Part shown: piece by piece, positions 1 to 64,000 of the stretch
Layout of the letters: the number at the start of each line of letters is the position of its first letter
How positions within the stretch are numbered: position 1 is the stretch's first letter
Origin: Stenotrophomonas sp. SAU14A_NAIMI4_5
GTDB lineage: Bacteria > Pseudomonadota > Gammaproteobacteria > Xanthomonadales > Xanthomonadaceae
DNA: 64,000 nucleotides
Reading direction: 5' to 3'
Assembly: GCF_003086795.1 (NCBI RefSeq)
Contig: NZ_CP026003.1
Span: 160,445 to 224,444, forward strand
The notes under the pieces: generated by a model
The model's database searches: none
The model's input: the letters and a program-made list of their open reading frames with translations, nothing else
What the model was told of the DNA's origin: nothing
Position numbers and translations under genes: made by a program

Positions 1-549
1 TGTGGCCTGTGCGCTGGCGAGGGGCACGACATGCGCCTGCCACTGCACGCTGCGCGACAGCTGCAGGCGTGCGCCATCGAGGCCGGGCAGCGGGTCGGGC
101 ACATGCACGGTCAGCGCGGTGCCGGCGGGCAGCTGCGCGTCGAGTTCGCGCAGCAGGCTCGGTAGCGGTGCAGGTGTCGCGGGCGCGGGCTGCTCGACGG
201 ACGGGAAGCCGGGCGCCAGCCAATGCCGGTTGCCCTCTTCGCCGGTGCCGCGCAGTGCGCGGGCATCCAGCCCGGGCGCGACCACGGTCCACGCGCTGGG
301 CGGTGCTGCGCTGCCGGTCAGCGCCGGGCGTGCCAGCAGCAGCGCCAGTGCGGCCAGCAACAGCAGGCGCACCAGCAGCAGCGGCCAATCATCGAAGCGG
401 ATGCGCTGGCGCGGGCGGATCTGTGCGCGCAGCCAGCGCAATGCGGCGAAGTCCAGCGGCGTGTACGGATGGCGCCGCGCCAGGTGGATCAGCAGGGGCA
501 GCAGCCACGCGGCCAGTGCGGCCAGGCCCAGCGGGAACAGCAGGTTCAT
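1..549 (-). CDS. BatA-like N-terminal double-transmembrane protein (partial)
   Basis: The first 183 residues are visible; the frame stays open to base 1, so the C-terminus is missing. The protein opens with a hydrophobic segment (MNLLFPLGLAALAAWLLPLL), then a short basic loop and a second hydrophobic segment at about residues 56-75. This is the layout of the N-terminal double-transmembrane (BatA-type) domain often found beside MoxR and DUF58 proteins. The ATG overlaps the stop of the upstream DUF58 gene in an ATGA arrangement, which indicates translational coupling. By family knowledge such proteins usually carry a von Willebrand A or similar periplasmic domain further on; that part is outside the window, so the exact subtype is inferred. 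Confidence 0.8.
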   Translation of the reverse strand, partial: MNLLFPLGLAALAAWLLPLLIHLARRHPYTPLDFAALRWLRAQIRPRQRIRFDDWPLLLVRLLLLAALALLLARPALTGSAAPPSAWTVVAPGLDARALRGTGEEGNRHWLAPGFPSVEQPAPATPAPLPSLLRELDAQLPAGTALTVHVPDPLPGLDGARLQLSRSVQWQAHVVPLASAQAT

Positions 550-1442
550 GCGCCGCCCCCGCGGCCGAACAGCGCCTGCAGCGGCTGGTCCAGCGGCTGG
601 TCGAGCCATCCGGTGGCGCTGGCGATGCCGCTGGCCTGCAGGCGTGCCTGCAGCGCGCTGTGTGCGGCGGCGAAGCGCTGCAGGTAGTCGGCGCGGATCG
701 CGGCGCCATCGCCCAGCAGCTCCTCGCCGGTTTCCGGATCGCGGAAGCGATGGCCGGCATCGAAGGGGAAGTCGCGCTCGTCGGCGGTCAGCACCTGCAC
801 CAGCATCACCTCGCGACGTGCGCTGGCCAGGCGTTCCAGCAGCACGATGCCGGCTTCATCGAAGCCATCGCCGATGGCCAGCAGCAGATCGCCCGGACGC
901 ACGCGCTCCCACAGCGGGCGCAGGCGGTCGGCGGCTGGCCAGCCACCGCTCGCCTGCAGCGCATGCAGCTGCAGGTGCACACGGTCACGCTGGCGCGCGC
1001 CGTTGCCGGCCGGTACCAGCTGCAGGCCATCGCCGTTGATCGCCAGCAGGCCGAAACGATCGCCCTGCTGCAGGGCGAGCTCGACCAGGCAGGCGGCCAG
1101 CCCGCGCATGTGGTCCAGGCGCGTACGCTGCGGCGCGGTGCGGTCGGCCTGGCTGGCCGAGGCGGTGGCATCGAGCAGCAGCCATACGGTGATCGGGCTT
1201 TCGCGTTCGGATTCGCGCACGAAGAAGCGGTCCGAGCGCGCGTAGAGCTTCCAGTCGATCTGGCGCAGTTCGTCGCCGGGTTCGTAGGCGCGGTACTGGG
1301 CGAATTCCAGGCCGGCACCGCGGCTGCGGCTGGCGTGCTGGCCGATACCGCTGGCGCCACTGGCCAGGCGCGGCCGCAGGCGCAACGTGCGCAGGCGCGC
1401 ACGCAGTTCCGGTGGCAGGGTCAGCGGTGTACCGGTGCTCAC
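546..1442 (-). CDS. DUF58 domain protein
   Basis: A 298-residue protein starting at GTG. It carries the DUF58 signature: a basic segment, then 'GAGLEFAQYRAYEPGDELRQ', 'IDWKLYARSDRFFVRE' and a hydrophobic strand 'VWLLLDATASAS' that resembles the start of a von Willebrand A fold. DUF58 proteins nearly always sit next to a MoxR AAA+ ATPase, as here (7 bp downstream of its stop), and are thought to work with it in assembling or activating envelope proteins. No signal peptide or membrane segment is visible, so it should face the cytoplasm. Specific partners are unknown. Confidence 0.9.
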   Translation of the reverse strand: MSTGTPLTLPPELRARLRTLRLRPRLASGASGIGQHASRSRGAGLEFAQYRAYEPGDELRQIDWKLYARSDRFFVRESERESPITVWLLLDATASASQADRTAPQRTRLDHMRGLAACLVELALQQGDRFGLLAINGDGLQLVPAGNGARQRDRVHLQLHALQASGGWPAADRLRPLWERVRPGDLLLAIGDGFDEAGIVLLERLASARREVMLVQVLTADERDFPFDAGHRFRDPETGEELLGDGAAIRADYLQRFAAAHSALQARLQASGIASATGWLDQPLDQPLQALFGRGGGA

Positions 1443-1449
1443 GCCTGCT

Positions 1450-2433
<984 letters not shown>

Positions 2434-2446
2434 GGCGGTGGTCCGT

Positions 2447-3154
2447 TCAATTGTTCAACGCGTACATCACGATGTTGACGCCGAAGCGGGTGTTGTCTTC
2501 GGCCAGGAAGCGCTTGTTGCGCCAGTCGTAGTCCCACTCGCAGCCGTAATCCTTGTTGCTGTAGAGCAGGCCCAGGCGGCCATCGACCTCGATGCCCTTC
2601 AGGTAGTCGTGCACCAGGTCATCGCCCCAGCCGTTGAGCTCGAAGCCGGTGGCGGGCGGGCCGTCGGGGAAGCGGAAGAAGCTGCGGTACAGCGCATGGC
2701 TGTTGGGCAGCTTCTGCAGGGCCTTGGGCCCGAACAGCCGACCCATCTGCGCCTCGAACGAGGTGGCGAACAGGCCGTCGATGTCATGGTTGCAGTCGTC
2801 GACGAAGACGAAGCCGCCGTTGCGCACGTAGCGCACGAAGTTCTGCCGCTCGGCGGCGTTGAACTCCACCAGCGTGTGCCCGGCCAGGTAGCAGAAAGGC
2901 GCTTCCAGCATGCGTGGGTCGGCCAGGGCCACCACGTGTTCCTGCGGGTCGACGCGCAGCGAGGTGTAGTCGATCAGCGAGGTGATCAGGTTGGACGGCA
3001 TGCGCGCGTCCACGTCCCAATCGCCGGAGTCGTACTGCAGCCGGGTGAACCAGAAGTCGTAACGCGAATTGCGCGGGCCTGCCTGCGCGAAGGCCGGCAG
3101 CGCCGCCGCCGAAGCGGCAGCGGCCAACCAGCGCAGGCAGGCCCGCCGATCCAT
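2447..3154 (-). CDS. DUF4159 protein with Tat-like signal
   Basis: A 235-residue protein. The N-terminus MDRRACLRWLAAAASAAALPAFAQA has an Arg pair, a hydrophobic stretch and an AxA cleavage site, so export, perhaps by Tat, is likely. The rest fits DUF4159: 'RYDFWFTRLQYDSGDWD', 'PSNLITSLIDYTSLRVDP', 'FCYLAGHTLVEFNAAE' and 'RNGGFVFVDDCNHDIDG'. In related genomes this domain is found with MoxR, DUF58 and BatA-type proteins, sometimes fused to the membrane component. Its ATG overlaps the stop of the TldE-like gene by one base (TGATG), so the two are coupled. Biochemical function is unknown. Confidence 0.85.
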   Translation of the reverse strand: MDRRACLRWLAAAASAAALPAFAQAGPRNSRYDFWFTRLQYDSGDWDVDARMPSNLITSLIDYTSLRVDPQEHVVALADPRMLEAPFCYLAGHTLVEFNAAERQNFVRYVRNGGFVFVDDCNHDIDGLFATSFEAQMGRLFGPKALQKLPNSHALYRSFFRFPDGPPATGFELNGWGDDLVHDYLKGIEVDGRLGLLYSNKDYGCEWDYDWRNKRFLAEDNTRFGVNIVMYALNN

Positions 3155-4488
3155 CAGACCGCGTCGGACAGCGAGGTGAAGGTGAAATCGCGCAGCTTCA
3201 TCGGCGGGATCATCATCACGTAGCTGGATTCATCACCAGCCACACGCACCGGCTTGCCCAGTTCTTCGATGTTGTTGAGCATGATCACCGGCGATTCGTT
3301 GAAGCGGAAGTTCTTCACCGGGTGCTTGATCTGGCCGTTCTCGATGTAGAAGGTGCCATCGCGGGTCAGGCCGGTCAGCAGCACGGTCTGCGGGTCGACC
3401 ATGCGGATGTACCAGGTGCGGGTGACCAGGATGCCCTTCTGGGTGCCGCGCACCAGATCGGCGGTGCTCTTGTCGCCACCGCTCATCAGCAGGTTGCCCG
3501 GCGTGGCCTTGGCGGTCTTGCCCTGCTTCTGTGCCCAGAAGCGCGAGTAGTCCAGGTTGGCGACCTTGCCGTTCTCGATGATGGCCATGCGCTCGCGCGG
3601 CATGCCCTCGCCATCCCACGGCAGCACCGGTGCATCGGCATGCCACGGATCGGCGTACATGCTCACGCGCGGGTCGTAGACCTGCTCGCCCAGCTTGTTG
3701 CCGCCGCCCTTCTTCGACAGGAAGCTGCGGCCTTCATCGGCCGAGCGCGCGCTGAAGAAATTCATCATGAAGCTGATCAGGCCGGCGGCCGCAGCCGGTT
3801 CCAGGATGACCGTGTACTTGCCCGGTTCCAGCGCCTTGGCTTCCGAGGATTCGGTGGCCTTGCGCATGGCGATGCGGATGTCCTGGTCGGCCTTGAAGTC
3901 CGCCGCGTCCTTCAGGTTGCGGCCGACCCAGCCCGAACCGCGGCCGTCTTCGGTGCGCACGGTGCAGGTGTAATCGAAGCTGGTGCTGCGCTGGTAGCCG
4001 AAGTTGCCGTTGCTGTTGGCGGTGGCATAGAAGCCCTGGCCATCTTCCAGGAAGCCTGCGGCGATCAGGCCGTTGCCACGGCACGGCGCGATGGAATCGG
4101 CGGCGACCTTGGCGCGGAACGCCGGATCGATGGCAGCGGTGGATTCGCTGAAGGTGGGGCTGGCGCGGTAGGTCTGCTTGCCGATGGCCGGCATGAACTC
4201 CGGATTCTCCGGGGCCAGGCGGGCCAAGTCCTCGGCGCGGCGGACCACGCGTTCCAGCGCGGCATCGTCGAACTCGTTGATCGAGGCGGTGCCCACGCGC
4301 TTGCCGAACGCCACGGTGACGGCCAGTTCGGTGTTGTCCACGATGCCGCTGGTGGACACGTTGTTCAGGGCGAAACGGATGTTGCCGTTGATCGAACCAG
4401 CCAGCACGGCGGTGCACTCATCGGCCTTGGACAGGGCGATGACCTTGTCGAGGATGGCCTTGGCCTGGGCTTCGGTGAAGATACTCAT
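3154..4488 (-). CDS. TldE/PmbA-type metallopeptidase homologue
   Basis: A 444-residue member of the TldD/PmbA (U62) family, on the TldE/PmbA side because the HExxxH zinc motif is absent. The C-terminal region has the family pattern 'GDKSTADLVRGTQKGILVTR', 'MVDPQTVLLTGLTRDG' and 'NGQIKHPVKNFRFNESP'. In E. coli, TldE pairs with TldD to form the active protease that trims microcin B17 and degrades CcdA. A good ribosome site (AGGAG about 9 bases before ATG) supports the start. There is no signal peptide, although both adjacent TldD-like partners have Tat signals; it could stay cytoplasmic or be carried out as a Tat hitchhiker. Overlaps the DUF4159 gene by 1 bp. Confidence 0.9.
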   Translation of the reverse strand: MSIFTEAQAKAILDKVIALSKADECTAVLAGSINGNIRFALNNVSTSGIVDNTELAVTVAFGKRVGTASINEFDDAALERVVRRAEDLARLAPENPEFMPAIGKQTYRASPTFSESTAAIDPAFRAKVAADSIAPCRGNGLIAAGFLEDGQGFYATANSNGNFGYQRSTSFDYTCTVRTEDGRGSGWVGRNLKDAADFKADQDIRIAMRKATESSEAKALEPGKYTVILEPAAAAGLISFMMNFFSARSADEGRSFLSKKGGGNKLGEQVYDPRVSMYADPWHADAPVLPWDGEGMPRERMAIIENGKVANLDYSRFWAQKQGKTAKATPGNLLMSGGDKSTADLVRGTQKGILVTRTWYIRMVDPQTVLLTGLTRDGTFYIENGQIKHPVKNFRFNESPVIMLNNIEELGKPVRVAGDESSYVMMIPPMKLRDFTFTSLSDAV

Positions 4489-4509
4489 GGTGTAAGGGCT
4501 CCTGACCGG

Positions 4510-6144
4510 TCAGCCGAGGCTGCGTGCGGTGTTGATGACGTTGATGCCGTTGAAGCGCGCGGTGGACGAACCGTGCGAGACCGCCGAGACCTGGCCCGGC
4601 TGGCCCTTGCCGTCGAAGAACGAACCGCCCAGGCGGTAGTCGCGCTCGTCGGCCACGGCGGTGCAGGCGTTCCAGAACTCCGGCGTGCGGATCTGGTAGG
4701 CCACGTCTTCCAGCATGCGGGTGATCTTGCCGTTCTTGATCTCGTAGAACAGCTGGCCACCGAACTGCGCGTTGTAGCGCTGCTGGTCGATGGAGAACGA
4801 GCCGTCGCCGATGATGTAGATGCCGTTCTCGACGTCCTTGATCATGTCCGGGACGCTGAGCGGGGTCTTGCCCGGCGCCATCGACACGTTGGCCATGCGC
4901 TGGAACTGCACGCTGGACCAGGAATCGGCGTAGCAGCAGCCATCGGACTCGGTCTTGCCGAGGATGTGGGCCTGGTCGCGGATGGTCTGGTAGTCGACCA
5001 GCTTGCCGTTGCTGATCAGGTCCCAGCGCTTGCACTTCACGCCTTCATCGTCGTACGCCACGGCGCCGAGGCTGCCCGGCTGGGTCTTGTCGGCAAAGAT
5101 GTTGACGTGCTCGCTGCCGTACTGGAAATGCTGCTCGCGCTTGTCCAGGGTGGCGAAGCTGGTGCCGGCGTAGTTGGCTTCGTAGCCGAGCACGCGGTCG
5201 AGTTCGAGCGGGTGGCCGATCGACTCGTGGATGGTCAGCCAGGTATGCGACGGATCGAGGATCAGGTCGTACTTGCCGGGCTTCACCGACGGTGCCTTCA
5301 GCTTCTCCTGCGCCTGCTTGGCCGCAGCGATGGCGTCTTCCTTCATGTCGTAGGAGGAGCCGTAGTTCACCACGCCATTGGGGGTGAGCACCTTGCCGGC
5401 GGCGGCGCCATCCAGGTACTCGTAGCCCAGGCCCATCGGCGCGGACAGGCCTTCGCGGGTGCGGAACTTGCCGCTGGCCTTGTCGATGGCGGTGATCGTC
5501 ATCGGTGCCCAGATGCGGTGCACGTCCTGATCGATGTAGGAACCATCGGTGGACGCGAAGTACTTCTGCTCGTTGACCAGGAACAGCATCGAATTGACGA
5601 AGCTGGCGCCGGCGCCCAGCGCGGCCGCGTTGACGTCCAGCAGCAGGTCGACCTTTTCCTTGATCGGCACGTCCATGGCGTTCTTGCGGATCGGCGTGCG
5701 CCAGCTCACTTCACCCACGCCCGGTGCCTTGGCCAGCTGCACCGGTGCGGTCTGCACGCCGGCGTTGGCCTTGGCGATGGCGGCGGCCTGCTGCGCGGCA
5801 CGGGCCACGTCGGCGGTGCCCAGCGCATTGGTGGCGGCGAAGCCCCAGGCGCCGTTGACTATCACGCGGATGCCGACGCCGGTCGACTCCGTGTTCACCA
5901 CGTTCTGCACCTTGTCTTCGCGGGTGATCACGAACTGCCGCAGGTAGCGGCCGATGCGCACATCGCAGTAGGTGGCGCCGGCGCTGCGGGCGGCCTGCAG
6001 CGCGGCATCGGCCAGGCGCTTCTTCAGCCCCAGGTCGAGGCTGGACTGCAGCTGCTCGGCGGCGATCGCCTTGCCGAAGAACGACGGCACGATCAGGCCG
6101 CCCGCGGTAAGCCCGGTCAGGGCGAGGAAGTCACGTCTCTGCAA
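4510..6144 (-). CDS. TldD-type zinc metallopeptidase, Tat signal (copy B)
   Basis: A 544-residue TldD-family protein. It starts at TTG, chosen because it gives MQRRDFLALTGLTAGGLIVP, a good twin-arginine signal, and follows GGAGAG by 6 bases. The zinc motif HESIGH has H306, E307 and H311; a cysteine in 'FWNACTAVAD' near residue 490 is the likely third ligand, as TldD uses His-His-Cys. The C-terminus has the family motif 'VSAVSHGSSTARFNGINVIN'. E. coli TldD (about 480 residues) has no signal, so this is an exported subtype. The upstream gene is a close paralogue and the downstream gene is the TldE-like partner, 21 bp away. The substrate is unknown. Confidence 0.92.
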   Translation of the reverse strand: MQRRDFLALTGLTAGGLIVPSFFGKAIAAEQLQSSLDLGLKKRLADAALQAARSAGATYCDVRIGRYLRQFVITREDKVQNVVNTESTGVGIRVIVNGAWGFAATNALGTADVARAAQQAAAIAKANAGVQTAPVQLAKAPGVGEVSWRTPIRKNAMDVPIKEKVDLLLDVNAAALGAGASFVNSMLFLVNEQKYFASTDGSYIDQDVHRIWAPMTITAIDKASGKFRTREGLSAPMGLGYEYLDGAAAGKVLTPNGVVNYGSSYDMKEDAIAAAKQAQEKLKAPSVKPGKYDLILDPSHTWLTIHESIGHPLELDRVLGYEANYAGTSFATLDKREQHFQYGSEHVNIFADKTQPGSLGAVAYDDEGVKCKRWDLISNGKLVDYQTIRDQAHILGKTESDGCCYADSWSSVQFQRMANVSMAPGKTPLSVPDMIKDVENGIYIIGDGSFSIDQQRYNAQFGGQLFYEIKNGKITRMLEDVAYQIRTPEFWNACTAVADERDYRLGGSFFDGKGQPGQVSAVSHGSSTARFNGINVINTARSLG

Positions 6145-6175
6145 GGCAGCTCTCCACGTCGAAGGATGGGACGAC

Positions 6176-7807
6176 TCAGGCGCCGAGACTGCGCGCGGTG
6201 TTGATGATGTTGATGCCGTTGAAGCGGGTGGTGGACGACCCGTGCGAGACCGCCGATACCTGCGCGGGCTGGCCCTTGCCGTCGAAGAAGGAACCGCCGA
6301 GGCGGAAGTCGCGCTGGTCGCAGATCGCGGTGCAGGCGTTCCAGAACTCCGGCGTGCGGATCTGATAGGCCGCGTCCTCGACCATGCCGGCGATCCTGCC
6401 GTCCTTGATCTGGTAGTACAGCTGGCCGCCGAACTGCGCGTTGTAGCGCTGCTGGTCGATGGAATAGGAGCCGCGGCCGTGGATCCAGATGCCGTTCTCG
6501 ACGTCCTTGATCATGTCGTCCACGCTCAGCGGCGCCTTGCCCGGCGCCAGCGAGACATTGGCCATGCGCTGGAACTGCACGCTGGACCAGGAATCGGCAT
6601 AGCTGCAGCCATGCGAGGCCTCGCGGCCCAGAATGTGGGCTTCGTCGCGGGTGGCCTGGTAGTCGACCAGCACGCCATCGCGCACCAGGTCCCAGCGCTG
6701 GGTCTTCACCCCTTCATCGTCATAGCCGACCGCACCGAGGCTGCCCGGCTGGGTCTTGTCGGCGAAGAAGGTGACGAGGTCGCTGCCCCAGCGGAACCCG
6801 GCATCGCGCTTGTCCAGGGTGGCGAAGCTGGTGCCGGCGTAGTTGGCCTCGTAGCCCAGCACGCGGTCCAGTTCCAGCGGGTGGCCGACGTTCTCGTGGA
6901 TGGTCAGGAACAGGTTGGACGGGTCCAGCACCAGGTCGTACTTGCCGGGCTTCACCGAGGGCGCCTTCAGCTTCTCGCGTGCATGGCGGGCGGCGGCGAT
7001 GGCGTCCTCGACCGGGTCGTAGGAATCGCGGTACGCGGTGATGCCGCCGGGCAGCTGCACCTTGCCGCGCGCATCGCCATCTAGGAATTCATAGCCCATG
7101 CCCATCGGCGAGGACAGCCCGGCACGGGTGCGGAACTTGCCGCTGGCCTTGTCGATGGCGGTGGCGGTGAACGGCAGCCAGATGCGGTGGATGTCCTGGT
7201 CGATGAAGGAGCCATCGCTGGAGGCGAAGTACTTCTGTTCGTTGACCAGGAACAGCGTGGAATTGATGAAGTCCGCGCCAGCATCGAGCGCGGCGCCGTT
7301 GAGCGCCAGCAGCAGTTCGATCTTGTCCTGGATCGGCACTTCCATGGCGTTCTTCCGCACGGGGGTCTGCCAGCGCACCTCACCCACTGCGGGTGTGGGT
7401 GCCAGCTGCACCGGACGGGTCTGGATGCTGGCGTTGGCACGGGCGATGGCCGTGGCCTGCTCGACCGCGCCGCGCACGGCGGCCTCGGTCTGCTGGTGGG
7501 TGGCAGCGAAGCCCCAGGCACCGTTGACCAGGACCCGCACGCCCACGCCGGACGACTCGCGGTTGGTCACGTTGCCGACCTGGTGTTCGCGGGTGATGAC
7601 CGACTGGTTGAGGTAGCGGCCGATGCGCACGTCGCAGTAGCTGGCCTTGGCCGCACGCGCGGCGGCGAGGGCGACCTCGGCCAGGCGCCGGCGCTGGGCG
7701 GTATCCACCGGCGCGAGCAGCTGCTCGGCCGCGATCAGCCGCGAATGCGGCAGCACCAGGCCGGCAAGGCCCAGACCGGAATACGCCAGGAACTCACGTC
7801 GTTGCAC
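6176..7807 (-). CDS. TldD-type zinc metallopeptidase, Tat signal (copy A)
   Basis: A 543-residue paralogue of the next gene and first gene of the operon. I place the start at GTG 7807, giving MQRREFLAYSGLGLAGLVLP, a Tat signal aligned with that of copy B; a longer GTG start at 7831 is open but adds a Lys/Glu/Arg stretch before the signal. The zinc motif is HENVGH (H304, E305, H309), and 'FWNACTAICD' supplies the probable cysteine ligand. The two copies are close over their full length, so this is a tandem duplication with both active sites kept. A (GA)7 tract at 7812-7825 lies just upstream of the chosen start and may serve as the ribosome site. Confidence 0.9.
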   Translation of the reverse strand: MQRREFLAYSGLGLAGLVLPHSRLIAAEQLLAPVDTAQRRRLAEVALAAARAAKASYCDVRIGRYLNQSVITREHQVGNVTNRESSGVGVRVLVNGAWGFAATHQQTEAAVRGAVEQATAIARANASIQTRPVQLAPTPAVGEVRWQTPVRKNAMEVPIQDKIELLLALNGAALDAGADFINSTLFLVNEQKYFASSDGSFIDQDIHRIWLPFTATAIDKASGKFRTRAGLSSPMGMGYEFLDGDARGKVQLPGGITAYRDSYDPVEDAIAAARHAREKLKAPSVKPGKYDLVLDPSNLFLTIHENVGHPLELDRVLGYEANYAGTSFATLDKRDAGFRWGSDLVTFFADKTQPGSLGAVGYDDEGVKTQRWDLVRDGVLVDYQATRDEAHILGREASHGCSYADSWSSVQFQRMANVSLAPGKAPLSVDDMIKDVENGIWIHGRGSYSIDQQRYNAQFGGQLYYQIKDGRIAGMVEDAAYQIRTPEFWNACTAICDQRDFRLGGSFFDGKGQPAQVSAVSHGSSTTRFNGINIINTARSLGA

Positions 7808-7937
7808 AGCGTCTCTCTCTCTCTCTTTCACACCTGTGCGGAGGGCAAAGGACCACTCCGATCACTTGAACTGTCCGACTTTCGCCAGCGCGGGGCGATC
7901 GGGCAAGTGACTGCAGTCATGGTAGGGGAGGGTTTCG

Positions 7938-7956
7938 GCAGGGCTTGCAGCCCTGC
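7938..7956. repeat. GC-rich hairpin GCAGGGCTTGCAGCCCTGC
   Basis: A perfect 8-bp stem with a 3-base loop. The same 19-mer, or its reverse complement, recurs at 8762-8780 and 15012-15030, each time next to one of the foldback elements and followed by a GCAACGGCAACGG-like run. It is therefore part of a larger composite repeat and not a lone terminator. Confidence 0.8.
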
Positions 7957-8022
7957 ACCTGTTCAATGCAACGGCAACGGCCGAAGCAACAGCAACAGCG
8001 GCATTCCGTGGGCGGCGGGGCG

Positions 8023-8108
8023 GTGTGGGTGGGCAGGACACGCCGTAAACCCGTCCCTAGGGGCTCGTAGGCGCCATCCATGGCGCCAACGGTCCTGCCC
8101 ACCCACAC
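8023..8108. repeat. Foldback element A (86 bp)
   Basis: A perfect 17-bp terminal inverted repeat (8023-8039 and 8092-8108) encloses a core with the 13-bp box ACGCCGTAAACCC (8040-8052) directly inside the left arm. The core also has a small hairpin around GGCGCCATCCATGGCGCC. The flank just right of the element carries GACAGATTCCG (8121-8131). The box and flank motif recur in elements B, C and D, while the arms differ in sequence between copies. No coding potential is evident. Confidence 0.85.
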
Positions 8109-8141
8109 CCCCCCACCCACGACAGATTCCGTGTGCTGTTG

Positions 8142-8435
8142 GTGGGTGCCGACCGTTGGTCGGCACATCTGTCGGGTATCGAATGAATTCATCCACGCAT
8201 GGCGTGGCTCCACTGGGACGCGCGGCTGTTGGTAGGTGCCGACCGTTGGTCGGCACATCTGTCGGATATCGAATGAATTCATCCACGCATGGCGTGGATC
8301 TACCGGGACGCGCGGCTGTTGGTGGGTGCCGACCGTTGGTCGGCACATCTGTCGGATATCGAATGAATTCATCCACGCATGGCGTGGATCTACCGGGACA
8401 CGCGGCCGTTGGTAGGTGTCGACCTTGGTCGACAC
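8142..8435. repeat. Tandem array of four 90-bp units, each with a SMAG palindrome
   Basis: Units begin at 8142, 8232, 8322 and 8412, exactly 90 bp apart. Each starts with a SMAG/REP palindrome (GTGGGTGCCGACCGTTGGTCGGCAC, with GTAGG in some copies). The first three continue with an ATGAATTCAT palindrome and an ATCCACGC-ATG-GCGTGGAT hairpin. The fourth copy is degenerate (GTGTCGACCTTGGTCGACAC) and shortened. Because 90 is divisible by 3, the minus strand reads as an open frame of 30-residue repeats; I regard that as a by-product. Confidence 0.9.
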
Positions 8436-8460
8436 ATCTGTCAGATATCGAAATTCATCT

Positions 8461-8499
8461 GGGGTCAGAGCCCGTTGCGAAGCAACGGGATCCGACCCC
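8461..8499. repeat. GGGGTC-type inverted repeat, copy 1
   Basis: A 39-bp palindromic element with outer arms GGGGTCAGAGCCC and GGGATCCGACCCC and an inner GTTGCGAAGCAAC stem. Related elements lie at 37265-37303 and 39922-39961 with the same outer arms but different inner stems. It has no T-run, so it is more a dispersed repeat than a classic terminator. Confidence 0.75.
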
Positions 8500-8539
8500 T
8501 TGCCTTTCCGACAGGTCGCGGAAAACTGTCGAAGGCGGT

Positions 8540-8708
8540 GTGGGTCCGGTTGAGGGGGTGTGAGCCGCATGGGCCCGAGGCATGCCTCGGGCGGGTTGGG
8601 CAGGACGCCCAACCCCGGTCTTGCCGTGTGCGCAGGACAGCGCACACGAGCAAGCGGCGACCAAGCCCCCATGGATGGGTTTACGGCGTCCCCCTCAACC
8701 GGACCCAC
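8540..8708. repeat. Foldback element B (169 bp)
   Basis: A perfect 19-bp terminal inverted repeat (8540-8558 and 8690-8708, GTGGGTCCGGTTGAGGGGG). The 13-bp box, here as GGGTTTACGGCGT, abuts the right arm at 8677-8689, so the element is inverted relative to A. Three hairpins lie inside: GCCCGAGGCATGCCTCGGGC, GGTTGGGC/GCCCAACC and GTGTGCGC/GCGCACAC. The left flank has CGGAAAACTGTC (8519-8530); the right flank has the GCAGGGCTGCAAGCCCTGC hairpin (8762-8780). It shares much of its length with element C in opposite orientation. Confidence 0.85.
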
Positions 8709-8832
8709 CCCGCCAACCCTCAGGAAACCAGCTTTTGCCGTTGCCGTGGCTTGAAGCAGGTGCAGGGCTGCAAGCCCTGCCCAGAACCCCCCCCTCGTGC
8801 ACAATGGGCCGACCCCGCCTGGACGTTCCCCG

Positions 8833-9447
8833 ATGTCGAGCAAGCCGTATTCAGAAGCCTGCGAACGCAACCGCGAACCGATCGCGGCCGCGCTCGACCC
8901 ATGGATGGGCGACCGGCATCGGGTGCTGGAAATCGGCAGCGGCACCGGCCAGCACGCGTCCTTCTTCGCCGAGCGCTGGCCGTGGCTGCGCTGGCAGCCC
9001 AGCGATCACCCGGACCACCTGCCCGGCATCGAGACCTGGCGCGCCGAGGCGGCGCTGCTCAATCTGCTGCCGCCCGTGGCGCTGCAGGTGGAACTGCCAC
9101 CGGCACCGGGCCTGACCCTGCCCGAGGGCAGTTCCTTCGATGCGGCGTTCACTGCCAATACCCTGCACATCATGGGCTGGGAGCACGTGCAGGCGCTGTT
9201 CGCCGCGCTGCCGCCGCTGCTGCGCCACGGTGCGCTGCTGGCGGCCTACGGCCCGTTCAACTACGGCGGGCGCTACACCAGCGACAGCAACGCGCAGTTC
9301 GATGCCTGGCTGAAGGCGCGTGACCCGCGCAGCGGCATCCGCGATGTCGAAGCCGTGCAGGCGCTGGCCGAAGACAACGGCTTCACCCGCCTGCGCGACG
9401 TGGCGATGCCGGCCAACAACCGCCTTCTGCTGTGGCGGTTGGGCTGA
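8833..9447 (+). CDS. DUF938 family SAM-dependent methyltransferase-like protein
   Basis: A 204-residue protein beginning MSSKPYSEACERNREPIAA. The motif 'HRVLEIGSGTGQHASFFAE' is the glycine-rich SAM-binding loop; 'FTANTLHIMGWEHVQALF' and 'GPFNYGGRYTSDSN' are hallmarks of DUF938 proteins. Substrate unknown. It follows the repeat island and is convergent with the large ferredoxin oxidoreductase gene, separated by a SMAG dimer. The ATG at 8833 was chosen over an upstream ATG at 8797 because the family begins here and the extra residues come from repeat DNA. Confidence 0.88.
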   Translation: MSSKPYSEACERNREPIAAALDPWMGDRHRVLEIGSGTGQHASFFAERWPWLRWQPSDHPDHLPGIETWRAEAALLNLLPPVALQVELPPAPGLTLPEGSSFDAAFTANTLHIMGWEHVQALFAALPPLLRHGALLAAYGPFNYGGRYTSDSNAQFDAWLKARDPRSGIRDVEAVQALAEDNGFTRLRDVAMPANNRLLLWRLG

Positions 9448-9454
9448 ACCACCG

Positions 9455-9516
9455 GTAGTGCCGGCCGCTGGCCGGCAACCGATTGCCTGGGGGATGCCGG
9501 CCAGTGGCCGGCACTC
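9455..9516. repeat. Inverted SMAG dimer between convergent genes
   Basis: Two TAGTGCCGGCC-GGCCGGCA palindromes face each other (9455-9478 and 9494-9516). They fill the gap between the stops of the DUF938 gene and the oppositely oriented oxidoreductase gene and could form a bidirectional transcript end. Confidence 0.85.
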
Positions 9517-9519
9517 CCT

Positions 9520-12500
9520 TCAAGCTACCTGCACGATGTGCAGCGCCTTCGGGTTGCGCCACTGCGCCAGCAGCGCAGCCTCGCGCGCCTTGGCCTGTTC
9601 GTAGTGCGCTTCCTTGACGTGGCCGAAGCCGCGGATGTGCTCGGGCACGCTGGCGATTTCCACGGCCAGGGCCAGGCGTCCGTCTTCCAGACCTTCCAGC
9701 AGCTGCTGCACGGTGGCTTCGTAATCGGCGATCAGCTGGCGCTCCATGCGCCGCTCTTCGGTACGGCCGAACACATCCAAGCGGCCGCCGCGCAGGAACT
9801 TCAGCTTGGCCAGCAGGCCGAAGGCCTTGAACATCCACGGGCCGTACTCCTTCTTCAGCAGGCGGCCCTGCTCATCCTTCTTCGCGAACAGCGGCGGCGC
9901 CAGGTGGAAGCGCAGCTGGTAGTCGCCCTCGAACTGCTGCTGCAGGCGGCGCTGGAAGTCGCCGCTGGTGTACAGGCGGGCCACTTCGTACTCGTCCTTG
10001 TAGGCCATCAGCTTGAACAGGTAGCGGGCCACGGTCTCGGTCAGCGCGGTGGAGCCACCGATGCGCTCGGCTTCGGCCGCACGCACGCGCTCGACCAGGC
10101 TGCGGTAGCGGTTGGCATAGGCGGCGTCCTGGTACTCGACCAGGAACGCGGCGCGGCGCTCGATCATTTCGTCCAGCGAACGCGACAGGCGCGCGTCGTC
10201 CAGCGGCAGGAAGGCCACCTCGCCACCATGCGAGGGCAGGCCGCGCAGCTCGCGCTCGTCGGCGGTGTTGCGCGGTGCGGCGGTGGCGCCCCATTCGTTG
10301 CCTTCCCACTCGCCCGGCGGCAGCGGGTGCAGCGGGCCCGGGGTGGATTCGGTATCGGTATGGCGGTTGCGCACCAGGCCGGCGGCCTGCTGCACGGCCT
10401 GCGGGTCGACCACGGCCAGGCGGCCCCAGGCGAAGGCCTGCTGGTTCATCGCCACGGCCGCGCCGTTCAGTTCGATGGCACGCATCAGCGAGTCGAACGA
10501 CAGCGGCACCAGGCCGTGCTGCCACGCGTAGCCGAGGATGAACAGGTTGGCGGCGATGGCATCGCCCAGCAGCGCGGTGGCCAGCTGGGTGGCGTCGAGC
10601 TGCAGCGGCTCCTGGCCGCCCAGTGCCACGCGCACGCCGGCCACGATGTCGGCGGCGGGGAACTGCATGTCCGGGCGCGTGGTGAAGGTGCCCGGCATCG
10701 CTTCATAGGTGTTGAGCACCACCTGCGAACGGCCGGCGCGGACCTTCGACAGCGCCCAGTAATCGTTCACCACCACCATGTCGCAGCCCAGCACCAAGTC
10801 GGCCTCACCGGCGGCGATGCGCACGGCGTGGATGTCGTCCGGGCGACGGGCGATGCGGATATGCGTGGTCACCGCGCCACCCTTCTGCGCCAGGCCGGTC
10901 TGGTCGAGCACGCTTGCGCCCTTGCCTTCCAGATGGCCGGCCATGCCCAGCAGGGCACCGATGGTCACCACGCCGGTGCCGCCGACGCCGGTGATCAGGA
11001 TGTTCCAGGGCTGTTCCAGCGTGCCGCGGATGGTCGGCGCCGGCAGGTTGTCCAGCAGGGTGGAAGCATCGCGCTTGCTACCCTTGCGCGGCTGGCCACC
11101 GTGCACGGTGACGAAGCTCGGGCAGAAACCGTTCACGCAGGAATAGTCCTTGTTGCAGTTGGACTGGTCGATCTCGCGCTTGCGCCCGAACTCGGTTTCC
11201 TTCGGCAGCACCGAGACGCAGAAGCTCTTCTTGCCGCAGTCGCCGCAGCCTTCGCAGACCAGCGAATTGATCAGCACGCGCTTCTGCGGGTCTTCCAGCT
11301 TGCCGCGCTTGCGGCGGCGACGCTTTTCGGTGGCGCAGGTCTGTTCGTAGATCAGGATCGAAACACCCTTTACTTCGCGCAGGCGCTTCTGCACGGCGTC
11401 CAGTTCACTGCGGTCGTGGAACTCGACGTCGCTGGGGAAATGTTCGCGCTGGCCGGTCCACTTGCCGATGTTGTCCGACAGCACCACGATGGTGTGGATG
11501 CCTTCGGCGCGCATCTGCCTGGCGATGTCCGGCACGCTCAGCGGGCCGTCCACCGGCTGGCCGCCGGTCATCGCCACCGCATCGTTGTAGAGGATCTTGT
11601 AGGTGATGTTGACGCCGGCCGCGACCGCCTGGCGGATCGCCAGCGAGCCGCTGTGGAAATAGGTGCCGTCGCCCAGGTTCTGGAACACGTGCGGGGTATC
11701 GGTGAACGGCGCCTGCCCGGCCCATGTCACGCCTTCGCCGCCCATGTGGGTGAAGGTGTCGGTGCTGCGGTCCATCCAGGTCACCATGTAATGGCAACCG
11801 ATGCCGGCCAGTGCACGCGAGCCTTCCGGCACCTGGGTGGAGGTGTTGTGCGGGCAGCCCGAGCAGTAATGCGGCACGCGCGGGAAGCTGGCGCGCGGCA
11901 ACGCAAGCTCGGCTTCCTTTTCCTGCATCCACTGCAGGCGCTGTTCGATCGATTCGTTGTTGAAGAACTTCTGGATGCGGCGGCCGATCACGCCGGCGAT
12001 GGTGGCCGGGGTCAGTTCGCCGGTGGACGGCAGGATCCATTCGCCGCTCTCGTCGTACTTGCCGACGATGGACGGGCGCTGGCCCCAGCTGACCGGCCAG
12101 TTGAAGAACTGCTCCTTCATCTGGCGCTCGATGAAGGCACGCTTCTCCTCCACCACGATGATGTCTTCCAGGCCCTGCGCGAAGCGCGCGATGCCTTCCG
12201 GCTCCAGCGGCCAGGTCATGCCGACCTTGTACACGCGGATGCCGATGTCGGCGCACGCGGCTTCGTCCAGGCCCAGGTATTCCAGCGCCTGCAGCACGTC
12301 CAGGTAGCTCTTGCCGGTGGTCACGATGCCCAGCCGCGCGCGCGGCGCATCCATCACCACCTTGTCGATGCCGTTGGCGCGGGCAAAGGCCTGCGCGGCC
12401 TTCACCGCATAGCGGTGCAGGCGCATTTCCTGGTCCAGCGGCGGGTCCGGCCAGCGGATGTTGAGGCCGCCGCTGGGCATGTCGAAGTCTTCCGGCAGCA

Positions 12501-13206
12501 CGATGCGCCGCGCCAGCGGATCGACCTCGACCGAGGCCGAGGATTCCACCGTCTCGGCGATGGTCTTGAAGCCGACCCAGCGCCCGGTGTAACGGCTCAT
12601 CGCCCAGCCCAGCAGGCCCATGTCGAGGATGTCCTGCACGCCGGCCGGGTTCAGCACCGGCATCATCGCGCTGACGAATTCGTCTTCGCTGCCATGCGGC
12701 AGGGTCGAGCTGCGGCAGGCATGGTCATCGGCGGCCAGGGCCAGCACGCCGCCGTGGCGCGAGGTGCCGGCCGCATTGGCATGCTTGAACACGTCGCCGC
12801 AGCGGTCCACGCCCGGGCCCTTGCCGTACCACATGCCGAACACGCCCTGCACGTTGGCGCCTGGGAACAGGTTGGTCTGCTGCGTGCCCCACACCATGGT
12901 GGCGCCCAGGTCCTCGTTGAGGCCGGGGGTGAACTTCACCTTGGCCGCTTCCAGGTGCTTGCGCGCGCGCCACAGCTCCAGGTCGAAGCCACCCAGCGGG
13001 CTGCCGCGGTAGCCACTGACGAAGCCGGCGCTGTCGATGCCTTCGTGCGCATCGCGCAGGCGCTGCATCAGCGGCAGCCGGACCAGTGCCTGCACGCCAC
13101 TCAGGTAGATCCGCCCCTCGTTGCGGGTGTACTTGTGGTCGAGCGTGTAATCACGGTCGATCAGGTCGGCGGAAGAGGGCGAAGTGAGTTGCGCGGTACT
13201 GGTCAT
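9520..13206 (-). CDS. Indolepyruvate ferredoxin oxidoreductase family protein
   Basis: A 1228-residue protein fusing the parts of 2-oxoacid:ferredoxin oxidoreductases, which decarboxylate aryl- or branched-chain 2-oxoacids to acyl-CoA and reduce ferredoxin. The N-terminal half has 'GYRGSPLGGFDLELWRAR' and 'GVEGVTWAGQAPF'-like cofactor regions, with 'GIGCHYMVTWMDRSTDTFTH' in the thiamine-diphosphate part. A cysteine cluster follows ('CEGCGDCGKKSFC', then 'SNCNKDYSCVNGFC'), consistent with iron-sulfur binding. The gamma-like domain begins 'ITGVGGTGVVTIGALLG'. I prefer ATG 13206 (MTSTAQLTSPSSADLIDRDY) over ATG 13233. Residues about 953-991 look like a non-conserved Pro/Glu/Trp-rich insertion. 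Monocistronic, bounded by convergent and divergent genes. Confidence 0.93.
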   Translation of the reverse strand: MTSTAQLTSPSSADLIDRDYTLDHKYTRNEGRIYLSGVQALVRLPLMQRLRDAHEGIDSAGFVSGYRGSPLGGFDLELWRARKHLEAAKVKFTPGLNEDLGATMVWGTQQTNLFPGANVQGVFGMWYGKGPGVDRCGDVFKHANAAGTSRHGGVLALAADDHACRSSTLPHGSEDEFVSAMMPVLNPAGVQDILDMGLLGWAMSRYTGRWVGFKTIAETVESSASVEVDPLARRIVLPEDFDMPSGGLNIRWPDPPLDQEMRLHRYAVKAAQAFARANGIDKVVMDAPRARLGIVTTGKSYLDVLQALEYLGLDEAACADIGIRVYKVGMTWPLEPEGIARFAQGLEDIIVVEEKRAFIERQMKEQFFNWPVSWGQRPSIVGKYDESGEWILPSTGELTPATIAGVIGRRIQKFFNNESIEQRLQWMQEKEAELALPRASFPRVPHYCSGCPHNTSTQVPEGSRALAGIGCHYMVTWMDRSTDTFTHMGGEGVTWAGQAPFTDTPHVFQNLGDGTYFHSGSLAIRQAVAAGVNITYKILYNDAVAMTGGQPVDGPLSVPDIARQMRAEGIHTIVVLSDNIGKWTGQREHFPSDVEFHDRSELDAVQKRLREVKGVSILIYEQTCATEKRRRRKRGKLEDPQKRVLINSLVCEGCGDCGKKSFCVSVLPKETEFGRKREIDQSNCNKDYSCVNGFCPSFVTVHGGQPRKGSKRDASTLLDNLPAPTIRGTLEQPWNILITGVGGTGVVTIGALLGMAGHLEGKGASVLDQTGLAQKGGAVTTHIRIARRPDDIHAVRIAAGEADLVLGCDMVVVNDYWALSKVRAGRSQVVLNTYEAMPGTFTTRPDMQFPAADIVAGVRVALGGQEPLQLDATQLATALLGDAIAANLFILGYAWQHGLVPLSFDSLMRAIELNGAAVAMNQQAFAWGRLAVVDPQAVQQAAGLVRNRHTDTESTPGPLHPLPPGEWEGNEWGATAAPRNTADERELRGLPSHGGEVAFLPLDDARLSRSLDEMIERRAAFLVEYQDAAYANRYRSLVERVRAAEAERIGGSTALTETVARYLFKLMAYKDEYEVARLYTSGDFQRRLQQQFEGDYQLRFHLAPPLFAKKDEQGRLLKKEYGPWMFKAFGLLAKLKFLRGGRLDVFGRTEERRMERQLIADYEATVQQLLEGLEDGRLALAVEIASVPEHIRGFGHVKEAHYEQAKAREAALLAQWRNPKALHIVQVA

Positions 13207-13374
13207 GGCTGGCCCGGTAGGATCGGCTGGCACCGGCCGCGTGCGGGCACGCGGCGGGAAAGGCGCGAATTGTAACAGTGGGGCCCGGAAGGCCCGGCAC
13301 TCGCATCGGCGGCCTTGCTGGGGTTAGGATCGGGGGGAGAGGGGAGGTTGGTGTTTCAACCCGGGGGAAATTTG

Positions 13375-14010
13375 ATGTCAGTTGCAGGACAGTTCCTGGC
13401 CGGCGTGCTGCTGGTCTCGAGCGCGGCCGCCGCATGGGCGGCACCGGCATTGCCGGCACCGCAGGAATTCTATTTCGACAATGATGCTGCCGCCGCACCG
13501 ATCATCGTAGTGGGTGGCGCCGGCGAGGACCTGATCGCGCAGCTGCTGAAGCAGCGCGAGCGGGGCCGCAAGAGCCTGGAGGCCACCGCACAGCTGGCGT
13601 CGGTGGCCATCGCGCAGGGGCGGGCGGAAGTGGGAAACCAGCTCTACCACGAAGCCATGACCGAAGCGCCCATCCAGAGCATCCTGGGCCGCAGCGTGCG
13701 CTGGAACTACGGCTGGGACCTGCTGCGGCAGGGCCAGGCGCTTGCCGCGCTGGAACAGTGGCAGTCGGTGGCCAACAACCTGCGCAGCAATGCCGCGTGG
13801 ATTCCGCCCACCTACGCGCTGGCGTTGTGGCGGGCCGGCCAGCAGCAGGAGGCGGTGAAGTGGTACGCCGCCGCCGTGCGCACCGAGCCGACCCAGTGGA
13901 ACGACAGCAGCCGTTACCCGGAGCTGCTGCCGGCCTGGCGCGATGACGAGCGCGCCAGCCTGGCGGAAGTGCAGCAGGCCTGGGCCTCGGCGCCGCCGGC
14001 CTGGCCGTGA
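13375..14010 (+). CDS. Exported TPR-like protein
   Basis: A 211-residue protein. Residues 1-27 (MSVAGQFLAGVLLVSSAAAAWAA) form a Sec signal with an AxA site. The mature part is helical with repeat-like pairs such as 'TAQLASVAIAQGRAEVGNQLY', 'WDLLRQGQALAALEQWQSVA' and 'YALALWRAGQQQEAVKWYAA', typical of TPR proteins. The ATG follows GGGGGA by 7 bases; an earlier in-frame start at 13315 would remove the signal from the N-terminus. Likely periplasmic; function unknown. Divergent from the oxidoreductase gene. Confidence 0.8.
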   Translation: MSVAGQFLAGVLLVSSAAAAWAAPALPAPQEFYFDNDAAAAPIIVVGGAGEDLIAQLLKQRERGRKSLEATAQLASVAIAQGRAEVGNQLYHEAMTEAPIQSILGRSVRWNYGWDLLRQGQALAALEQWQSVANNLRSNAAWIPPTYALALWRAGQQQEAVKWYAAAVRTEPTQWNDSSRYPELLPAWRDDERASLAEVQQAWASAPPAWP

Positions 14011-14095
14011 GGCATGACCGCAGGCGCTTGCCGCCTGCGGTACTGCATCGCACAATCCAACGCGTCGCAGGCGTGTGCCTGAGGGGGAGCCACCC

Positions 14096-15001
14096 ATGGC
14101 CTTCGATGCGTTCGCCCTGATCCTGGCCATGCTCGGGCTGGGCATGCTGTTTGCCCGCCTGCGCGCGTTGCCGGACAACGCCGCCGAGACGCTCAACAAA
14201 GTGGTGCTGTACGTCTGTCTGCCCGCGGCGGTGCTGACCTACGTGCCTCGCCTGCAGCTGGATGCCAGCCTGCTGGGGCTGATGGCCACGCCGTGGCTGC
14301 TGATGCTGGCCACCTGGGCGCTGGTCAGCCTGGCCACGCGCGTGTTCGGCTTCGCCCGCGACGTACACGCGGTGCTGCTGATCTGCGTGGCCCTGGCCAA
14401 CTCCAGCTTCATCGGCTACCCGATGGTGCGCGCGTTGCTGGGCGACGCCGCCTTGCCCTATGCGGTGGTCTACGACCAGTTCGGCACCTTCCTGCTGCTG
14501 TCCACCTTCGGTCTGCTGGTGCTGGCGCGTTACAGCGGCGACCGCCCGCCGACGGCGCTGCAGGTGCTGGGCCGCATCGGCCGCTTCCCGCCGCTGTGGG
14601 CGCTGCTGTTCGCGCTGCTGCTGATGCCGGCGCAGCCGCCGTCGTGGATTGGCACGGCATTGAAGCAGCTGGCCGACGCGATGCTGCCGCTGGTGATGCT
14701 GGCGGTCGGGCTGTCGATCCAGCTGCGCCTGCGCCGCGAGGAGCTGCGTCCGCTGGCGGTGGGCCTGCTGCTGAAGCTGCTGGTGCTGCCGGCGCTGGCG
14801 TTGCCGCTGTCGTGGGCGCTGGGCATGCAGGGGCTGATGCTGAAGGCCAACGTTCTTGAGTCTGCGATGCCGACGATGATCACTGCCGCCGCGCTGGCGA
14901 TCTCGCATCGGCTGGCGCCGCGGTTGGCGGCCGCGCTGGTCGGCTACGGCATCGTGCTGTCACTGCTGACACTTCCCGCCTGGATGTGGGTGTTGGGGTG
15001 A
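14096..15001 (+). CDS. AEC family (auxin efflux carrier-like) transporter
   Basis: A 301-residue membrane protein with about ten hydrophobic segments, beginning 'FALILAMLGLGMLFARLRAL'. It carries family features 'ETLNKVVLYVCLPAAVLTYV', 'ALANSSFIGYPMVRALLGD' and a C-terminal 'NVLESAMPTMITAAALA' before the last helices. AEC proteins export or import small organic acids; the substrate here cannot be read from sequence. A strong ribosome site (GAGGGGGAG) precedes ATG 14096. No partner gene is close; the downstream DNA is a repeat island. Confidence 0.9.
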   Translation: MAFDAFALILAMLGLGMLFARLRALPDNAAETLNKVVLYVCLPAAVLTYVPRLQLDASLLGLMATPWLLMLATWALVSLATRVFGFARDVHAVLLICVALANSSFIGYPMVRALLGDAALPYAVVYDQFGTFLLLSTFGLLVLARYSGDRPPTALQVLGRIGRFPPLWALLFALLLMPAQPPSWIGTALKQLADAMLPLVMLAVGLSIQLRLRREELRPLAVGLLLKLLVLPALALPLSWALGMQGLMLKANVLESAMPTMITAAALAISHRLAPRLAAALVGYGIVLSLLTLPAWMWVLG

Positions 15002-15011
15002 GGGTTTATCT

Positions 15012-15030
15012 GCAGGGCTTGCAGCCCTGC
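15012..15030. repeat. GC-rich hairpin, third copy, next to foldback element C
   Basis: GCAGGGCTTGCAGCCCTGC, identical to 7938-7956. It is followed by GCAACGGCAACGG and then the left arm of element C, the same order as beside element A. It begins 10 bases after the AEC transporter stop and could also help end that transcript. Confidence 0.8.
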
Positions 15031-15076
15031 ACCCGCCGAAGCAACAGCAACGGCAACGGCGTGCTATCCGTGGGAT

Positions 15077-15331
15077 GGCGGGGTGGGTCCGGTTGAGGGG
15101 GACGCCGTAAACCCCCAGACCGGCCCAGCCGCTGGCGGCTGTGCGTTCGGGCGCTTGCGAAGCAGTGCTTCGCAAGCAAAGCGCCCTCACCCATGGGGGC
15201 TTGGTCGCGGCTTGCTCGTGTGCGCTTTCCTGCGCACACGGCAAGACCGGGGTTGGGCGTCCTGCCCAACCCGCCCGAGGCATGCCTCGGGCCCATGCCG
15301 CTCACACCCCCTCAACCGGACCCACCCCGCC
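15077..15331. repeat. Foldback element C (255 bp)
   Basis: A perfect 25-bp terminal inverted repeat (15077-15101 and 15307-15331) built on GTGGGTCCGGTTGAGGGGG with a GGCGGG extension. The box ACGCCGTAAACCC (15102-15114) directly abuts the left arm. The interior repeats the hairpins of element B in reverse orientation and adds a GCGCTTGCGAAGCAGTGCTTCGCAAG-type stem region near 15150-15185. The right flank carries GACAGACTTCCG (15335-15346), matching the flank of B. Confidence 0.85.
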
Positions 15332-15388
15332 TTCGACAGACTTCCGCGATCTGTCAGAACTTGCAGCTGTTGGTGCCAGCTGCTGTTG

Positions 15389-15413
15389 GTGGGTGCCGAC
15401 CGTTGGTCGGCAC
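15389..15413. repeat. SMAG palindrome
   Basis: GTGGGTGCCGACC-GTT-GGTCGGCAC, identical to the first unit of the 90-bp array at 8142. It lies downstream of element C, as the 90-bp array lies beside element A. Confidence 0.85.
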
Positions 15414-15486
15414 AGAGCGAAGCGATCGGCTCTTGATCTTCTTTTTTCTCTTCCGTGGCTGACCGCACACGGAAACTGTCAGGGGT

Positions 15487-15584
15487 CGGGCGGGTTGGGT
15501 TCGCGGGACCGCAGGCGCCATGGATGGCGCCTACGAGCCCCCAGGGATGGGTTTACGGCGTGTACCGCGAACCCAACCCGCCCG
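15487..15584. repeat. Foldback element D (98 bp)
   Basis: A perfect 20-bp terminal inverted repeat (15487-15506 and 15565-15584, CGGGCGGGTTGGGTTCGCGG). The core is nearly the reverse complement of element A's core, including GGCGCCATGGATGGCGCC and GGGTTTACGGCGT (15549-15561, 3 bp from the right arm), yet the arms are unrelated to those of A. The left flank has CGGAAACTGTC (15470-15480). Confidence 0.85.
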
Positions 15585-15669
15585 GCCCAGCTCACAATGC
15601 CAGTCGACCAACAGTCGACTTTACCCAACCGCCAGCCACGAGGGGCTCCGCCGTTGGCCGAAAACCCCC

Positions 15670-17154
15670 TCAGTCGTCCGCAGACACCGTCCGCCCCGAC
15701 GCCCACTCGCGCAATGCCGCCACCTGCTCGGCCATCAACACCGACAACGGCCGCGTCGCGCGGATCTCGGTCATCAGCAGCTCGGTATCCAGCGGCCGCC
15801 CCTCGGCATGCGCCGAATACAGCCCCGCCACGATCGCCTGCTCGATCTCCGCGCCGGAGAACCCGTTCGCCGCCGCTGCCAGCGCCGGCAGCGCGAAATC
15901 ATCCGCGTTGAGCTGGCGCCGGCCCAGGTGCAGCCGCAGCAGCTCCACCCGCACGTCCGGTGGCGGCAGGTCGACGAAGAAGATCTCGTCGAAGCGGCCC
16001 TTGCGCAGCAGTTCGGCCGGCAGCTCGTGCACCTGGTTGGCGGTGGCCACGATGAACACCGGCGCCTTGCGCTCGGCCATCCAGGTCAGCAGGTGGCCCA
16101 GCACGCGGCGCGATACGCCGCCGTCGTCGCCACCGCTGGCCAGGCCCTTCTCGATCTCGTCCATCCACAGCACGCACGGGGCCAGCTGCTCGGCCGAGGC
16201 CAGGGCCTGGCGCAGGTTGGCTTCGGTCTCGCCGTGGTACTTGTTGTACAGCGCGCCCACGTCCAGGCGCAGCAGCGGCACGCCGAAGCCGGCGGCGGTG
16301 GCCTTGGCCAGCATCGACTTGCCGCAGCCCTGCACGCCCAGCAGCAGCATGCCGCGCGGCGGGTCCAGGCCGGCCGGGGCGGAGCCGGCGATGAAGGCGA
16401 CCCGGCGCTGGTTGATCCAGCGCTTCAGCCGGTTGGCACCGGCCACGTCGCCGAAGCGCGCGCTGTCATGTTCGAAGAACAGGTGGCCGCTGCGGTTGAG
16501 CAGCTCGAACTTCAGCCGCGCCAGCTGCGGCAGGTCGTCGTCGCGCAGCGCGCCGTCGGCATAGATCAGCTGGCGGGCGATGCGCCGGGCATCGACCAGG
16601 CTCAGGCCCTGCAGGTTCTTCAGGATCTTCTTGACCGCTTCGCTGTCCACTTCCACCCGGCGGCCGCCATGCTCGCGGGCATAGGCGTCGGCCTCTTCGC
16701 GCAGCATCTTCAGCAGGGCGTTGGCATCGGGCAGGCGCGGGTTGAAGCGCACCGCCAGCGCTTCCAGTTCGGCCGGCAGCTCGACCTTGGCGCCGATCAG
16801 CACCAGTACGTGCGGCTGGCTGTGACGGCGCTGGATCAGGTCGCGCAGCGCACGCTGGTGGCTGGCGTAACCGAGGTAGGGGTGGAAATCGAGCAGCAGG
16901 TAGATGCCGCGCTGTTCGGCCTGGCGGATCATCTGCAGGGCGGCGCTGGCGTCGGGCGGGCCGATCGCATCGTCCTCGCGCTCCAGGTCGATGCGGCGCA
17001 GGCCCTCGGTGATCGACCAGCGGTGCAGGGCACGCCAGACATGCATCAGCGTCTGCCGGAACAGTTCGACGATGCGACCCTCGTCCTGGGTCTCGATGAC
17101 GATCAGGGGGGTGTTGGCGCGGATCAATGCGCTCAGGTCCTGCAGTTCGCTCAT
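15670..17154 (-). CDS. AAA+ ATPase, Ycf46-like
   Basis: A 494-residue protein. The first half has a degenerate ATPase-like region ('[20 protein letters not shown]', '[13 protein letters not shown]'). The second half is a full AAA+ module: Walker A 'GVQGCGKS', Walker B '[10 protein letters not shown]', sensor-1 '[16 protein letters not shown]' and arginine finger region '[16 protein letters not shown]'. This matches the Ycf46-type family found in bacteria and plastids, whose role is not well defined. Transcribed divergently from the ParA gene across a 123-bp gap. Confidence 0.88.
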
Positions 17155-17205
17155 GCCGGTTCGATCCTTCGGGAGCGCAACGATAGCAAAGCCGATGCGG
17201 ATTGA

Positions 17206-17907
<702 letters not shown>

Positions 17908-17956
17908 CGCGTACGTCACCCTTTGTGCTGCACCCTCACTTTCATGGAACCTCGCG

Positions 17957-18433
17957 ATGCGTGAACTGATCCTGCTGCGCCATGCCCATGCCGAACCGGC
18001 CACCCCCGGCCAGGCCGACCTCGATCGGCCGTTGTCGCCGGTGGGTCTTGCCGAAGCCGAGGCGGCCGGCAAGTGGATGAAGGAAAACAACCTGCTGCCG
18101 GACTGCGTGCTGTGCTCGCCGTCGCGGCGTACCCGCGAGACCCTGGAAGCGGTGCTGGCAGCCATCGGCTACGTCGAGAAGCGCCTGGAAGACCGCATCT
18201 ACGAAGCCACCCCCGGCACCCTGGCCGCGCTGGTGGATGAGCGCCGGGACCTGGACCGGGTGCTGATCGTCGGCCACAACCCCGGCCTGGAAAGGCTGGT
18301 GGCACTGATGACCGAAGGCACCAGCAGCGACTACCGGGGCATGCCGCCGGCGGCCGTGGCCGTGCTCGGGTTCCCGCGCGAGGCGGCGATCGAGCCGGGC
18401 GTGGCCAGCCTGAACGCCTTCTGGTGGCCGTGA
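17957..18433 (+). CDS. sixA: SixA-type phosphohistidine phosphatase
   Basis: A 158-residue histidine phosphatase. The catalytic RHG-type motif is 'LLRHAHAE' (R8, H9), followed by 'LSPVGLAEAEAAGKWM' and 'CSPSRRTRETLE'; the second histidine is in 'IVGHNPGLERLV'. E. coli SixA removes phosphate from histidine phosphotransfer proteins such as ArcB and NPr. The length fits. It is followed at 4 bp by the YceI gene, and starts a tight run of seven genes to 24457. Confidence 0.88.
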   Translation: MRELILLRHAHAEPATPGQADLDRPLSPVGLAEAEAAGKWMKENNLLPDCVLCSPSRRTRETLEAVLAAIGYVEKRLEDRIYEATPGTLAALVDERRDLDRVLIVGHNPGLERLVALMTEGTSSDYRGMPPAAVAVLGFPREAAIEPGVASLNAFWWP

Positions 18434-18437
18434 GTCG

Positions 18438-19067
18438 ATGATCCTGGCACGGCCCGGCCGCTGCCTGCTGCCGGTGCTGCTGGTCTGCAGCCCGGCCTGG
18501 GCTGCCCCTCCACCCCCCACGCCGCTGCCGCCGGTGGCGGCGCTGGCGTCGGCCGAGTCGTCGCGTGTGCTGTACATGGACCTGCAGCGCTCGCGGATCG
18601 GCTTCGAGGTGCGCACCCGCTTCGGCCAGCGCATCGAAGGGCTGTTCCCGCACTTCGAGGGACGCGTCGAAGTGCTGTCCGATGGCCGCCACCAGGTGCA
18701 CCTGAAGATGTTCACCCGCTCGGTGGAGATCCCGGGCAAGGACCGCTACACCGGCTGGATGCGCGGGCCGGAGTTCTTCGATGCCGGGCGCTACCCGTCG
18801 GTCGAGTTCGATTCGCTGCCCTACTGGCCGGACACCGTCGGCAACGGCGGCGACATCCAGGGCAGGCTCACCCTGCGCGGGGTCAGCCACCCGGAAACCC
18901 TGCGGGTGGAGAAGGCGGAATGTTCCCGACCCGGCTATGATTGCGATGTCGTCAGCCGCGGTACCGTGCAACGAGGCCGGTACGGCATGGACAGCTGGCA
19001 GCTTGCCTTGAGTGACCGAGTGACCTTCGTACTGCGAGCCCGCCTGAGCGAGGCGCCGAAACCGTGA
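18438..19067 (+). CDS. YceI family periplasmic protein
   Basis: A 209-residue protein with a Sec signal (MILARPGRCLLPVLLVCSPAWA). The remainder is a YceI lipocalin-like barrel: 'SRIGFEVRTRFGQRIEGLFP', 'GRVEVLSDGRHQVHLKM', 'EFFDAGRYPSVEFDSLPY' and 'GRLTLRGVSHPETLRVE'. Characterised members bind polyisoprenoid chains. Four bases separate it from sixA, and its stop overlaps the GTG of the downstream phospholipase-D gene, so it is cotranscribed with lipid genes. Confidence 0.9.
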   Translation: MILARPGRCLLPVLLVCSPAWAAPPPPTPLPPVAALASAESSRVLYMDLQRSRIGFEVRTRFGQRIEGLFPHFEGRVEVLSDGRHQVHLKMFTRSVEIPGKDRYTGWMRGPEFFDAGRYPSVEFDSLPYWPDTVGNGGDIQGRLTLRGVSHPETLRVEKAECSRPGYDCDVVSRGTVQRGRYGMDSWQLALSDRVTFVLRARLSEAPKP

Positions 19068-21145
19068 ATCTCCTGCTGCGTGTACTGGCGCTGGCAACCG
19101 TGTTGCTAGGCAGTGGCTGCGCGTCGCTGTCCAACGCCGAGCGCGACCGTGCCCAGGCCATCGCCGTGCAGGCCCGTTCGACCCAGGTCGACTGCCAGCG
19201 TGCCGACCGCTGTGCGCTGGATTCGCCGTTGCGATCCCTGGCCGGTCGCGCATTCAGCGAATCGACCGAAGCGCAGCCGCTGCACTTCGCCACCCTGCTC
19301 GACGAAGGCGAGGGTGCCCTGGTCGCCCGCCTGAACCTGCTGCGCAGTGCCACCCGCAGCATCGACCTGCAGACCTACATCTTCGACAAGGACGACAGCG
19401 CCCGGCTGGTCATCGACGAGCTGCTGGCCGCCTCGCGCCGCGGGGTGAAGGTGCGGGTGCTGATCGACCAGCTCTCGGCGATCTCCGACCTGGAGATCCT
19501 CGGTGCCCTGTCCGGCGCCCACCAGAACTTCCAGCTGCGGGTCTACAACCCGACCTTCGGCAAGGCCCGGCTGAACTACTTCGACTATGCCGGCAGCGTG
19601 CTGTGCTGCTTCCGCCGCTTCAACCAGCGCATGCACAACAAGCTGCTGGTCATCGACGATGCGATCGGCGTGGTCGGTGGCCGCAACTACCAGGACGACT
19701 ATTACGACTGGGACCGCGAGTACAACTTCCGCGACCGCGACGTGCTGATCGCCGGGCCGGAAGCGCGGGCGATGGCCGCCAACTTCGATGCGTTCTGGCG
19801 CGCGCCGCGCAGCGTGCCCGCCGAACGGCTGAACGATGTCGGCCGCACCCTGCTCAACGCCGGCGTGCCGGCCATGCCGCCGGCGCAGTTCCGCCGCCCC
19901 GAGCGGGTGGAACGGGTCAGCGAGGAAGCCAACGACACCGACTTCATCACCCGCTCGTTCGTCGATACCGCGCTGCCGGTGCACTCGGTGCGCTACGTGG
20001 CCGACCTGCCGCGCAAGCACCGCCGCGAGCGCGCCAGTGCGCCGCTGGCTGGCCAGCACGTTACCGAGCCGCAGCTGGACGCCCTCATTTCCGGCGCGCA
20101 GAAGGAAGTGATCCTGCAGACGCCGTACCTGGTGCTGTCCAAGCCGGCGCAGAAGCTGTTCCGCGAGCTGCGCAAGCGGCCCGAACCGCCGCGCGTGGTG
20201 GTGTCCAGCAACAGCCTGGCGGCCACCGACAACCCGATCGTGTATGCGCTGTCCTACAAGTACAAGCGGCGCAACATGCGCGAACTGGGCTTCAACATCT
20301 TCGAATACAAGCCGTTCCCGCTGGATGCGCCGGTCGACTACCGCAACCTGCTGCCCGACCCGCTGGGCAGTGGCGGCAGCACCGTGGGCGACGCGGGCGT
20401 GCGCAATCCGCTGATCGGCGGCAGCGCAGCCGGCAGCAATGCCGGCGGTGGCAACGACGATGCACCGTCAACGCCGGCCACCGCGGACAGCGACGGGCAG
20501 GGCGCCCGCCCGGCCGTGGAGCATCCGCGCCTGGGCAGCGCCTACGAGAACAGCCGGGCGCGCCGTCGTGCCGCCGGCAGTGAAGTGGAAACGCGCCTGC
20601 TGCGTACCGAAACGCGGCCCTCGTTCCTGGGCAGCAAGGCGGTCAACAAGCCGCTGCCGGTCACCCGCAAGGGCGCGCGCATGGGCCTGCATGCGAAGTC
20701 GCTGGTGGTCGACCGCCGCATCGGCGTGGTCGGCACCCACAACTTCGATCCGCGCAGCGAGAACTACAACACCGAAGGCGCGGTGATCATCGACGACCCG
20801 GTGTTCGCCGAGCAGCTGGCGCAGAGCATCCTGCGCGACACCCACCCGCAGAATTCCTGGACGGTGGCGCCGCGCGCCAAGCCGCCGGTGCTGTCGGGGC
20901 TGAACTACAGCGTGGGCAAGGCGTCCGAAGCACTGCCCATCCTCGATTTCTGGCCGTGGCGCTACGCCACCGACTACGAGTTCCAGCCCGGCGTGGACTG
21001 CCCGCAGCCGCTGCCGCGGCAGAGCCCGGATTTCCATCGCTGCTACGTGCCCGTCGGTGACTTCCCCGAAGTGAACGTCGGCCCGAAATGGCTGCTGGTG
21101 CGCATGCTGACCGCATTCGGCGCCGGCCTCGTCCCCATTCTCTGA
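19064..21145 (+). CDS. Phospholipase D / cardiolipin synthase-like lipoprotein
   Basis: A 693-residue protein starting at GTG with a GTGA overlap. A lipobox (LGSGC, C19) predicts membrane anchoring. Two HKD catalytic motifs are intact: H191-K193-D198 ('MHNKLLVIDDAIGVVGGRNY') and H543-K545-D550 ('HAKSLVVDRRIGVVGTHNFD'). The layout resembles ClsC-type cardiolipin synthases, which use phosphatidylglycerol and phosphatidylethanolamine, but ClsC is about 470 residues. Here a Gly/Ser/Ala/Asp-rich low-complexity stretch at roughly 425-520 separates the two halves. Substrate assignment is inferred. Confidence 0.88.
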   Translation: MNLLLRVLALATVLLGSGCASLSNAERDRAQAIAVQARSTQVDCQRADRCALDSPLRSLAGRAFSESTEAQPLHFATLLDEGEGALVARLNLLRSATRSIDLQTYIFDKDDSARLVIDELLAASRRGVKVRVLIDQLSAISDLEILGALSGAHQNFQLRVYNPTFGKARLNYFDYAGSVLCCFRRFNQRMHNKLLVIDDAIGVVGGRNYQDDYYDWDREYNFRDRDVLIAGPEARAMAANFDAFWRAPRSVPAERLNDVGRTLLNAGVPAMPPAQFRRPERVERVSEEANDTDFITRSFVDTALPVHSVRYVADLPRKHRRERASAPLAGQHVTEPQLDALISGAQKEVILQTPYLVLSKPAQKLFRELRKRPEPPRVVVSSNSLAATDNPIVYALSYKYKRRNMRELGFNIFEYKPFPLDAPVDYRNLLPDPLGSGGSTVGDAGVRNPLIGGSAAGSNAGGGNDDAPSTPATADSDGQGARPAVEHPRLGSAYENSRARRRAAGSEVETRLLRTETRPSFLGSKAVNKPLPVTRKGARMGLHAKSLVVDRRIGVVGTHNFDPRSENYNTEGAVIIDDPVFAEQLAQSILRDTHPQNSWTVAPRAKPPVLSGLNYSVGKASEALPILDFWPWRYATDYEFQPGVDCPQPLPRQSPDFHRCYVPVGDFPEVNVGPKWLLVRMLTAFGAGLVPIL

Positions 21146-21155
21146 AGGTGCTTGC

Positions 21156-21590
21156 ATGACCCAGGTGTTCCGCGAAGCTGTTTCCATCGACCAGCTCAAT
21201 GCGCTCAGCCGTGGTACGGCCATCGATACCCTGGGCATCGCCTTCACCGCCGCCGGTGATGACTGGCTGCAGGCCACCATGCCGGTCGACGAACGCACCC
21301 GCCAGCCGTACGGCATCCTGCACGGCGGGGCCTCGGTGGTGCTGGCCGAAACCCTGGGCAGCAGCGCCGGCAACCTCTGCGTGGATACCGGCAAGCAGGT
21401 CTGCGTGGGCCTGGAGATCAACGCCAACCACGTGCGCGCTGTGCGCAGCGGCACCGTCACCGGCACTGCGCGTGCGGTGCACGTGGGCCGCAGCACGCAG
21501 CTGTGGGAAATCCGCATCGAAGACGAACAGGGCCGGCTGGTGTGCATCTCGCGGCTGACCCTGGCGGTGGTGGCTGCAGGCCACGGCTGA
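21156..21590 (+). CDS. Hotdog-fold acyl-CoA thioesterase
   Basis: A 144-residue PaaI/YbdB-type thioesterase. The motif 'RQPYGILHGGASVVLAETLG' contains the HGG substrate loop and the catalytic Glu; 'VGLEINANHVRAVRSG' and 'GTARAVHVGRSTQLWEIRI' complete the hotdog fold. Such enzymes hydrolyse acyl- or aryl-CoA thioesters. It lies 10 bp after the phospholipase-D gene and 5 bp before the KAS III gene, so a role in handling acyl-CoA for the following genes is plausible. Confidence 0.9.
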   Translation: MTQVFREAVSIDQLNALSRGTAIDTLGIAFTAAGDDWLQATMPVDERTRQPYGILHGGASVVLAETLGSSAGNLCVDTGKQVCVGLEINANHVRAVRSGTVTGTARAVHVGRSTQLWEIRIEDEQGRLVCISRLTLAVVAAGHG

Positions 21591-21595
21591 GGCCG

Positions 21596-22615
21596 ATGTC
21601 CGGGCTGCCTGCTCCCGCCGCGCTGCCGCTGCGGATCATCGCCAGCGGTGCCTGCCTGCCGCGCCTGCGGGTGCCGTCGCAGCACTTCGACCAGCGCTGG
21701 AACAAGCCGGACGGCTGGGTCGAGCGGCACAGCGGCGTGGCCAGCCGCGGCCATGCAGCGCCCGACGAGCGGGCCTCGTGGATGGGCGCGCAGGCCGCAC
21801 GCCAGGCCCTGCAGCAGGCCGGCCTGGTACCCACCGACATCGACTGCATCATCTCCGCCTGCGGGGTGATGGAGCAGGCCATTCCCTGCCAGGCCGTGCT
21901 GGTGCAGCGCGCCCTCGGCCTGGGCGCCAGCGGCGTGCCGTCCTTCGACGTCAACGCCACCTGCCTGGGTTTCGTGGTGGCGCTGGAAATGGCCGGCAGC
22001 CTGCTGGCGCTGGGCCGCTACCGGCGCGTGCTGATCGTCTGCAGCGACATTCCCAGTGCCGGCCTCGACCCGGATGACCCGCTGACCGCGCCGTTGTTCG
22101 GCGATGGTGCGGTGGCGATGCTGGTCGAACGCGCTCGCGACGGCCAGGCCTCGGCGCTGCTGGCCACCCGCCTGCGCACCTATGGCGACGGTGCCGAACT
22201 GTGCCAGGTGCCGACCTGCGGCACCGGCATGCGCCTGTTCGACGATGTGGATGCCTACCGCGCAGCCCATCATTTCCAGATGCAGGGCAAGGCGCTGTAC
22301 CGCGAAGCCGCGCGGCGCCTGCCCGGCTTCCTGCAGGATCTGCTGGACAGTGCCGGCACCTCGCTGGCCGCGTGCGATGTGATCGTGCCGCACCAGGCCA
22401 GCGGCCAGGCCCTGGATCATCTGCAACGGGTACTGGGCCTGCCGCCGCAGCGGCTGGTGCGCATCCTGCGCGAGCACGGCAACCAGCTGGCGGCGTCGCT
22501 GCCGATGGCCCTGCACCAGGCCCTGATCGACGGCCGCCTGCCGCGTGGCGGTCAGGCCCTGCTGATCGGTACCGGCGCCGGCCTGGCGCTGGGCGGCGCG
22601 GTGCTGCGCTACTGA
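21596..22615 (+). CDS. 3-oxoacyl-ACP synthase III-like (KAS III/thiolase fold)
   Basis: A 339-residue KAS III homologue with the Cys-His-Asn triad: C123 in 'FDVNATCLGFVVAL', H266 in 'VIVPHQASGQ' and N296 in 'EHGNQLAAS'. The H-N spacing of 30 matches FabH. 'GDGAVAMLVERA' is the usual substrate-loop segment. It is not the housekeeping FabH by context, nor an obvious OleA: the OleB/OleC partners are absent. It could condense two acyl-CoA chains or an acyl-CoA with malonyl-ACP. The stop overlaps the start of the SDR gene (TGATG), suggesting they act in sequence. Confidence 0.87.
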   Translation: MSGLPAPAALPLRIIASGACLPRLRVPSQHFDQRWNKPDGWVERHSGVASRGHAAPDERASWMGAQAARQALQQAGLVPTDIDCIISACGVMEQAIPCQAVLVQRALGLGASGVPSFDVNATCLGFVVALEMAGSLLALGRYRRVLIVCSDIPSAGLDPDDPLTAPLFGDGAVAMLVERARDGQASALLATRLRTYGDGAELCQVPTCGTGMRLFDDVDAYRAAHHFQMQGKALYREAARRLPGFLQDLLDSAGTSLAACDVIVPHQASGQALDHLQRVLGLPPQRLVRILREHGNQLAASLPMALHQALIDGRLPRGGQALLIGTGAGLALGGAVLRY

Positions 22616-23637
22616 TGGCCAGGGTCCTGGTCACCGGCGCCAGCGGCTTCATCGGCCAGCATGTCGCGCTGGCGCTGGCGGCACAGGGCTGGCAGGTGCG
22701 CGGCAGCGGGCGCGATGCGCTGCGGCTGCAGGCGCTGGCCGCGCACGGTATCGAAGTGGTTGCTGCCGATCTTGCCGAGGACGCCCTGGCGCCGCTGCTG
22801 CAGGGCTGCGATGCGGTGGTGCACTGCGCGGCGATGTCGCAGCCCTGGGGAACGGCAGCCGCATTCCAGCGGGCGAACGTGCTGGCCACCACGCGCCTGC
22901 TGCAGGCCGCGCAGGTCGCCGGCGTTGCCCGCCTGGTCCACCTGGGTTCGCCCAGCATCTATTTCCGCTTCGCCGACCAGTACGGTCTGGATGAACGCTT
23001 CCAGCCGCCACGGCGCTGGATCACCGACTACGCCCGCAGCAAATGGGAATCGGAGCTGGCCGTGGCCGCAGCCGCACGCCAGGGGCTGCACACCGTGGTG
23101 CTGCGCCCGCGTGCGGTGTTCGGGCCCGGTGACCGCGCGATCCTGCCCCGCCTGCTGGCGGTGGCGGCCAGCGGCCGTTTCCCGCTGATCCATGGCGGCC
23201 GCGCGCTCATCGATGTCACCCCCATCGACGATGCGGTGCAGGCGGTGAGCCTGGCGCTGCAGTCGGACGCGCGCTGCAGCGGGCGCGCCTACAACATCAG
23301 CGCGGGCACCCCGCTGCACGTGCATGCGCTGGTCAACGGCCTGTTCGAAGCGATGGACCTGCAGGTGCGCCTGCGGCCGGTGCCGCGCACCCTGGCGTTG
23401 GCTGCGGCCGGTGTGGCCGAGGCCGTGGCCCGCCTGCGCCCGGGCCGCCCCGAGCCGCGCCTGACCCGCTATGGCGTGGGCGTGCTGGGCTACTCGCAGA
23501 CCTTGGATATCAGCGCCGCGCGGCGCGACCTCGGCTACGACCCGCGCACCGGCGTGCAGGCCGCGCTGCAGGCCTTCGCCACGCACTGGAAGCAGCACGC
23601 CTGCAAGCAGCACGGGGGCAGCGATGGCACGGCTTGA
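22615..23637 (+). CDS. NAD-dependent epimerase/dehydratase (extended SDR)
   Basis: A 340-residue extended SDR. The nucleotide motif GASGFIG is at residues 8-14 and the catalytic YxxxK is Y139-K143 ('DYARSKWE'). 'VLRPRAVFGPGDRAILPRL' and 'LIDVTPIDDAV' fit the 3-beta-HSD/OleD-like subgroup, which reduces beta-ketoacids or oxidises hydroxysteroids. Sitting directly after a KAS III-like gene, it is a candidate to reduce the beta-keto product. It overlaps the following hydrolase gene by 14 bp. Confidence 0.88.
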   Translation: MARVLVTGASGFIGQHVALALAAQGWQVRGSGRDALRLQALAAHGIEVVAADLAEDALAPLLQGCDAVVHCAAMSQPWGTAAAFQRANVLATTRLLQAAQVAGVARLVHLGSPSIYFRFADQYGLDERFQPPRRWITDYARSKWESELAVAAAARQGLHTVVLRPRAVFGPGDRAILPRLLAVAASGRFPLIHGGRALIDVTPIDDAVQAVSLALQSDARCSGRAYNISAGTPLHVHALVNGLFEAMDLQVRLRPVPRTLALAAAGVAEAVARLRPGRPEPRLTRYGVGVLGYSQTLDISAARRDLGYDPRTGVQAALQAFATHWKQHACKQHGGSDGTA

Positions 23638-24457
23638 GTGGGAGCTGATCGAGGCCGGCCACTGCGTGCACCCGCAGCGCGCCGTGCGCCAGGGGGCCAG
23701 CTGGCATCGCTGCGAATTCCCGGCGCTGGTGGCATTGCTGCGGCATCCGCAGCGTGGCCTCATCCTGTTCGACACCGGCTATTCGGACGCCTTCCTGCAG
23801 GCCACCGCGCGCCTCCCCGAGCGCCTGTACCGCTGGGTCACGCCGGTGCACCTGGGCCCGGGCCAGAGCGTGCGCGCGCAGCTGCAGCAGCGTGGCATCG
23901 GCGCGGCCGACATCGGCCTGGTGGTGCTCTCGCACCTGCACGGTGACCATGTCGGTGGCGTGCTCGATTTCCCTGACGTGCCGCTGCTGTGTTCGCGCGC
24001 CGCGTGGCAGGACCAAGCCGCGCGCGGGCGCCTGCGTGCGCTCAGCGTGGGCCTGCTGCCCGCGTTGACCCGCGATGCGGCGCCGCGCATGGGCTGGCTG
24101 GAAAGCCTGCCGGAGGTGGACCTGCCGCGTCCCTTCGATGCCTTCGGCCGTGGCCGCGACGTGCTGGGCGACCGCAGCCTGCTGGCGGTGCCGCTGCCCG
24201 GCCATGCGGTGGGCCAGCACGGGCTGCTGTTCGAAGGGGCCGATGGCCGCCCGGTGTTCCTGGTGGCCGACGCCGCCTGGTCCAGCGCCGCCATCACCGA
24301 TGGCGTGCCACCACCGCGGCTGGTCACCGCACTGCTTGGCCACACCGGCACCTACCGGCAGACCCTGCAGCGGCTGCAGCAGACCCAGCGCCAGGTCAGC
24401 GACCTGCAGCTGGTACCGGCCCATTGCGGGCAATGGCGGCCTGCCGCGACCCCGTAG
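23624..24457 (+). CDS. MBL-fold metallo-hydrolase
   Basis: A 277-residue metallo-beta-lactamase-fold protein. The dinuclear zinc motif HxHxDH is H104-H106-D108-H109 ('LSHLHGDHVGGV'); additional ligands are in 'PLPGHAVGQHGLLF' and 'LVADAAW'. The arrangement resembles quorum-quenching lactonases and related ester or lactone hydrolases. Placed last in a thioesterase-KAS III-SDR run, it may open a lactone or cleave an ester made by that pathway; this is inference. A SMAG palindrome dimer marks the end of the operon. Confidence 0.87.
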   Translation: MARLEWELIEAGHCVHPQRAVRQGASWHRCEFPALVALLRHPQRGLILFDTGYSDAFLQATARLPERLYRWVTPVHLGPGQSVRAQLQQRGIGAADIGLVVLSHLHGDHVGGVLDFPDVPLLCSRAAWQDQAARGRLRALSVGLLPALTRDAAPRMGWLESLPEVDLPRPFDAFGRGRDVLGDRSLLAVPLPGHAVGQHGLLFEGADGRPVFLVADAAWSSAAITDGVPPPRLVTALLGHTGTYRQTLQRLQQTQRQVSDLQLVPAHCGQWRPAATP

Positions 24458-24513
24458 AGTCGAGCTTGCTCGACTGCTGCCGGGCCCGGGCAGTCGAGCA
24501 AGCTCGACTCTAC
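24454..24513. repeat. Inverted SMAG dimer, 60-bp near-perfect palindrome
   Basis: Arms of 23 bp (GTAGAGTCGAGCTTGCTCGACTG and its complement) flank CTGCCGGGCCCGGG. Each arm is itself a SMAG hairpin. It begins on the stop codon of the MBL gene and could terminate that operon. Confidence 0.9.
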
Positions 24514-24626
24514 GCCCCCAGCAGCCCCGCCAACAGGACACCGTGTTCCCGCCCATGGCCGCGGTCAATAGGACTTATGGCCAGAATCGGCTGGCAGCGG
24601 CTGCGGCCCTCCGGTATCGTGCGCGG

Positions 24627-25418
24627 ATGACTTCCCCCACTCCGGCCCCCCGTGGCGGCGTGGCGCGTGTGTGCCGTTACCTGTACCGCGTACCGCTGCT
24701 GTTGGTCCACATCCTCGTGTTCCTGCCGTTGATCCTCATCGGCATGCTTCCGCCGTGGGGCGAACTGCGCGTGGGCGATGCCACCTTCGGCGCCAAGGTC
24801 GTCAACTGGTGGCAGGGCGGCCTGATGTGGATCTTCGGCTTCCGCCTGGTGCAGATCGGTTCGGCGCTGCCGGGCGCGGTGCTGTTCGTTGCCAACCACG
24901 TCAGCTGGGTGGATATCTCCATCCTGCACAGCCAGCGCATGATGGGCTTCGTCGCCAAGCGCGAGATCGCCAGCTGGCCGGTGGTGGGCTGGCTGGCCGC
25001 GCGCGGGCAGACCATCTTCCACCAGCGTGGCAACACCGAATCGCTCGGTGGGGTCATGCAGGTGATGGCCGACCGCCTGCGCGATGGCAAGGCGGTGGGC
25101 GTGTTCCCGGAAGGGCGTACCCGGGGCGGCCACGAAGTGGGCCCGTTCCATGCGCGCATCTTCCAGGCCGCGGTTGAAACCGGCGTGCCGGTGCAGCCGG
25201 TGGCCCTGGTCTACGGCGCCCATGGCGACGCGCAGACCATCGTGGCCTTCGGGCCGGGCGAGAGTTTCTTCGCCAATTTCCTGCGCCTGCTCGGTGAGCC
25301 GGCGCGACGTGCGGAAGTGCACTTCCTGGCACCGATCGGTGCACAGGACCTGGAAGGCCGTCGACGCATCGCGGAAACCTCGCGCGCGCGTATCGTGGCG
25401 GCGATGGGCGGGCAGTGA
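24627..25418 (+). CDS. PlsC-type 1-acylglycerol-3-phosphate acyltransferase
   Basis: A 263-residue acyltransferase. The catalytic NHxxxxD box is 'ANHVSWVD' (H91, D96), the substrate motif is 'FPEGRTRGGHEVGPFHARIF', and 'GVPVQPVALVYGAH' is block IV. An N-terminal hydrophobic span (about residues 22-45) anchors it in the inner membrane. It should acylate lysophosphatidate or another lysophospholipid; whether it is the main PlsC cannot be told. Followed after 7 bp by a YheT-type hydrolase. Confidence 0.9.
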   Translation: MTSPTPAPRGGVARVCRYLYRVPLLLVHILVFLPLILIGMLPPWGELRVGDATFGAKVVNWWQGGLMWIFGFRLVQIGSALPGAVLFVANHVSWVDISILHSQRMMGFVAKREIASWPVVGWLAARGQTIFHQRGNTESLGGVMQVMADRLRDGKAVGVFPEGRTRGGHEVGPFHARIFQAAVETGVPVQPVALVYGAHGDAQTIVAFGPGESFFANFLRLLGEPARRAEVHFLAPIGAQDLEGRRRIAETSRARIVAAMGGQ

Positions 25419-25425
25419 GCGTGCG

Positions 25426-26460
25426 GTGGCACTGATCCCGCCACCCCTGCTGGATGCCGGTACGCCGACGCTGCATGCGGCTGACTACCAGCCGCCGCGC
25501 TGGCTGCGCAATCCGCACCTGCAATCCATGCTCAGCTCCAGCCGCATGCGGCTGCAGCGTGGCCTGCTGCTGCTGGCCGCCACCGGTGCGGTCAGCGAAG
25601 AACTGATACTCGATGGTGGCGACGGCGTGCGCCTGCAGGGCTGGCACAGCTACGTCGAAGGCCGCGAGCCGAAGGGCATGGCCCTGCTGCTGCATGGCTG
25701 GGAAGGCAGCGCCGAATCCAGCTACATGCGCATGGCGGCCGCGCGCATGATCGACCAGGGCTTCGACGTGGTGCGGCTGAACTTCCGCGACCACGGCAAT
25801 ACCCATCACCTCAATCCCGGCATCTTCCACTCCAACCGCATCGACGAAGTGGTGCAGGCGGCCGGTGACATCGCGCGGCGCTGGCCGGACCTGCCGCTGG
25901 TGGCTGCCGGTTATTCGCTGGGCGGCAACTTCGTGCTGCGCCTCGCCCTGCGCGCCCCTGCGGCCGGCGTGCCGCTGCAGCGTGTGGCCTCGGTGTGCCC
26001 GGTGCTCGATCCGGCGCTGACCATGGACAGCATCCAGAGCGGCCCGGCGATGTACGACTGGTACTTCCGCCGCAAGTGGGCCGGCTCGCTGCGCCGCAAG
26101 CGCGACCTGTTCCCGGAACTGAGCGACTGCGACGACCGCGTGCTGAAGCTGGACATCCGCGCGCTGACCACCTGGCTGGTCGAGCGCCATACCGATTTCG
26201 GCACGTTGCAGGCCTACTTCGATGGTTACTCGATCGCCGGCGACCGCCTGTCCACCTTGCAGGTGCCGGCCGACATCCTGATGGCCCAGGATGATCCGGT
26301 CATTCCTTACGCCACCTTCCGCGACTGGCAGCTGCCGCAGCACGCGCGGCTGGAAACCGCCTGCTGGGGCGGCCACTGCGGGTTCCTGGAAAACTGGCGC
26401 GGCGACGGCTTCTCCGAACGATGGGTGGCCCAGCGCCTGCAGCGGGTGCTGGCGGGCTGA
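25426..26460 (+). CDS. YheT-family alpha/beta hydrolase
   Basis: A 344-residue hydrolase of the YheT/ABHD type. Features: 'RNPHLQSMLSS' near the N-terminus, typical of the family; nucleophile S164 in 'GYSLGGNFV'; an acidic residue around 289-290 in 'AQDDPVIP'; and H317 in 'WGGHCGFLE'. Start taken at GTG 25426, which gives MALIPPPLLDAG and lies 7 bp after the acyltransferase stop. ABHD1/3-like relatives act on lipids or esters, fitting the acyltransferase neighbour, but no substrate is established. Confidence 0.88.
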   Translation: MALIPPPLLDAGTPTLHAADYQPPRWLRNPHLQSMLSSSRMRLQRGLLLLAATGAVSEELILDGGDGVRLQGWHSYVEGREPKGMALLLHGWEGSAESSYMRMAAARMIDQGFDVVRLNFRDHGNTHHLNPGIFHSNRIDEVVQAAGDIARRWPDLPLVAAGYSLGGNFVLRLALRAPAAGVPLQRVASVCPVLDPALTMDSIQSGPAMYDWYFRRKWAGSLRRKRDLFPELSDCDDRVLKLDIRALTTWLVERHTDFGTLQAYFDGYSIAGDRLSTLQVPADILMAQDDPVIPYATFRDWQLPQHARLETACWGGHCGFLENWRGDGFSERWVAQRLQRVLAG

Positions 26461-26516
26461 ACCGGCACCGGCGCGCAGCCCGCTACAATGCGGGTTTGCC
26501 ATTGAACCGGACTGCC

Positions 26517-28589
26517 ATGCAAGACCAGATTCTCCAGGCCCTGCGCCAGAACGACACCGCACAGGCCGTGCAGCTGGCACAGGCGTGGGTGCACGATGAA
26601 CCCGGCCAGGCCCAGGCCCACCGCTGGCTGGCGCTTGCGCTGCAGCAGCAGGGCCAGCCCGAGGCCGCGCAGGAACCCCTGCAGCAGGCGCTGCTGCTGG
26701 CCCCGGACGATGCACAGCTGCACCTGCAGCAGGCCGGCCTGCTGCTGGCCCTGCACCAGTTCGAGGGCGCCGACGAAGCGCTGCTGCGCACCACCGACCT
26801 CAACCCCAACGCCTTCGAGGCGTACCTGATGCAGGCCCATCTGGCTATTGGCCGCAACGACATCGACACCGCCGCACGCCAGGCCACGCTGGCCGCCAAG
26901 CTGCAGCCGGAGCATCCGGAAGTGCTGGCGCTGCAGGGCATGGTGGCCCTGTACCGCGATGACGCCGACCGCGCGCTGCAGCTGCTGTCCGAAGCCGCCC
27001 GGCAGATGCCCGACGATCCGCGCGTGCTGTACGCCCTGGGTTCGGCCTACCAGGCCAAGGACATGCTGGCCTTTGCCGAGCAGGCCTTCCGCCGCGTGCT
27101 CGACATCAACCCGAAGATGACCAGCCTGCACGGCCTGGTGGTGCAGCTTGCGCTGCGCCAGGGCAACGTCGAGGCCGCCCACCAGCAGCTGCAGCAGGCG
27201 CTGCAGGTGCCGGGCCTGGATACGCCGGCGCTGCAGCGCCTCGGTGCCGAGATCGCCCTGCAGGCCGACCAGCCGATGCAGGCGCTGGAGCAGCTGCGGC
27301 CGATGCTGAAGGCCAACCCGGGCGACCGCCGCGTGGTCGAGCTGCTGCTGGCCTGCTGGCAGCGCCTGGGCCGCGAGGAAGAAGCCCGCGCCGACCTGGA
27401 CGAGGTGCTGGCCGAGCAGCCGCAGCTGCCGCATCTGTGGCTGGCACGCCTGGCGCCGGAAGGCTTCGGCAGCCCGGGCGCGATTGCCGTGGCTGATCGC
27501 TGGATCGAGGCCATGCCCGAATTCGTCCCGGCCCTGGAAGCCCGCCTGCGCCTGCATGAAGCGGCCGGCGAAGCGGACGCCGTGGAGGCCCTGGCGGCCC
27601 GCATCGTCGCGCTGGAACCGGGCCGCATCAGTGGCGAAACCCGCCTGGTCGGCGCGCTGCTGGCGCGTGACCCGGCCGCCGCCGTTGCCCACGTGCAGGG
27701 CCTGGTCGACGCGGTGCCCGAGTCCCGTCGCCGCGAGCTGCGCACCTGGCTGGGCGAGGTGCAGGACCAGGCTGGCCAGCCGCGCGAAGCGCTGCGCACC
27801 TGGCTGGAGCTGCATGCCGAGCAGAACGCCGAGCGCCTGCCGCTGCCGCCGCAGGCCAAGGCACCGCCGAGCTGGCCCGACCTGGGCGAGGTCGATGCCG
27901 AAAGCGCTGCCTCCGCACCGATCTTCCTGTGGGGCGCGCCGGGCTCGGGCGTTGAACGCGTGGCGGTCACCTTCGCCGGGGCGAGCCCGGTGATGCGCAG
28001 CGACCGTTTCGCGCAGACCCCGCCGGATGACGCGTTCCAGAACTACTTCACCCTGCAGAAGCTCGCTTCCGGTGACCTCAGCCCCGAGGGACTGGTGAGC
28101 GGCTGGCGTGACACGCTGCGCCAGCGCGGCGTGCAGAACGACACCGTCATCGACTGGCTGCTGTGGTGGGACAACGCCCTGCTGTGGTCGCTGCGCCCGC
28201 ACCTGCCGCAGGGCCGCCTCCTGGTGGTGCTGCGCGACCCGCGTGACATGCTGCTGGACTGGATCGCCTACGGCGCGCCGGCACCGTTCGCGGTCAACAA
28301 CGTGGCCGAAGTGGCCGAGTGGCTGGCGCGTTCGATGGCCCAGGTGGCGACGCTGCACGAGCAGGATCTGTACCCGCACATGCTGATGCGCATGGACGAC
28401 GTGGGCGATGATCCGCGCGTGGTCGCCGGCATGCTGCAGGAGCTGTTCAACACCTCGATCCCGCCGGCCGAGCGCATCGGCCCGCCGCGTTTCCCGGCCG
28501 GCCACTGGCGCCGCTACACCGACGTGATGAGTGCAGCGTTCGATCTGTTGACCCCGGTCGCGGTGCGACTGGGCTATCCCGAAGCGTAA
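26517..28589 (+). CDS. TPR protein with C-terminal sulfotransferase-like domain
   Basis: A 690-residue protein. Residues 1 to about 450 are tandem TPR-like helical repeats ('HRWLALALQQQGQPEAAQEP', 'DDPRVLYALGSAYQAKDMLA'). From residue 469 there is a P-loop-like start of a sulfotransferase fold ('IFLWGAPGSGVERVAV') and, near 571, 'VVLRDPRDMLLDWIAYG', the 3'-phosphate loop of PAPS-dependent sulfotransferases. TPR-sulfotransferase fusions are known in bacteria. The P-loop lacks the usual TxT/S run, so activity is uncertain. No signal peptide. PEBP gene follows after 10 bp. Confidence 0.82.
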   Translation: MQDQILQALRQNDTAQAVQLAQAWVHDEPGQAQAHRWLALALQQQGQPEAAQEPLQQALLLAPDDAQLHLQQAGLLLALHQFEGADEALLRTTDLNPNAFEAYLMQAHLAIGRNDIDTAARQATLAAKLQPEHPEVLALQGMVALYRDDADRALQLLSEAARQMPDDPRVLYALGSAYQAKDMLAFAEQAFRRVLDINPKMTSLHGLVVQLALRQGNVEAAHQQLQQALQVPGLDTPALQRLGAEIALQADQPMQALEQLRPMLKANPGDRRVVELLLACWQRLGREEEARADLDEVLAEQPQLPHLWLARLAPEGFGSPGAIAVADRWIEAMPEFVPALEARLRLHEAAGEADAVEALAARIVALEPGRISGETRLVGALLARDPAAAVAHVQGLVDAVPESRRRELRTWLGEVQDQAGQPREALRTWLELHAEQNAERLPLPPQAKAPPSWPDLGEVDAESAASAPIFLWGAPGSGVERVAVTFAGASPVMRSDRFAQTPPDDAFQNYFTLQKLASGDLSPEGLVSGWRDTLRQRGVQNDTVIDWLLWWDNALLWSLRPHLPQGRLLVVLRDPRDMLLDWIAYGAPAPFAVNNVAEVAEWLARSMAQVATLHEQDLYPHMLMRMDDVGDDPRVVAGMLQELFNTSIPPAERIGPPRFPAGHWRRYTDVMSAAFDLLTPVAVRLGYPEA

Positions 28590-28599
28590 GGAGCCCCCC

Positions 28600-29208
28600 A
28601 TGCAGCTGAGCAGCAACAGCATCACCGCCGGCGCGCCGATCGACCGCGAATTCGCGGCCGGTGATGCCGCTGGTTTCGCCCCGAACCGCAACCCGCACCT
28701 GGCGTGGAGCGGCGTGCCCGATGGCACCCGCGCGTTCCTGCTGGTGTGCGTGGATCCGGACGTGCCGACCGTGCCCGACACGGTCGGCCGCAGCGACATG
28801 ACCGTGCCGCGCGACCAGCCGCGTTGCGATTTCGTGCACTGGGTGATGGCCGATATCCCGGCGTCGGTGCACGAGATCGCCGCGGGCAGCTGCAGCGATG
28901 GCTTCGTCGCCAAGGGCAAGCCGGCACCGGCCGGCCCGGCGGGCAGCCGCCAGGGCGTGAACGACTTCACCGGCTGGTTTGCCGGCAACCCGGACATGGC
29001 CGGTGATTATCTCGGCTACGACGGCCCGTACCCGCCGTTCAACGACGAGCGCGTGCACCGCTACTTCTTCCGCGTGTTCGCGCTGGACGTGGCGACGCTG
29101 GACCTGCCGCAGCGCTTCACCGCCGCCGATGCCTACCGCGCCATGCACGGCCACGTGCTGGCCGAAGCCACGCTGCACGGCACGTACACGCTGAACCCCG
29201 CGCTGTAA
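28600..29208 (+). CDS. YbhB/YbcL family (PEBP) protein
   Basis: A 202-residue phosphatidylethanolamine-binding-protein-fold member. Family motifs: 'NRNPHLAWSGVPDGTRAFLL' , 'VCVDPDVPTVPD', 'CDFVHWVMADIPASV' and 'YDGPYPPFNDERVHRYFFRV'. Bacterial members (YbhB, YbcL) have loosely defined ligand-binding roles; YbcL has been linked to suppressing host neutrophil migration in pathogenic E. coli. No signal peptide, so cytoplasmic. A strong AAGGAG ribosome site precedes ATG 28600, and the gene ends its operon at a SMAG cluster. Confidence 0.93.
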   Translation: MQLSSNSITAGAPIDREFAAGDAAGFAPNRNPHLAWSGVPDGTRAFLLVCVDPDVPTVPDTVGRSDMTVPRDQPRCDFVHWVMADIPASVHEIAAGSCSDGFVAKGKPAPAGPAGSRQGVNDFTGWFAGNPDMAGDYLGYDGPYPPFNDERVHRYFFRVFALDVATLDLPQRFTAADAYRAMHGHVLAEATLHGTYTLNPAL

Positions 29209-29218
29209 CGGCAATCCG

Positions 29219-29499
29219 GTAACGCCGGCCGCTGGCCGGCGTTGCTTTACTACTTTCTGTAGAGCCGAGCCATGCTCGGCTGCTTTCCACACAATCGAGC
29301 ATGGCTCGACTCTACAAAGGCAAGCCGACTAGCAGTCGGCTCTACCAAAGCAGCCAAGCAATTATCGGCATTCAGGGCTTGCACCCTCCGGGTAGAGCCG
29401 GCCGCTGGCCGGCTGCATCGTGGGGTCGCTGCTGAAACGAAGAAGGGCGGCCCTGTGGCCGCCCTCCAGAAGCAAGCCGACTAGCAGTCGGCTCTACCA
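29219..29499. repeat. SMAG/REP cluster (at least six palindromes)
   Basis: The 305-bp gap between the PEBP gene and the convergent META lipoprotein gene is nearly all palindromes: AACGCCGGCC-GGCCGGCGTT (29220-29242), an inverted dimer of TAGAGCCGAGC/TCGAGCATGGCTCGA (29259-29315), AGCCGACTAGCAGTCGGCT twice (about 29323-29345 and 29474-29498), TAGAGCCGGCC-GGCCGGCT (29392-29416), and GGGCGGCC-CTGT-GGCCGCCC (29445-29464). No gene is visible. Confidence 0.88.
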
Positions 29500-29513
29500 C
29501 GCGTTGTTCGGCC

Positions 29514-30338
29514 TTACCGCTCGGTCGCCGACTCGACCACCATGTCCAGCACGTACGCCTGCGACGGCGCATCGGCCGGCGGGTTCTTCACCGCGAAGCG
29601 CTTCACGCGCACCACGTTGCGCACGCCGTCTTCGTGGGTGTAGCCCTCGATGCTGCCGTAGAAGTTCTCGAACTTGCCCGGCTCGCCCTGCTTCAGGCCC
29701 TTGTCGTCGAACTTCACCTCACGCACCTGCAGGCACTGGTAATCCGGAATCAGCGGGTGCGAGCACTTCTGGGTCTTCGCGGCCACTTCCAGGAACACGG
29801 TTTCGCCCGGGCCGCCGTAGCGGGTCTCGGCGGTCGGTTCCGGTGCGAATACCAGCACGTCGCCCTTGCCGGTGGTCAGGGTCAGCGCGCCATCGGCACC
29901 CTGCGCGGCCTTCAGCTCGCCCTGCAGGCGGCTGGACACCGCTTCGTCCAGCGCCATCAGCGCCTTGTCGGTGCAGGCCATCATGGTCGACACCATCGCG
30001 CCCACCTTCAGCGTGCCGTTGTCGAGCGTGTAGCCACCGCCGAGGCGGTTGCAGGTGTTGCTCACCGACAGGCGGCCATCGGCGAAGTCCAGGGTGACCG
30101 GCTTGTCATCGCGGGCGAACAGCGCATCGATGCGCGTGCCATCGGCCGCGGTGGCCTGCTTCAGCAACCAGTGCTGGCTCTGCAGGCGCTGCGCATCCAG
30201 GTGCGCCAGCGTCTGCTGGTCGGCTGCCTTGGTGGCGGCCGGGGCCACGTCGTCGCCACCGGTGCCGGCCGGGGCCGGGGTCTGGCTGCAGGCGGCCAGC
30301 AGGGCCAGCGGGAGGAGCAGGGTGAGCGTGCGGTTCAT
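29514..30338 (-). CDS. META plus DUF4377 domain lipoprotein
   Basis: A 274-residue lipoprotein with lipobox LLAAC (C17). Residues about 50-155 match the META domain ('WLLKQATAADGTRIDALF', 'LSVSNTCNRLGGGYTLDN', 'MVSTMMACTDKALMALDE'), known from heat-shock protein HslJ. Residues about 180-270 match DUF4377 ('EVAAKTQKCSHPLIPDYQCL', 'ENFYGSIEGYTHEDGVRNVV'). META-DUF4377 fusions are common in Xanthomonadaceae. A strong AAGGAGACT precedes the ATG. Envelope stress or zinc/novobiocin tolerance have been linked to HslJ; a role here is inferred. Confidence 0.88.
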   Translation of the reverse strand: MNRTLTLLLPLALLAACSQTPAPAGTGGDDVAPAATKAADQQTLAHLDAQRLQSQHWLLKQATAADGTRIDALFARDDKPVTLDFADGRLSVSNTCNRLGGGYTLDNGTLKVGAMVSTMMACTDKALMALDEAVSSRLQGELKAAQGADGALTLTTGKGDVLVFAPEPTAETRYGGPGETVFLEVAAKTQKCSHPLIPDYQCLQVREVKFDDKGLKQGEPGKFENFYGSIEGYTHEDGVRNVVRVKRFAVKNPPADAPSQAYVLDMVVESATER

Positions 30339-30412
30339 GGTGGTGAGTCTCCTTGAGGAACCTGGAAAAACGGGTCGGGACCGGGAATGGGGTTGCCCGG
30401 CCCCGGCGTTGT

Positions 30413-31207
30413 TCAGCTACCGGCAGGCAACCACAGCAGCAATGCGGCGCCCAGGGCGATGCGGTAAACGGCAAACGCGGTGAACGTGTGCGACTTGATG
30501 TAGCCCATCAGCCACTTCACTACGACGAAGCCGGTGATGGCGGCGGCAACGAAGGCCACGCCGACGTCGGTCCAGTTCTCGCTGGCCAGGTTTCCTTCCT
30601 TGGCCAGTTCCAGGAAGGTGTAGGCGCTGGCGGCGAACATGGTGGGAATGCCCAGCAGGAACACGAACTCGGCGGCGGCCGCGCGGCGGCTCAGGCCCAG
30701 CAGCATGGCCAGGAAGATCGCCGAGGCCGAACGCGAGGTGCCGGGGAACACGCCGGCCACTACCTGCGCCAGGCCCACGCCGATCGCCACCGTCCAGGTC
30801 ACCTGGTCACGGTCGGGCAGGCGCGCGGTATACGCCTCCACCAGCAGCATCCAGACGCCGCCGATGATCAGCGCCCAGGCCACCGGGCCCACGGTTTCCG
30901 GCAGCGACCAGCCGGCCTTGCGCACCACCAGGCCGACCACGGCAGTCACCAGGAAGGCCGCGCCCAGCTTGAACACGTACTCGCGGTTCTCGCGCTGGCC
31001 GAAGCCGGTGGCCAGCTGCAGCAGGCGCTGGCGGAACACCAGCACCACGGCCAGGATCGCGCCGGCCTGGATGATGATGTTGAAGAAGTCCGAACGCGCG
31101 CCCAGCCAGTGCTGGGCAATCAGCAGGTGGCCGGTGCTGGAGATCGGCAGGAATTCGGTGAGGCCTTCGAGGATGCCCAGCAACAGGGCGGAGAGCAGAT
31201 CGGACAT
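30413..31207 (-). CDS. uppP: Undecaprenyl-diphosphate phosphatase
   Basis: A 264-residue inner-membrane enzyme that recycles undecaprenyl diphosphate to the monophosphate carrier used for peptidoglycan and other cell-wall polymers; also known as BacA because overproduction confers bacitracin resistance. Signature motifs are present: 'ILEGLTEFLPISSTGHLLIA' near the N-terminus (Glu-rich active site) and 'PGTSRSASAIFLAMLLGLSR' in the middle. About eight hydrophobic segments. The start MSDLLSALLL at 31207 is the conserved one; a longer frame upstream overlaps the glnA control region. Divergent from glnA. Confidence 0.96.
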   Translation of the reverse strand: MSDLLSALLLGILEGLTEFLPISSTGHLLIAQHWLGARSDFFNIIIQAGAILAVVLVFRQRLLQLATGFGQRENREYVFKLGAAFLVTAVVGLVVRKAGWSLPETVGPVAWALIIGGVWMLLVEAYTARLPDRDQVTWTVAIGVGLAQVVAGVFPGTSRSASAIFLAMLLGLSRRAAAAEFVFLLGIPTMFAASAYTFLELAKEGNLASENWTDVGVAFVAAAITGFVVVKWLMGYIKSHTFTAFAVYRIALGAALLLWLPAGS

Positions 31208-31294
31208 GGGTGGAATGGGCGCCGGCAGCGGAAGGAAGAAGGTCGAGAGGATAGACGATCCCTGCCGCACCAAACGGGTGCGGAAGGGGATGCA

Positions 31295-31311
31295 TGCACC
31301 CCTTTGGTGCG
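31295..31311. promoter_or_regulatory. Candidate NtrC-binding site upstream of glnA
   Basis: TGCACCC-CTT-TGGTGCG fits the enterobacterial NtrC consensus TGCACYA-N3-TGGTGCA with two mismatches. Its centre lies about 98 bp before the expected sigma-54 transcription start, a normal distance for an NtrC enhancer. The match to a consensus from other genera is what is seen; binding is inferred, and supported by the ntrC gene in the window. Confidence 0.6.
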
Positions 31312-31374
31312 CACCGCTGTGCACCGCGCCGGGGCGCTCTGTTTGAAATCAACGACTTGCGTTCTCGAAAAAGT

Positions 31375-31390
31375 TGGCACGGTCATTGCT
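31375..31390 (+). promoter_or_regulatory. Sigma-54 promoter of glnA
   Basis: TGGCACG-GTCA-TTGCT is an exact match to the -24/-12 consensus TGGCACG-N4-TTGCW. The GG (31376-31377) and GC (31388-31389) doublets are 10 bases apart as required. The start of transcription should be near 31401, about 31 bases before the glnA ATG. Confidence 0.88.
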
Positions 31391-31431
31391 CTACCTCAAG
31401 CAGGCATTCATCCCCATCCGAGGTCGTACCG

Positions 31432-32841
31432 ATGTCCGTGGAAAACGTTGAGAAGCTGATCAAGGACAACCAGATCGAGTTCGTCGATCTGCGTTTCGTG
31501 GATATGCGTGGCGTCGAGCAGCACGTCACCTTCCCGGTCAGCATCATCGAACCGTCGCTGTTCGAAGAAGGCAAGATGTTCGACGGCAGCTCCATCGCCG
31601 GCTGGAAGGGCATCAACGAGTCGGACATGGTCCTGCTGCCGGACCCGGCCAGCGCCTATGTCGATCCGTTCTACGCCGATCCGACCATCGTCATCAGCTG
31701 CGACATCCTCGACCCGGCCACCATGCAGCCGTACGGCCGTTGCCCGCGCGGCATCGCCAAGCGCGCCGAGGCCTACCTGAAGTCCTCCGGCATCGCCGAA
31801 ACCGCGTTCTTCGGCCCGGAGCCGGAATTCTTCATCTTCGATTCGGTCCGTTTCGCCAATGAAATGGGCAACACCTTCTTCAAGGTCGATTCGGAAGAAG
31901 CTGCCTGGAACAGCGGTGCCAAGTACGACGGCGCCAACAGCGGCTACCGTCCGGGCGTGAAGGGGGGTTACTTCCCCGTTCCGCCGACCGACACCCTGCA
32001 CGACCTGCGCGCTGAAATGTGCAAGACCCTGGAACAGGTCGGCATCGAAGTGGAAGTGCAGCACCACGAAGTCGCCACCGCCGGCCAGTGCGAGATCGGC
32101 ACCAAGTTCAGCACCCTGGTGCAGAAGGCCGACGAACTGCTGCGCATGAAGTACGTCATCAAGAACGTGGCGCACCGCAACGGCAAGACCGTCACCTTCA
32201 TGCCCAAGCCGATCGTCGGTGACAACGGCAGCGGCATGCACGTGCACCAGTCGCTGTCCAAGGGCGGTACCAACCTGTTCTCCGGTGACGGCTACGGCGG
32301 CCTGAGCCAGCTGGCGCTGTGGTACATCGGCGGCATCTTCAAGCACGCCAAGGCCATCAACGCCTTCGCCAACTCGGGCACCAACAGCTACAAGCGCCTG
32401 GTGCCGGGCTTCGAAGCCCCGGTCATGCTGGCCTACTCGGCCCGCAACCGTTCGGCCTCGTGCCGCATTCCGTGGGTGTCCAACCCGAAGGCGCGCCGCA
32501 TTGAAATGCGCTTCCCCGATCCGATCCAGTCGGGCTACCTGACCTTCACCGCGCTGATGATGGCCGGCCTGGACGGCATCAAGAACCAGATCGACCCGGG
32601 CGCACCGAGCGACAAGGATCTGTACGACCTGCCGCCGGAAGAAGAGAAGCTGATCCCGCAGGTCTGCTCCTCGCTGGACCAGGCCCTGGAAGCGCTGGAC
32701 AAGGACCGCGAGTTCCTCAAGGCCGGCGGCGTGATGAGCGATGACTTCATCGACGGCTACATCGCGCTGAAGATGCAGGAAGTGACCAAGTTCCGCGCGG
32801 CGACCCACCCGCTGGAATACCAGCTGTACTACGCCAACTGA
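31432..32841 (+). CDS. glnA: Glutamine synthetase type I
   Basis: A 469-residue GSI-beta enzyme making glutamine from glutamate, ammonia and ATP. Landmarks: '[17 protein letters not shown]', '[16 protein letters not shown]', the metal/ATP segment '[15 protein letters not shown]', '[20 protein letters not shown]' and the adenylylation site 'DLYDLPPEE' with Tyr398 (397 without Met1). So activity is probably controlled by GlnE-type adenylylation. Transcription appears driven by the sigma-54 promoter at 31375-31390 under NtrC. Start [10 protein letters not shown] is conserved. Upstream of glnK-amtB, separated by a palindrome and a 348-bp gap. Confidence 0.98.
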
Positions 32842-33528
<687 letters not shown>

Positions 33529-33550
33529 CCCCTTCCGGAGACTCCCCCAA

Positions 33551-34978
33551 ATGAAGATGCGCCTTCTCACCGGGTGGCAAGCCCGGTTCCATCTCGTGTG
33601 CCTGTTGATGCTGCTCAGCGCGCTCGCCGCCGGTGCCTGGCCGGGCACTGCCAACGCCCAGGCCCAGGTCTCGCCGCTGCCCAGCGAAACCGTCGCGGTC
33701 GAGCCGCTGCAGGCTCCGGTGGCCGCGGCACCGGTTGCCGCCGAAGCCGCCGCGCCGGCCTTCGACCACGGCGACGTCGCCTGGATGCTGACCTCCACCC
33801 TGCTGGTGCTGCTGATGGTGGTGCCGGGCCTGGCTCTGTTCTACGGCGGCCTGGTGCGTTCGAAGAACGTGCTGTCGGTGCTCAGCCAGATCCTGGTGGT
33901 GTTCTCGCTGGTGCTGCTGCTGTGGGTGTCCTACGGCTACAGCGCGGTGTTCAGTGCGGGCAATCCGTTCTTCGGCTCATTCACCGAGTTCGCCTTCCTG
34001 AAGGGCTTCACCCCTGATTCGGTCGGCAACACGCCCATCAAGGGCCTGCCGGATTATCTGTTCGTCGCCTTCCAGTCGACCTTCGCCGGCATCACCACCG
34101 CGCTGATCGTCGGCGCCTTCGCCGAACGCATCAAGTTCCGCGCGGTGCTGCTGTTCTCGGCGCTGTGGTTCACCCTCAGCTACATCCCGATGGCGCACAT
34201 CGTCTGGGGTGGCGGTTACCTGGGTGAAATGGGCGCGATCGATTTCGCCGGTGGCACCGTGGTGCACATCAACGCGGGCGTCGCCGGCCTGGTTGGCGCG
34301 TGGTTCCTCGGCAAGCGCCTGGGCTATGGCCAGACCGCGCTGAAGCCGCACAACGTGCCGTTCACCTACATCGGCGCGATGCTGCTGTGGGTGGGCTGGT
34401 TCGGCTTCAACGCCGGCTCGGCCGCTGCGGCCGACACCGTCGCTTCGCTGGCCTTCCTCAACACCGTGCTGGCCACTGCTGCGGCGGTGCTGGGCTGGAC
34501 GCTCACCGAAGCGATCACCAAGGGCAAGCCGTCGGCACTGGGTGCAGCGTCGGGTGCGGTGGCCGGCCTGGTCGGCATCACCCCGGCCTGCGGCACCGTG
34601 GGCCCGCTGGGCGCCATCGTCATCGGCCTGGTCGCCGGTGTGGTCTGCGTGTGGGGCGTCACCGGCCTGAAGCGCCTGCTGAAGGTGGACGACACCGCCG
34701 ACGTGTTCGGTGTGCACGGCGTCGGCGGCATCGTCGGTGCCATCCTCACCGGTGTGTTCAGCGCGCAGTCGCTGGGCGGCACCAAGGCCGATCTGGATAT
34801 CGGCCACCAGGTGTGGGTGCAGGTGGTCAGCGTCGGCCTCACCGTGGTCTGGTCGGCGGTGGTCACCGCGGCCATCCTGCTGCTGGTGAAGGTGGTGGTC
34901 GGCCTGCGCGTGACCGAAGAGGCCGAACGTACCGGCCTGGATGTCACCTCGCACGGCGAATCGGCCTACGAGGCCTGA
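33551..34978 (+). CDS. amtB: Ammonium transporter
   Basis: A 475-residue Amt channel with an N-terminal signal segment (cleavage near 'GTANAQA') and an Ala/Pro-rich linker before the core 'DVAWMLTSTLLVLLMVVPGL'. About eleven membrane segments follow. The twin pore histidines are in 'GGTVVHINAGVAGLVG' and 'FGVHGVGGIVGAIL'. AmtB conducts ammonium at low supply and is blocked by unmodified GlnK, whose gene precedes it, so the pair is a classic unit expected to be NtrC-controlled. The extended periplasmic leader is longer than in E. coli but common in this family. Confidence 0.97.
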   Translation: MKMRLLTGWQARFHLVCLLMLLSALAAGAWPGTANAQAQVSPLPSETVAVEPLQAPVAAAPVAAEAAAPAFDHGDVAWMLTSTLLVLLMVVPGLALFYGGLVRSKNVLSVLSQILVVFSLVLLLWVSYGYSAVFSAGNPFFGSFTEFAFLKGFTPDSVGNTPIKGLPDYLFVAFQSTFAGITTALIVGAFAERIKFRAVLLFSALWFTLSYIPMAHIVWGGGYLGEMGAIDFAGGTVVHINAGVAGLVGAWFLGKRLGYGQTALKPHNVPFTYIGAMLLWVGWFGFNAGSAAAADTVASLAFLNTVLATAAAVLGWTLTEAITKGKPSALGAASGAVAGLVGITPACGTVGPLGAIVIGLVAGVVCVWGVTGLKRLLKVDDTADVFGVHGVGGIVGAILTGVFSAQSLGGTKADLDIGHQVWVQVVSVGLTVVWSAVVTAAILLLVKVVVGLRVTEEAERTGLDVTSHGESAYEA

Positions 34979-35024
34979 GGTAACGGCGGGCAGCCTTCTG
35001 CCCTTGCGGGTGCCATGAGCCCTG

Positions 35025-35229
35025 GTGGGTGCCGACCGTTGGTCGGCACTCCCCCTCGGCCCTCTGTTCTGGTGGGGGCCATGAGTTCTGGTGGGTGCCG
35101 ACCGTTGGCCGGCACTCCCCTTGCCCTGGTGGGTACCGACCGTTGGTCGGTACTCCCCTTGCCCTGGTGGGTACCGACCGTTGGTCGGTACTCCCCTTGC
35201 CCTGGTGGGTACCGACCGTTGGTCGGTAC
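35025..35229. repeat. SMAG array with 38-bp period (five copies)
   Basis: Copies of GTGGGT(G/A)CCGACCGTTGGTCGG(C/T)A start at 35025, 35091, 35129, 35167 and 35205. The last four are spaced exactly 38 bp; the first is offset by a 28-bp insertion. Base changes in the stem are compensated (GCCGACC/GGTCGGC against ACCGACC/GGTCGGT), so the hairpin is kept. The linker CTCCCCTTGCCCTG is constant between copies. The array sits between amtB and the amidase gene. Confidence 0.92.
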
Positions 35230-35260
35230 CGCGTCATGCATCGTACCGCGTCATGCATCG
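35227..35260. repeat. 17-bp tandem duplication before the amidase gene
   Basis: TACCGCGTCATGCATCG occurs twice in direct succession (35227-35243 and 35244-35260), 28 bp before the amidase ATG. It lies where the promoter is expected. Confidence 0.85.
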
Positions 35261-35288
35261 TCGCGTGTGATCGCGCACAATCAAGCGC

Positions 35289-36035
35289 ATGCACCCGATC
35301 CGCACCCCCCTGATGCTCTCGGCCTGCCTGCTGCTGGCCGCCTGTGCTTCCGCGCCGCAGGAAAGCCGCAATCCGCTGGCTACCTGGGTGCCTTCGCCAA
35401 ACCAGAACGCGCGCGATCCGGTCGTCATCGTCATCCACCACACCGAACAGGATTCGGTGCAGCAGAGCCTGCACACGCTGCGCACCGCCAACAGCGGCGG
35501 CCGGGTCAGTGCGCACTACCTCATCGGTGCCGATGGCCACCGCTACCAGCTGGTCAGCGACGAGCGCCGCGCCTGGCATGCCGGCTCCGGCCGCTGGGGC
35601 ACCATCACCGATCTCAACTCGGCCTCCATCGGCATCGAGCTGGACAACAACGGCAGCACGCCGTTCACGCCCGCGCAGATCGCATCGCTGATCCTGCTGC
35701 TGCGTGACCTCACCGAGCGCCTGAACATCCCGCCGCGGCAGGTGATCGGCCACGCCGATCTCGCGCCGACGCGCAAGGCCGACCCCAGCCGCTTCTTCCC
35801 TTGGCAGCAGCTGGCCGAGGCCGGCTTCGGTGTATGGCCGCGTGCCAGCGATGGCCCCGCACCGGACGGTTTCGATGCGTGGAATGCGATGGCGCGTTTC
35901 GGTTACCCGATGGAGGATCGCGAAGCGGCCGTCGCCGCCTTCCATCGCCGCTTCCGCGGCAGTGACGACCTGCCGAAGATGCTGGACGCCGAAGACGCGC
36001 GCATCCTGCATTCGCTGCTGCTGCAGACGCCGTAG
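35289..36035 (+). CDS. N-acetylmuramoyl-L-alanine amidase lipoprotein (AmiD/AmpD-like)
   Basis: A 248-residue lipoprotein (lipobox LLAAC, C19) with an amidase_2 zinc domain. Zinc ligands are in 'VIVIHHTEQDS', the central 'RAWHAGSGRWGTITDLNSAS' and 'VIGHADLAPTRKADPSRFFP'. It should cleave the amide between MurNAc and L-Ala in peptidoglycan fragments on the outer-membrane side, as E. coli AmiD does. AmpD-like relatives influence beta-lactamase induction through muropeptide recycling, a topic of interest in Stenotrophomonas, but a link here is inference. Followed by mltA 69 bp later, also a peptidoglycan enzyme. Confidence 0.92.
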   Translation: MHPIRTPLMLSACLLLAACASAPQESRNPLATWVPSPNQNARDPVVIVIHHTEQDSVQQSLHTLRTANSGGRVSAHYLIGADGHRYQLVSDERRAWHAGSGRWGTITDLNSASIGIELDNNGSTPFTPAQIASLILLLRDLTERLNIPPRQVIGHADLAPTRKADPSRFFPWQQLAEAGFGVWPRASDGPAPDGFDAWNAMARFGYPMEDREAAVAAFHRRFRGSDDLPKMLDAEDARILHSLLLQTP

Positions 36036-36104
36036 CCTGAACACCCGCCGGGCGCGCCCGGCACAAGGTTGCCGGGCCACCATCGGCCCCACTACATTGC
36101 GACG

Positions 36105-37256
36105 ATGATCACTGTTACCTCGCCGCGCGCGCTCCTCACCTTCGTGGCCGTCGCCCTGCTCGCCGGCTGCGCCACCACCGGCACCCGTCCGGGCACACCG
36201 GCCGCCAAGCCCGCTGCCGCCACCTACGCCAAGGTCGACTGGAAGGTGTTGCCGGCGGTCTCCGATGCCGACCTGCAGGCCGGCTTCGTTGCCTGGCGCA
36301 GCAGCTGCACCCGCCTGAAGAACGATGCGGTCTGGGCCCAGCTCTGCGCGACCGCAGCCACGGTATCCGACAAGGATCCGGCGGCGATCCGGCAGTTCCT
36401 GCAGCGCGACCTCGATGTTTACGCACTGCGCGCCGGGGGCCACCAGGCCGATGGCCTGATCACCGGCTACTACGAACCCATCTACCCCGGCAGCCTGACC
36501 CGCACGGCCACCGCCACGGTGCCGGTGTATGGCACGCCCGACGATCTGATCGTGGTGCAGCTGGACAGCCTCTACCCCGAGCTGAAGGGCAAGCGCCTGC
36601 GTGGCCGCCTCGACGGCAAGGTGCTCAAGCCCTATGACGACGCCGGCACCATCGCCAGCAAGGGGTCCAAGGCGCCCGTGCTGGCCTGGCTGACCGAACC
36701 GATGGACCTGCAGCTGCTGCAGATCCAGGGCTCGGGCCGCGTGCGCCTGGCCGATGGCACCCAGGTGCGGCTGGCCTATGCCGAGCAGAACGGCCACCCC
36801 TACCGCGCCATCGGCCGCTGGCTGGTGGACCAGGGCGAGCTGAAGAAGGAAGACGTCACCATGGACGCGATCCGCGCGTGGGCGAAGGCGCACCCGGCGC
36901 GCGTGCCGGAGCTGCTGCGCAGCAACCCCAGCTACGTGTTCTTCGTGCGCAGCGCCGACAGCCCGGAAGGCCCGCGCGGGTCGCTGAATGTGCCGCTGAC
37001 CGCCGGCTACAGCGTGGCGGTCGACCGCAGCGTGGTGCCGCTGGGCAGCCTGCTGTGGCTTTCCACCACGCGCCCGGACGGCAGCCCGGTGGTGCGCCCG
37101 GTGGCCGCGCAGGACACCGGCGGCGCCATTGCCGGCGAGGTGCGCGCCGACCTGTACTGGGGCAGCGGCGATGCCGCCGGCAAGCTGGCCGGCGACATGA
37201 AGCAGAAGGGCAACCTCTGGATGCTGTGGCCGAAGGGTGCACCCCTGCCGAACTGA
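36105..37256 (+). CDS. mltA: Membrane-bound lytic murein transglycosylase A
   Basis: A 383-residue lipoprotein (lipobox LLAGC, C22). The MltA barrel has 'GLITGYYEPIYPGSL', 'LQIQGSGRVRLADGTQVRLA' and 'YAEQNGHPYRAIGRWLV'; the C-terminal 3D domain has 'VAAQDTGGAIAGEVRADLYW', with the catalytic Asp in QDTGGAI. It cleaves the glycan strand of peptidoglycan, releasing 1,6-anhydromuropeptides, and should act on the inner face of the outer membrane. The preceding amidase gene makes a natural functional pair. Confidence 0.95.
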   Translation: MITVTSPRALLTFVAVALLAGCATTGTRPGTPAAKPAAATYAKVDWKVLPAVSDADLQAGFVAWRSSCTRLKNDAVWAQLCATAATVSDKDPAAIRQFLQRDLDVYALRAGGHQADGLITGYYEPIYPGSLTRTATATVPVYGTPDDLIVVQLDSLYPELKGKRLRGRLDGKVLKPYDDAGTIASKGSKAPVLAWLTEPMDLQLLQIQGSGRVRLADGTQVRLAYAEQNGHPYRAIGRWLVDQGELKKEDVTMDAIRAWAKAHPARVPELLRSNPSYVFFVRSADSPEGPRGSLNVPLTAGYSVAVDRSVVPLGSLLWLSTTRPDGSPVVRPVAAQDTGGAIAGEVRADLYWGSGDAAGKLAGDMKQKGNLWMLWPKGAPLPN

Positions 37257-37264
37257 ACCGGCAA

Positions 37265-37303
37265 GGGGTCGGATCCCTTGCCGTAGGCAAGGGCTCTGAC
37301 CCC
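37265..37303. repeat. GGGGTC-type inverted repeat, copy 2
   Basis: GGGGTCGGATCCC and GGGCTCTGACCCC enclose a TTGCC-GTA-GGCAA stem. It follows the mltA stop by 8 bases and shares its outer arms with 8461-8499 and 39922-39961. Confidence 0.8.
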
Positions 37304-37365
37304 GAATGGCTGATAATGGCGCCATTCCGAACTCTCCGGCCGCCGCTGCGGCCAGGACCCCTGCA

Positions 37366-37659
37366 ATGAAGAACATCAAGAACAACACCGCCAGGAAGTA
37401 CTACAAGCACTGGGCCGAATCGGGCCTGGGCAAGGGCAACGTGCTGATGGAAGCCCGCGGCGAGAAGATCGTGCGCCAGGTGGAAATCTACGGCACCAAG
37501 CTGGTCTGGGCCGACGAGCACGGCCAGAGCGACGACCGTTTCCTGCTGGCCGACCAGCCGGTGTCGTTCCTCGATTTCGACGAGGACGATGAGATCTCCG
37601 CGCGCGAATTTGAAAGCGCTTGGAAGAAGGCCAGGGAAGCCACCGGCTACCCGGTGTAA
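37366..37659 (+). CDS. Conserved small hypothetical protein
   Basis: A 97-residue protein I do not recognise. It starts MKNIKNNTARKYYKHW and is charged, without signal or membrane segments. Notable parts: 'VLMEARGEKIVRQVEIYGTK' and an acidic tail region 'FLDFDEDDEISAREFESAWK', which reads like a degenerate EF-hand or partner-binding helix. The good codon use, fixed start and position between mltA and a repeat cluster suggest a real gene. Function unknown. Confidence 0.7.
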   Translation: MKNIKNNTARKYYKHWAESGLGKGNVLMEARGEKIVRQVEIYGTKLVWADEHGQSDDRFLLADQPVSFLDFDEDDEISAREFESAWKKAREATGYPV

Positions 37660-37680
37660 ACACCGCTCCACCCCGCCTTA

Positions 37681-37812
37681 GTAGAGTCGAGCCATGCTCG
37701 ACTGCTCCACCGCCCTCGTAGAGTCGAGCTTGCTCGACTGCTCCACCGCCCTCGTAGAGTCGAGCTTGCTCGACTGCTCCTGACAACGGCAGTCGAGCAA
37801 GCTCGACTCTAC
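37681..37812. repeat. SMAG cluster: three direct copies and one inverted
   Basis: GTAGAGTCGAGC-(TT/CA)-GCTCGACTGCTCC starts at 37681, 37718 and 37754 (36-37 bp apart), with an inverted copy at 37790-37812. The spacers CACCGCCCTC are constant, so this is a local amplification. Confidence 0.9.
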
Positions 37813-37825
37813 GGGCTTTGCGCCT

Positions 37826-37848
37826 GAAATGTTATATGATTACATTTC
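37826..37848. promoter_or_regulatory. Candidate Zur box upstream of TonB receptor
   Basis: A 23-bp AT-rich palindrome, GAAATGTTATA-TGAT-TACATTTC in outline. It matches the gammaproteobacterial Zur consensus (GAAATGTTATA-N-TATAACATTTC) at 21 of 23 positions by my alignment from memory. It stands out in GC-rich surroundings and lies 20 bp before the receptor ATG, where bound repressor would block the promoter. Suggests zinc-dependent repression. Confidence 0.72.
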
Positions 37849-37868
37849 ATCCGCACCCTTCCACCCCC

Positions 37869-39914
37869 ATGAAAACCTCCACGCTGGTGGCCGCCCTCGC
37901 GGCTGCCCCGTTCGCCCCTGAAGCGTTCGCACAGTCCGCCGATGCCGCGCTCACCCTCGGCAAGGTGCAGGTGCACCAGCACGGCGAAGGCCAGCTCAGC
38001 GCACACCAGGTGCTGACCTCGGTGGACGTGCTCGGCGCGGACCAGATCGAAGACCGCAACGTCTCGCACAGCTGGGAACTGCTGGGGCAGATGCCCGGCA
38101 TCCAGCTCACCGAAACGCGGCAGGGTGCGGAGTCGGGCAAGGTCAGCTTCCGCGCCTTCAACGGCGAGGGCTACCTCAACGCCATCAAGACCCTCATCGA
38201 CGGCATCCCCAGCAACGTCAACAGCGGCAACCAGCGCTTCATCGACATGCTGTTCCCGCTGGAAATCAGCTACATCGAAGTGGTGCGCGGGACCAACGAT
38301 CCGCGCTACGGCCTGCACAACATCGGCGGCAACGTGAACTTCGGTACGCGCCAGGGCGGCAACTACACCGATGCGCGGCTGGCCTACGGCAGCTACAACA
38401 CCCGCGATGCGCAGCTGGCGATCGGCCGCGAAAGCAATGGCTTCGCGCAGAACTACTTCATCGGCACCCAAGCCAGCGATGGCTACCGCGACCACGACAC
38501 CTCGAAGAAGTACTCGCTGGGCGGCAAATGGTTCTACGGCTCGCTGGACGACGGCCTACGCGTGGGCCTGACCGCGCGCGCCTATCACCACGAAGCGGAC
38601 GAGCCCGGCTTCATGACCGCCAACGAACTGCGCACGCATCGTCGTGGCAGCGACCTGCGCAACGCCAACGATGGCGATGACCGCGACATGCGCCAGATCG
38701 CCGCGCACGTGGACCTGAAGCTGTCCGACGCGCTGACCTTCGGCACGCGGCTGTACTACAACCGTTATGAAGACGACCGCCGCGTGACCTTCAGTGACCT
38801 GCCCACCGGCAACCTGCCGCGCCAGCGCCGCGTGTGGGATGAGCGCCAGACCGGCCTGCTCAGCACGCTCACCTGGCAGGCCAGTCCCGCGCTTACCGTC
38901 GAAGGCGGCCTGAACTACGAGCAGCAGGACAACGGCTACATCCGCGAGCGCTACGCCTACGCCGAACCCACCGATTACAGCCAGGCGCCGGCGCGCGTGC
39001 AGAACAACGACCGCCACAGCTTCGACAACTGGGGCGCCTACGTGCAGGCCATCTACCAGCCCGCCGAGGCGTGGAAGATCGTGCCGGCCTACCGCGTCGA
39101 CCGTTTCAGTGGCAGCACGCACCTGATGACCGGCGTCAGCGGCCGCCTGCAGGACTACGGCACCATCGGCCAGCCCAAGCTGAGCGTCATCCACAGTCTG
39201 GGCCAGACCACTCACGTCTACGCCAACTGGGGCCGCACCTTCCAGGTGCTGACCGGCTCCACTGCGCCGGCTTACCTCACCCCGGGGCAGGCGCCGATGC
39301 AGCCGTCCACCAACACCGGCATGGAGCTGGGCCTGAAGTTCGAGCCGTTCGCCGGCAGCCAGGCACGCCTGGCGGTGTGGCAGCAGGATGCGGAAAACGA
39401 GGTGTCCAACATGCCGGCCACCGGCACCACGGTCACCCTGGGCAAGACCCGTCGCCGCGGCGTGGACGCGCAGCTGAGCCTGCAGCTGGGCGATGACTGG
39501 ACGGTGTGGGCCTCGCACGCCTACCAGGAAGCGAAGATCACCCGCGACGACCGCGATGCCGGCATTTCGCTGCAGGGCAGGGAAGTGGCCGCCACCCCGC
39601 GTCATATCAGCAACCTGGGCGTGGACTACCGCGCCAGCGACGCGCTGCGCCTCGGTCTGCAGGCCCGCGCGCAGGGCGATTACTACCTGGAAGAGCGCAA
39701 CGAGGCCGGCAAGTTCGGCAGCTTCGCCGTGCTCGACCTCAGCGCCGCGTACCAGATCAATCCACGCTGGAGCGTGGACCTGCAGCTGAAGAACGTCACC
39801 GGCCGCGAGTACGCCTACGCCTGGTACGACAGCTTCTTCTGGGACAGCGCTCGCCCGATGTTCTCGCCGGCCCCGGGCCGCAGCGTGTTCGTCGGCCTGA
39901 ACATGAAGCTGTAG
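37869..39914 (+). CDS. TonB-dependent outer-membrane receptor, probably for zinc
   Basis: A 681-residue receptor. Signal peptide 1-22 (ending AFAQS), then plug domain segments 'HSWELLGQMPGIQLTETRQG', 'TLIDGIPSNVNSGNQRFIDM' and 'IEVVRGTNDPRYGLHNIGGN', then a 22-strand-type barrel ending in aromatic-basic 'VFVGLNMKL'. The mature N-terminus is His-containing (VQVHQHGEGQLSAHQ). The family alone does not fix the ligand; the Zur-like operator just upstream argues for zinc or a zinc chelate, as for ZnuD-type receptors. ATG 37869 chosen because it gives a clean signal peptide. Confidence 0.88.
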   Translation: MKTSTLVAALAAAPFAPEAFAQSADAALTLGKVQVHQHGEGQLSAHQVLTSVDVLGADQIEDRNVSHSWELLGQMPGIQLTETRQGAESGKVSFRAFNGEGYLNAIKTLIDGIPSNVNSGNQRFIDMLFPLEISYIEVVRGTNDPRYGLHNIGGNVNFGTRQGGNYTDARLAYGSYNTRDAQLAIGRESNGFAQNYFIGTQASDGYRDHDTSKKYSLGGKWFYGSLDDGLRVGLTARAYHHEADEPGFMTANELRTHRRGSDLRNANDGDDRDMRQIAAHVDLKLSDALTFGTRLYYNRYEDDRRVTFSDLPTGNLPRQRRVWDERQTGLLSTLTWQASPALTVEGGLNYEQQDNGYIRERYAYAEPTDYSQAPARVQNNDRHSFDNWGAYVQAIYQPAEAWKIVPAYRVDRFSGSTHLMTGVSGRLQDYGTIGQPKLSVIHSLGQTTHVYANWGRTFQVLTGSTAPAYLTPGQAPMQPSTNTGMELGLKFEPFAGSQARLAVWQQDAENEVSNMPATGTTVTLGKTRRRGVDAQLSLQLGDDWTVWASHAYQEAKITRDDRDAGISLQGREVAATPRHISNLGVDYRASDALRLGLQARAQGDYYLEERNEAGKFGSFAVLDLSAAYQINPRWSVDLQLKNVTGREYAYAWYDSFFWDSARPMFSPAPGRSVFVGLNMKL

Positions 39915-39921
39915 CCCGGAT

Positions 39922-39961
39922 GGGGTCGGATCCCTTTCCGCCAGGAAAGGGCTCTGACCCC
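39922..39961. repeat. GGGGTC-type inverted repeat, copy 3
   Basis: GGGGTCGGATCCC / GGGCTCTGACCCC with inner CTTTCC-GCCA-GGAAAG stem. It sits between the stop codons of the TonB receptor and the convergent higA, where it may end transcription both ways. Confidence 0.8.
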
Positions 39962-39969
39962 GGGCAGGT

Positions 39970-40266
39970 TCATGCCACCGCGTTGTAAGGCTCGATCCGC
40001 GCCAGCACCTCGGCCAGCTTCTCCTTGGTCATCGCCGCATCGAAATCCGCCTGCAGTCCGATCCAGAACTTGTCGGACACGCCGAAGTAACGGGACAGCC
40101 GCAGTCCGGTATCTGCAGTCACGGCGCGCTGGCCGGTAACAATCTCGCCGATCCGGCGCTGTGACACGCCGATCGCTTTGGCCAAGCGGTACTGGGTGAT
40201 GCCCAGCGGCTCCAGAAACTCATGCAGCAGGATCTCGCCGGGAGCGGGGTAGGGGACGGTTCGCAT
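39970..40266 (-). CDS. higA: HigA-type antitoxin (XRE helix-turn-helix)
   Basis: A 98-residue protein starting MRTVPYPAPGEILLHEFLEP, the hallmark opening of HigA antitoxins. The helix-turn-helix is 'ITQYRLAKAIGVSQRRIGEI' followed by 'VTADTGLRLSRYFGVSDKFW'. It binds and silences the HigB RNase and represses the operon. The toxin gene lies 13 bp upstream, giving the toxin-first order typical of higBA. Confidence 0.93.
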   Translation of the reverse strand: MRTVPYPAPGEILLHEFLEPLGITQYRLAKAIGVSQRRIGEIVTGQRAVTADTGLRLSRYFGVSDKFWIGLQADFDAAMTKEKLAEVLARIEPYNAVA

Positions 40267-40279
40267 GCGCGCGGCTCCT

Positions 40280-40561
40280 TCAGTGGTAATCGACAATTTC
40301 GACTTCGGCGGGGCCTTCTCGGGTCCAGACGAAGCACAATCGGAACTGATCATTGATGCGGATGCTGTACTGGCCGCACCGGTTTCCGTGCAACGGCTCC
40401 AAGCGATTGGCCGGAGGTATGCGCAGATCCCGCAGATCGGCCGCAACGTTGAGCATCGCCAGCTTGCGCAGGGCAGCGGCTTCGATGTGGCGCCACCTCG
40501 GCACGCGTTGGCCATCGAACAGCGCCTGCGTGCGTTTGCAGCCGAACGACTGGATAGGCAT
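40280..40561 (-). CDS. higB: HigB/RelE-type toxin
   Basis: A 93-residue RelE-superfamily mRNA interferase. It shows 'MPIQSFGCKRTQALFDGQRV', 'LRKLAMLNVAADLRDLRIPP', 'RLEPLHGNRCGQYSIRINDQ' and the closing 'FRLCFVWTREGPAEVEIVDYH', all typical of HigB. HigB cleaves mRNA on the ribosome when released from HigA. The pair appears intact. Its GC is slightly lower than neighbours, and it sits between unrelated genes, fitting horizontal movement. Confidence 0.93.
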   Translation of the reverse strand: MPIQSFGCKRTQALFDGQRVPRWRHIEAAALRKLAMLNVAADLRDLRIPPANRLEPLHGNRCGQYSIRINDQFRLCFVWTREGPAEVEIVDYH

Positions 40562-40568
40562 GGTAGTA

Positions 40569-40588
40569 ACGATTGTCGATAGTATCGT
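40569..40588. promoter_or_regulatory. Likely HigA operator
   Basis: An inverted repeat with ACGAT and ATCGT arms around TGTCGATAGT lies 8 bp upstream of the higB start codon. The location and symmetry fit autoregulation by the HigBA complex. Confidence 0.6.
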
Positions 40589-40683
40589 AAGGCGTTAGTA
40601 TTCGATCAGCAAGCCTGGCATGTAATTCCCAGGCACGACGTCCGGTGACGCATACGAAGTGATCTGATGCCCGCCCCCCGTTT

Positions 40684-40700
40684 TGCACTACATTGGTGCA
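40684..40700. promoter_or_regulatory. NtrC-type palindrome abutting the ntrB start codon
   Basis: TGCACTA-CAT-TGGTGCA matches the NtrC consensus TGCACYA-N3-TGGTGCA without a mismatch and ends one base before the ntrB ATG (40701). A site here would repress rather than activate, matching the known autorepression of ntrBC operons. Confidence 0.72.
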
Positions 40701-41762
40701 ATGTCCGACCCCGCACCCCCGCCGTCCCTCGATGCCCTCGGCACGCCGCTGGCCTGGGCCGGGGCCGATGGCCGCATCATCGGCTGCAATCCCGCCTTCG
40801 CCCGCTGGCTGGGCGTCAGCGTCCGCCGCCTGATCGGCCAGCCGCTGGCCGCGCTGGAAGTGCAGGGCGAGGCGCTGGCCCATTTCCTTGCCCGCGACGA
40901 GCGCGACAGTCTGCGCCTTAACCGCCTGGCGCTGGCCCTGCCGGGTGAGGGCGCGCGCTTCGCCGAGGGCTGGATGAGCCGCCGCGACGATGGTGGCTGG
41001 CTGCTGGAAGCGCATCCGGTCGACGAATTCCCGGGCCTGGACCCGACCCAGGCCCTGCCCAGCGCGCTCAGTGCCGCGCTGAAGGGCCTGGCCCACGAGC
41101 TGCGCAATCCGCTGGCCGGCCTGAAGGGCGCGGCGCAGCTGCTGGCCCGCCGTGCCGCCCAGCGCGATGCCAGCGAGCGCGAGCTGATCGAGCTGATCGG
41201 TTCGGAGATCGAACGCCTCAACGGCCTGCTCGACCAGCTGCTGTCGCCGGCCCCGGCCGCACCGCATGCGCCGCTGAACATCCATGCCTCGCTGGAACGC
41301 GTGCTGCGCCTGGCCGAGAGCGAGGCCGGCTGGGCCGTGCGTCTGCAGCGCGACTACGACCCCAGCATTCCCGAACTCGATGGCGATGCCGACCGCCTCA
41401 CCCAGGCGGTGTGGAACCTGGTGCGCAACGCCATCCAGGCCGGCGCCGGGGTCATCACCCTGCGCACGCGCGTGGAGCATGGCGTGCGCATCGCCGAACA
41501 GCTGCACACCCTGGCCCTGCGCCTGGAAATCGCCGACGACGGCCGTGGCGTACCCGAGGAACTGGCCGAGCACCTGTTCCTGCCGCTGGTCAGTGGCCGC
41601 GCCGAAGGCACCGGTCTGGGTCTGGCGCTGGCCCAGCAGGTGGCGCGCGAACACCGCGGCACGCTCACCTACCGCTCGCGGCCGGGACATACCGTGTTCA
41701 CCCTGCTGCTGCCGATCGGCAACGGCGCCGCCCCGGCCGAGGAGGCCCCGCGCGATGTCTGA
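40701..41762 (+). CDS. ntrB: Nitrogen regulation sensor kinase NtrB
   Basis: A 353-residue cytoplasmic sensor kinase (GlnL). An N-terminal PAS-like region ('GTPLAWAGADGRIIGCNPAF') precedes the H-box 'LAHELRNPLAGLKGAAQLL' with phosphoacceptor H132. ATPase boxes: N-box 'VWNLVRNAIQAG', G1 'IADDGRGVPEEL', G2 'GTGLGLALAQQVA'. It phosphorylates NtrC when nitrogen is low; P-II switches it to phosphatase. ATG 40701 is preceded directly by the NtrC-like palindrome, leaving little room for a ribosome site. ntrC overlaps its 3' end by 8 bp. Confidence 0.95.
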   Translation: MSDPAPPPSLDALGTPLAWAGADGRIIGCNPAFARWLGVSVRRLIGQPLAALEVQGEALAHFLARDERDSLRLNRLALALPGEGARFAEGWMSRRDDGGWLLEAHPVDEFPGLDPTQALPSALSAALKGLAHELRNPLAGLKGAAQLLARRAAQRDASERELIELIGSEIERLNGLLDQLLSPAPAAPHAPLNIHASLERVLRLAESEAGWAVRLQRDYDPSIPELDGDADRLTQAVWNLVRNAIQAGAGVITLRTRVEHGVRIAEQLHTLALRLEIADDGRGVPEELAEHLFLPLVSGRAEGTGLGLALAQQVAREHRGTLTYRSRPGHTVFTLLLPIGNGAAPAEEAPRDV

Positions 41763-43203
41763 TTCCCCTATCTCCGCGCAGCGCATCTGGGTGGTCGACG
41801 ATGACCGCGCCGTGCGCTTCGTGCTGTGCACCGCGCTGCGCGAGGCCGGCTACCAGGTCGTCGATTTCGACAGCGCCGCCCCCGCCCTGCAGGCCTTGAA
41901 CGAAGGGCCTGCACCGGCACTGCTGTTCACCGATGTGCGCATGCCCGGCGACGATGGCCTGGTGCTGCTGGACAAGCTGAAGGCTGCGCTGCCGCAGCTG
42001 CCGGTGGTGGTGATGTCGGCCTACACCGATGTGGCCAGCACGGCGGGCGCGTTCCGCGGTGGCGCACACGAGTTCCTGTCCAAGCCCTTTGACCTCGACG
42101 ATGCAGTCGCGCTGGCCCAGCGCGTGCTGCCCGCCGTGGCACCAGCACTGGCCGCGCCCGCCCCGGTGGCCGAAACGCCCAGCGACCAGCCGCCACAGCT
42201 GGTGGGCGACACGCCACCGATGCGCGCGCTGTTCCGCGCCATCGGCCGGCTGGCGCAGGCACCGCTGGCGGTGCTCATCACCGGCGAAACCGGCACCGGC
42301 AAGGAACTGGTGGCCAACGCCCTGCACCGCGAATCACCGCGTGCGCAGGGCCCGTTCGTTGCGCTCAATACCGCCGCCATCCCCGCCGAACTGCTGGAAA
42401 GCGAACTGTTCGGCCACGAGGCCGGCGCGTTCACCGGTGCGCAGCGCCGCCACATCGGCCGCTTCGAGCAGGCCAACGGCGGCACGTTGTTCCTCGATGA
42501 AATCGGCGACATGCCGCTGCCGCTGCAGACGCGCCTGCTGCGCGTGCTGGCCCAGGGCGAATTCTTCCGCGTCGGTGGCCGCGAGCTGATCCATGTGGAT
42601 GTGCGCGTGGTCGCTGCCACCCACCAGGACCTGGAAGGGCTGGTCGCGCAGGGGAAATTCCGTGCCGACCTGCTGCATCGCCTCGATGTGGTGCGCCTGC
42701 AGCTGCCGCCGCTGCGCGACCGCCGCGAGGACATCGCGCAGCTGGCCACCACCTTCCTGGCCGCCGCCGCGCACAAGCTGGACACGCCGCCGAAGCGGCT
42801 CACCGCCGCGGCCCTGCAGGCGCTGCGCGAGCACGACTGGCCGGGCAACGTGCGTGAACTGGAAAACGTCTGCTGGCGCATGGCTGCACTCGCCGCCGCC
42901 GACACCATCGGCGTGGCCGACGTCGATACCGCGTTGAACCGCAGCCGCAGCCGTCGTGGCAGCAGCGCGGGTGCCGATCCGGGCCAGTGGGAAACGCTGC
43001 TGTCCGAATGGGCGCGGCGGCAGCTGGCCGAAGGTACCGAAGGCCTGCATGCACAGGTGCGCGAGCGCGTGGACCACGCCCTGCTGGAAGCCGCGCTGCA
43101 GATCACCCATGGCCGACGCGCCGAAGCCGCCGCACGGCTCGGCCTGGGCCGTAACACGCTGACCCGCAAACTGGGCGCCGGCCGCCGCCGCGGGGGCCAT
43201 TGA
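41755..43203 (+). CDS. ntrC: Nitrogen regulation response regulator NtrC
   Basis: A 482-residue sigma-54 activator (GlnG). Receiver: acidic D15-D17 and phosphoacceptor D60 ('[10 protein letters not shown]'). AAA+ domain: Walker A GETGTGKE (177-184), the sigma-54 contact loop GAFTGA (224-229) and '[20 protein letters not shown]'. C-terminal Fis-type helix-turn-helix: '[20 protein letters not shown]'. Activates glnA and other nitrogen genes. Together with the glnA promoter elements, it supports local sensing and control of ammonia assimilation. Confidence 0.96.
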
Positions 43204-43297
43204 ACGCCCCCTGCACGCGGTCCTCGCGCCCGCTTGCCGAACTGTTGATCCGCCATGGACGATGCCGTCCGTAGTGTTCCCTGCAAGGAGTTTCCTG

Positions 43298-43867
43298 ATG
43301 CGCCTGTCATTTGCCATCCTGCCGCTGTCTGCCGCCGTGCTGCTGTCTGCCTGTGGCAGCGCGCCGCAGAAGCCGCAGCCCACGCCGCCGCCGGTGGTCA
43401 CTACGCCCGTGGCCCAGCTGGCCGAAGCCAACCTGGCGCCGGCCTCGGCCAGCATCGTCAGTGGCCGCCTGGTGCTGAAGACCGAAAGCGGTGGCGTGCA
43501 CCTGACCGGCCTGGTCGGTGGCCTGCAGCCGATGCAGCAGGCGGGTTTCCATATCCACGAACGCGGTGACTGCAGCGCGGTGGATGCCAGCAGTGCCGGC
43601 AACCACTTCAACCCCGCCGCCAGCGCGCACGGTCGTGCGGGCAGCGGCAAGCATCATCTGGGTGACATCGACAACCTGCAGGCTGATGCCCAGGGCCGCG
43701 CGAATGTCGATGTGCACCTGAAGGGCGTTACCCTTGGGGGAGGCGCCGCCACCGATATTGCCGGACGTGCACTGGTCGTGCATGCCAACGCCGATGACTA
43801 TCGCAGCCAGCCCGCCGGCAATGCCGGCGTCCGCATCGCCTGCGGTGTGATCCGGGTTACCCGCTGA
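43298..43867 (+). CDS. sodC: Cu/Zn superoxide dismutase lipoprotein 1
   Basis: A 189-residue lipoprotein (lipobox LLSAC, C19) with a SodC domain. Copper and zinc ligands are visible in 'GFHIHERGDCSA', 'GNHFNP', 'HHLGDIDN' and 'LVVHANADDY'; the structural cysteines are in GDCS and 'GVRIACGVIRV'. It should dismute superoxide in the periplasm or at the outer membrane. A second sodC follows 31 bp later; identity between them is moderate, so the duplication is old. Confidence 0.93.
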   Translation: MRLSFAILPLSAAVLLSACGSAPQKPQPTPPPVVTTPVAQLAEANLAPASASIVSGRLVLKTESGGVHLTGLVGGLQPMQQAGFHIHERGDCSAVDASSAGNHFNPAASAHGRAGSGKHHLGDIDNLQADAQGRANVDVHLKGVTLGGGAATDIAGRALVVHANADDYRSQPAGNAGVRIACGVIRVTR

Positions 43868-43898
43868 TCGCCACGGGCTTCATTCCAAGGAGAGTTCC

Positions 43899-44531
43899 AT
43901 GCGTCTGATCCATACCTCGCTGTTCGCGGCCATCGCCGCCCTGGGCCTGGCGGCCTGCAACCAGCAGCCGGCAGCCCCGGAAGCCGAAGCCCCGGCGACC
44001 ACCCCGGCCGAAGGTTCGGCAGCACCGGCTGATCCGGCCGCTGCACCGGCCACCGAAGCCGCTCCGGCCACCGATGCCACGGCCAGCGCCGAACTGGCAC
44101 CGACCCAGGGCAACGAGACCAAGGGCAGCGTCACCTTCAAGGTCGTCGACGGCAAGGTGCACGTGACCGGCCAGATCACCGGCCTGAAGCCGGGCAGCGA
44201 GCACGGCTTCCACATCCACGAGAAGGGCGACTGCAGCGCGCCGGACGGCATGAGCGCCGGCGGCCACTTCAACCCGGGCAAGCAGGACCACGGCAACGTC
44301 TCGGCCGATCCGCACCACGGCGGCGACATGCCCAACATCAAGGCCGACGACAAGGGCGTGGCCACCATCGACGGCCCGGTCTCGAGCAACGTCAACATCG
44401 GCAAGGGTGATGACTTCGACATCATCGGCCGCGGCCTGATCGTCCACGCCGATGCGGACGACTACAAGACCCAGCCGACCGGCAACGCCGGCGCGCGCTT
44501 GGCCTGCGCGGTCATCCAGAAGGCCCCGTAA
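43899..44531 (+). CDS. sodC: Cu/Zn superoxide dismutase lipoprotein 2
   Basis: A 210-residue lipoprotein (LAAC, C20). An Ala/Pro/Glu/Thr-rich linker (about residues 22-70) tethers the SodC domain to the membrane. All ligand motifs are intact: 'GFHIHEKGDCSAPDGMSAGG', 'GGHFNP', 'HHGGDMPN' and 'LIVHADADDYKTQ', plus 'GARLACAVI'. Strong ribosome site AAGGAG. A rho-independent terminator follows, so the two sodC genes probably form one transcript. Confidence 0.95.
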   Translation: MRLIHTSLFAAIAALGLAACNQQPAAPEAEAPATTPAEGSAAPADPAAAPATEAAPATDATASAELAPTQGNETKGSVTFKVVDGKVHVTGQITGLKPGSEHGFHIHEKGDCSAPDGMSAGGHFNPGKQDHGNVSADPHHGGDMPNIKADDKGVATIDGPVSSNVNIGKGDDFDIIGRGLIVHADADDYKTQPTGNAGARLACAVIQKAP

Positions 44532-44543
44532 GGCACAACGAAG

Positions 44544-44571
44544 AACGCCGGCGAACGCCGGCGTTTTTTTT
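44544..44571 (+). terminator. Rho-independent terminator after sodC pair
   Basis: A 9-bp stem AACGCCGGC-GAAC-GCCGGCGTT followed by eight T residues. Confidence 0.93.
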
Positions 44572-44576
44572 CAGCG

Positions 44577-44600
44577 GTAGTGCCGGCCGCTGGCCGGCAA
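44577..44600. repeat. SMAG palindrome
   Basis: GTAGTGCCGGCC-GCT-GGCCGGCAA, just after the sodC terminator and before the stop of the convergent gene. Confidence 0.85.
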
Positions 44601-44607
44601 TCGCAGA

Positions 44608-45495
44608 TCAGCGCGCCAGCAGCTCGCGCGCGTCCTGCCCGGCCTCGCAATGCACGAACAGCACCGGCACGCCGTGCGCTTCCAGCACTGCGGCCATCTG
44701 CCGCTGGCGCATCAGGAACTGCTCGTAGATGCCCTGCAGGCGGTCGCAGTCGCCCTTGCTGTGGTTGTAGTACGCGCACCAGCCGGCCGGATCGAACAGC
44801 GCCATGCGTGCCTCGCCCTGCGTATAGCGCAGCAGCGGCTCGGGCGCGTTTTCCAGCCACTCGTCCTGGCCCGGGGCCATGATCGCGGTCTCGATCAGCG
44901 GCCACAGCGCGGCCAGGCCCTGGTTGTCGTACTGCATCGACATCATCGCGGCCAGGTCGTTCACGGTGAAGTAGCGCGCGTGCTCGATGCGGGCACCGAA
45001 GCTGTTCTGCGCCATCAGCGCCGTATCGGCATGGGCCATGCCATTGGCCAGCAGCACCTCTTCCAGCGCATCGGCCACGGCCGTAGTGGTGGCCACGTCG
45101 CTGCCGGTCAGCAGGAAGGGCACCACGCGCAGGCCACCGCCCACCAGCGTCGCATCGGCCTGGAACGGCAGCGGCACTTCACCATCGGCGCCGGCACCGA
45201 AGGCCAGCAGGCGCGGGCCCTGGCTGCGGCCGGGGGCACGCATCTGCAGTTCTTCCAGGCGGCGGTGGATCGGCCAGCCCGGGCGCAGGATTTCAGCGGG
45301 GTCGAAATGGGCGGCGGCGAACACCAGGTCCAGCTCGGCCACCTGCGGCACCAGCTTGGCCAGGTCACGGCCGATACGGTCGGCCAGTTCACCGGCCTGG
45401 TCGGCGCTGAGCACCGCCTGGCGGGGGATTTCGCCGTTGGCCAGTTCCAGGGCCAGCACGCCAAGGGCATTCATCGCGGGGTCGGGTTTGCTCAT
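44608..45495 (-). CDS. Conserved hypothetical protein
   Basis: A 295-residue soluble protein I do not recognise. It starts MSKPDPAMNALGVLALELAN and contains 'QNSFGARIEHARYFTVNDLA', 'AAMMSMQYDNQGLAALWPLI' and 'WCAYYNHSKGDCDRLQGIYE'. No signal peptide or membrane segment. Good codon use and a conserved-looking C-terminus suggest a real, probably Xanthomonadaceae-wide gene. It is divergent from the thiolase gene with a 108-bp gap. Confidence 0.75.
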   Translation of the reverse strand: MSKPDPAMNALGVLALELANGEIPRQAVLSADQAGELADRIGRDLAKLVPQVAELDLVFAAAHFDPAEILRPGWPIHRRLEELQMRAPGRSQGPRLLAFGAGADGEVPLPFQADATLVGGGLRVVPFLLTGSDVATTTAVADALEEVLLANGMAHADTALMAQNSFGARIEHARYFTVNDLAAMMSMQYDNQGLAALWPLIETAIMAPGQDEWLENAPEPLLRYTQGEARMALFDPAGWCAYYNHSKGDCDRLQGIYEQFLMRQRQMAAVLEAHGVPVLFVHCEAGQDARELLAR

Positions 45496-45603
45496 GGTTC
45501 CACGGTTGGCCCATCACAGGGCGGCAGCTACACTTGGCTCCATTATGCCTGCTCCGTCGTGCAGGCCATGTTGCAGACACCCTCATCCATGCCAGGTATC
45601 TCC

Positions 45604-46884
45604 ATGCCCAACGCTCGTCCCGTCGCCATCCTCGGTGGCGTCCGCATTCCGTTCTGCCGCCAGAACACCGCGTATTCGGATGTCGGCAACCTCGGCATGT
45701 CGGTGCGGACACTGGGTGCGCTGGTCGAACGCTTCGGCCTGCACGGCCAGCAGCTCGGCGAAGTGGCGATGGGCGCGGTCATCAAGCATTCCAGCGACTG
45801 GAACCTGGGCCGTGAAGCCACGCTGTCCTCGGGCCTGTCGCCGTTGACCCCGGGCATCACCCTGCAGCGCGCCTGTGGCACCTCGCTGGACAGCATCATC
45901 ACCGTGGCCAACAAGATCGCCCTGGGGCAGATCGAATCGGGCATCGGCGGCGGCTCGGACACCACCTCCGACGTGCCGATCGTGTACGGCAAGAAGCTGC
46001 GTGCACGCCTGCTGGCCGCCAACCGGGCCAAGAGCACCGGCGACAAGATCCGCGCGCTGACCGCCGGCTTCAAGCTCTCCGAACTCAAGCCCGAGTTCCC
46101 TGGCGTGGCCGAGCCGCGTACCGGCAAGAGCATGGGCGACCACTGCGAGGACATGGCCAAGGAATGGAACATCTCGCGTGATTCGCAGGACGAATGGGCG
46201 GTGTCCTCGCACAAGAAGCTGGCCGCTGCCTACGAGAGCGGCTTCTTCAACGACCTGATCGCCCCGTTCCGTGGCGTCGAGCGGGACAACATCCTGCGCG
46301 CGGATACCTCGCTGGAAAAGCTGGCCACGCTGAAGCCGGCCTTCGACAAGGTGTCGGGTCGCGGCACGCTGACCGCCGCCAATTCCACCCCGCTCACCGA
46401 TGGTGCCGCCGCGGTGCTGCTGGCCAGCGAGGAATGGGCCCGCGCGCACGGCCACGAGCCGCAGGCCTACCTGCGCGATGCCCACGTGTCCGCGGTGGAT
46501 TTCGTGCACGGCGAAGGCCTGCTGATGGCCCCGACCGTGGCCGTGCCGGAGATGCTCAAGCGCAACGGCCTGACCCTGCAGGATTTCGACATCTATGAGA
46601 TCCACGAAGCCTTCGCCGCGCAGGTGCTGTGCACCCTGCGTGCGTGGGAGAGCGAGGATTACTGCCGCAACCGCCTGGGCCTGGATGCACCGATGGGCCG
46701 CATCGACCCGGACAAGATCAACCTGCTGGGTTCGTCGCTGGCCACCGGCCACCCGTTTGCCGCCACCGGTGCCCGCGTGATCGCGACGGCGGCCAAGCAG
46801 CTGGCCGAACGCGGCGGCGGCCGCGCGCTGGTGTCGATCTGCACCGCCGGTGGCATGGGCGTGGTGGCGATCGTCGAACGCTGA
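45604..46884 (+). CDS. Acetyl-CoA C-acyltransferase (FadI-type thiolase)
   Basis: A 426-residue thiolase. Active-site residues: C91 in 'LQRACGTSLDS', the His in 'YEIHEAFAAQVLC' and the second Cys in 'VSICTAGGMGVVAIVER'. 'GSSLATGHPFAATGARVI' is the thiolase signature. Length and 'GGGSDTTSDVP' fit FadI, which cleaves 3-ketoacyl-CoA in fatty-acid oxidation. No fadJ-like gene adjoins it. ATG 45604 (MPNARPVAILGG) has an AGG at correct distance; an in-frame ATG at 45589 is an alternative. A terminator follows. Confidence 0.9.
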   Translation: MPNARPVAILGGVRIPFCRQNTAYSDVGNLGMSVRTLGALVERFGLHGQQLGEVAMGAVIKHSSDWNLGREATLSSGLSPLTPGITLQRACGTSLDSIITVANKIALGQIESGIGGGSDTTSDVPIVYGKKLRARLLAANRAKSTGDKIRALTAGFKLSELKPEFPGVAEPRTGKSMGDHCEDMAKEWNISRDSQDEWAVSSHKKLAAAYESGFFNDLIAPFRGVERDNILRADTSLEKLATLKPAFDKVSGRGTLTAANSTPLTDGAAAVLLASEEWARAHGHEPQAYLRDAHVSAVDFVHGEGLLMAPTVAVPEMLKRNGLTLQDFDIYEIHEAFAAQVLCTLRAWESEDYCRNRLGLDAPMGRIDPDKINLLGSSLATGHPFAATGARVIATAAKQLAERGGGRALVSICTAGGMGVVAIVER

Positions 46885-46903
46885 TTGCATCCATCGAACA
46901 ACA

Positions 46904-46935
46904 AAAAACGCCGCCCATCGGGCGGCGTTTCTTTT
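46904..46935. terminator. Terminator after thiolase gene, bidirectional
   Basis: AAAAAACGCCGCCC-ATC-GGGCGGCGTTTCTTTT: a 9-10 bp stem with T-rich 3' side and A-rich 5' side, so it can serve both the thiolase gene and hemY. Confidence 0.9.
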
Positions 46936-46936
46936 G

Positions 46937-46961
46937 GTGGGTGCCGACCGTTGGTCGGCAC
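46937..46961. repeat. SMAG palindrome
   Basis: GTGGGTGCCGACC-GTT-GGTCGGCAC, directly after the terminator and 13 bp before the hemY stop. Confidence 0.85.
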
Positions 46962-46974
46962 ACCTCAGCCATGC

Positions 46975-48270
46975 TCACGGCACCCGCGGGTTGCCGAACT
47001 CGTCGCGCACCTCATTGGCGTCATACACCGGCGGCTGCGCGGCAGCAGGCAGCTCTTCCACCGTGCTGCGCGGCGCCACATCGGCCGCATGCACCAGCGC
47101 CACGCTGTCCTCGCCACGCTGCAGGCGCAGCGCATTGGCCAGGCACTGTGCGGCCAGTGCGTGTTCGCCACGCTGGGCAAACGCTTCACCCAGCGCCTCC
47201 CATGCCGGCGCACCGGCACCGGCCGCGATGGCCTCGTGCAGGAACGCATCGGCGGCATCCCACTGCTGCTGGGCGAGGGCGATGCGGCCCTGCGCCAGGC
47301 GCAGCGCAGCCGAATCCTCATGCACGTTGCGCCAGCGCGCCAGGTTGGCCTGGCGGGTGGCCAGGCGTTCGGCAGGCAGGCGGCCATACAGCGCCACCAG
47401 CTCATCGTCCCAGCGATGGTCCAGCGCCTGCTCCAGGGCCAGCAGCGCCGGCTCGTCCCAGTCCAGGGCCACCGCACGGGTGGCGTAGGCGGCCACCACG
47501 TCCGGGGTCGGTCGCAGCGCCTTCGGCGTGGCTTCCCACTGCGCGGCCAGCGCGTTCACATCGCCTGCTTCCAGCAGGGCCTGCGCAGCGAGGCGGGCTT
47601 CCAGTTCGCTGCTGGCATCGGTCGGAAGCACCTTGCTCTGCCGCAGCGCACCCAGCTGGCCGTACGCCTCGTGCGCGCGCCCGGCCTGCGCCAGCGCTTC
47701 GGTACGCAGCCACAGGCCACGCGGCGGCAGCGGCTGGATCGCCGCCACGTCCAGCGCATTGATCGCATCCACCGGCAGGTCGCGTGCCAGCAGCTGTTCG
47801 GCGCGCAGCAGCGCATGCAGCGTGGCATCACTTTCACCCAGGCGCTGCAGCAGTGCCTCGCCCGACGCGGCATCGGCACGCGACTGCGCGCTGCGCACCG
47901 CATTGGCCAGCGCCACCGCGCTCACTTCCGGGTCGGCTGCGGCGCCATCCAGCAGCTTCTCCGCGCGCTGCCAGTGGCCGTGTTCGTAGGCCTGCAGGCC
48001 ATCGATCAGGCGCACGCGGCCCTGCTTGCGGCGGTACCGGCCCCAAGCGCGGAACGGCGCCGCCACCAGGCTCCACAGCAGCCACAGCACCAGCACGCCG
48101 ATCACCGACAGCAGGGCCACCTTGGGCAGGTTGCTGTGGTAGTCGTAGCCGCCGTAGCGCAGGGTCACTTCGCCGTAACGGTTCAGATCATCGGTGCCGA
48201 GCCATTGCGCAGCCACCACGCCGATGGCCACGGCCAGCAGCAGTACGACCAGGGATTGCAGGGGTTTCAT
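46975..48270 (-). CDS. hemY: HemY-like TPR membrane protein
   Basis: A 431-residue protein with two N-terminal membrane helices (about 5-24 and 50-72), the HemY_N pattern 'LNRYGEVTLRYGGYDYHSNL', and TPR-like repeats thereafter. It is distinct from the Gram-positive HemY enzyme and its role in porphyrin metabolism is not settled. It sits 6 bp after hemX, in the usual hemD-hemX-hemY order. Confidence 0.9.
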   Translation of the reverse strand: MKPLQSLVVLLLAVAIGVVAAQWLGTDDLNRYGEVTLRYGGYDYHSNLPKVALLSVIGVLVLWLLWSLVAAPFRAWGRYRRKQGRVRLIDGLQAYEHGHWQRAEKLLDGAAADPEVSAVALANAVRSAQSRADAASGEALLQRLGESDATLHALLRAEQLLARDLPVDAINALDVAAIQPLPPRGLWLRTEALAQAGRAHEAYGQLGALRQSKVLPTDASSELEARLAAQALLEAGDVNALAAQWEATPKALRPTPDVVAAYATRAVALDWDEPALLALEQALDHRWDDELVALYGRLPAERLATRQANLARWRNVHEDSAALRLAQGRIALAQQQWDAADAFLHEAIAAGAGAPAWEALGEAFAQRGEHALAAQCLANALRLQRGEDSVALVHAADVAPRSTVEELPAAAQPPVYDANEVRDEFGNPRVP

Positions 48271-48276
48271 CGGGCG

Positions 48277-49254
48277 TTACCTCCGGTCGGTCTGGGAGCG
48301 CAGTTGTTGCAGGGTGCTGCCAAGCACGCTGCTCTCGGCCTGCAGGGGGGCCTTGCGCAAGGCCTGAAGTTCAGCATGTTGCGCGCGCAGGCCCGGTGAA
48401 TCCGGCCAGCGCCGCTGCGCCCAGTGGGCCACGCGGTTCAGCGCGGCATCACGGCCGCTGCGGTCGCCACGCTCGATGGCCGCGCGGGCCAGGGTCAGTT
48501 CCAGCTGCAGCGCGTCATCGGCGGCGGCGCGCTCGGCCTGGGTCAGCGGGCCGTTCAAGCGGGTCGGGGTGATATCCACGAAGGGCGCCAGCGCCGATTG
48601 CCACCACGGCTTGGCAGCCGCTTCGGCCGGCGAGGGCGGCAGCTCGGAGGGCAGTCCCTGCAGCGCCTGGGCAACGGCATTCAGTCGGTGCAGCGCCTGC
48701 ACGCGCGGGCCCGTGCCCAGTGCATCCAGCGCGTCGCGTTCCTGCACCAGCGCCTGGCGCAGGTTCAGGCCTTCGTTGTCCGGCAGGTCGGCCAATGCGG
48801 TGGCGGCCTGCGCATACAGGCGGCGCGCGCCTTCCACATCGTCGGCAAAGGCCAGCCGTTGCGCGGCCTGGGTCAGCAGCAGCTCGGCCTCGTCGCGCTG
48901 CACGGCCTGGCGGCCCTGGTTGGCACTTTCAGTCAGCCGGGTCAGGTTCTCCTCCAGCAGCGCGCTGCGCTGGGACAGGCCCAGCATTTCATCGCGCAGC
49001 ACGCGGTTGGTGGCGGCAGCATCCTGCAGGCGCTGGCTGGTCGCGCGCTGGTCGCGGCGCAGGGCCTCGACGGTGGCCTCCAGCCCCTTCAGCTGCACGT
49101 CCGTGCTCTGTGCCTGTGCCGCCCGGTCGCGCTGCTGTTGCTGCCAGTAATGCCAGCCGGCGTAGCCCGCGGCGCCCAGCACTACCACCACCGCAAGCGG
49201 CAGCAGCCAGCGTGCAGGACGGCGGGAGGGGGCAGGTGGCGGGGTGTCGTTCAT
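48277..49254 (-). CDS. hemX: HemX-like uroporphyrinogen-III methylase family membrane protein
   Basis: A 325-residue protein. One membrane helix (about residues 17-37) follows a Pro-rich head; a coiled-coil stretch rich in Gln/Arg/Leu ('LEATVEALRRDQRATSQRLQ') comes next. The C-terminal domain 'QSALAPFVDITPTRLNGPLT' fits HemX. Though often annotated as a methyltransferase, it lacks a SAM site. It has been linked to tetrapyrrole metabolism by gene position only. Confidence 0.88.
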   Translation of the reverse strand: MNDTPPPAPSRRPARWLLPLAVVVVLGAAGYAGWHYWQQQQRDRAAQAQSTDVQLKGLEATVEALRRDQRATSQRLQDAAATNRVLRDEMLGLSQRSALLEENLTRLTESANQGRQAVQRDEAELLLTQAAQRLAFADDVEGARRLYAQAATALADLPDNEGLNLRQALVQERDALDALGTGPRVQALHRLNAVAQALQGLPSELPPSPAEAAAKPWWQSALAPFVDITPTRLNGPLTQAERAAADDALQLELTLARAAIERGDRSGRDAALNRVAHWAQRRWPDSPGLRAQHAELQALRKAPLQAESSVLGSTLQQLRSQTDRR

Positions 49255-49358
49255 CGGGCTTCCTTGTCGGCGGCCTCGCCGGCGGGGAGCCAGCAGGCAG
49301 CGTTGGACACAGCATTACCGTTGGCGCTGAACCCGGCAAGCGTGTGCCGGGTGCCTGT

Positions 49359-50147
49359 TCAGGTCGCTGCCGGGGCAGTGAGCGCGGCGTGTGCGGCCGC
49401 CGTCACCTGGGTGACGGTGGGCCCTTCGCTGCGGACTACGCTGGCAAACCCCAGCGCCCGCGCCTGCTCGGCCAGGCGTTCGCTGGCGGCCAGCACGATG
49501 GCCTGTTCACACAGGCGCTGCTGCCAACCGGGGGACAGCTGCTGCCAGAAGCGCTGCAGGGCCTCGCCGCTGCTGACGGCCAGCAACCACGGCGTCCCCG
49601 AGTGGGCCAATCGCGCCAGTTTTCGCCGCGGTATCACCAGCGGCACCCGCTGGTAGATGTCGGCACGAATGATCCGCGCGCCCGCCGCCTCAAGCTGTGC
49701 GGCGATCAGGCCACGGCCGCCGGGCGCGGTCACCAGGCCGACATCCGTGCCGCGCACGTCGGCCAGCACCGGCAGGCGCAGCAGGCCTTCGCTGTCCATC
49801 CGCTGCGGTGCGTGCACGTCGGTGATGCCGTGCGCGTGCAGGGCGCGCGCGGTGCCTTCGCCCACGGTCAGCCACGGGCCACGCTGGGCCGCCGGCAGGT
49901 GCTGCAGTGCCGCAGCGGCCGCGACCGCCGCCGGGCTGGTGAACACCACGCGCGCGCAGGACAGCGCCCGGTTCAGCCACTGTTCGACCGCCGCGCCCTG
50001 CAGCCGCTGCAGCCGCCACGGCGACAACGCCACGGTGGCCCCGCCCAGCCTGGCCGCAGCCAGCCTCAGCCCGGCATGCTGTCCCTGCGGCCGCAGCGAG
50101 ATCAGGGTCCAGCCAGTGGGTATCGTATGGTTGGCCATTGACGTCAT
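49359..50147 (-). CDS. hemD: Uroporphyrinogen-III synthase
   Basis: A 262-residue HemD enzyme that closes hydroxymethylbilane to uroporphyrinogen III in haem synthesis. Features: 'WTLISLRPQGQHAGLRLAAA', 'RVVFTSPAAVAAAAAL', 'WLTVGEGTARALHAHGITDV', 'LVTAPGGRGLIAAQLEAAGA' and 'PWLLAVSSGEALQRFW'. Start taken at ATG 50147, preceded by GAAGG; ATG 50138 is a possible alternative. Separated from hemX by 104 bp and transcribed away from the thioesterase gene. Confidence 0.88.
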   Translation of the reverse strand: MTSMANHTIPTGWTLISLRPQGQHAGLRLAAARLGGATVALSPWRLQRLQGAAVEQWLNRALSCARVVFTSPAAVAAAAALQHLPAAQRGPWLTVGEGTARALHAHGITDVHAPQRMDSEGLLRLPVLADVRGTDVGLVTAPGGRGLIAAQLEAAGARIIRADIYQRVPLVIPRRKLARLAHSGTPWLLAVSSGEALQRFWQQLSPGWQQRLCEQAIVLAASERLAEQARALGFASVVRSEGPTVTQVTAAAHAALTAPAAT

Positions 50148-50181
50148 TATGCGGGCCCTTCGTTGTCGTGGTTGCTGCTCG

Positions 50182-50649
50182 ATGTCCGCTGATGCCCTGA
50201 CCTCCTCGCTGGCCTCCCTGCAGGACGTGCTTGACTGCATGCCGGCGGTCCGTGCGATGCAGATCCGCCTGGATGGCTACGCCGATGGCGTGCTGCGCAT
50301 CACCGCGCCGCTGGCCGCCAACGTCAACGACAAGGGCAACGCCTTCGGTGGCAGCCTGGCCTCGGTGCTGACCCTGTCGGGCTGGGCGCTGGTCAGCCTG
50401 CGCCTGCGCCTGGCCGGGCACGATGCCGAGGTCTACGTGGCCGACAGCAACCTGCGCTACCTGGCCCCGGTCTACGAAGACCTGCACGCCCACGCCGAAA
50501 CCGCCGAAGCCAGCAGCTGGGATACCTTCCTGGCCACCTTCCGCCAGCGCGGCAAGGCCCGCATCAGCATTGTCGCCCGCCAGCCGGGGGCCGATGGCCG
50601 TTCGGCCGCCGAGCTGAGCGGTCGCTTCGTTGCCTTCGCCAAAGGGTAG
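50182..50649 (+). CDS. YiiD-type C-terminal-domain thioesterase
   Basis: A 155-residue hotdog-like protein matching the putative thioesterase domain of YiiD: 'PLAANVNDKGNAFGGSLASV', 'LTLSGWALVSLRLRLAGHDA' and 'VADSNLRYLAPVYEDLHAHA'. Usually found alone or fused to an acetyltransferase; here it is alone. Substrate unknown. ATG 50182 (MSADALTS) is preferred over an earlier ATG at 50149, which overlaps the hemD control region. Confidence 0.85.
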   Translation: MSADALTSSLASLQDVLDCMPAVRAMQIRLDGYADGVLRITAPLAANVNDKGNAFGGSLASVLTLSGWALVSLRLRLAGHDAEVYVADSNLRYLAPVYEDLHAHAETAEASSWDTFLATFRQRGKARISIVARQPGADGRSAAELSGRFVAFAKG

Positions 50650-50681
50650 GATGGCAGGCTGACGTCCTGGGGAAACCACCA

Positions 50682-51113
50682 ATGCGCCGCCTGATCCAGT
50701 TCCTGATGTGCTCCCTGCTGCTGGTCAGTGCCGTGGCCGGTGCCGCTGCCGACGACCTCACCCGCAAGCAGCGCAAGCTGCTGGAAGAGACCCAGATCGC
50801 CTACGGCGCGACCATCCGCTGGGGCAGCATGGACGATGCCATTGCCTACCTGGACCCGGAGCTGCGCAAGGAAAAGCCGCCCACCGAGTTCGAGCTCAAC
50901 CGTTACGCGCAGCTGCGCGTGTCCTCCTACCGCGAGCGCAGCAGCGCCTCGCTGGACGGTGGCCAGGTCGAGCGCCGGGTGGAAATCGGGGTGATCAACC
51001 AGAACACCCAGGCCGAGCGCACCGTGGTGGTGGTCGAGCGCTGGCGCTGGGACCCGGAAGCCAAGCGCTGGTGGCAGGCGGCCGGCCTGCCGGACCTGTG
51101 GAAGGGGCAGTGA
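50682..51113 (+). CDS. Exported hypothetical protein
   Basis: A 143-residue protein with a Sec signal (MRRLIQFLMCSLLLVSAVAGAAA). The mature part, 'TQIAYGATIRWGSMDDAIAY', 'RYAQLRVSSYRERSSASLDG' and 'TVVVVERWRWDPEAKRWWQ', resembles small NTF2-like periplasmic proteins but I cannot name it. Located 32 bp after the thioesterase gene. Confidence 0.75.
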   Translation: MRRLIQFLMCSLLLVSAVAGAAADDLTRKQRKLLEETQIAYGATIRWGSMDDAIAYLDPELRKEKPPTEFELNRYAQLRVSSYRERSSASLDGGQVERRVEIGVINQNTQAERTVVVVERWRWDPEAKRWWQAAGLPDLWKGQ

Positions 51114-51170
51114 CGGGCCCCCTGCGGCTTGTGCGACAATCGGCGCCCGCTTAATCGACCCGTGACCTGA

Positions 51171-51608
51171 GTGAATTACGAAGAGTTGCTGGCCTTTGCA
51201 GGCCGAAACCCGATGCTGTCCGCTGCCCTGGTCGGCCTGACCGTGGCCCTCATCGTCACCGAAACCCGCCGCCTGTTCCGGGGCTACAAGGGCATCAAGC
51301 CGGCCGAGCTGACCCACCTGATGAATGCCGGTGGCGCGGTCGTGGTCGATCTGTCGCCCAGCGCTGACTTTGAAAAGGGTCACATTGCCGGCAGCCGCAG
51401 TGCCCAGGCGAGCGCCTTCAACGCCGAGCACAAGCTGGTGGCCAACGCCAAGCAGAGCCCGGTGGTGCTGGTGTGCCGCAGCGGCAACGCCTCGGAAACC
51501 GCCGCCAAGGCGCTGAAGAAGGCCGGTTTCGAGAAGGTCTTCGTGCTGGAAGGCGGCATTCCCGCCTGGCAGCAGGCCGAGTTGCCGCTGGTCAAGGGCC
51601 GCAACTGA
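51171..51608 (+). CDS. Membrane-anchored rhodanese-like protein
   Basis: A 145-residue protein starting at GTG, with one membrane helix (about 14-32) followed by a rhodanese domain. The catalytic loop is 'VLVCRSGNASETAAKAL' with the active Cys; 'EKVFVLEGGIPAWQQAELPL' closes it. This is the YibN type, typically located just before secB, as here. It may transfer sulfur or support translocation; the role is unproven. Confidence 0.9.
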   Translation: MNYEELLAFAGRNPMLSAALVGLTVALIVTETRRLFRGYKGIKPAELTHLMNAGGAVVVDLSPSADFEKGHIAGSRSAQASAFNAEHKLVANAKQSPVVLVCRSGNASETAAKALKKAGFEKVFVLEGGIPAWQQAELPLVKGRN

Positions 51609-51707
51609 TTGCAGGGGATGGCGGAACTGGCCTTGTATGGGCCTGCCGCCGCCCCCAACCCTGTAGTTCGACACTCGTTTTCATTGCATTCATTGGAGTT
51701 ACTGGAA

Positions 51708-52226
51708 ATGTCCGAAGAGATCACCAACGGCGCCGCTGCGCCGGTCGATGCCGCCAACGGCCCCGCATTCACCGTCGAGAAGATCTACGTCAAGGACGTT
51801 TCCTTCGAATCGCCGAATGCCCCGACCATCTTCAATGACCAGGTGCAGCCGGAACTGCAGCTCAACCTGAACCAGCAGGTGCAGCGCCTGGGCGAGAACG
51901 CCTTCGAAGTCGTGCTGGCCGTCACCCTGACCTGCCAGGCCGGTGAGCGCACCGCCTACGTGGCCGAAGTGAAGCAGGCCGGCGTGTTCGGCCTGGTCGG
52001 CCTGGACCCGCAGTCCATCGACGTGCTGCTCGGCACCCAGTGCCCGAACATCCTGTTCCCGTACGTGCGCCAGCTGGTCAGCGACCTGATCCAGGCCGGC
52101 GGCTTCCCGCCGTTCTTCCTGCAGCCGATCAACTTCGAAGGCCTGTACGCAGAAACCCTGCGCCAGCGCCAGGAGCAGGGCGACGCACCGTCGCTGGCTG
52201 ACTCCGAGCCGGCCGGCAACGCCTGA
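51708..52226 (+). CDS. secB: Protein-export chaperone SecB
   Basis: A 172-residue SecB, which keeps preproteins unfolded and hands them to SecA. '[20 protein letters not shown]', '[20 protein letters not shown]', '[20 protein letters not shown]' and '[20 protein letters not shown]' are the conserved blocks. ATG 51708 was chosen as the start of the Ala-rich N-terminus; GGA lies just upstream. gpsA follows 20 bp later, the classical secB-gpsA arrangement. Confidence 0.97.
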
Positions 52227-52246
52227 TCCCCGCTGCGACGTCACGG

Positions 52247-53272
52247 ATGAGCACTACCGCTGACAAGATCGCCGTGCTGGGCGCGGGTTCCTGGGGAACC
52301 GCGCTGGCCACCCTGCTTGCCCGGCACGGTCACCCGACCGTGCTGTGGGGGCGCGATGCCGCCGTGGTCGAAGCCATCGACCAGCGCCACGAGAACCCGC
52401 GTTACCTGCCGGGCATCCCCCTGCCGGACAGCCTGCGTGCGACCACCGACATGGCGGCCGCACTGCAGGATGCCGCCTGGGTGCTGGTGGTGACCCCGTC
52501 GCACGCGTTCAACGAAACCGTGCGTGCGCTGGCACCGCTGCGTCCGGCTGGTGCCGGCGTGGCGTGGGCCACCAAGGGTTTCGAACCCGGTTCGGGCCGC
52601 TTCCTGCATGAAGTGGCGCGCGAGATCCTGGGTGACGACGTGCCGCTGGCCGTGGTCACCGGGCCGTCGTTCGCCAAGGAAGTGACCTTGGGCCTGCCCA
52701 CCGCCATCACCGTGCACGGTGACGTGCCGGAGTTCGCGCAGACCGTGGCCGAAGCCATGCATGGCCCGGCGTTCCGCGCCTATACGGGCGATGACATGGT
52801 GGGTGCCGAGCTGGGCGGCGCGATGAAGAACGTGCTGGCCGTGGCCACCGGCGTGGCTGATGGCATGCAGCTGGGCCTGAACGCCCGTGCCGGCCTGATC
52901 ACGCGTGGCCTGAACGAGATGCTGCGGCTTGCCGCCGCCATCGGTGCCAAGCCGGAAACCCTGATGGGTCTGGCTGGCCTGGGCGACCTGGTGCTGACCT
53001 GCACCGGCGACCTGTCGCGCAACCGCCGCCTGGGCCTGGCCCTGGGCCGCGGGCAGACGCTGCAGGATGCCGTGCGCGAAATCGGCCAGGTGGTGGAATC
53101 GGTGCAGACCGCCGACGAAGTGATGCGACAGGCACGCCGCCATGGCATCGACCTGCCGATCTCTGATCGCGTTCGTGCCGTGCTGCACGGCGAGCAGACG
53201 CCTGCAGAAGGCCTGCGCGCCCTGCTGGCGCGGGAACAGAAACCGGAATACCCGGACACGCTGTTCAAGTGA
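52247..53272 (+). CDS. gpsA: Glycerol-3-phosphate dehydrogenase [NAD(P)+]
   Basis: A 341-residue GpsA that reduces dihydroxyacetone phosphate to sn-glycerol-3-phosphate for phospholipid synthesis. The nucleotide motif is GAGSWGTA; catalytic Lys regions are '[15 protein letters not shown]' and '[19 protein letters not shown]'; '[17 protein letters not shown]' and '[20 protein letters not shown]' confirm it. A strong terminator follows. Confidence 0.97.
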
Positions 53273-53276
53273 ACCG

Positions 53277-53308
53277 AAAAGCCCCGGCCACGCGCCGGGG
53301 TTTTTTTT
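53277..53308 (+). terminator. Rho-independent terminator after gpsA
   Basis: AAAAGCCCCGGC-CACGC-GCCGGGGTTTTTTTT: an 8-bp GC stem with flanking A:T pairs and eight T residues. Confidence 0.95.
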
Positions 53309-53324
53309 GCGCGCGACGTCCGCC

Positions 53325-53786
53325 TCACTTCGCCCGTGGCGGCGCGCTGGTGTTGTCCATGTCCGAAAAGATCATCCACGGGCCATCGCCGACGCGCTGC
53401 AACGTGAGCGTGAACTTCCCGGTATCGCCCACATTGCTGCCGTAGGTGTACGCGCCGATGATGTAGCCGGTGCTGCCCTCTGTGGCATGCGCCAAGGCGC
53501 GCAACCGCAACGGGCTGCTGCCTTGGCCGGCATAGGCTGTCTCAATGGCCGCGCGCCCGCGCACCGGAGCATGCTCGCTCTGCAGCACGAATCCATCTTC
53601 GGTGAACAATGCCGCCAGTGCCTTCGCATCGCCGGAGCGCCAGGCCTGTTCGTAATCGCGCAGCACCCGGTCCAGGGCCGGGGGCAGGGCATCGTCGGGA
53701 AGTTGCGTGGCCGGCTGCTGTGCAGCGGCAGGCCCAGCCAGCAAAGCTACACAGAATAAGATCACGGCAAACCTTGAACCGCGCAT
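53325..53786 (-). CDS. Exported NTF2/SnoaL-like (DUF4440-type) protein
   Basis: A 153-residue protein with a Sec signal (MRGSRFAVILFCVALLAGPAAAQ). The remainder has the NTF2-like cone pattern 'LRDYEQAWRSGDAKALAALF', 'EDGFVLQSEHAPVRGRAAIE' and 'GKFTLTLQRVGDGPWMIFSD'. Such proteins bind small molecules or are isomerase-like; no catalytic residues can be assigned. Convergent with gpsA and divergent from the Ivy-like lipoprotein gene. Confidence 0.82.
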   Translation of the reverse strand: MRGSRFAVILFCVALLAGPAAAQQPATQLPDDALPPALDRVLRDYEQAWRSGDAKALAALFTEDGFVLQSEHAPVRGRAAIETAYAGQGSSPLRLRALAHATEGSTGYIIGAYTYGSNVGDTGKFTLTLQRVGDGPWMIFSDMDNTSAPPRAK

Positions 53787-53908
53787 GCGTCTGGGTCCTT
53801 GGCAGTCAGGGAAGCGGCCAGTGCAAGCCTAACGCCGGCCCATGCCCGATGGAATGCCCGCACCACGTAGAATCCCTCCGTCGCACACCACACACCCAAG
53901 GACAGGGA

Positions 53909-54580
53909 ATGACGCCTCGCCATATCGGCTTCTCATGGATGATCGCGTTGCTGGCCGCGTGTTCGCAGGCCCCGGTACCGCAGGCGGGCACCGATTCCGC
54001 GCCGGCTGCTGCAACGCCGACCGACGCGCCCGCCGCCGCCACCGTGGTCGAACCAGAACCGACTATCGAAGACGACGTGGACCCTTCGGTGTGGGACAAC
54101 GAAGGCGAGCCGGAAGAACAAACCCCCGGCGCGGAGCTCACTTGCAAGGACAATCCGCTGGCCACCCATTTCTTCACCCTGGTGGGCGGCAACACCGTGG
54201 ACGACTGCGGCCGCGAGGACCCGAAGGTGCTGGCCGCGTTCAATGCCCTGATGCAGAACACCGCAGCGGCCGAAGTCAGCGACAAGGACATTCCTTCGCT
54301 GCGCAAGCGCCTGCTGAGCGGGCCCAGTGGACCGGGCGAGCTGGTGGTGCTGCAGGGTGAGCCGTGGTGGTTCTATACCGCCTGCCAGGCCCACGATTGC
54401 CCGGGCACCGCGCTGGCGATGCTGTACTCGCCCGAGCAGTCGAAGATGGTCGGCCGCCTGACCGCGCGCTGCCGGGTGTGGTGGCTGGGCGAACCCAGCG
54501 CCGAACAACGCGAGCAGATCGCGCAGCTGCGCCCGCTGGATGATGCCGCGTTGACGGAAGACAGCGCGCTCTGCGAGTGA
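53909..54580 (+). CDS. Ivy-like lipoprotein (candidate lysozyme inhibitor)
   Basis: A 223-residue lipoprotein (lipobox LLAAC, C18). Residues about 20-75 are an Ala/Pro/Glu-rich linker with an acidic patch. The folded part ends with 'WWFYTACQAHDCPGTALAML', in which C159-Q-A-H-D-C164 closely resembles the CKPHDC loop that Ivy inserts into the c-type lysozyme active site. The assignment rests on that motif and the following strand pattern; overall identity cannot be judged here. If correct, it protects peptidoglycan from host lysozyme or controls endogenous transglycosylases. Confidence 0.6.
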   Translation: MTPRHIGFSWMIALLAACSQAPVPQAGTDSAPAAATPTDAPAAATVVEPEPTIEDDVDPSVWDNEGEPEEQTPGAELTCKDNPLATHFFTLVGGNTVDDCGREDPKVLAAFNALMQNTAAAEVSDKDIPSLRKRLLSGPSGPGELVVLQGEPWWFYTACQAHDCPGTALAMLYSPEQSKMVGRLTARCRVWWLGEPSAEQREQIAQLRPLDDAALTEDSALCE

Positions 54581-54651
54581 GAGCGGGACTGGAATCAACG
54601 CCCGATTGCAGGGCAACTGATGGATGGTCCTGCCGATGCCAAGGAGAAAGC

Positions 54652-55929
54652 ATGCAGAAGCTGGTAGTTGCCCTGATGATGCTGTCCCTCTTTTCCTGTG
54701 CGCGTGCGGCGAGCGCATCGCCTCACACGGATGCCGTGAGTGCAGCGCTCGTAAAGGCCCGGTTTGATCGTGCCTTGCCTTCTTTGGAAAAATGCCGGGA
54801 GGAACGCGAGCAAGGTCACGCTCTGATATGTGCCCACATGCATGCGGCAATCCTGAAAAATCAGGGCAATGGACGCGAGTGGGCCCGAAGCATGATGTTC
54901 CTTCGCGGCACCGCGCACTTGGCCACGGGCACGGACGCTGCTGAGCTTTCCAGAAGCTTCGCCGGCGTCGACTTCCAGGCCATTGCAGCGCTGCCCCGTT
55001 ACACAATGACCCGGCCGGACGGCAGCCTGGTAATCCCTACGCTGGGTGCCGACGCTGCGGCGGGAACCCGCTGGTCTGACAGCGTCGGCAAGAGCTATCT
55101 CGTCAGGATCGAAACCGACGCGGGCCACTCGGTCGCGATGGTGGATACCGGTGCCCCCGCCGCATTGAGCATGTCAGGCCGTACTGCAGACGCGCTTGGC
55201 ATCAAACGCGTCGTTGCAACCATCAAGGGTACGGCAATGCTGTTGGACGCCGACATCCCGGTGCACCAGGAAGAACTACGTTTTGCCGAACATGTTCGCA
55301 TTGGACCCATGGAACTCCGTAATGTCCTGGTCCAGGTCAATCCACGCGATCAGGAAGATGGCGCAATTATCGGCATGGGCCTGCTCGCGAAGTTCAGCAA
55401 CGTCAGCTTCACGGAAGGCGAGATTGCATTCGATCAGCCCAGGCCTATCGGGAGCAAGTCGGCACCCTTCAAGTTCGCGCACGACATGGGTCTGGGCGCA
55501 AGTCTCGTGATCTTCAATGTAGATACGCAGGGTGCTGTTCGTAAGGCGATGTTTGATACCGGCCTGACGGCATTGATGGCTTATACAAGCGAGCTGGCAG
55601 TGCGCACCGCGGGCGAAGTCACGTCTGAAGACCCACCTGATGTTGGCGGAAGAAGGGGCATCCCTTACAAGTTCTCCAGGCAGAGCGCTTCCTTCAACGG
55701 TATCAATCTGATCGACGCGCCCACCGTCCTGCTGTGGAAGTCGCCTCGCACTCTGCCCTTCGAAGTGATGTTGGGGGGGCAGATCCAGAAGGCCTTCAAC
55801 GCCCAGATCGATTTCGACAACGGAAACCTGTACTTCTGGCCACCAACCGCAGAGCAGCAGCGGCTTGTGTGCGGGAAACAGCCCAAGGATGAGGGACCAC
55901 CCAAGGACAACGCCACCTATTGCGGGTGA
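54652..55929 (+). CDS. Two-DTG retropepsin-like aspartyl protease homologue
   Basis: A 425-residue protein with a Sec signal (MQKLVVALMMLSLFSCARAAS; the SFSC-like end could also be a lipobox). Two aspartyl-protease motifs are present: 'AMVDTGAPAALSMS' with D165 and 'AMFDTGLTALMAYT' with D302, 137 residues apart. Each is followed by a hydrophobic-hydrophobic-Gly strand (AIIGMGLL; FEVMLGGQI). Retropepsins act as dimers with one DTG each; a single chain with two resembles pepsin-like bilobal design. Codon use is less GC-skewed than neighbours, hinting at later acquisition. Confidence 0.75.
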   Translation: MQKLVVALMMLSLFSCARAASASPHTDAVSAALVKARFDRALPSLEKCREEREQGHALICAHMHAAILKNQGNGREWARSMMFLRGTAHLATGTDAAELSRSFAGVDFQAIAALPRYTMTRPDGSLVIPTLGADAAAGTRWSDSVGKSYLVRIETDAGHSVAMVDTGAPAALSMSGRTADALGIKRVVATIKGTAMLLDADIPVHQEELRFAEHVRIGPMELRNVLVQVNPRDQEDGAIIGMGLLAKFSNVSFTEGEIAFDQPRPIGSKSAPFKFAHDMGLGASLVIFNVDTQGAVRKAMFDTGLTALMAYTSELAVRTAGEVTSEDPPDVGGRRGIPYKFSRQSASFNGINLIDAPTVLLWKSPRTLPFEVMLGGQIQKAFNAQIDFDNGNLYFWPPTAEQQRLVCGKQPKDEGPPKDNATYCG

Positions 55930-55945
55930 TGCAACCGCACAGATA

Positions 55946-55966
55946 GCGCCGGGCCATGCCCGGCGC
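55946..55966. terminator. GC hairpin between convergent genes
   Basis: GCGCCGGGC-CAT-GCCCGGCGC, a perfect 9-bp stem, lies between the stops of the aspartyl protease gene and the minus-strand gene at 55984. There is no T-run, so termination is inferred from position. Confidence 0.65.
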
Positions 55967-55983
55967 ATTGTCCGCACCGCGCG

Positions 55984-56343
55984 TCATTCCTCCGGACGCA
56001 TGCGCGCGGTGGCCTGCCCATTGATGGCCAGGCAGGCCATGATCAGACCCTCCATCACCCGGTCGCCGGGGTAATCCTCATCCGGGCCGTTCTGGCGGAT
56101 GCGTTCGCCCGCCAGCAGCATTTCCAGGGCGATGGTCAGGCCGGCGCGTGCGCAATCTACATCGGCCAAGGCGATGCGGCGGCCGATGCGCAGCTCCGGT
56201 TCGGGCCAGGGCTGGCCATCGGCGGCGGCGCCGCAGCCGATGTCCTTCAGGGCGTTGATGAAGGCGCTGCCCGGGCGGGTCGACGGGGCGTCGTCGTCCT
56301 CGCTGTTGGCAGGCGTGTGAGCGGGAAACTTCGGTGTGGTCAT
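55984..56343 (-). CDS. Hypothetical small acidic protein
   Basis: A 119-residue protein I do not recognise, starting MTTPKFPAHTPANSEDDDAP. It has a disordered acidic N-terminus and a helical C-terminal half ('GLTIALEMLLAGERIRQNGP', 'DRVMEGLIMACLAINGQATA'). No signal. Small genes of this build are common in pseudomonad and xanthomonad genomes with unknown roles. Its 5' side faces the long inverted-repeat element at 56.37-56.56 kb, which would lie in or near its leader. Confidence 0.62.
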   Translation of the reverse strand: MTTPKFPAHTPANSEDDDAPSTRPGSAFINALKDIGCGAAADGQPWPEPELRIGRRIALADVDCARAGLTIALEMLLAGERIRQNGPDEDYPGDRVMEGLIMACLAINGQATARMRPEE

Positions 56344-56369
56344 GGCGAGAGCTCCGTGCAGACAGTCGG

Positions 56370-56560
56370 TAGCCGCCACACAAAGGTGGCGGGCGGAGAC
56401 GTGGCTCGAAAACCGGTGACAGTGAACCGGCAGGCACAAGGCCTCCACGCTCCGCCCGCCATAGCCGGCAGACGGATTGCCAACCGGCGCCACACGGGGT
56501 GACGCCGGCTGGCAAGCGCAAACACTTCACTGTCAAAAGCTCCGGGTTTTCGAGGCCCGG
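56370..56560. repeat. Nested inverted-repeat element with competing pairings
   Basis: Outer stem: CTCGAAAACC (56405-56414) with GGTTTTCGAG (56545-56554), continued by TGACAGTGAA (about 56417-56426) with TTCACTGTCA (56525-56534). Inner hairpin: TTGCCAACCGGCG with CGCCGGCTGGCAA (about 56477-56516). In addition GGCGGGCGGAG (about 56389-56399) pairs with CTCCGCCCGCC (about 56450-56460); this pairing crosses the outer stem, so both cannot form together as simple hairpins. The region precedes the minus-strand gene at 55984-56343. It is not SMAG-like. Confidence 0.75.
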
Positions 56561-56863
56561 CCACCCGTTGTCGGTGGCACGTCATCTGTACTCGCTTGCT
56601 TGCGCTGCGCCCATCAGACAAGTTGCAAACCCGTTCGATGCGAGACGCTTTCGGCATTTTTGCATGCTGTTAAGTCGCGCAAGAGGCAGGCGCCGCAAGG
56701 CCCGCCAGGATGCGGGGAATATGCGACATGCGTCGAGGTTGCCGCGCAGGCCACGGGCGCCGCTGCCGGTCGATGGCGACATGTCTGGCGGTCGCGCGGG
56801 GTACGCGCTGGCAGCTGATACGCTTGGGCCCAATGGTCCGTGCGACCAAGGAGTGGATCGGCA
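56561..56863. other. Non-coding gap
   Basis: About 300 bp with no convincing gene, repeat or terminator. It should contain the promoters for the genes on both sides. Base composition is slightly richer in A+T around 56640-56680 (GGCATTTTTGCATGC). Confidence 0.5.
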
Positions 56864-57301
56864 ATGGAGTTTGATTCGATCAGCCCTGCCATCAGCGGGG
56901 TGATGGGCGGAATGCTCGCGACGGCGCTGGTCGCGCGCTGGTCGCGCGATCTGCCTGGCGGCTACAGAGGTGAATCCCGCCAGCGCCTCGCCCGTGAGCA
57001 TCGTGTGTCCATCTGGACGGCGAATGCACTGTTCTTTGTCGGCCTCTTTTCTGGCGTGGCGCTCTACCCGCTGGGTGGTTTCGCGAATACGGACTGGCGG
57101 CCGTTGCTCTGGGGCTTCGGCCTGGCATCCGTGCTTCCCCTGCTTGCGATTGCCGTTGTTTCGCTTCTCTCTGGTCGCAGGCTGAAAGAGGGATTCGTTG
57201 CGTTCGCGCTGGGCCAGGGCAGCCCTGTGTGGGTGACCTATCTTCCCTTGGGTGCGGGTGTCGTGGCATTTGGATTTGCGGTTGCCGATCTGGCGAGCTG
57301 A
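56864..57301 (+). CDS. Hypothetical inner-membrane protein
   Basis: A 145-residue protein with about four hydrophobic helices ('ISPAISGVMGGMLATALVA', 'WTANALFFVGLFSGVALYPL', 'WGFGLASVLPLLAIAVVSLL', 'YLPLGAGVVAFGFAVADLA'). No family recognised. AAGGAG lies 10 bases before the ATG. It stands alone, convergent with a second small membrane-protein gene. Confidence 0.7.
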   Translation: MEFDSISPAISGVMGGMLATALVARWSRDLPGGYRGESRQRLAREHRVSIWTANALFFVGLFSGVALYPLGGFANTDWRPLLWGFGLASVLPLLAIAVVSLLSGRRLKEGFVAFALGQGSPVWVTYLPLGAGVVAFGFAVADLAS

Positions 57302-57331
57302 TTCATGTTGGCGATGCGCGTCTGCCGCCCA

Positions 57332-57574
57332 CTACTTCCCCCAGCGCCACCCCGGCGGCGCGCCTTTCAGCCAGCAGACCAGCACAAGCACCAGAATCAC
57401 CGCCCACGTGTACAGCTGGAACGCCACGGGCCGTTGGATCGGGGAGAACAGGAACGGGCCCGCCGGCAGCAGCACGAGTGCCACGGCATAAACCACCCAG
57501 CCCTGCCAGGCGCAGGGCAAGCCCCAGCCCCAGCCGTATCGCTTCCGTGTGAACCAGTATTTCCTGTCGTCCAT
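57332..57574 (-). CDS. Small hypothetical membrane protein
   Basis: An 80-residue protein starting MDDRKYWFTRKRYGWGWGLP. Two hydrophobic segments ('WVVYAVALVLLPAGPFLF' and 'LYTWAVILVLVLVCWLKG') follow a basic, aromatic head and it ends in 'APPGWRWGK'. Function unknown; the clear start and membrane design suggest a real gene. Confidence 0.7.
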   Translation of the reverse strand: MDDRKYWFTRKRYGWGWGLPCAWQGWVVYAVALVLLPAGPFLFSPIQRPVAFQLYTWAVILVLVLVCWLKGAPPGWRWGK

Positions 57575-57698
57575 GCGTGTGTTGTACCACCTTGTGGGTA
57601 CCGCTCCAACCGTCACCCCCGTTCACCCCGGCAGCAGCGAGAATAGGGCGCCGGGCACGCGCTGATGCGTGCCACTCACTGCCTGCAGGATCGCGAAG

Positions 57699-60350
57699 AT
57701 GTCCAACACTCCTTTTGGCGAATCGTCATGCGCTGCCGCTGCCAGCGGTTGCGTCGAGGTCCGCGGTGCGCGCGAGCACAACCTGAAGAATGTCGACGTC
57801 TCCATTCCGCGCAATGCACTGGTGGTGTTCTCTGGCGTCTCGGGTTCGGGCAAGTCATCGCTGGCCTTCGGCACCGTTTACGCCGAAGCGCAGCGACGCT
57901 ACTTCGAGTCCGTCGCACCCTACGCGCGGCGGCTGATCGACCAGGCCGGCGTGCCCGATGTGGATGCGATCGACGGGCTGCCGCCAGCGGTGGCGCTGCA
58001 GCAGCAACGTGGTGCCAGCAACGCGCGGTCATCGGTGGGTAGTGTCACCACGCTGTCCAGCCTGGTGCGCATGATGTATTCGCGGGCCGGTACCTATCCA
58101 GCCAAACAGCCCATGCTGTACGCCGAGGACTTCTCGCCCAACACGCCGCAGGGCGCCTGCACCACCTGCCACGGCCTTGGCCACGTGTACGAGGTGACCG
58201 AGGCGCTGATGGTGCCCGATCCTTCCCTCAGCATCCGTGAGCGCGCCATCGTTTCCTGGCCACCGGCCTGGCACGGCCAGAATCTGCGCGACATCTTGGT
58301 CACGCTGGGCTACGACATCGATGTGCCGTGGAAGAAACTGCCGAAGAAGGACCGGGACTGGATCCTGTTCACCGAGGAAGCGCCGAGCGTACCGGTCTAT
58401 GCCGGCTTCACCCCCGCCGAAACCCGTGCCGCGCTCAAGCGCAAGCTGGAGCCCAGCTACATGGGCACCTATACCGGCGCGCGCCGCTACGTGCTGCACA
58501 CGTTTGCCAACACGCAGAGTGCGCTGATGCGCAAGCGTGTGTCCCGCTACATGGAAGGCAGGCTGTGCCCGGCCTGCGAAGGCAAGCGGCTCAAGCCCGA
58601 AGCCCTCTCGGTCACCTTCGCGGGCGTGGATATCGGCGAGTTCATGCGGTTGCCGCTGGATCAGCTGGCAGAGCTGCTGGATCCGATTGCGGCGGGGGAT
58701 CTCAGCGCGCACAACCCGGGCACAGGCACCAGCCGCACCGCTACGGGCCGCGATCGCCGCCAACGGGCTGCCGCTGGCCGTGCAAGCCACGCGGCAGCAC
58801 CGGATGTGCGGCGTACGTCGGCAATGTCCGAAGAAAAGCAGCTTGCGGCACAGCGACTGGCTGCAGGAGTCATGGCACGCGTGCACCAGCTGCGTAGCCT
58901 GGGCCTGGGCTATCTGTCTCTGGATCGCGCAACACCGACGCTGTCTGCCGGCGAACTGCAGCGCCTGCGATTGGCCACGCAGTTGAGCTCGCTGCTGTTC
59001 GGCGTGCTGTATGTGCTCGATGAGCCCTCGGCGGGCCTGCATCCTGCCGACAGCAAGGCGCTGTACGACGCACTGGACCGGCTGCGCGACGGCGGCAACT
59101 CGGTGTTCGTGGTCGAACACGATCTGGAACTGATGCGCCGCGCGCAGTGGCTGGTGGATGTTGGCCCCGAGGCGGGCGAGCACGGTGGACGCGTCCTCTA
59201 CAGTGGCGAGCCTGAAGGCCTGCGCCAGATCGCGGACTCGCGCACGGCCCGCTATCTGTTCGACCAGGTACCCGCACCCGCCAGCCGGCAGCGCAGCGCG
59301 CTCAGCTGGCTGGAGCTGCAGGACATCCACCGGCACAACCTGAAGGGTGTGGACGCGCAGGTACCGCTGGGCCTGCTGACCGCGGTGACCGGCATTTCCG
59401 GCTCCGGCAAATCCAGCCTGATGGCGCAGGCCTTGCCGGAGCTGATGCTGCTGCACCTGGGCCATGAGCCGGTGGAGGACACCGCTGAAAGCACACCGAC
59501 CGATGGCCCTACGGTGATTGAAGCAACGCGCGGCCGGCTGGCGGGCGATGTCGATGCCATCCAGCGGGTCGTGCAGGTGGACCAGAAGCCGATCGGCCGC
59601 ACGCCGCGTTCCAACCTGGCCACCTACACCGGGCTGTTCGACCACGTGCGCAAGCTGTTTGCCGCGACGCCTGCAGCGCGCCGTCGAAAGTTCGACGCAG
59701 GCCGCTTCTCGTTCAATGTGGCCAAGGGCCGCTGCGAAACCTGTGAAGGCGAAGGCTTCGTCAGCGTCGAGCTTCTGTTCATGCCCAGCGTCTATGCGCC
59801 GTGCCCCACTTGCCACGGCGCGCGCTACAACGAGGCCACGCTGAAGGTGCTGTGGAACGAGCGCACCATCGCAGAGGTGCTGCAGATGACGGTGGACGAA
59901 GCGCATGCGTTCTTCAGCGAGGAAGATGCCATCGCGCGGCCGCTGCACTTGTTGAAGGAAATCGGTCTGGGCTATCTGCGGCTGGGCCAGCCGGCCACCG
60001 AGCTTTCAGGCGGTGAGGCGCAACGCATCAAGCTCGCCACCGAGCTGCAGCGCAGCCAGCGTGGGCGCAGCCTGTACGTGCTGGATGAGCCCACCACGGG
60101 CCTGCACGCATCCGATGCGGACCGGCTGATGGTGCAGCTGCAGCGCCTGGTGGCGGCGGGAAACACGGTGGTGATGATCGAGCACGACATGCGTGCGGTC
60201 GCGCAGGCCGACTGGGTGATCGACGTCGGGCCGGGCGCAGGTGGAGCGGGCGGCACCATCGTGGCAAAGGGAACACCGCATCAGGTCGCGCGTGCGAAAG
60301 GCAGCAGGACGGCGCCGTTCCTGGCGCAGGAGTTGTCGAGGAGCGCTTGA
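57699..60350 (+). CDS. UvrA paralogue (class II excinuclease ABC subunit A-like)
   Basis: An 883-residue ABC ATPase of the UvrA family, about 60 residues shorter than housekeeping UvrA. First ATPase: Walker [10 protein letters not shown] (46-54) and signature LSAGELQR; second: GISGSGKSS and [12 protein letters not shown] with '[12 protein letters not shown]'. Zinc-type Cys pairs are in '[10 protein letters not shown]', '[10 protein letters not shown]' and 'CETCEGEGF...CPTCHGARY'. The UvrB-binding region appears reduced, typical of UvrA2-type proteins linked to drug or DNA-damage tolerance. Residues about 334-378 are an Arg/Ala/Thr-rich stretch that looks unconserved. Confidence 0.9.
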
Positions 60351-60530
60351 GTTGAGTTCTGCATGACCGAGCATGGCCAGCTGGGCAACCGGGTATGGTC
60401 ATCGGCCAGCAGCACATAACCACTCGGCATTTCTGCATTGGGGCGCGAGCGGGGTTAATGAATGTGCAATGTCTGGCGCGCCCCTCGCGGCGCGCAGGCA
60501 GCGCTTCCCCCACTACCCGTACGCCCCACG

Positions 60531-63524
60531 ATGACGACTGCTCGTTCCTCACTGCGCCCGCGATTGCTGGCGTTGGCGGTGTTGCTTGCCACCGCGTCCC
60601 CCGCACTGCATGCCCAGTCCACCACCGGCGCCATCGCCGGCCTCGCGCCTCCTTCGGCGCAGCGCATCTTCGTCCGCAGCGACACCGGCCTCACCCGTGA
60701 GGTGACGGTGGACGCGCGTGGCCGCTACACCATCGGCCAGCTGCCGCTGGGCCGCTATTCCGTGGAAGCACGCGATGCCGACGGCAAGGTGCTGCAGACC
60801 CGTGAGGGCGTTGCGCTGACCGTGGGCACCAGCACCGAGGTCTCGTTCGGTGAGGTCACGCGCCTGGATGGCGTGCAGGTCAGCGCTGATCGCGCGGCGG
60901 CTGCGATCGACGTCAGCAGCGTGGATTCGCGCACGGTGATCACCGCCGAGCAGCTGCAGCGCCTGCCGCTGGGCCGCTCGGCCGAGGCCATCGCCCAGCT
61001 TGCACCGGGCGTGGTCGGCAACGGTGGCAACGGCAGCTATGCCGGCCCGACCGGCGCGCAGCTGGTCAGCTTCGGCGGTTCGTCGGCGGCCGAGAACGCG
61101 TACTACATCAACGGCTTCAACAGCACCGATCCGCTGCGTGGCCTGGGCGGCCTGACGCTGCCCTATGGCAGCATCGACCAGCAGGAAATCTACACCGGCG
61201 GCTACAGCGCCAAGTACGGCCGTTCCGATGGCGGCGTCATCAACGCCGTCGGCAAGCGCGGCACGAATGACTGGCACTTCGGTGGGCAGTTCACCTGGGA
61301 GCCGGCCTCCACGCGCTCGGACAAGGACGACGTGCGCTACCCGGGCGACGGCGCGCTGTACTCACCGGAGAGCAAGGACCGCGAGTGGGTGACCACACAG
61401 AGCATCTACGCCGGCGGCCCGCTGATCGAAGACAAGCTGTTCTTCTTCGGCTCCTACGAACTGGAGCGCCGCGAAGGCACCGACGTCAAGAACGTCGAGG
61501 CGACCAACTCCTACTCGAAGTATGAGTACAACCGTCCGCGCTGGTACGCCAAGCTGGACTGGAACATCACCGACAACCACCTGCTGGAGCTGACCGGCGC
61601 CTCCAGCCGCAACGTGTTCCGCGGCGACATCTTCGCCTACGACTACGACACGCTGACCCGTGGCGCGCAGCGCGGCAAGGAAGACACCACCAAGACCGGC
61701 GGCGACCTGTGGACGGCCAAGTACACCGGCTACCTGACCGACCGCCTCACCGTGAGCGCGCAGTACGGCGAGATGAAGACCGATGATTACATCGGCAATC
61801 CCGCCTATGACGGCAGCCTGACCTACATCAACAGCGCCAACCTGCAGAACCCGGCGCTCAACGGTGGCACGCCGATCACCAATGCGCAGACCACCTCGCT
61901 GCTGGTCGACCCCGCGCGCGGCAACCGCAGCAACAACCTGCGCCTGGATGCGAACTATGTGCTGGGAGACCACAGCATCACCGTGGGCATCGACAACCAG
62001 AACGCCCGCGCGCTCAACCGTGGCTCGGTGGCATCGGCCGATGGCTACTACTGGATCTACGGCCAGTCGAACCCGAACGTGCCGATCAATACCGGCCTGG
62101 GCGTGCCGGCCACCGGCGGCATCCGCAATGGCCAGGACGGCTACTACGTGCGCCAGTACATCTACAGTGCACTGGCGTCGGTGCGCGCATCGCAGCGGGC
62201 GCAGTACATCGAGGACAACTGGCAGGTGACCGACCGCCTGCTGCTGAACCTGGGCCTGCGCCTGGACCAGTTCACCAACTACAACCGTGATGGCGATGCC
62301 TACATCAAGCAGACCAGCGGGCAGTGGGCGCCGCGCTTGGGCTTCAGCTGGGATGTCGGCGGCGACGGCCGCTTCAAGGTGTTCGGCAACGTGGGCCGCT
62401 ACTACCTGGCGCTGCCGCTGAACCCGGCGTTCAATGCGGCCGGTGCAACGCTGGCAACCTCGACGTACTACACGTACGGCGGCATCGACAGCAACGGCTA
62501 CCCGACCGACCTCACCCAGTTCTCCGATGCGGTTTCGTCCAACAACAACTATGGTCTGCTGCCGGACGCGAAGACGGTGGCCACCTCCGGCATCAAGCCG
62601 TCGTTCCAGGATGAATTCATCCTCGGCTTCACCAAGGCACTGGGCCAGGACTGGGTGTACGGCGCGAAGGCGACGTACCGCGTGCTGCGCAGCGGCGTGG
62701 ACGACTACTGCGATATCGATGCAGTACTCGGAAAGGCCAGCAGCCTCGGCTACAACGTGACCAAGGACAGCAATCCGGTCAGCTGCTGGCTGATCAACCC
62801 GGGCCGTGCGAACACCTTCAATCTGGTCGACACCGGCGGCAACTACGTGAGCGTGCCGCTGACCAATGCCGAGATGGGCTTCCCGAAGTTCAAGCGCAAC
62901 TACTACGCGGTGAACCTGTCGCTGGAACATCCGTTCGACGGGCGCTGGTACGGCCGCGCGGACTACACGTGGTCGCGCAGCTACGGCACCACCGAAGGCC
63001 AGCTGCTGTCGGGCATCGGCCAGACCGCGGTGTCGACCACGCAGGCCTGGGATTACGCCCAGCTGATGGAGCACACCAACGGGCCGCAGAGCAACGACCA
63101 CACCCACCAGTTCAAGCTGCACGGCTACTACCAGCTGACGCCGGAATGGCTGGTCTCGGCCAACGTGCGGGTGATCTCGGGCACGCCCTTCAGCGCACTG
63201 GGTTCGTATGGCCCGAACTTCGAAGATCCTTCCGGCTATGGCATCGCCTACCACTTCTACAACGGCCAGCCGGCGCCTCCGGGCAGCCAGGGGCGCCTGC
63301 CGTGGCTGAAGCAGCTGGACCTGGGCGTGTCCTACCGCCCGGCCGCGGCCGAGGGTCGACTGGGCTTCAACCTGGATGTCTTCAATGTGTTCAACAGCCA
63401 GGTCGCGCTGTGGAAGTCGCCGTACTCCGAGCTGGACCCGGGCCAGCCTGACCCGTTGTACGGCGCAGCGACCGTGCGCCAGGCACCGCGCTCGCTGCGG
63501 GTGAGCGTGAGTTACGACTACTGA
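60531..63524 (+). CDS. TonB-dependent receptor with carboxypeptidase-like N-terminal domain (Oar-like)
   Basis: A 997-residue outer-membrane protein. A Sec signal (MTTARSSLRPRLLALAVLLATASPALHAQ) is followed by a carboxypeptidase-regulatory-like domain ('VDARGRYTIGQLPLGRYSVE'), then a plug ('LPLGRSAEAIAQLAPGVVGN', 'YYINGFNSTDPLRGLGGLTL', 'GGYSAKYGRSDGGVINAVGK') and a large barrel ending 'SLRVSVSYDY', a good BAM signal. Oar-like receptors take up or export large substrates such as peptides or polysaccharide parts; ligand unknown. ATG 60531 gives the signal; upstream in-frame starts do not. Confidence 0.92.
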   Translation: MTTARSSLRPRLLALAVLLATASPALHAQSTTGAIAGLAPPSAQRIFVRSDTGLTREVTVDARGRYTIGQLPLGRYSVEARDADGKVLQTREGVALTVGTSTEVSFGEVTRLDGVQVSADRAAAAIDVSSVDSRTVITAEQLQRLPLGRSAEAIAQLAPGVVGNGGNGSYAGPTGAQLVSFGGSSAAENAYYINGFNSTDPLRGLGGLTLPYGSIDQQEIYTGGYSAKYGRSDGGVINAVGKRGTNDWHFGGQFTWEPASTRSDKDDVRYPGDGALYSPESKDREWVTTQSIYAGGPLIEDKLFFFGSYELERREGTDVKNVEATNSYSKYEYNRPRWYAKLDWNITDNHLLELTGASSRNVFRGDIFAYDYDTLTRGAQRGKEDTTKTGGDLWTAKYTGYLTDRLTVSAQYGEMKTDDYIGNPAYDGSLTYINSANLQNPALNGGTPITNAQTTSLLVDPARGNRSNNLRLDANYVLGDHSITVGIDNQNARALNRGSVASADGYYWIYGQSNPNVPINTGLGVPATGGIRNGQDGYYVRQYIYSALASVRASQRAQYIEDNWQVTDRLLLNLGLRLDQFTNYNRDGDAYIKQTSGQWAPRLGFSWDVGGDGRFKVFGNVGRYYLALPLNPAFNAAGATLATSTYYTYGGIDSNGYPTDLTQFSDAVSSNNNYGLLPDAKTVATSGIKPSFQDEFILGFTKALGQDWVYGAKATYRVLRSGVDDYCDIDAVLGKASSLGYNVTKDSNPVSCWLINPGRANTFNLVDTGGNYVSVPLTNAEMGFPKFKRNYYAVNLSLEHPFDGRWYGRADYTWSRSYGTTEGQLLSGIGQTAVSTTQAWDYAQLMEHTNGPQSNDHTHQFKLHGYYQLTPEWLVSANVRVISGTPFSALGSYGPNFEDPSGYGIAYHFYNGQPAPPGSQGRLPWLKQLDLGVSYRPAAAEGRLGFNLDVFNVFNSQVALWKSPYSELDPGQPDPLYGAATVRQAPRSLRVSVSYDY

Positions 63525-63561
63525 GGGAGGGGCTCGGCGCTACCGGGGTCGGAAACCCCGT

Positions 63562-63628
63562 GTAGAGCCGAGCCCATGCTCGGCTGCGATCAGCCGGATG
63601 CAAAGCAGCCGAGCATGGGCTCGGCTCT
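63562..63628. repeat. Inverted SMAG pair
   Basis: GTAGAGCCGAGCCCATGCTCGGCT and AGCCGAGCATGGGCTCGGCTCTT face each other, shortly after the TonB receptor stop. Confidence 0.88.
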
Positions 63629-63688
63629 TGTGTCTTGGAATGGCGCCCTGATCAGGCACAATTCCCCCGGTGACCCCGGGAGGCTCCG

Positions 63689-63799
63689 ATGACGCTGCCT
63701 CGGCTCTTAAGCCTTCGAGCTTGCAAAGTAGATTCAGCGCGTCGGCGGCCTGACACCGCCTTGGAACTTGAACGGTATCTTAGGCCCACCTTCGGGTGA
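63689..63799 (+). pseudogene. Probable gene start cut off by IS110-family insertion
   Basis: A GGGAGG ribosome site lies 6 bases before ATG 63689, and the region before it looks like a normal promoter-leader. The frame reads MTLPRLLSLRACKVDSARRR and stops after 36 codons, inside what is probably the left end of the IS. The real gene's continuation should lie beyond the element, outside the window. Boundary between host gene and IS is not resolved. Confidence 0.4.
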
Positions 63800-63869
63800 G
63801 AGCCTGCACTCACAAGGGCAAGTCTGGCGGCTTCCGATCACGATCGTAAGTTCAAGCTGGAGCAAGATC

Positions 63870-64000
63870 ATGCAAGTAATCGGCAATGACATGGCCAAGG
63901 CGACCTTTGATGTTGCCCTGCCACTGTCCGACGGCAAGTACCGCACCAAAGCCAAATTTCCCAATACGACCAAGGGTTGTACGGAATTTCTGGCGTGGCG
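63870..64000 (+). CDS. IS110 family transposase (partial, 5' end)
   Basis: The first 43 codons are visible. 'MQVIGNDMAKATFDVALPLS' fits the N-terminal DEDD (RuvC-like) motif of IS110/IS1111 transposases, where the Asp of 'GxDxxK' is catalytic, and 'TKAKFPNTTKGCTEFLAW' matches the following 'F.N...G...L..W' pattern. These enzymes insert without making target duplications and use a structured RNA from the element end. The gene runs off the window. Confidence 0.85.
   Translation, partial: MQVIGNDMAKATFDVALPLSDGKYRTKAKFPNTTKGCTEFLAW

Follow-up and report, generated by a model that had tools for sequence, protein, structure and literature searches.

A conserved operon joins putatively Tat-exported TldD-type metallopeptidases to MoxR, DUF58 and BatA proteins

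The genome of Stenotrophomonas sp. SAU14A_NAIMI4_5 carries an ordinary TldD/PmbA pair and, elsewhere, a locus that raises the question of whether a TldD/TldE-type peptidase works in the periplasm, and with which partners. In E. coli, TldD/TldE serves in microcin maturation and in CcdA41 degradation (PMC5810440). The locus opens the stretch of 64,000 nucleotides analysed here (the window), with all genes on the reverse strand, and starts with two TldD paralogues: TldD-A (6176..7807; 543 aa; GTG start), having the Tat signal VQRREFLAYSGLGLAGLVLP...LIAAEQ and the motif HENVGH, and TldD-B (4510..6144; 544 aa; TTG start), having the Tat signal LQRRDFLALTGLTAGGLIVP...AIAAEQ and the motif HESIGH. The first-pass annotation of the window had described the two as paralogous, each with a twin-arginine signal and an unbroken HExxxH motif, and this description holds. 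There follow a TldE-like partner (3154..4488; 444 aa) with neither signal nor HExxxH, a DUF4159 protein (2447..3154; 235 aa) with a Tat-like signal at its N-terminus, a MoxR AAA+ ATPase (1450..2433; 327 aa), a DUF58 protein (546..1442; 298 aa) and a BatA-type membrane protein that is incomplete in the window (1..549; 372 aa in full, at 9876-10994 of locus L006). The gaps between successive genes from TldD-A to DUF58 are 31, 21, -1, 13 and 7 bp. All three PmbA/TldD domains (PF01523, PF19290, PF19289) score above the Pfam gathering score in both TldD proteins and in TldE, and Pfam assigns the remaining products to DUF4159, AAA_3 (MoxR), DUF58 and BatA. The MoxR, DUF58 and BatA-type genes reported by the first-pass annotation are all in the operon, which is cut by the window edge; about 4.5 kb more of it lies beyond, with genes for a DUF4175-like protein (L006 7714-9879) and a further membrane protein, ORF602 (L006 5909-7717).

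The operon TldD proteins have the residues of a catalytic TldD. HExxxH is present in both TldD proteins of the window (residues 306-311 of TldD-B, 5212..5229) and absent from the window's TldE and from related TldE proteins. Across operon TldD, H306, E307, H311, E314, D316, D511, G512 and K513 are invariant (126/126), and these correspond to residues with catalytic or clamp roles in the E. coli enzyme (PMC5810440). The likeness to E. coli TldD/TldE (PmbA; 5NJ5) covers the three PmbA/TldD domains, HExxxH, the E/D/K/R clamp residues and the pairing of a catalytic TldD with a motif-less TldE (PMC5810440). Operon TldD differs from E. coli TldD in its Tat signal and in having Asp at the position of Cys454, the E. 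coli zinc ligand (Asp511 of TldD-B, 4612..4614, by alignment). The zinc-ligand position is Asp in 126/126 operon TldD versus Cys in 13/13 homologues outside the operon, and the third-ligand Cys of the TldD/TldE heterodimeric metalloprotease is absent from operon TldD. For E. coli TldD, Asp is described as able to replace the zinc-ligand Cys in some sequences (PMC5810440). We therefore class the operon proteins as an Asp-type subfamily within the Pfam family and not as E. coli TldD orthologues. Their best scores, 129 versus a cut-off of 635 bits for NCBIfam E. coli TldD, 75 versus 513 for PmbA and 49 versus 438 for archaeal TldD, are so far under the cut-offs that they likewise mark relatives, not orthologues. 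In a 61-row tree, a branch with 99/95 support separates operon TldD from the other rows, with a program warning that long branches meet there. A canonical housekeeping copy was considered and rejected, given the ordinary pair elsewhere in the genome and this branch. We conclude that operon TldD forms a distinct subfamily, one that is apparently catalytic. A first structure model of TldD was set aside as too poor (pLDDT 54). The cysteines of TldE are weak evidence: C136 and C175 co-occur in 75/80, both are absent in two loci (L029, L031), and the usual cysteine total is odd (three in 54/80).

To assess export, we used a TATFIND-like rule comprising a twin-arginine motif, an uncharged hydrophobic stretch and a start codon in place. 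With a contrast beyond chance, the rule picks out 120/120 assessable operon TldD, a count that leaves out two copies truncated where their loci end (L077, L079), and 31/1941 other ORFs, these being scored at the first start only and TldD at several starts; 12/13 TldD homologues outside the operon fail it. With several starts tried, it also picks out 19/60 DUF4175-like and 11/58 ORF602-like proteins. In TldD-B, the signal region is residues 1-30 (6055..6144), with cleavage placed by eye at AIAA/EQ. A TatC gene is found in the genome. For DUF4159, the first-pass annotation had noted a Tat-like signal; the window copy does have RR, but the family mostly has a single arginine (single R in 49/71, RR or KR in 20/71, other in 2). 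We judge it very probable that TldD is exported through Tat, a reading well supported by sequence. The Asp ligand is not needed for such export: the TldD of Parabacteroides distasonis (WP_010183233.1) has a Tat-like signal and keeps Cys, which breaks the idea, entertained and then dropped, that Cys-to-Asp is an export requirement. Like the operon pair, the Parabacteroides pair (L113) has a twin-arginine start on TldD and none on TldE; unlike operon TldD, the Parabacteroides TldD has a lipobox-like Cys after its signal. No match to MoxR, DUF58 or DUF4159 was found in the 6.7 kb seen at that locus.

TldE, annotated at first pass as signal-less, is so throughout: 0/76 TldE fit the Tat rule, and in 74/74 the start codon lies within 3 residues of position 1, with no signal-like extension. 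This would be just as expected if TldE stayed in the cytoplasm. Tat hitchhiker complexes, for example the small and large subunits of hydrogenases, consist of one subunit with a Tat signal and a tight partner without. The TldD/TldE pair would resemble these in having its predicted signal on one subunit only, and would be a peptidase hitchhiker. We consider it somewhat likely that TldE leaves the cytoplasm in this way, as hitchhiker of TldD.

It is possible, but in our view doubtful, that the system is instead split, the exported TldD acting as a homodimer (or as TldD-A/TldD-B) and TldE being a cytoplasmic homodimer or a holder of TldD until export. The uniform lack of a TldE signal, the presence of two TldD genes in 40/80 loci, the reported activity of a Sulfolobus TldD homodimer and the crystallisation of TldE proteins as homodimers (PMC5810440) are consistent with a split. 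On the other side, a single TldD is seen in the other 40/80 loci (some of them cut short), TldE is present in all 63 loci whose sequence extends 5.5 kb or more past the first TldD, and in E. coli activity requires both TldD and TldE, the TldD homodimer being unstable (PMC5810440).

That the twin-arginine segment is no export signal, and that TldD stays in the cytoplasm with TldE, MoxR and DUF58, perhaps tethered to the inner membrane face, is improbable. In its favour, the hydrophobic part of the signal is short, TldD-A having no 19-residue segment above threshold; against it stand the separation of operon TldD from outside homologues by the Tat rule and the predicted export or membrane location of the other operon products.

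The genes form one unit, as the first-pass annotation had proposed from their close spacing and overlaps. Among 80 loci, counted by DNA length alone, 28 end less than 8 kb past the last TldD; in the other 52, which span two classes (Gamma- and Alphaproteobacteria), TldE, DUF4159, MoxR, DUF58, BatA and DUF4175-like genes are all present (52/52), and an ORF602 homologue is present in 51/52. Seven Lysobacter loci have a TldD gene between TldE and DUF4159, and in one locus (L030) the TldD/TldE pair is duplicated as a pair. Comparative genomics, put forward at first pass as a check on linkage, thus finds the MoxR half linked to TldD/TldE throughout. Both this linkage and the Lysobacter insertions meet the objection raised with it, namely that MoxR and its companions belong to an unrelated adjoining operon. 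Distribution, surveyed in Pseudomonadota, agrees. Operon-type TldD occurs in 29/121 genomes of the order, all 29 with DUF4159, on the same contig and at most 4.1 kb away start to start in 27/29 and on different draft contigs in 2; DUF4159 occurs in 2/92 genomes of the order without operon-type TldD. Across the phylum (299 genomes), a short DUF4159 frame (229-299 aa) coincides perfectly with operon-type TldD, both occurring in the same 9 genomes and in no others; the other 63/72 DUF4159 frames have at least 578 aa. The locus set and the genome surveys overlap at least once (L081, G154). At two apparent exceptions (G301, G314), the 19 kb examined contain MoxR, DUF58 and a DUF4159 that is either divergent or long, but no TldD match. 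G311 holds a divergent second copy in addition to the operon; a further DUF4159 match occurs in G326. A scan of 1-9000 for consensus promoters found none anywhere, the operon seam included. Two unrelated operons touching by chance, a reading that the existence of long-frame DUF4159 with MoxR and DUF58 but without TldD might suggest, is very improbable and is dismissed on the conserved linkage, the seam gap of only 13 bp, the lack of a promoter there (though the scan found none elsewhere), the Lysobacter gene order and the genome-by-genome tracking of TldD by short DUF4159. We conclude that the TldD/TldE-MoxR-DUF58-BatA unit is real and is one conserved operon.

Relative to E. coli TldD/TldE, the operon adds MoxR, DUF58, BatA and DUF4159 in a genome that also keeps the ordinary pair. 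The RL3499-RL3502 operon of Rhizobium leguminosarum is reportedly a MoxR envelope operon. In related genomes, MoxR and DUF58 precede a long DUF4159 protein (a BatA-DUF4159 fusion where scanned), whereas the operon here encodes DUF4159 apart from BatA and with a signal of its own; of 20 such long-frame contexts, 19 have MoxR and DUF58 and, unlike the operon, none has a TldD match. RL3499-RL3502 is mentioned in PMC3893208. The first-pass annotation had held that a dedicated extracytoplasmic peptide-processing machine would be new; the operon itself is already in print, as an uncharacterised one of S. maltophilia, NIPOLPBK_01784-01792, with two TldD, a MoxR-like ATPase, a putative protease, a membrane protein and hypotheticals, some of its genes being lower in biofilm (PMC7688217). 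It is almost certainly the same operon, and three S. maltophilia loci (L034, L035, L037) have all nine genes. The parts of PMC7688217 drawn on here contain no analysis of export, partner or subfamily. In the literature searched, no paper on DUF4159 appeared, TldD occurs together with MoxR in three papers, and TldD is paired with twin-arginine only in one unrelated paper.

Nor did a small peptide gene nearby, suggested at first pass as something to look for, appear: clusters of flanking ORFs, each ORF having at least 30 aa, include none common to the lineages. The 16 largest clusters comprise three antisense to ORF602, ORF602 itself, and others that occur in at most 14/80 loci. A dedicated peptide encoded in the flanks is thus rejected, and there is no support for a dedicated substrate. 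The analogy with E. coli TldD/TldE suggests that the substrates may be peptides.

Taken together, the sequences make it reasonably likely, on balance, that the operon places a TldD/TldE-type metallopeptidase in the periplasm, by export of the pair, beside an envelope complex and with a role for MoxR-DUF58. TldD would fold and acquire its metal in the cytoplasm; binding of signal-less TldE would complete the protein shell, and Tat would carry the two out in folded form by means of the TldD signal. In the periplasm, the pair would trim unfolded peptides able to pass a narrow pore, and would work beside a complex of exported DUF4159 with BatA, the DUF4175-like protein and ORF602, the last three being membrane proteins predicted to have large domains in the periplasm. 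The periplasm is without ATP. Cytoplasmic MoxR and DUF58 would spend ATP to assemble or remodel the envelope complex; such a role in assembling or driving it is plausible, and we propose it tentatively. The DUF4175-like protein has a His/Asp-rich stretch and a GHxHD motif conserved in 59/60 orthologues. More speculative, and unlikely in its full form, is a trans-envelope machine in which the energy of ATP spent by MoxR-DUF58 is passed through BatA, the DUF4175-like protein and DUF4159 to drive the Asp-liganded, Tat-exported shell peptidase on envelope peptides, with the His/Asp-rich stretch and GHxHD holding or delivering metal.

To our knowledge, few clients of MoxR systems have been identified, and the list of Tat hitchhiker complexes is short. 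The operon gives MoxR-DUF58-BatA a candidate client and would give TldD/TldE a new compartment; should TldE leave together with TldD, the Tat hitchhiker complexes would gain a peptidase. A periplasmic TldD-type peptidase linked to an ATP-driven MoxR envelope system is thereby a newly testable idea.

The left edge of the window falls within a minus-strand operon that, by open reading frames and Pfam, encodes in transcription order the paralogues TldD-A (7807-6176) and TldD-B (6144-4510), TldE (4488-3154), a DUF4159 protein (3154-2447), MoxR (2433-1450), a DUF58 protein (1442-546) and BatA (from 549, past the window edge), with intergenic gaps from TldD-A to DUF58 of 31, 21, -1, 13 and 7 bp, in order. 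In the adjoining 11 kb examined, the genes after BatA encode a 721-aa protein and then a 602-aa membrane protein (7714-9879 and 5909-7717 of L006, the operon region extended past the window edge). The 721-aa protein gives no Pfam match above cut-off; an orthologue in another fetched locus, L028, matches DUF4175 (35.6 bits). Hydropathy analysis finds three segments in BatA and at least two each in the 721-aa and 602-aa proteins, and charge bias and inspection by eye suggest that the large domains of all three are periplasmic. TldD-B is 99% identical to S. cyclobalanopsidis TldD-B, and the same genome encodes TatC and, separate from the operon, an ordinary TldD/PmbA pair. Just upstream of the operon lies a 90-bp tandem repeat (8135-8452; 3.5 copies) built on a REP-like palindrome, the core of which occurs 10 times in the window vs. 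none expected; a C4 antisense RNA match (56382-56466, minus strand; 60 bits) suggests that the window's right end holds a phage P4-like element. The retrieved text of an S. maltophilia biofilm study (PMC7688217) mentions an uncharacterised operon, almost certainly this one, whose nine consecutive locus tags include a MoxR-like ATPase and two TldD; it describes some of these genes as lower in the biofilms of every isolate, a loose wording, because the Venn analysis in the same paper gives 5S rRNA alone as commonly downregulated. None of the papers listed by our literature search, of partial coverage, reports a TldD that is exported.

A 12-sequence alignment used to scan public genomes yielded 80 kept loci of at least 585 confirmed; by title, those among the matches listed include Stenotrophomonas, Xanthomonas, Lysobacter, Luteimonas, Sphingobium, Erythrobacter, Brevundimonas, Nevskia and others. 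Linkage was counted in the 52 of 80 kept loci with at least 8 kb of DNA past the last TldD. Among the matches listed, TldE, DUF4159, MoxR, DUF58, BatA and DUF4175-like genes are present in 52/52 of these loci, the last membrane protein is present in 51/52, and seven Lysobacter loci have one TldD gene between TldE and DUF4159. Genome draws agree: operon-type TldD occurs in 29 of 121 genomes of the order, and DUF4159 occurs in all 29 of these (27 pairs on the same contig within 4.1 kb; two on separate draft-assembly contigs) vs. 2 of the 92 other genomes (Fisher p 6e-26, shared ancestry ignored). Two Brevundimonas loci (L077 and L079) carry an additional TldD copy downstream of the operon and on the opposite strand (minus, near the locus end). 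The results confirm the arrangement reported in the first-pass annotation, a signal-bearing TldD operon with MoxR, DUF58 and BatA, and its proposal of a single unit gains strength from the conserved linkage it had asked to see checked, from the co-occurrence in genomes and from the interposed TldD of Lysobacter.

Among the matches listed, 120 of 122 TldD matches in the kept loci have an RR motif at the start, 118 of them with a start codon no more than 12 residues before it; the two without a visible motif are truncated where the locus ends. A TATFIND-like rule is passed, among the matches listed, by 120/120 operon TldD and by 31/1941 other ORFs (first start only), and by 0/76 TldE, 0/71 MoxR, 0/66 DUF58 and 0/64 BatA. 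With several starts allowed, 13/68 DUF4159, 19/60 DUF4175-like and 11/58 proteins like the 602-aa protein pass among the matches listed, so the specificity of the rule is imperfect. In TldE, again among the matches listed, the start codon is within three residues of position 1 in 74/74, and none of the 74 has a signal-like N-terminal extension. We conclude that the earlier assignments of twin-arginine signals to TldD and of no signal to TldE hold. For DUF4159, among the matches listed, 68/71 have a hydrophobic N-terminal segment, with RR/KR in only 20/71 and a single arginine pattern, of T-R-A-E-F-L-R-L type, in 49/71. We therefore term these putative signals Tat-like only; Sec export is equally possible.

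In the retrieved text on E. coli TldD (PMC5810440), H262, H267 and C454 are the metal ligands, E263 is the catalyst, K456, E270, D272 and R362 provide support, and Cys is replaced by Asp in some TldD sequences, Gemmatimonas being named. Among the matches listed, H306, E307, H311, E314, D316, G512 and K513 are kept in 126/126 operon TldD, and R416 in 118/118; the position aligned with Cys454 is Asp511. The residue at this position is Cys in 13/13 non-operon homologues, around which no MoxR, DUF58 or DUF4159 gene was recognised in any of the 13 stretches (4.2 to 18 kb each). Only one of these 13 homologues passes the Tat rule, the TldD of Parabacteroides distasonis (L113 2197-5050); it has a twin-arginine motif and a lipobox-like cysteine, yet a Cys ligand, and a signal-less TldE adjoins it, the same signal asymmetry in a different phylum. 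A tree of 61 rows separates operon TldD from the other rows by a branch with support 99/95. Since operon TldD have Asp and all 13 outside have Cys, including the Parabacteroides protein that passes the rule, Asp marks the operon subfamily and is no proof of export.

Cysteines 494 and 498 are found in 125/126 and 107/126 operon TldD among the matches listed and in 0/13 outside; cysteine 403 also occurs in three of the 13 non-operon homologues. TldE C136 and C175 are both present in 75/80 among the matches listed, both missing in two loci (L029 and L031), with C136 alone missing in three. These extra cysteines could form disulfides; the predicted TldD structure model is of poor quality. The DUF4175-like protein has His/Asp-rich stretches, with at least six His per 40 residues in 37/60 orthologues, and a GHxHD motif in 59/60, in the longer form GHTHDxxEA(A/T)TL in 42/60 (all among the matches listed), features that would fit metal handling and are only a lead.

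In 299 genomes of the phylum there are 10 matches to TldD-B. One (G187) is 42% identical and signal-less, with TldE as sole recognised neighbour; the other nine genomes are exactly those with a short DUF4159 frame (229-299 aa), the remaining 63 of 72 frames being at least 578 aa. Of 20 long-frame contexts, 19 have adjoining MoxR and DUF58, and none has a TldD match; where scanned (L154), the long frame encodes BatA fused to DUF4159. Because the short form tracks TldD and the long fusion occurs without it, the TldD operon is, as judged by gene content, a variant form of a broader MoxR-DUF58-BatA system, one that includes TldD/TldE and has DUF4159 as a separate protein with its own signal. Two loci (L166 and L167) have a divergent DUF4159 with MoxR, DUF58 and BatA and no TldD match; genome G301 carries this arrangement, and G311 has it as a second copy. 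A second DUF4159 match is present in G326 as well. Locus L032 has a TldD/TldE pair with 42% identity to TldD-B, no signal and a Cys ligand; outside the locus, its genome encodes MoxR, DUF58 and a DUF4159 frame of the long type.

Because Tat transports folded complexes, the simplest reading is that TldE would leave the cytoplasm together with TldD. The sequence data fit equally a split system, with TldD outside and TldE staying inside. As described in the retrieved text of PMC5810440, the E. coli TldD/TldE pair forms a closed shell whose substrates are limited to unfolded peptides entering by a pore, its activity requires both subunits, and the TldD homodimer is unstable; for these reasons TldD exported alone would be unprotected and probably inactive, unless dimerising with itself or its paralogue. 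The first-pass interpretation is plausible, strengthened as to export by the 120/120 signals and as to the single unit by the 52/52 linkage. Since MoxR proteins, in the retrieved text of PMC3893208, are chaperone-like ATPases maturing dedicated complexes, and Rhizobium RL3499 plays an important part in membrane integrity and cell morphology, we infer that MoxR-DUF58 may assemble or remodel an envelope part of the system.
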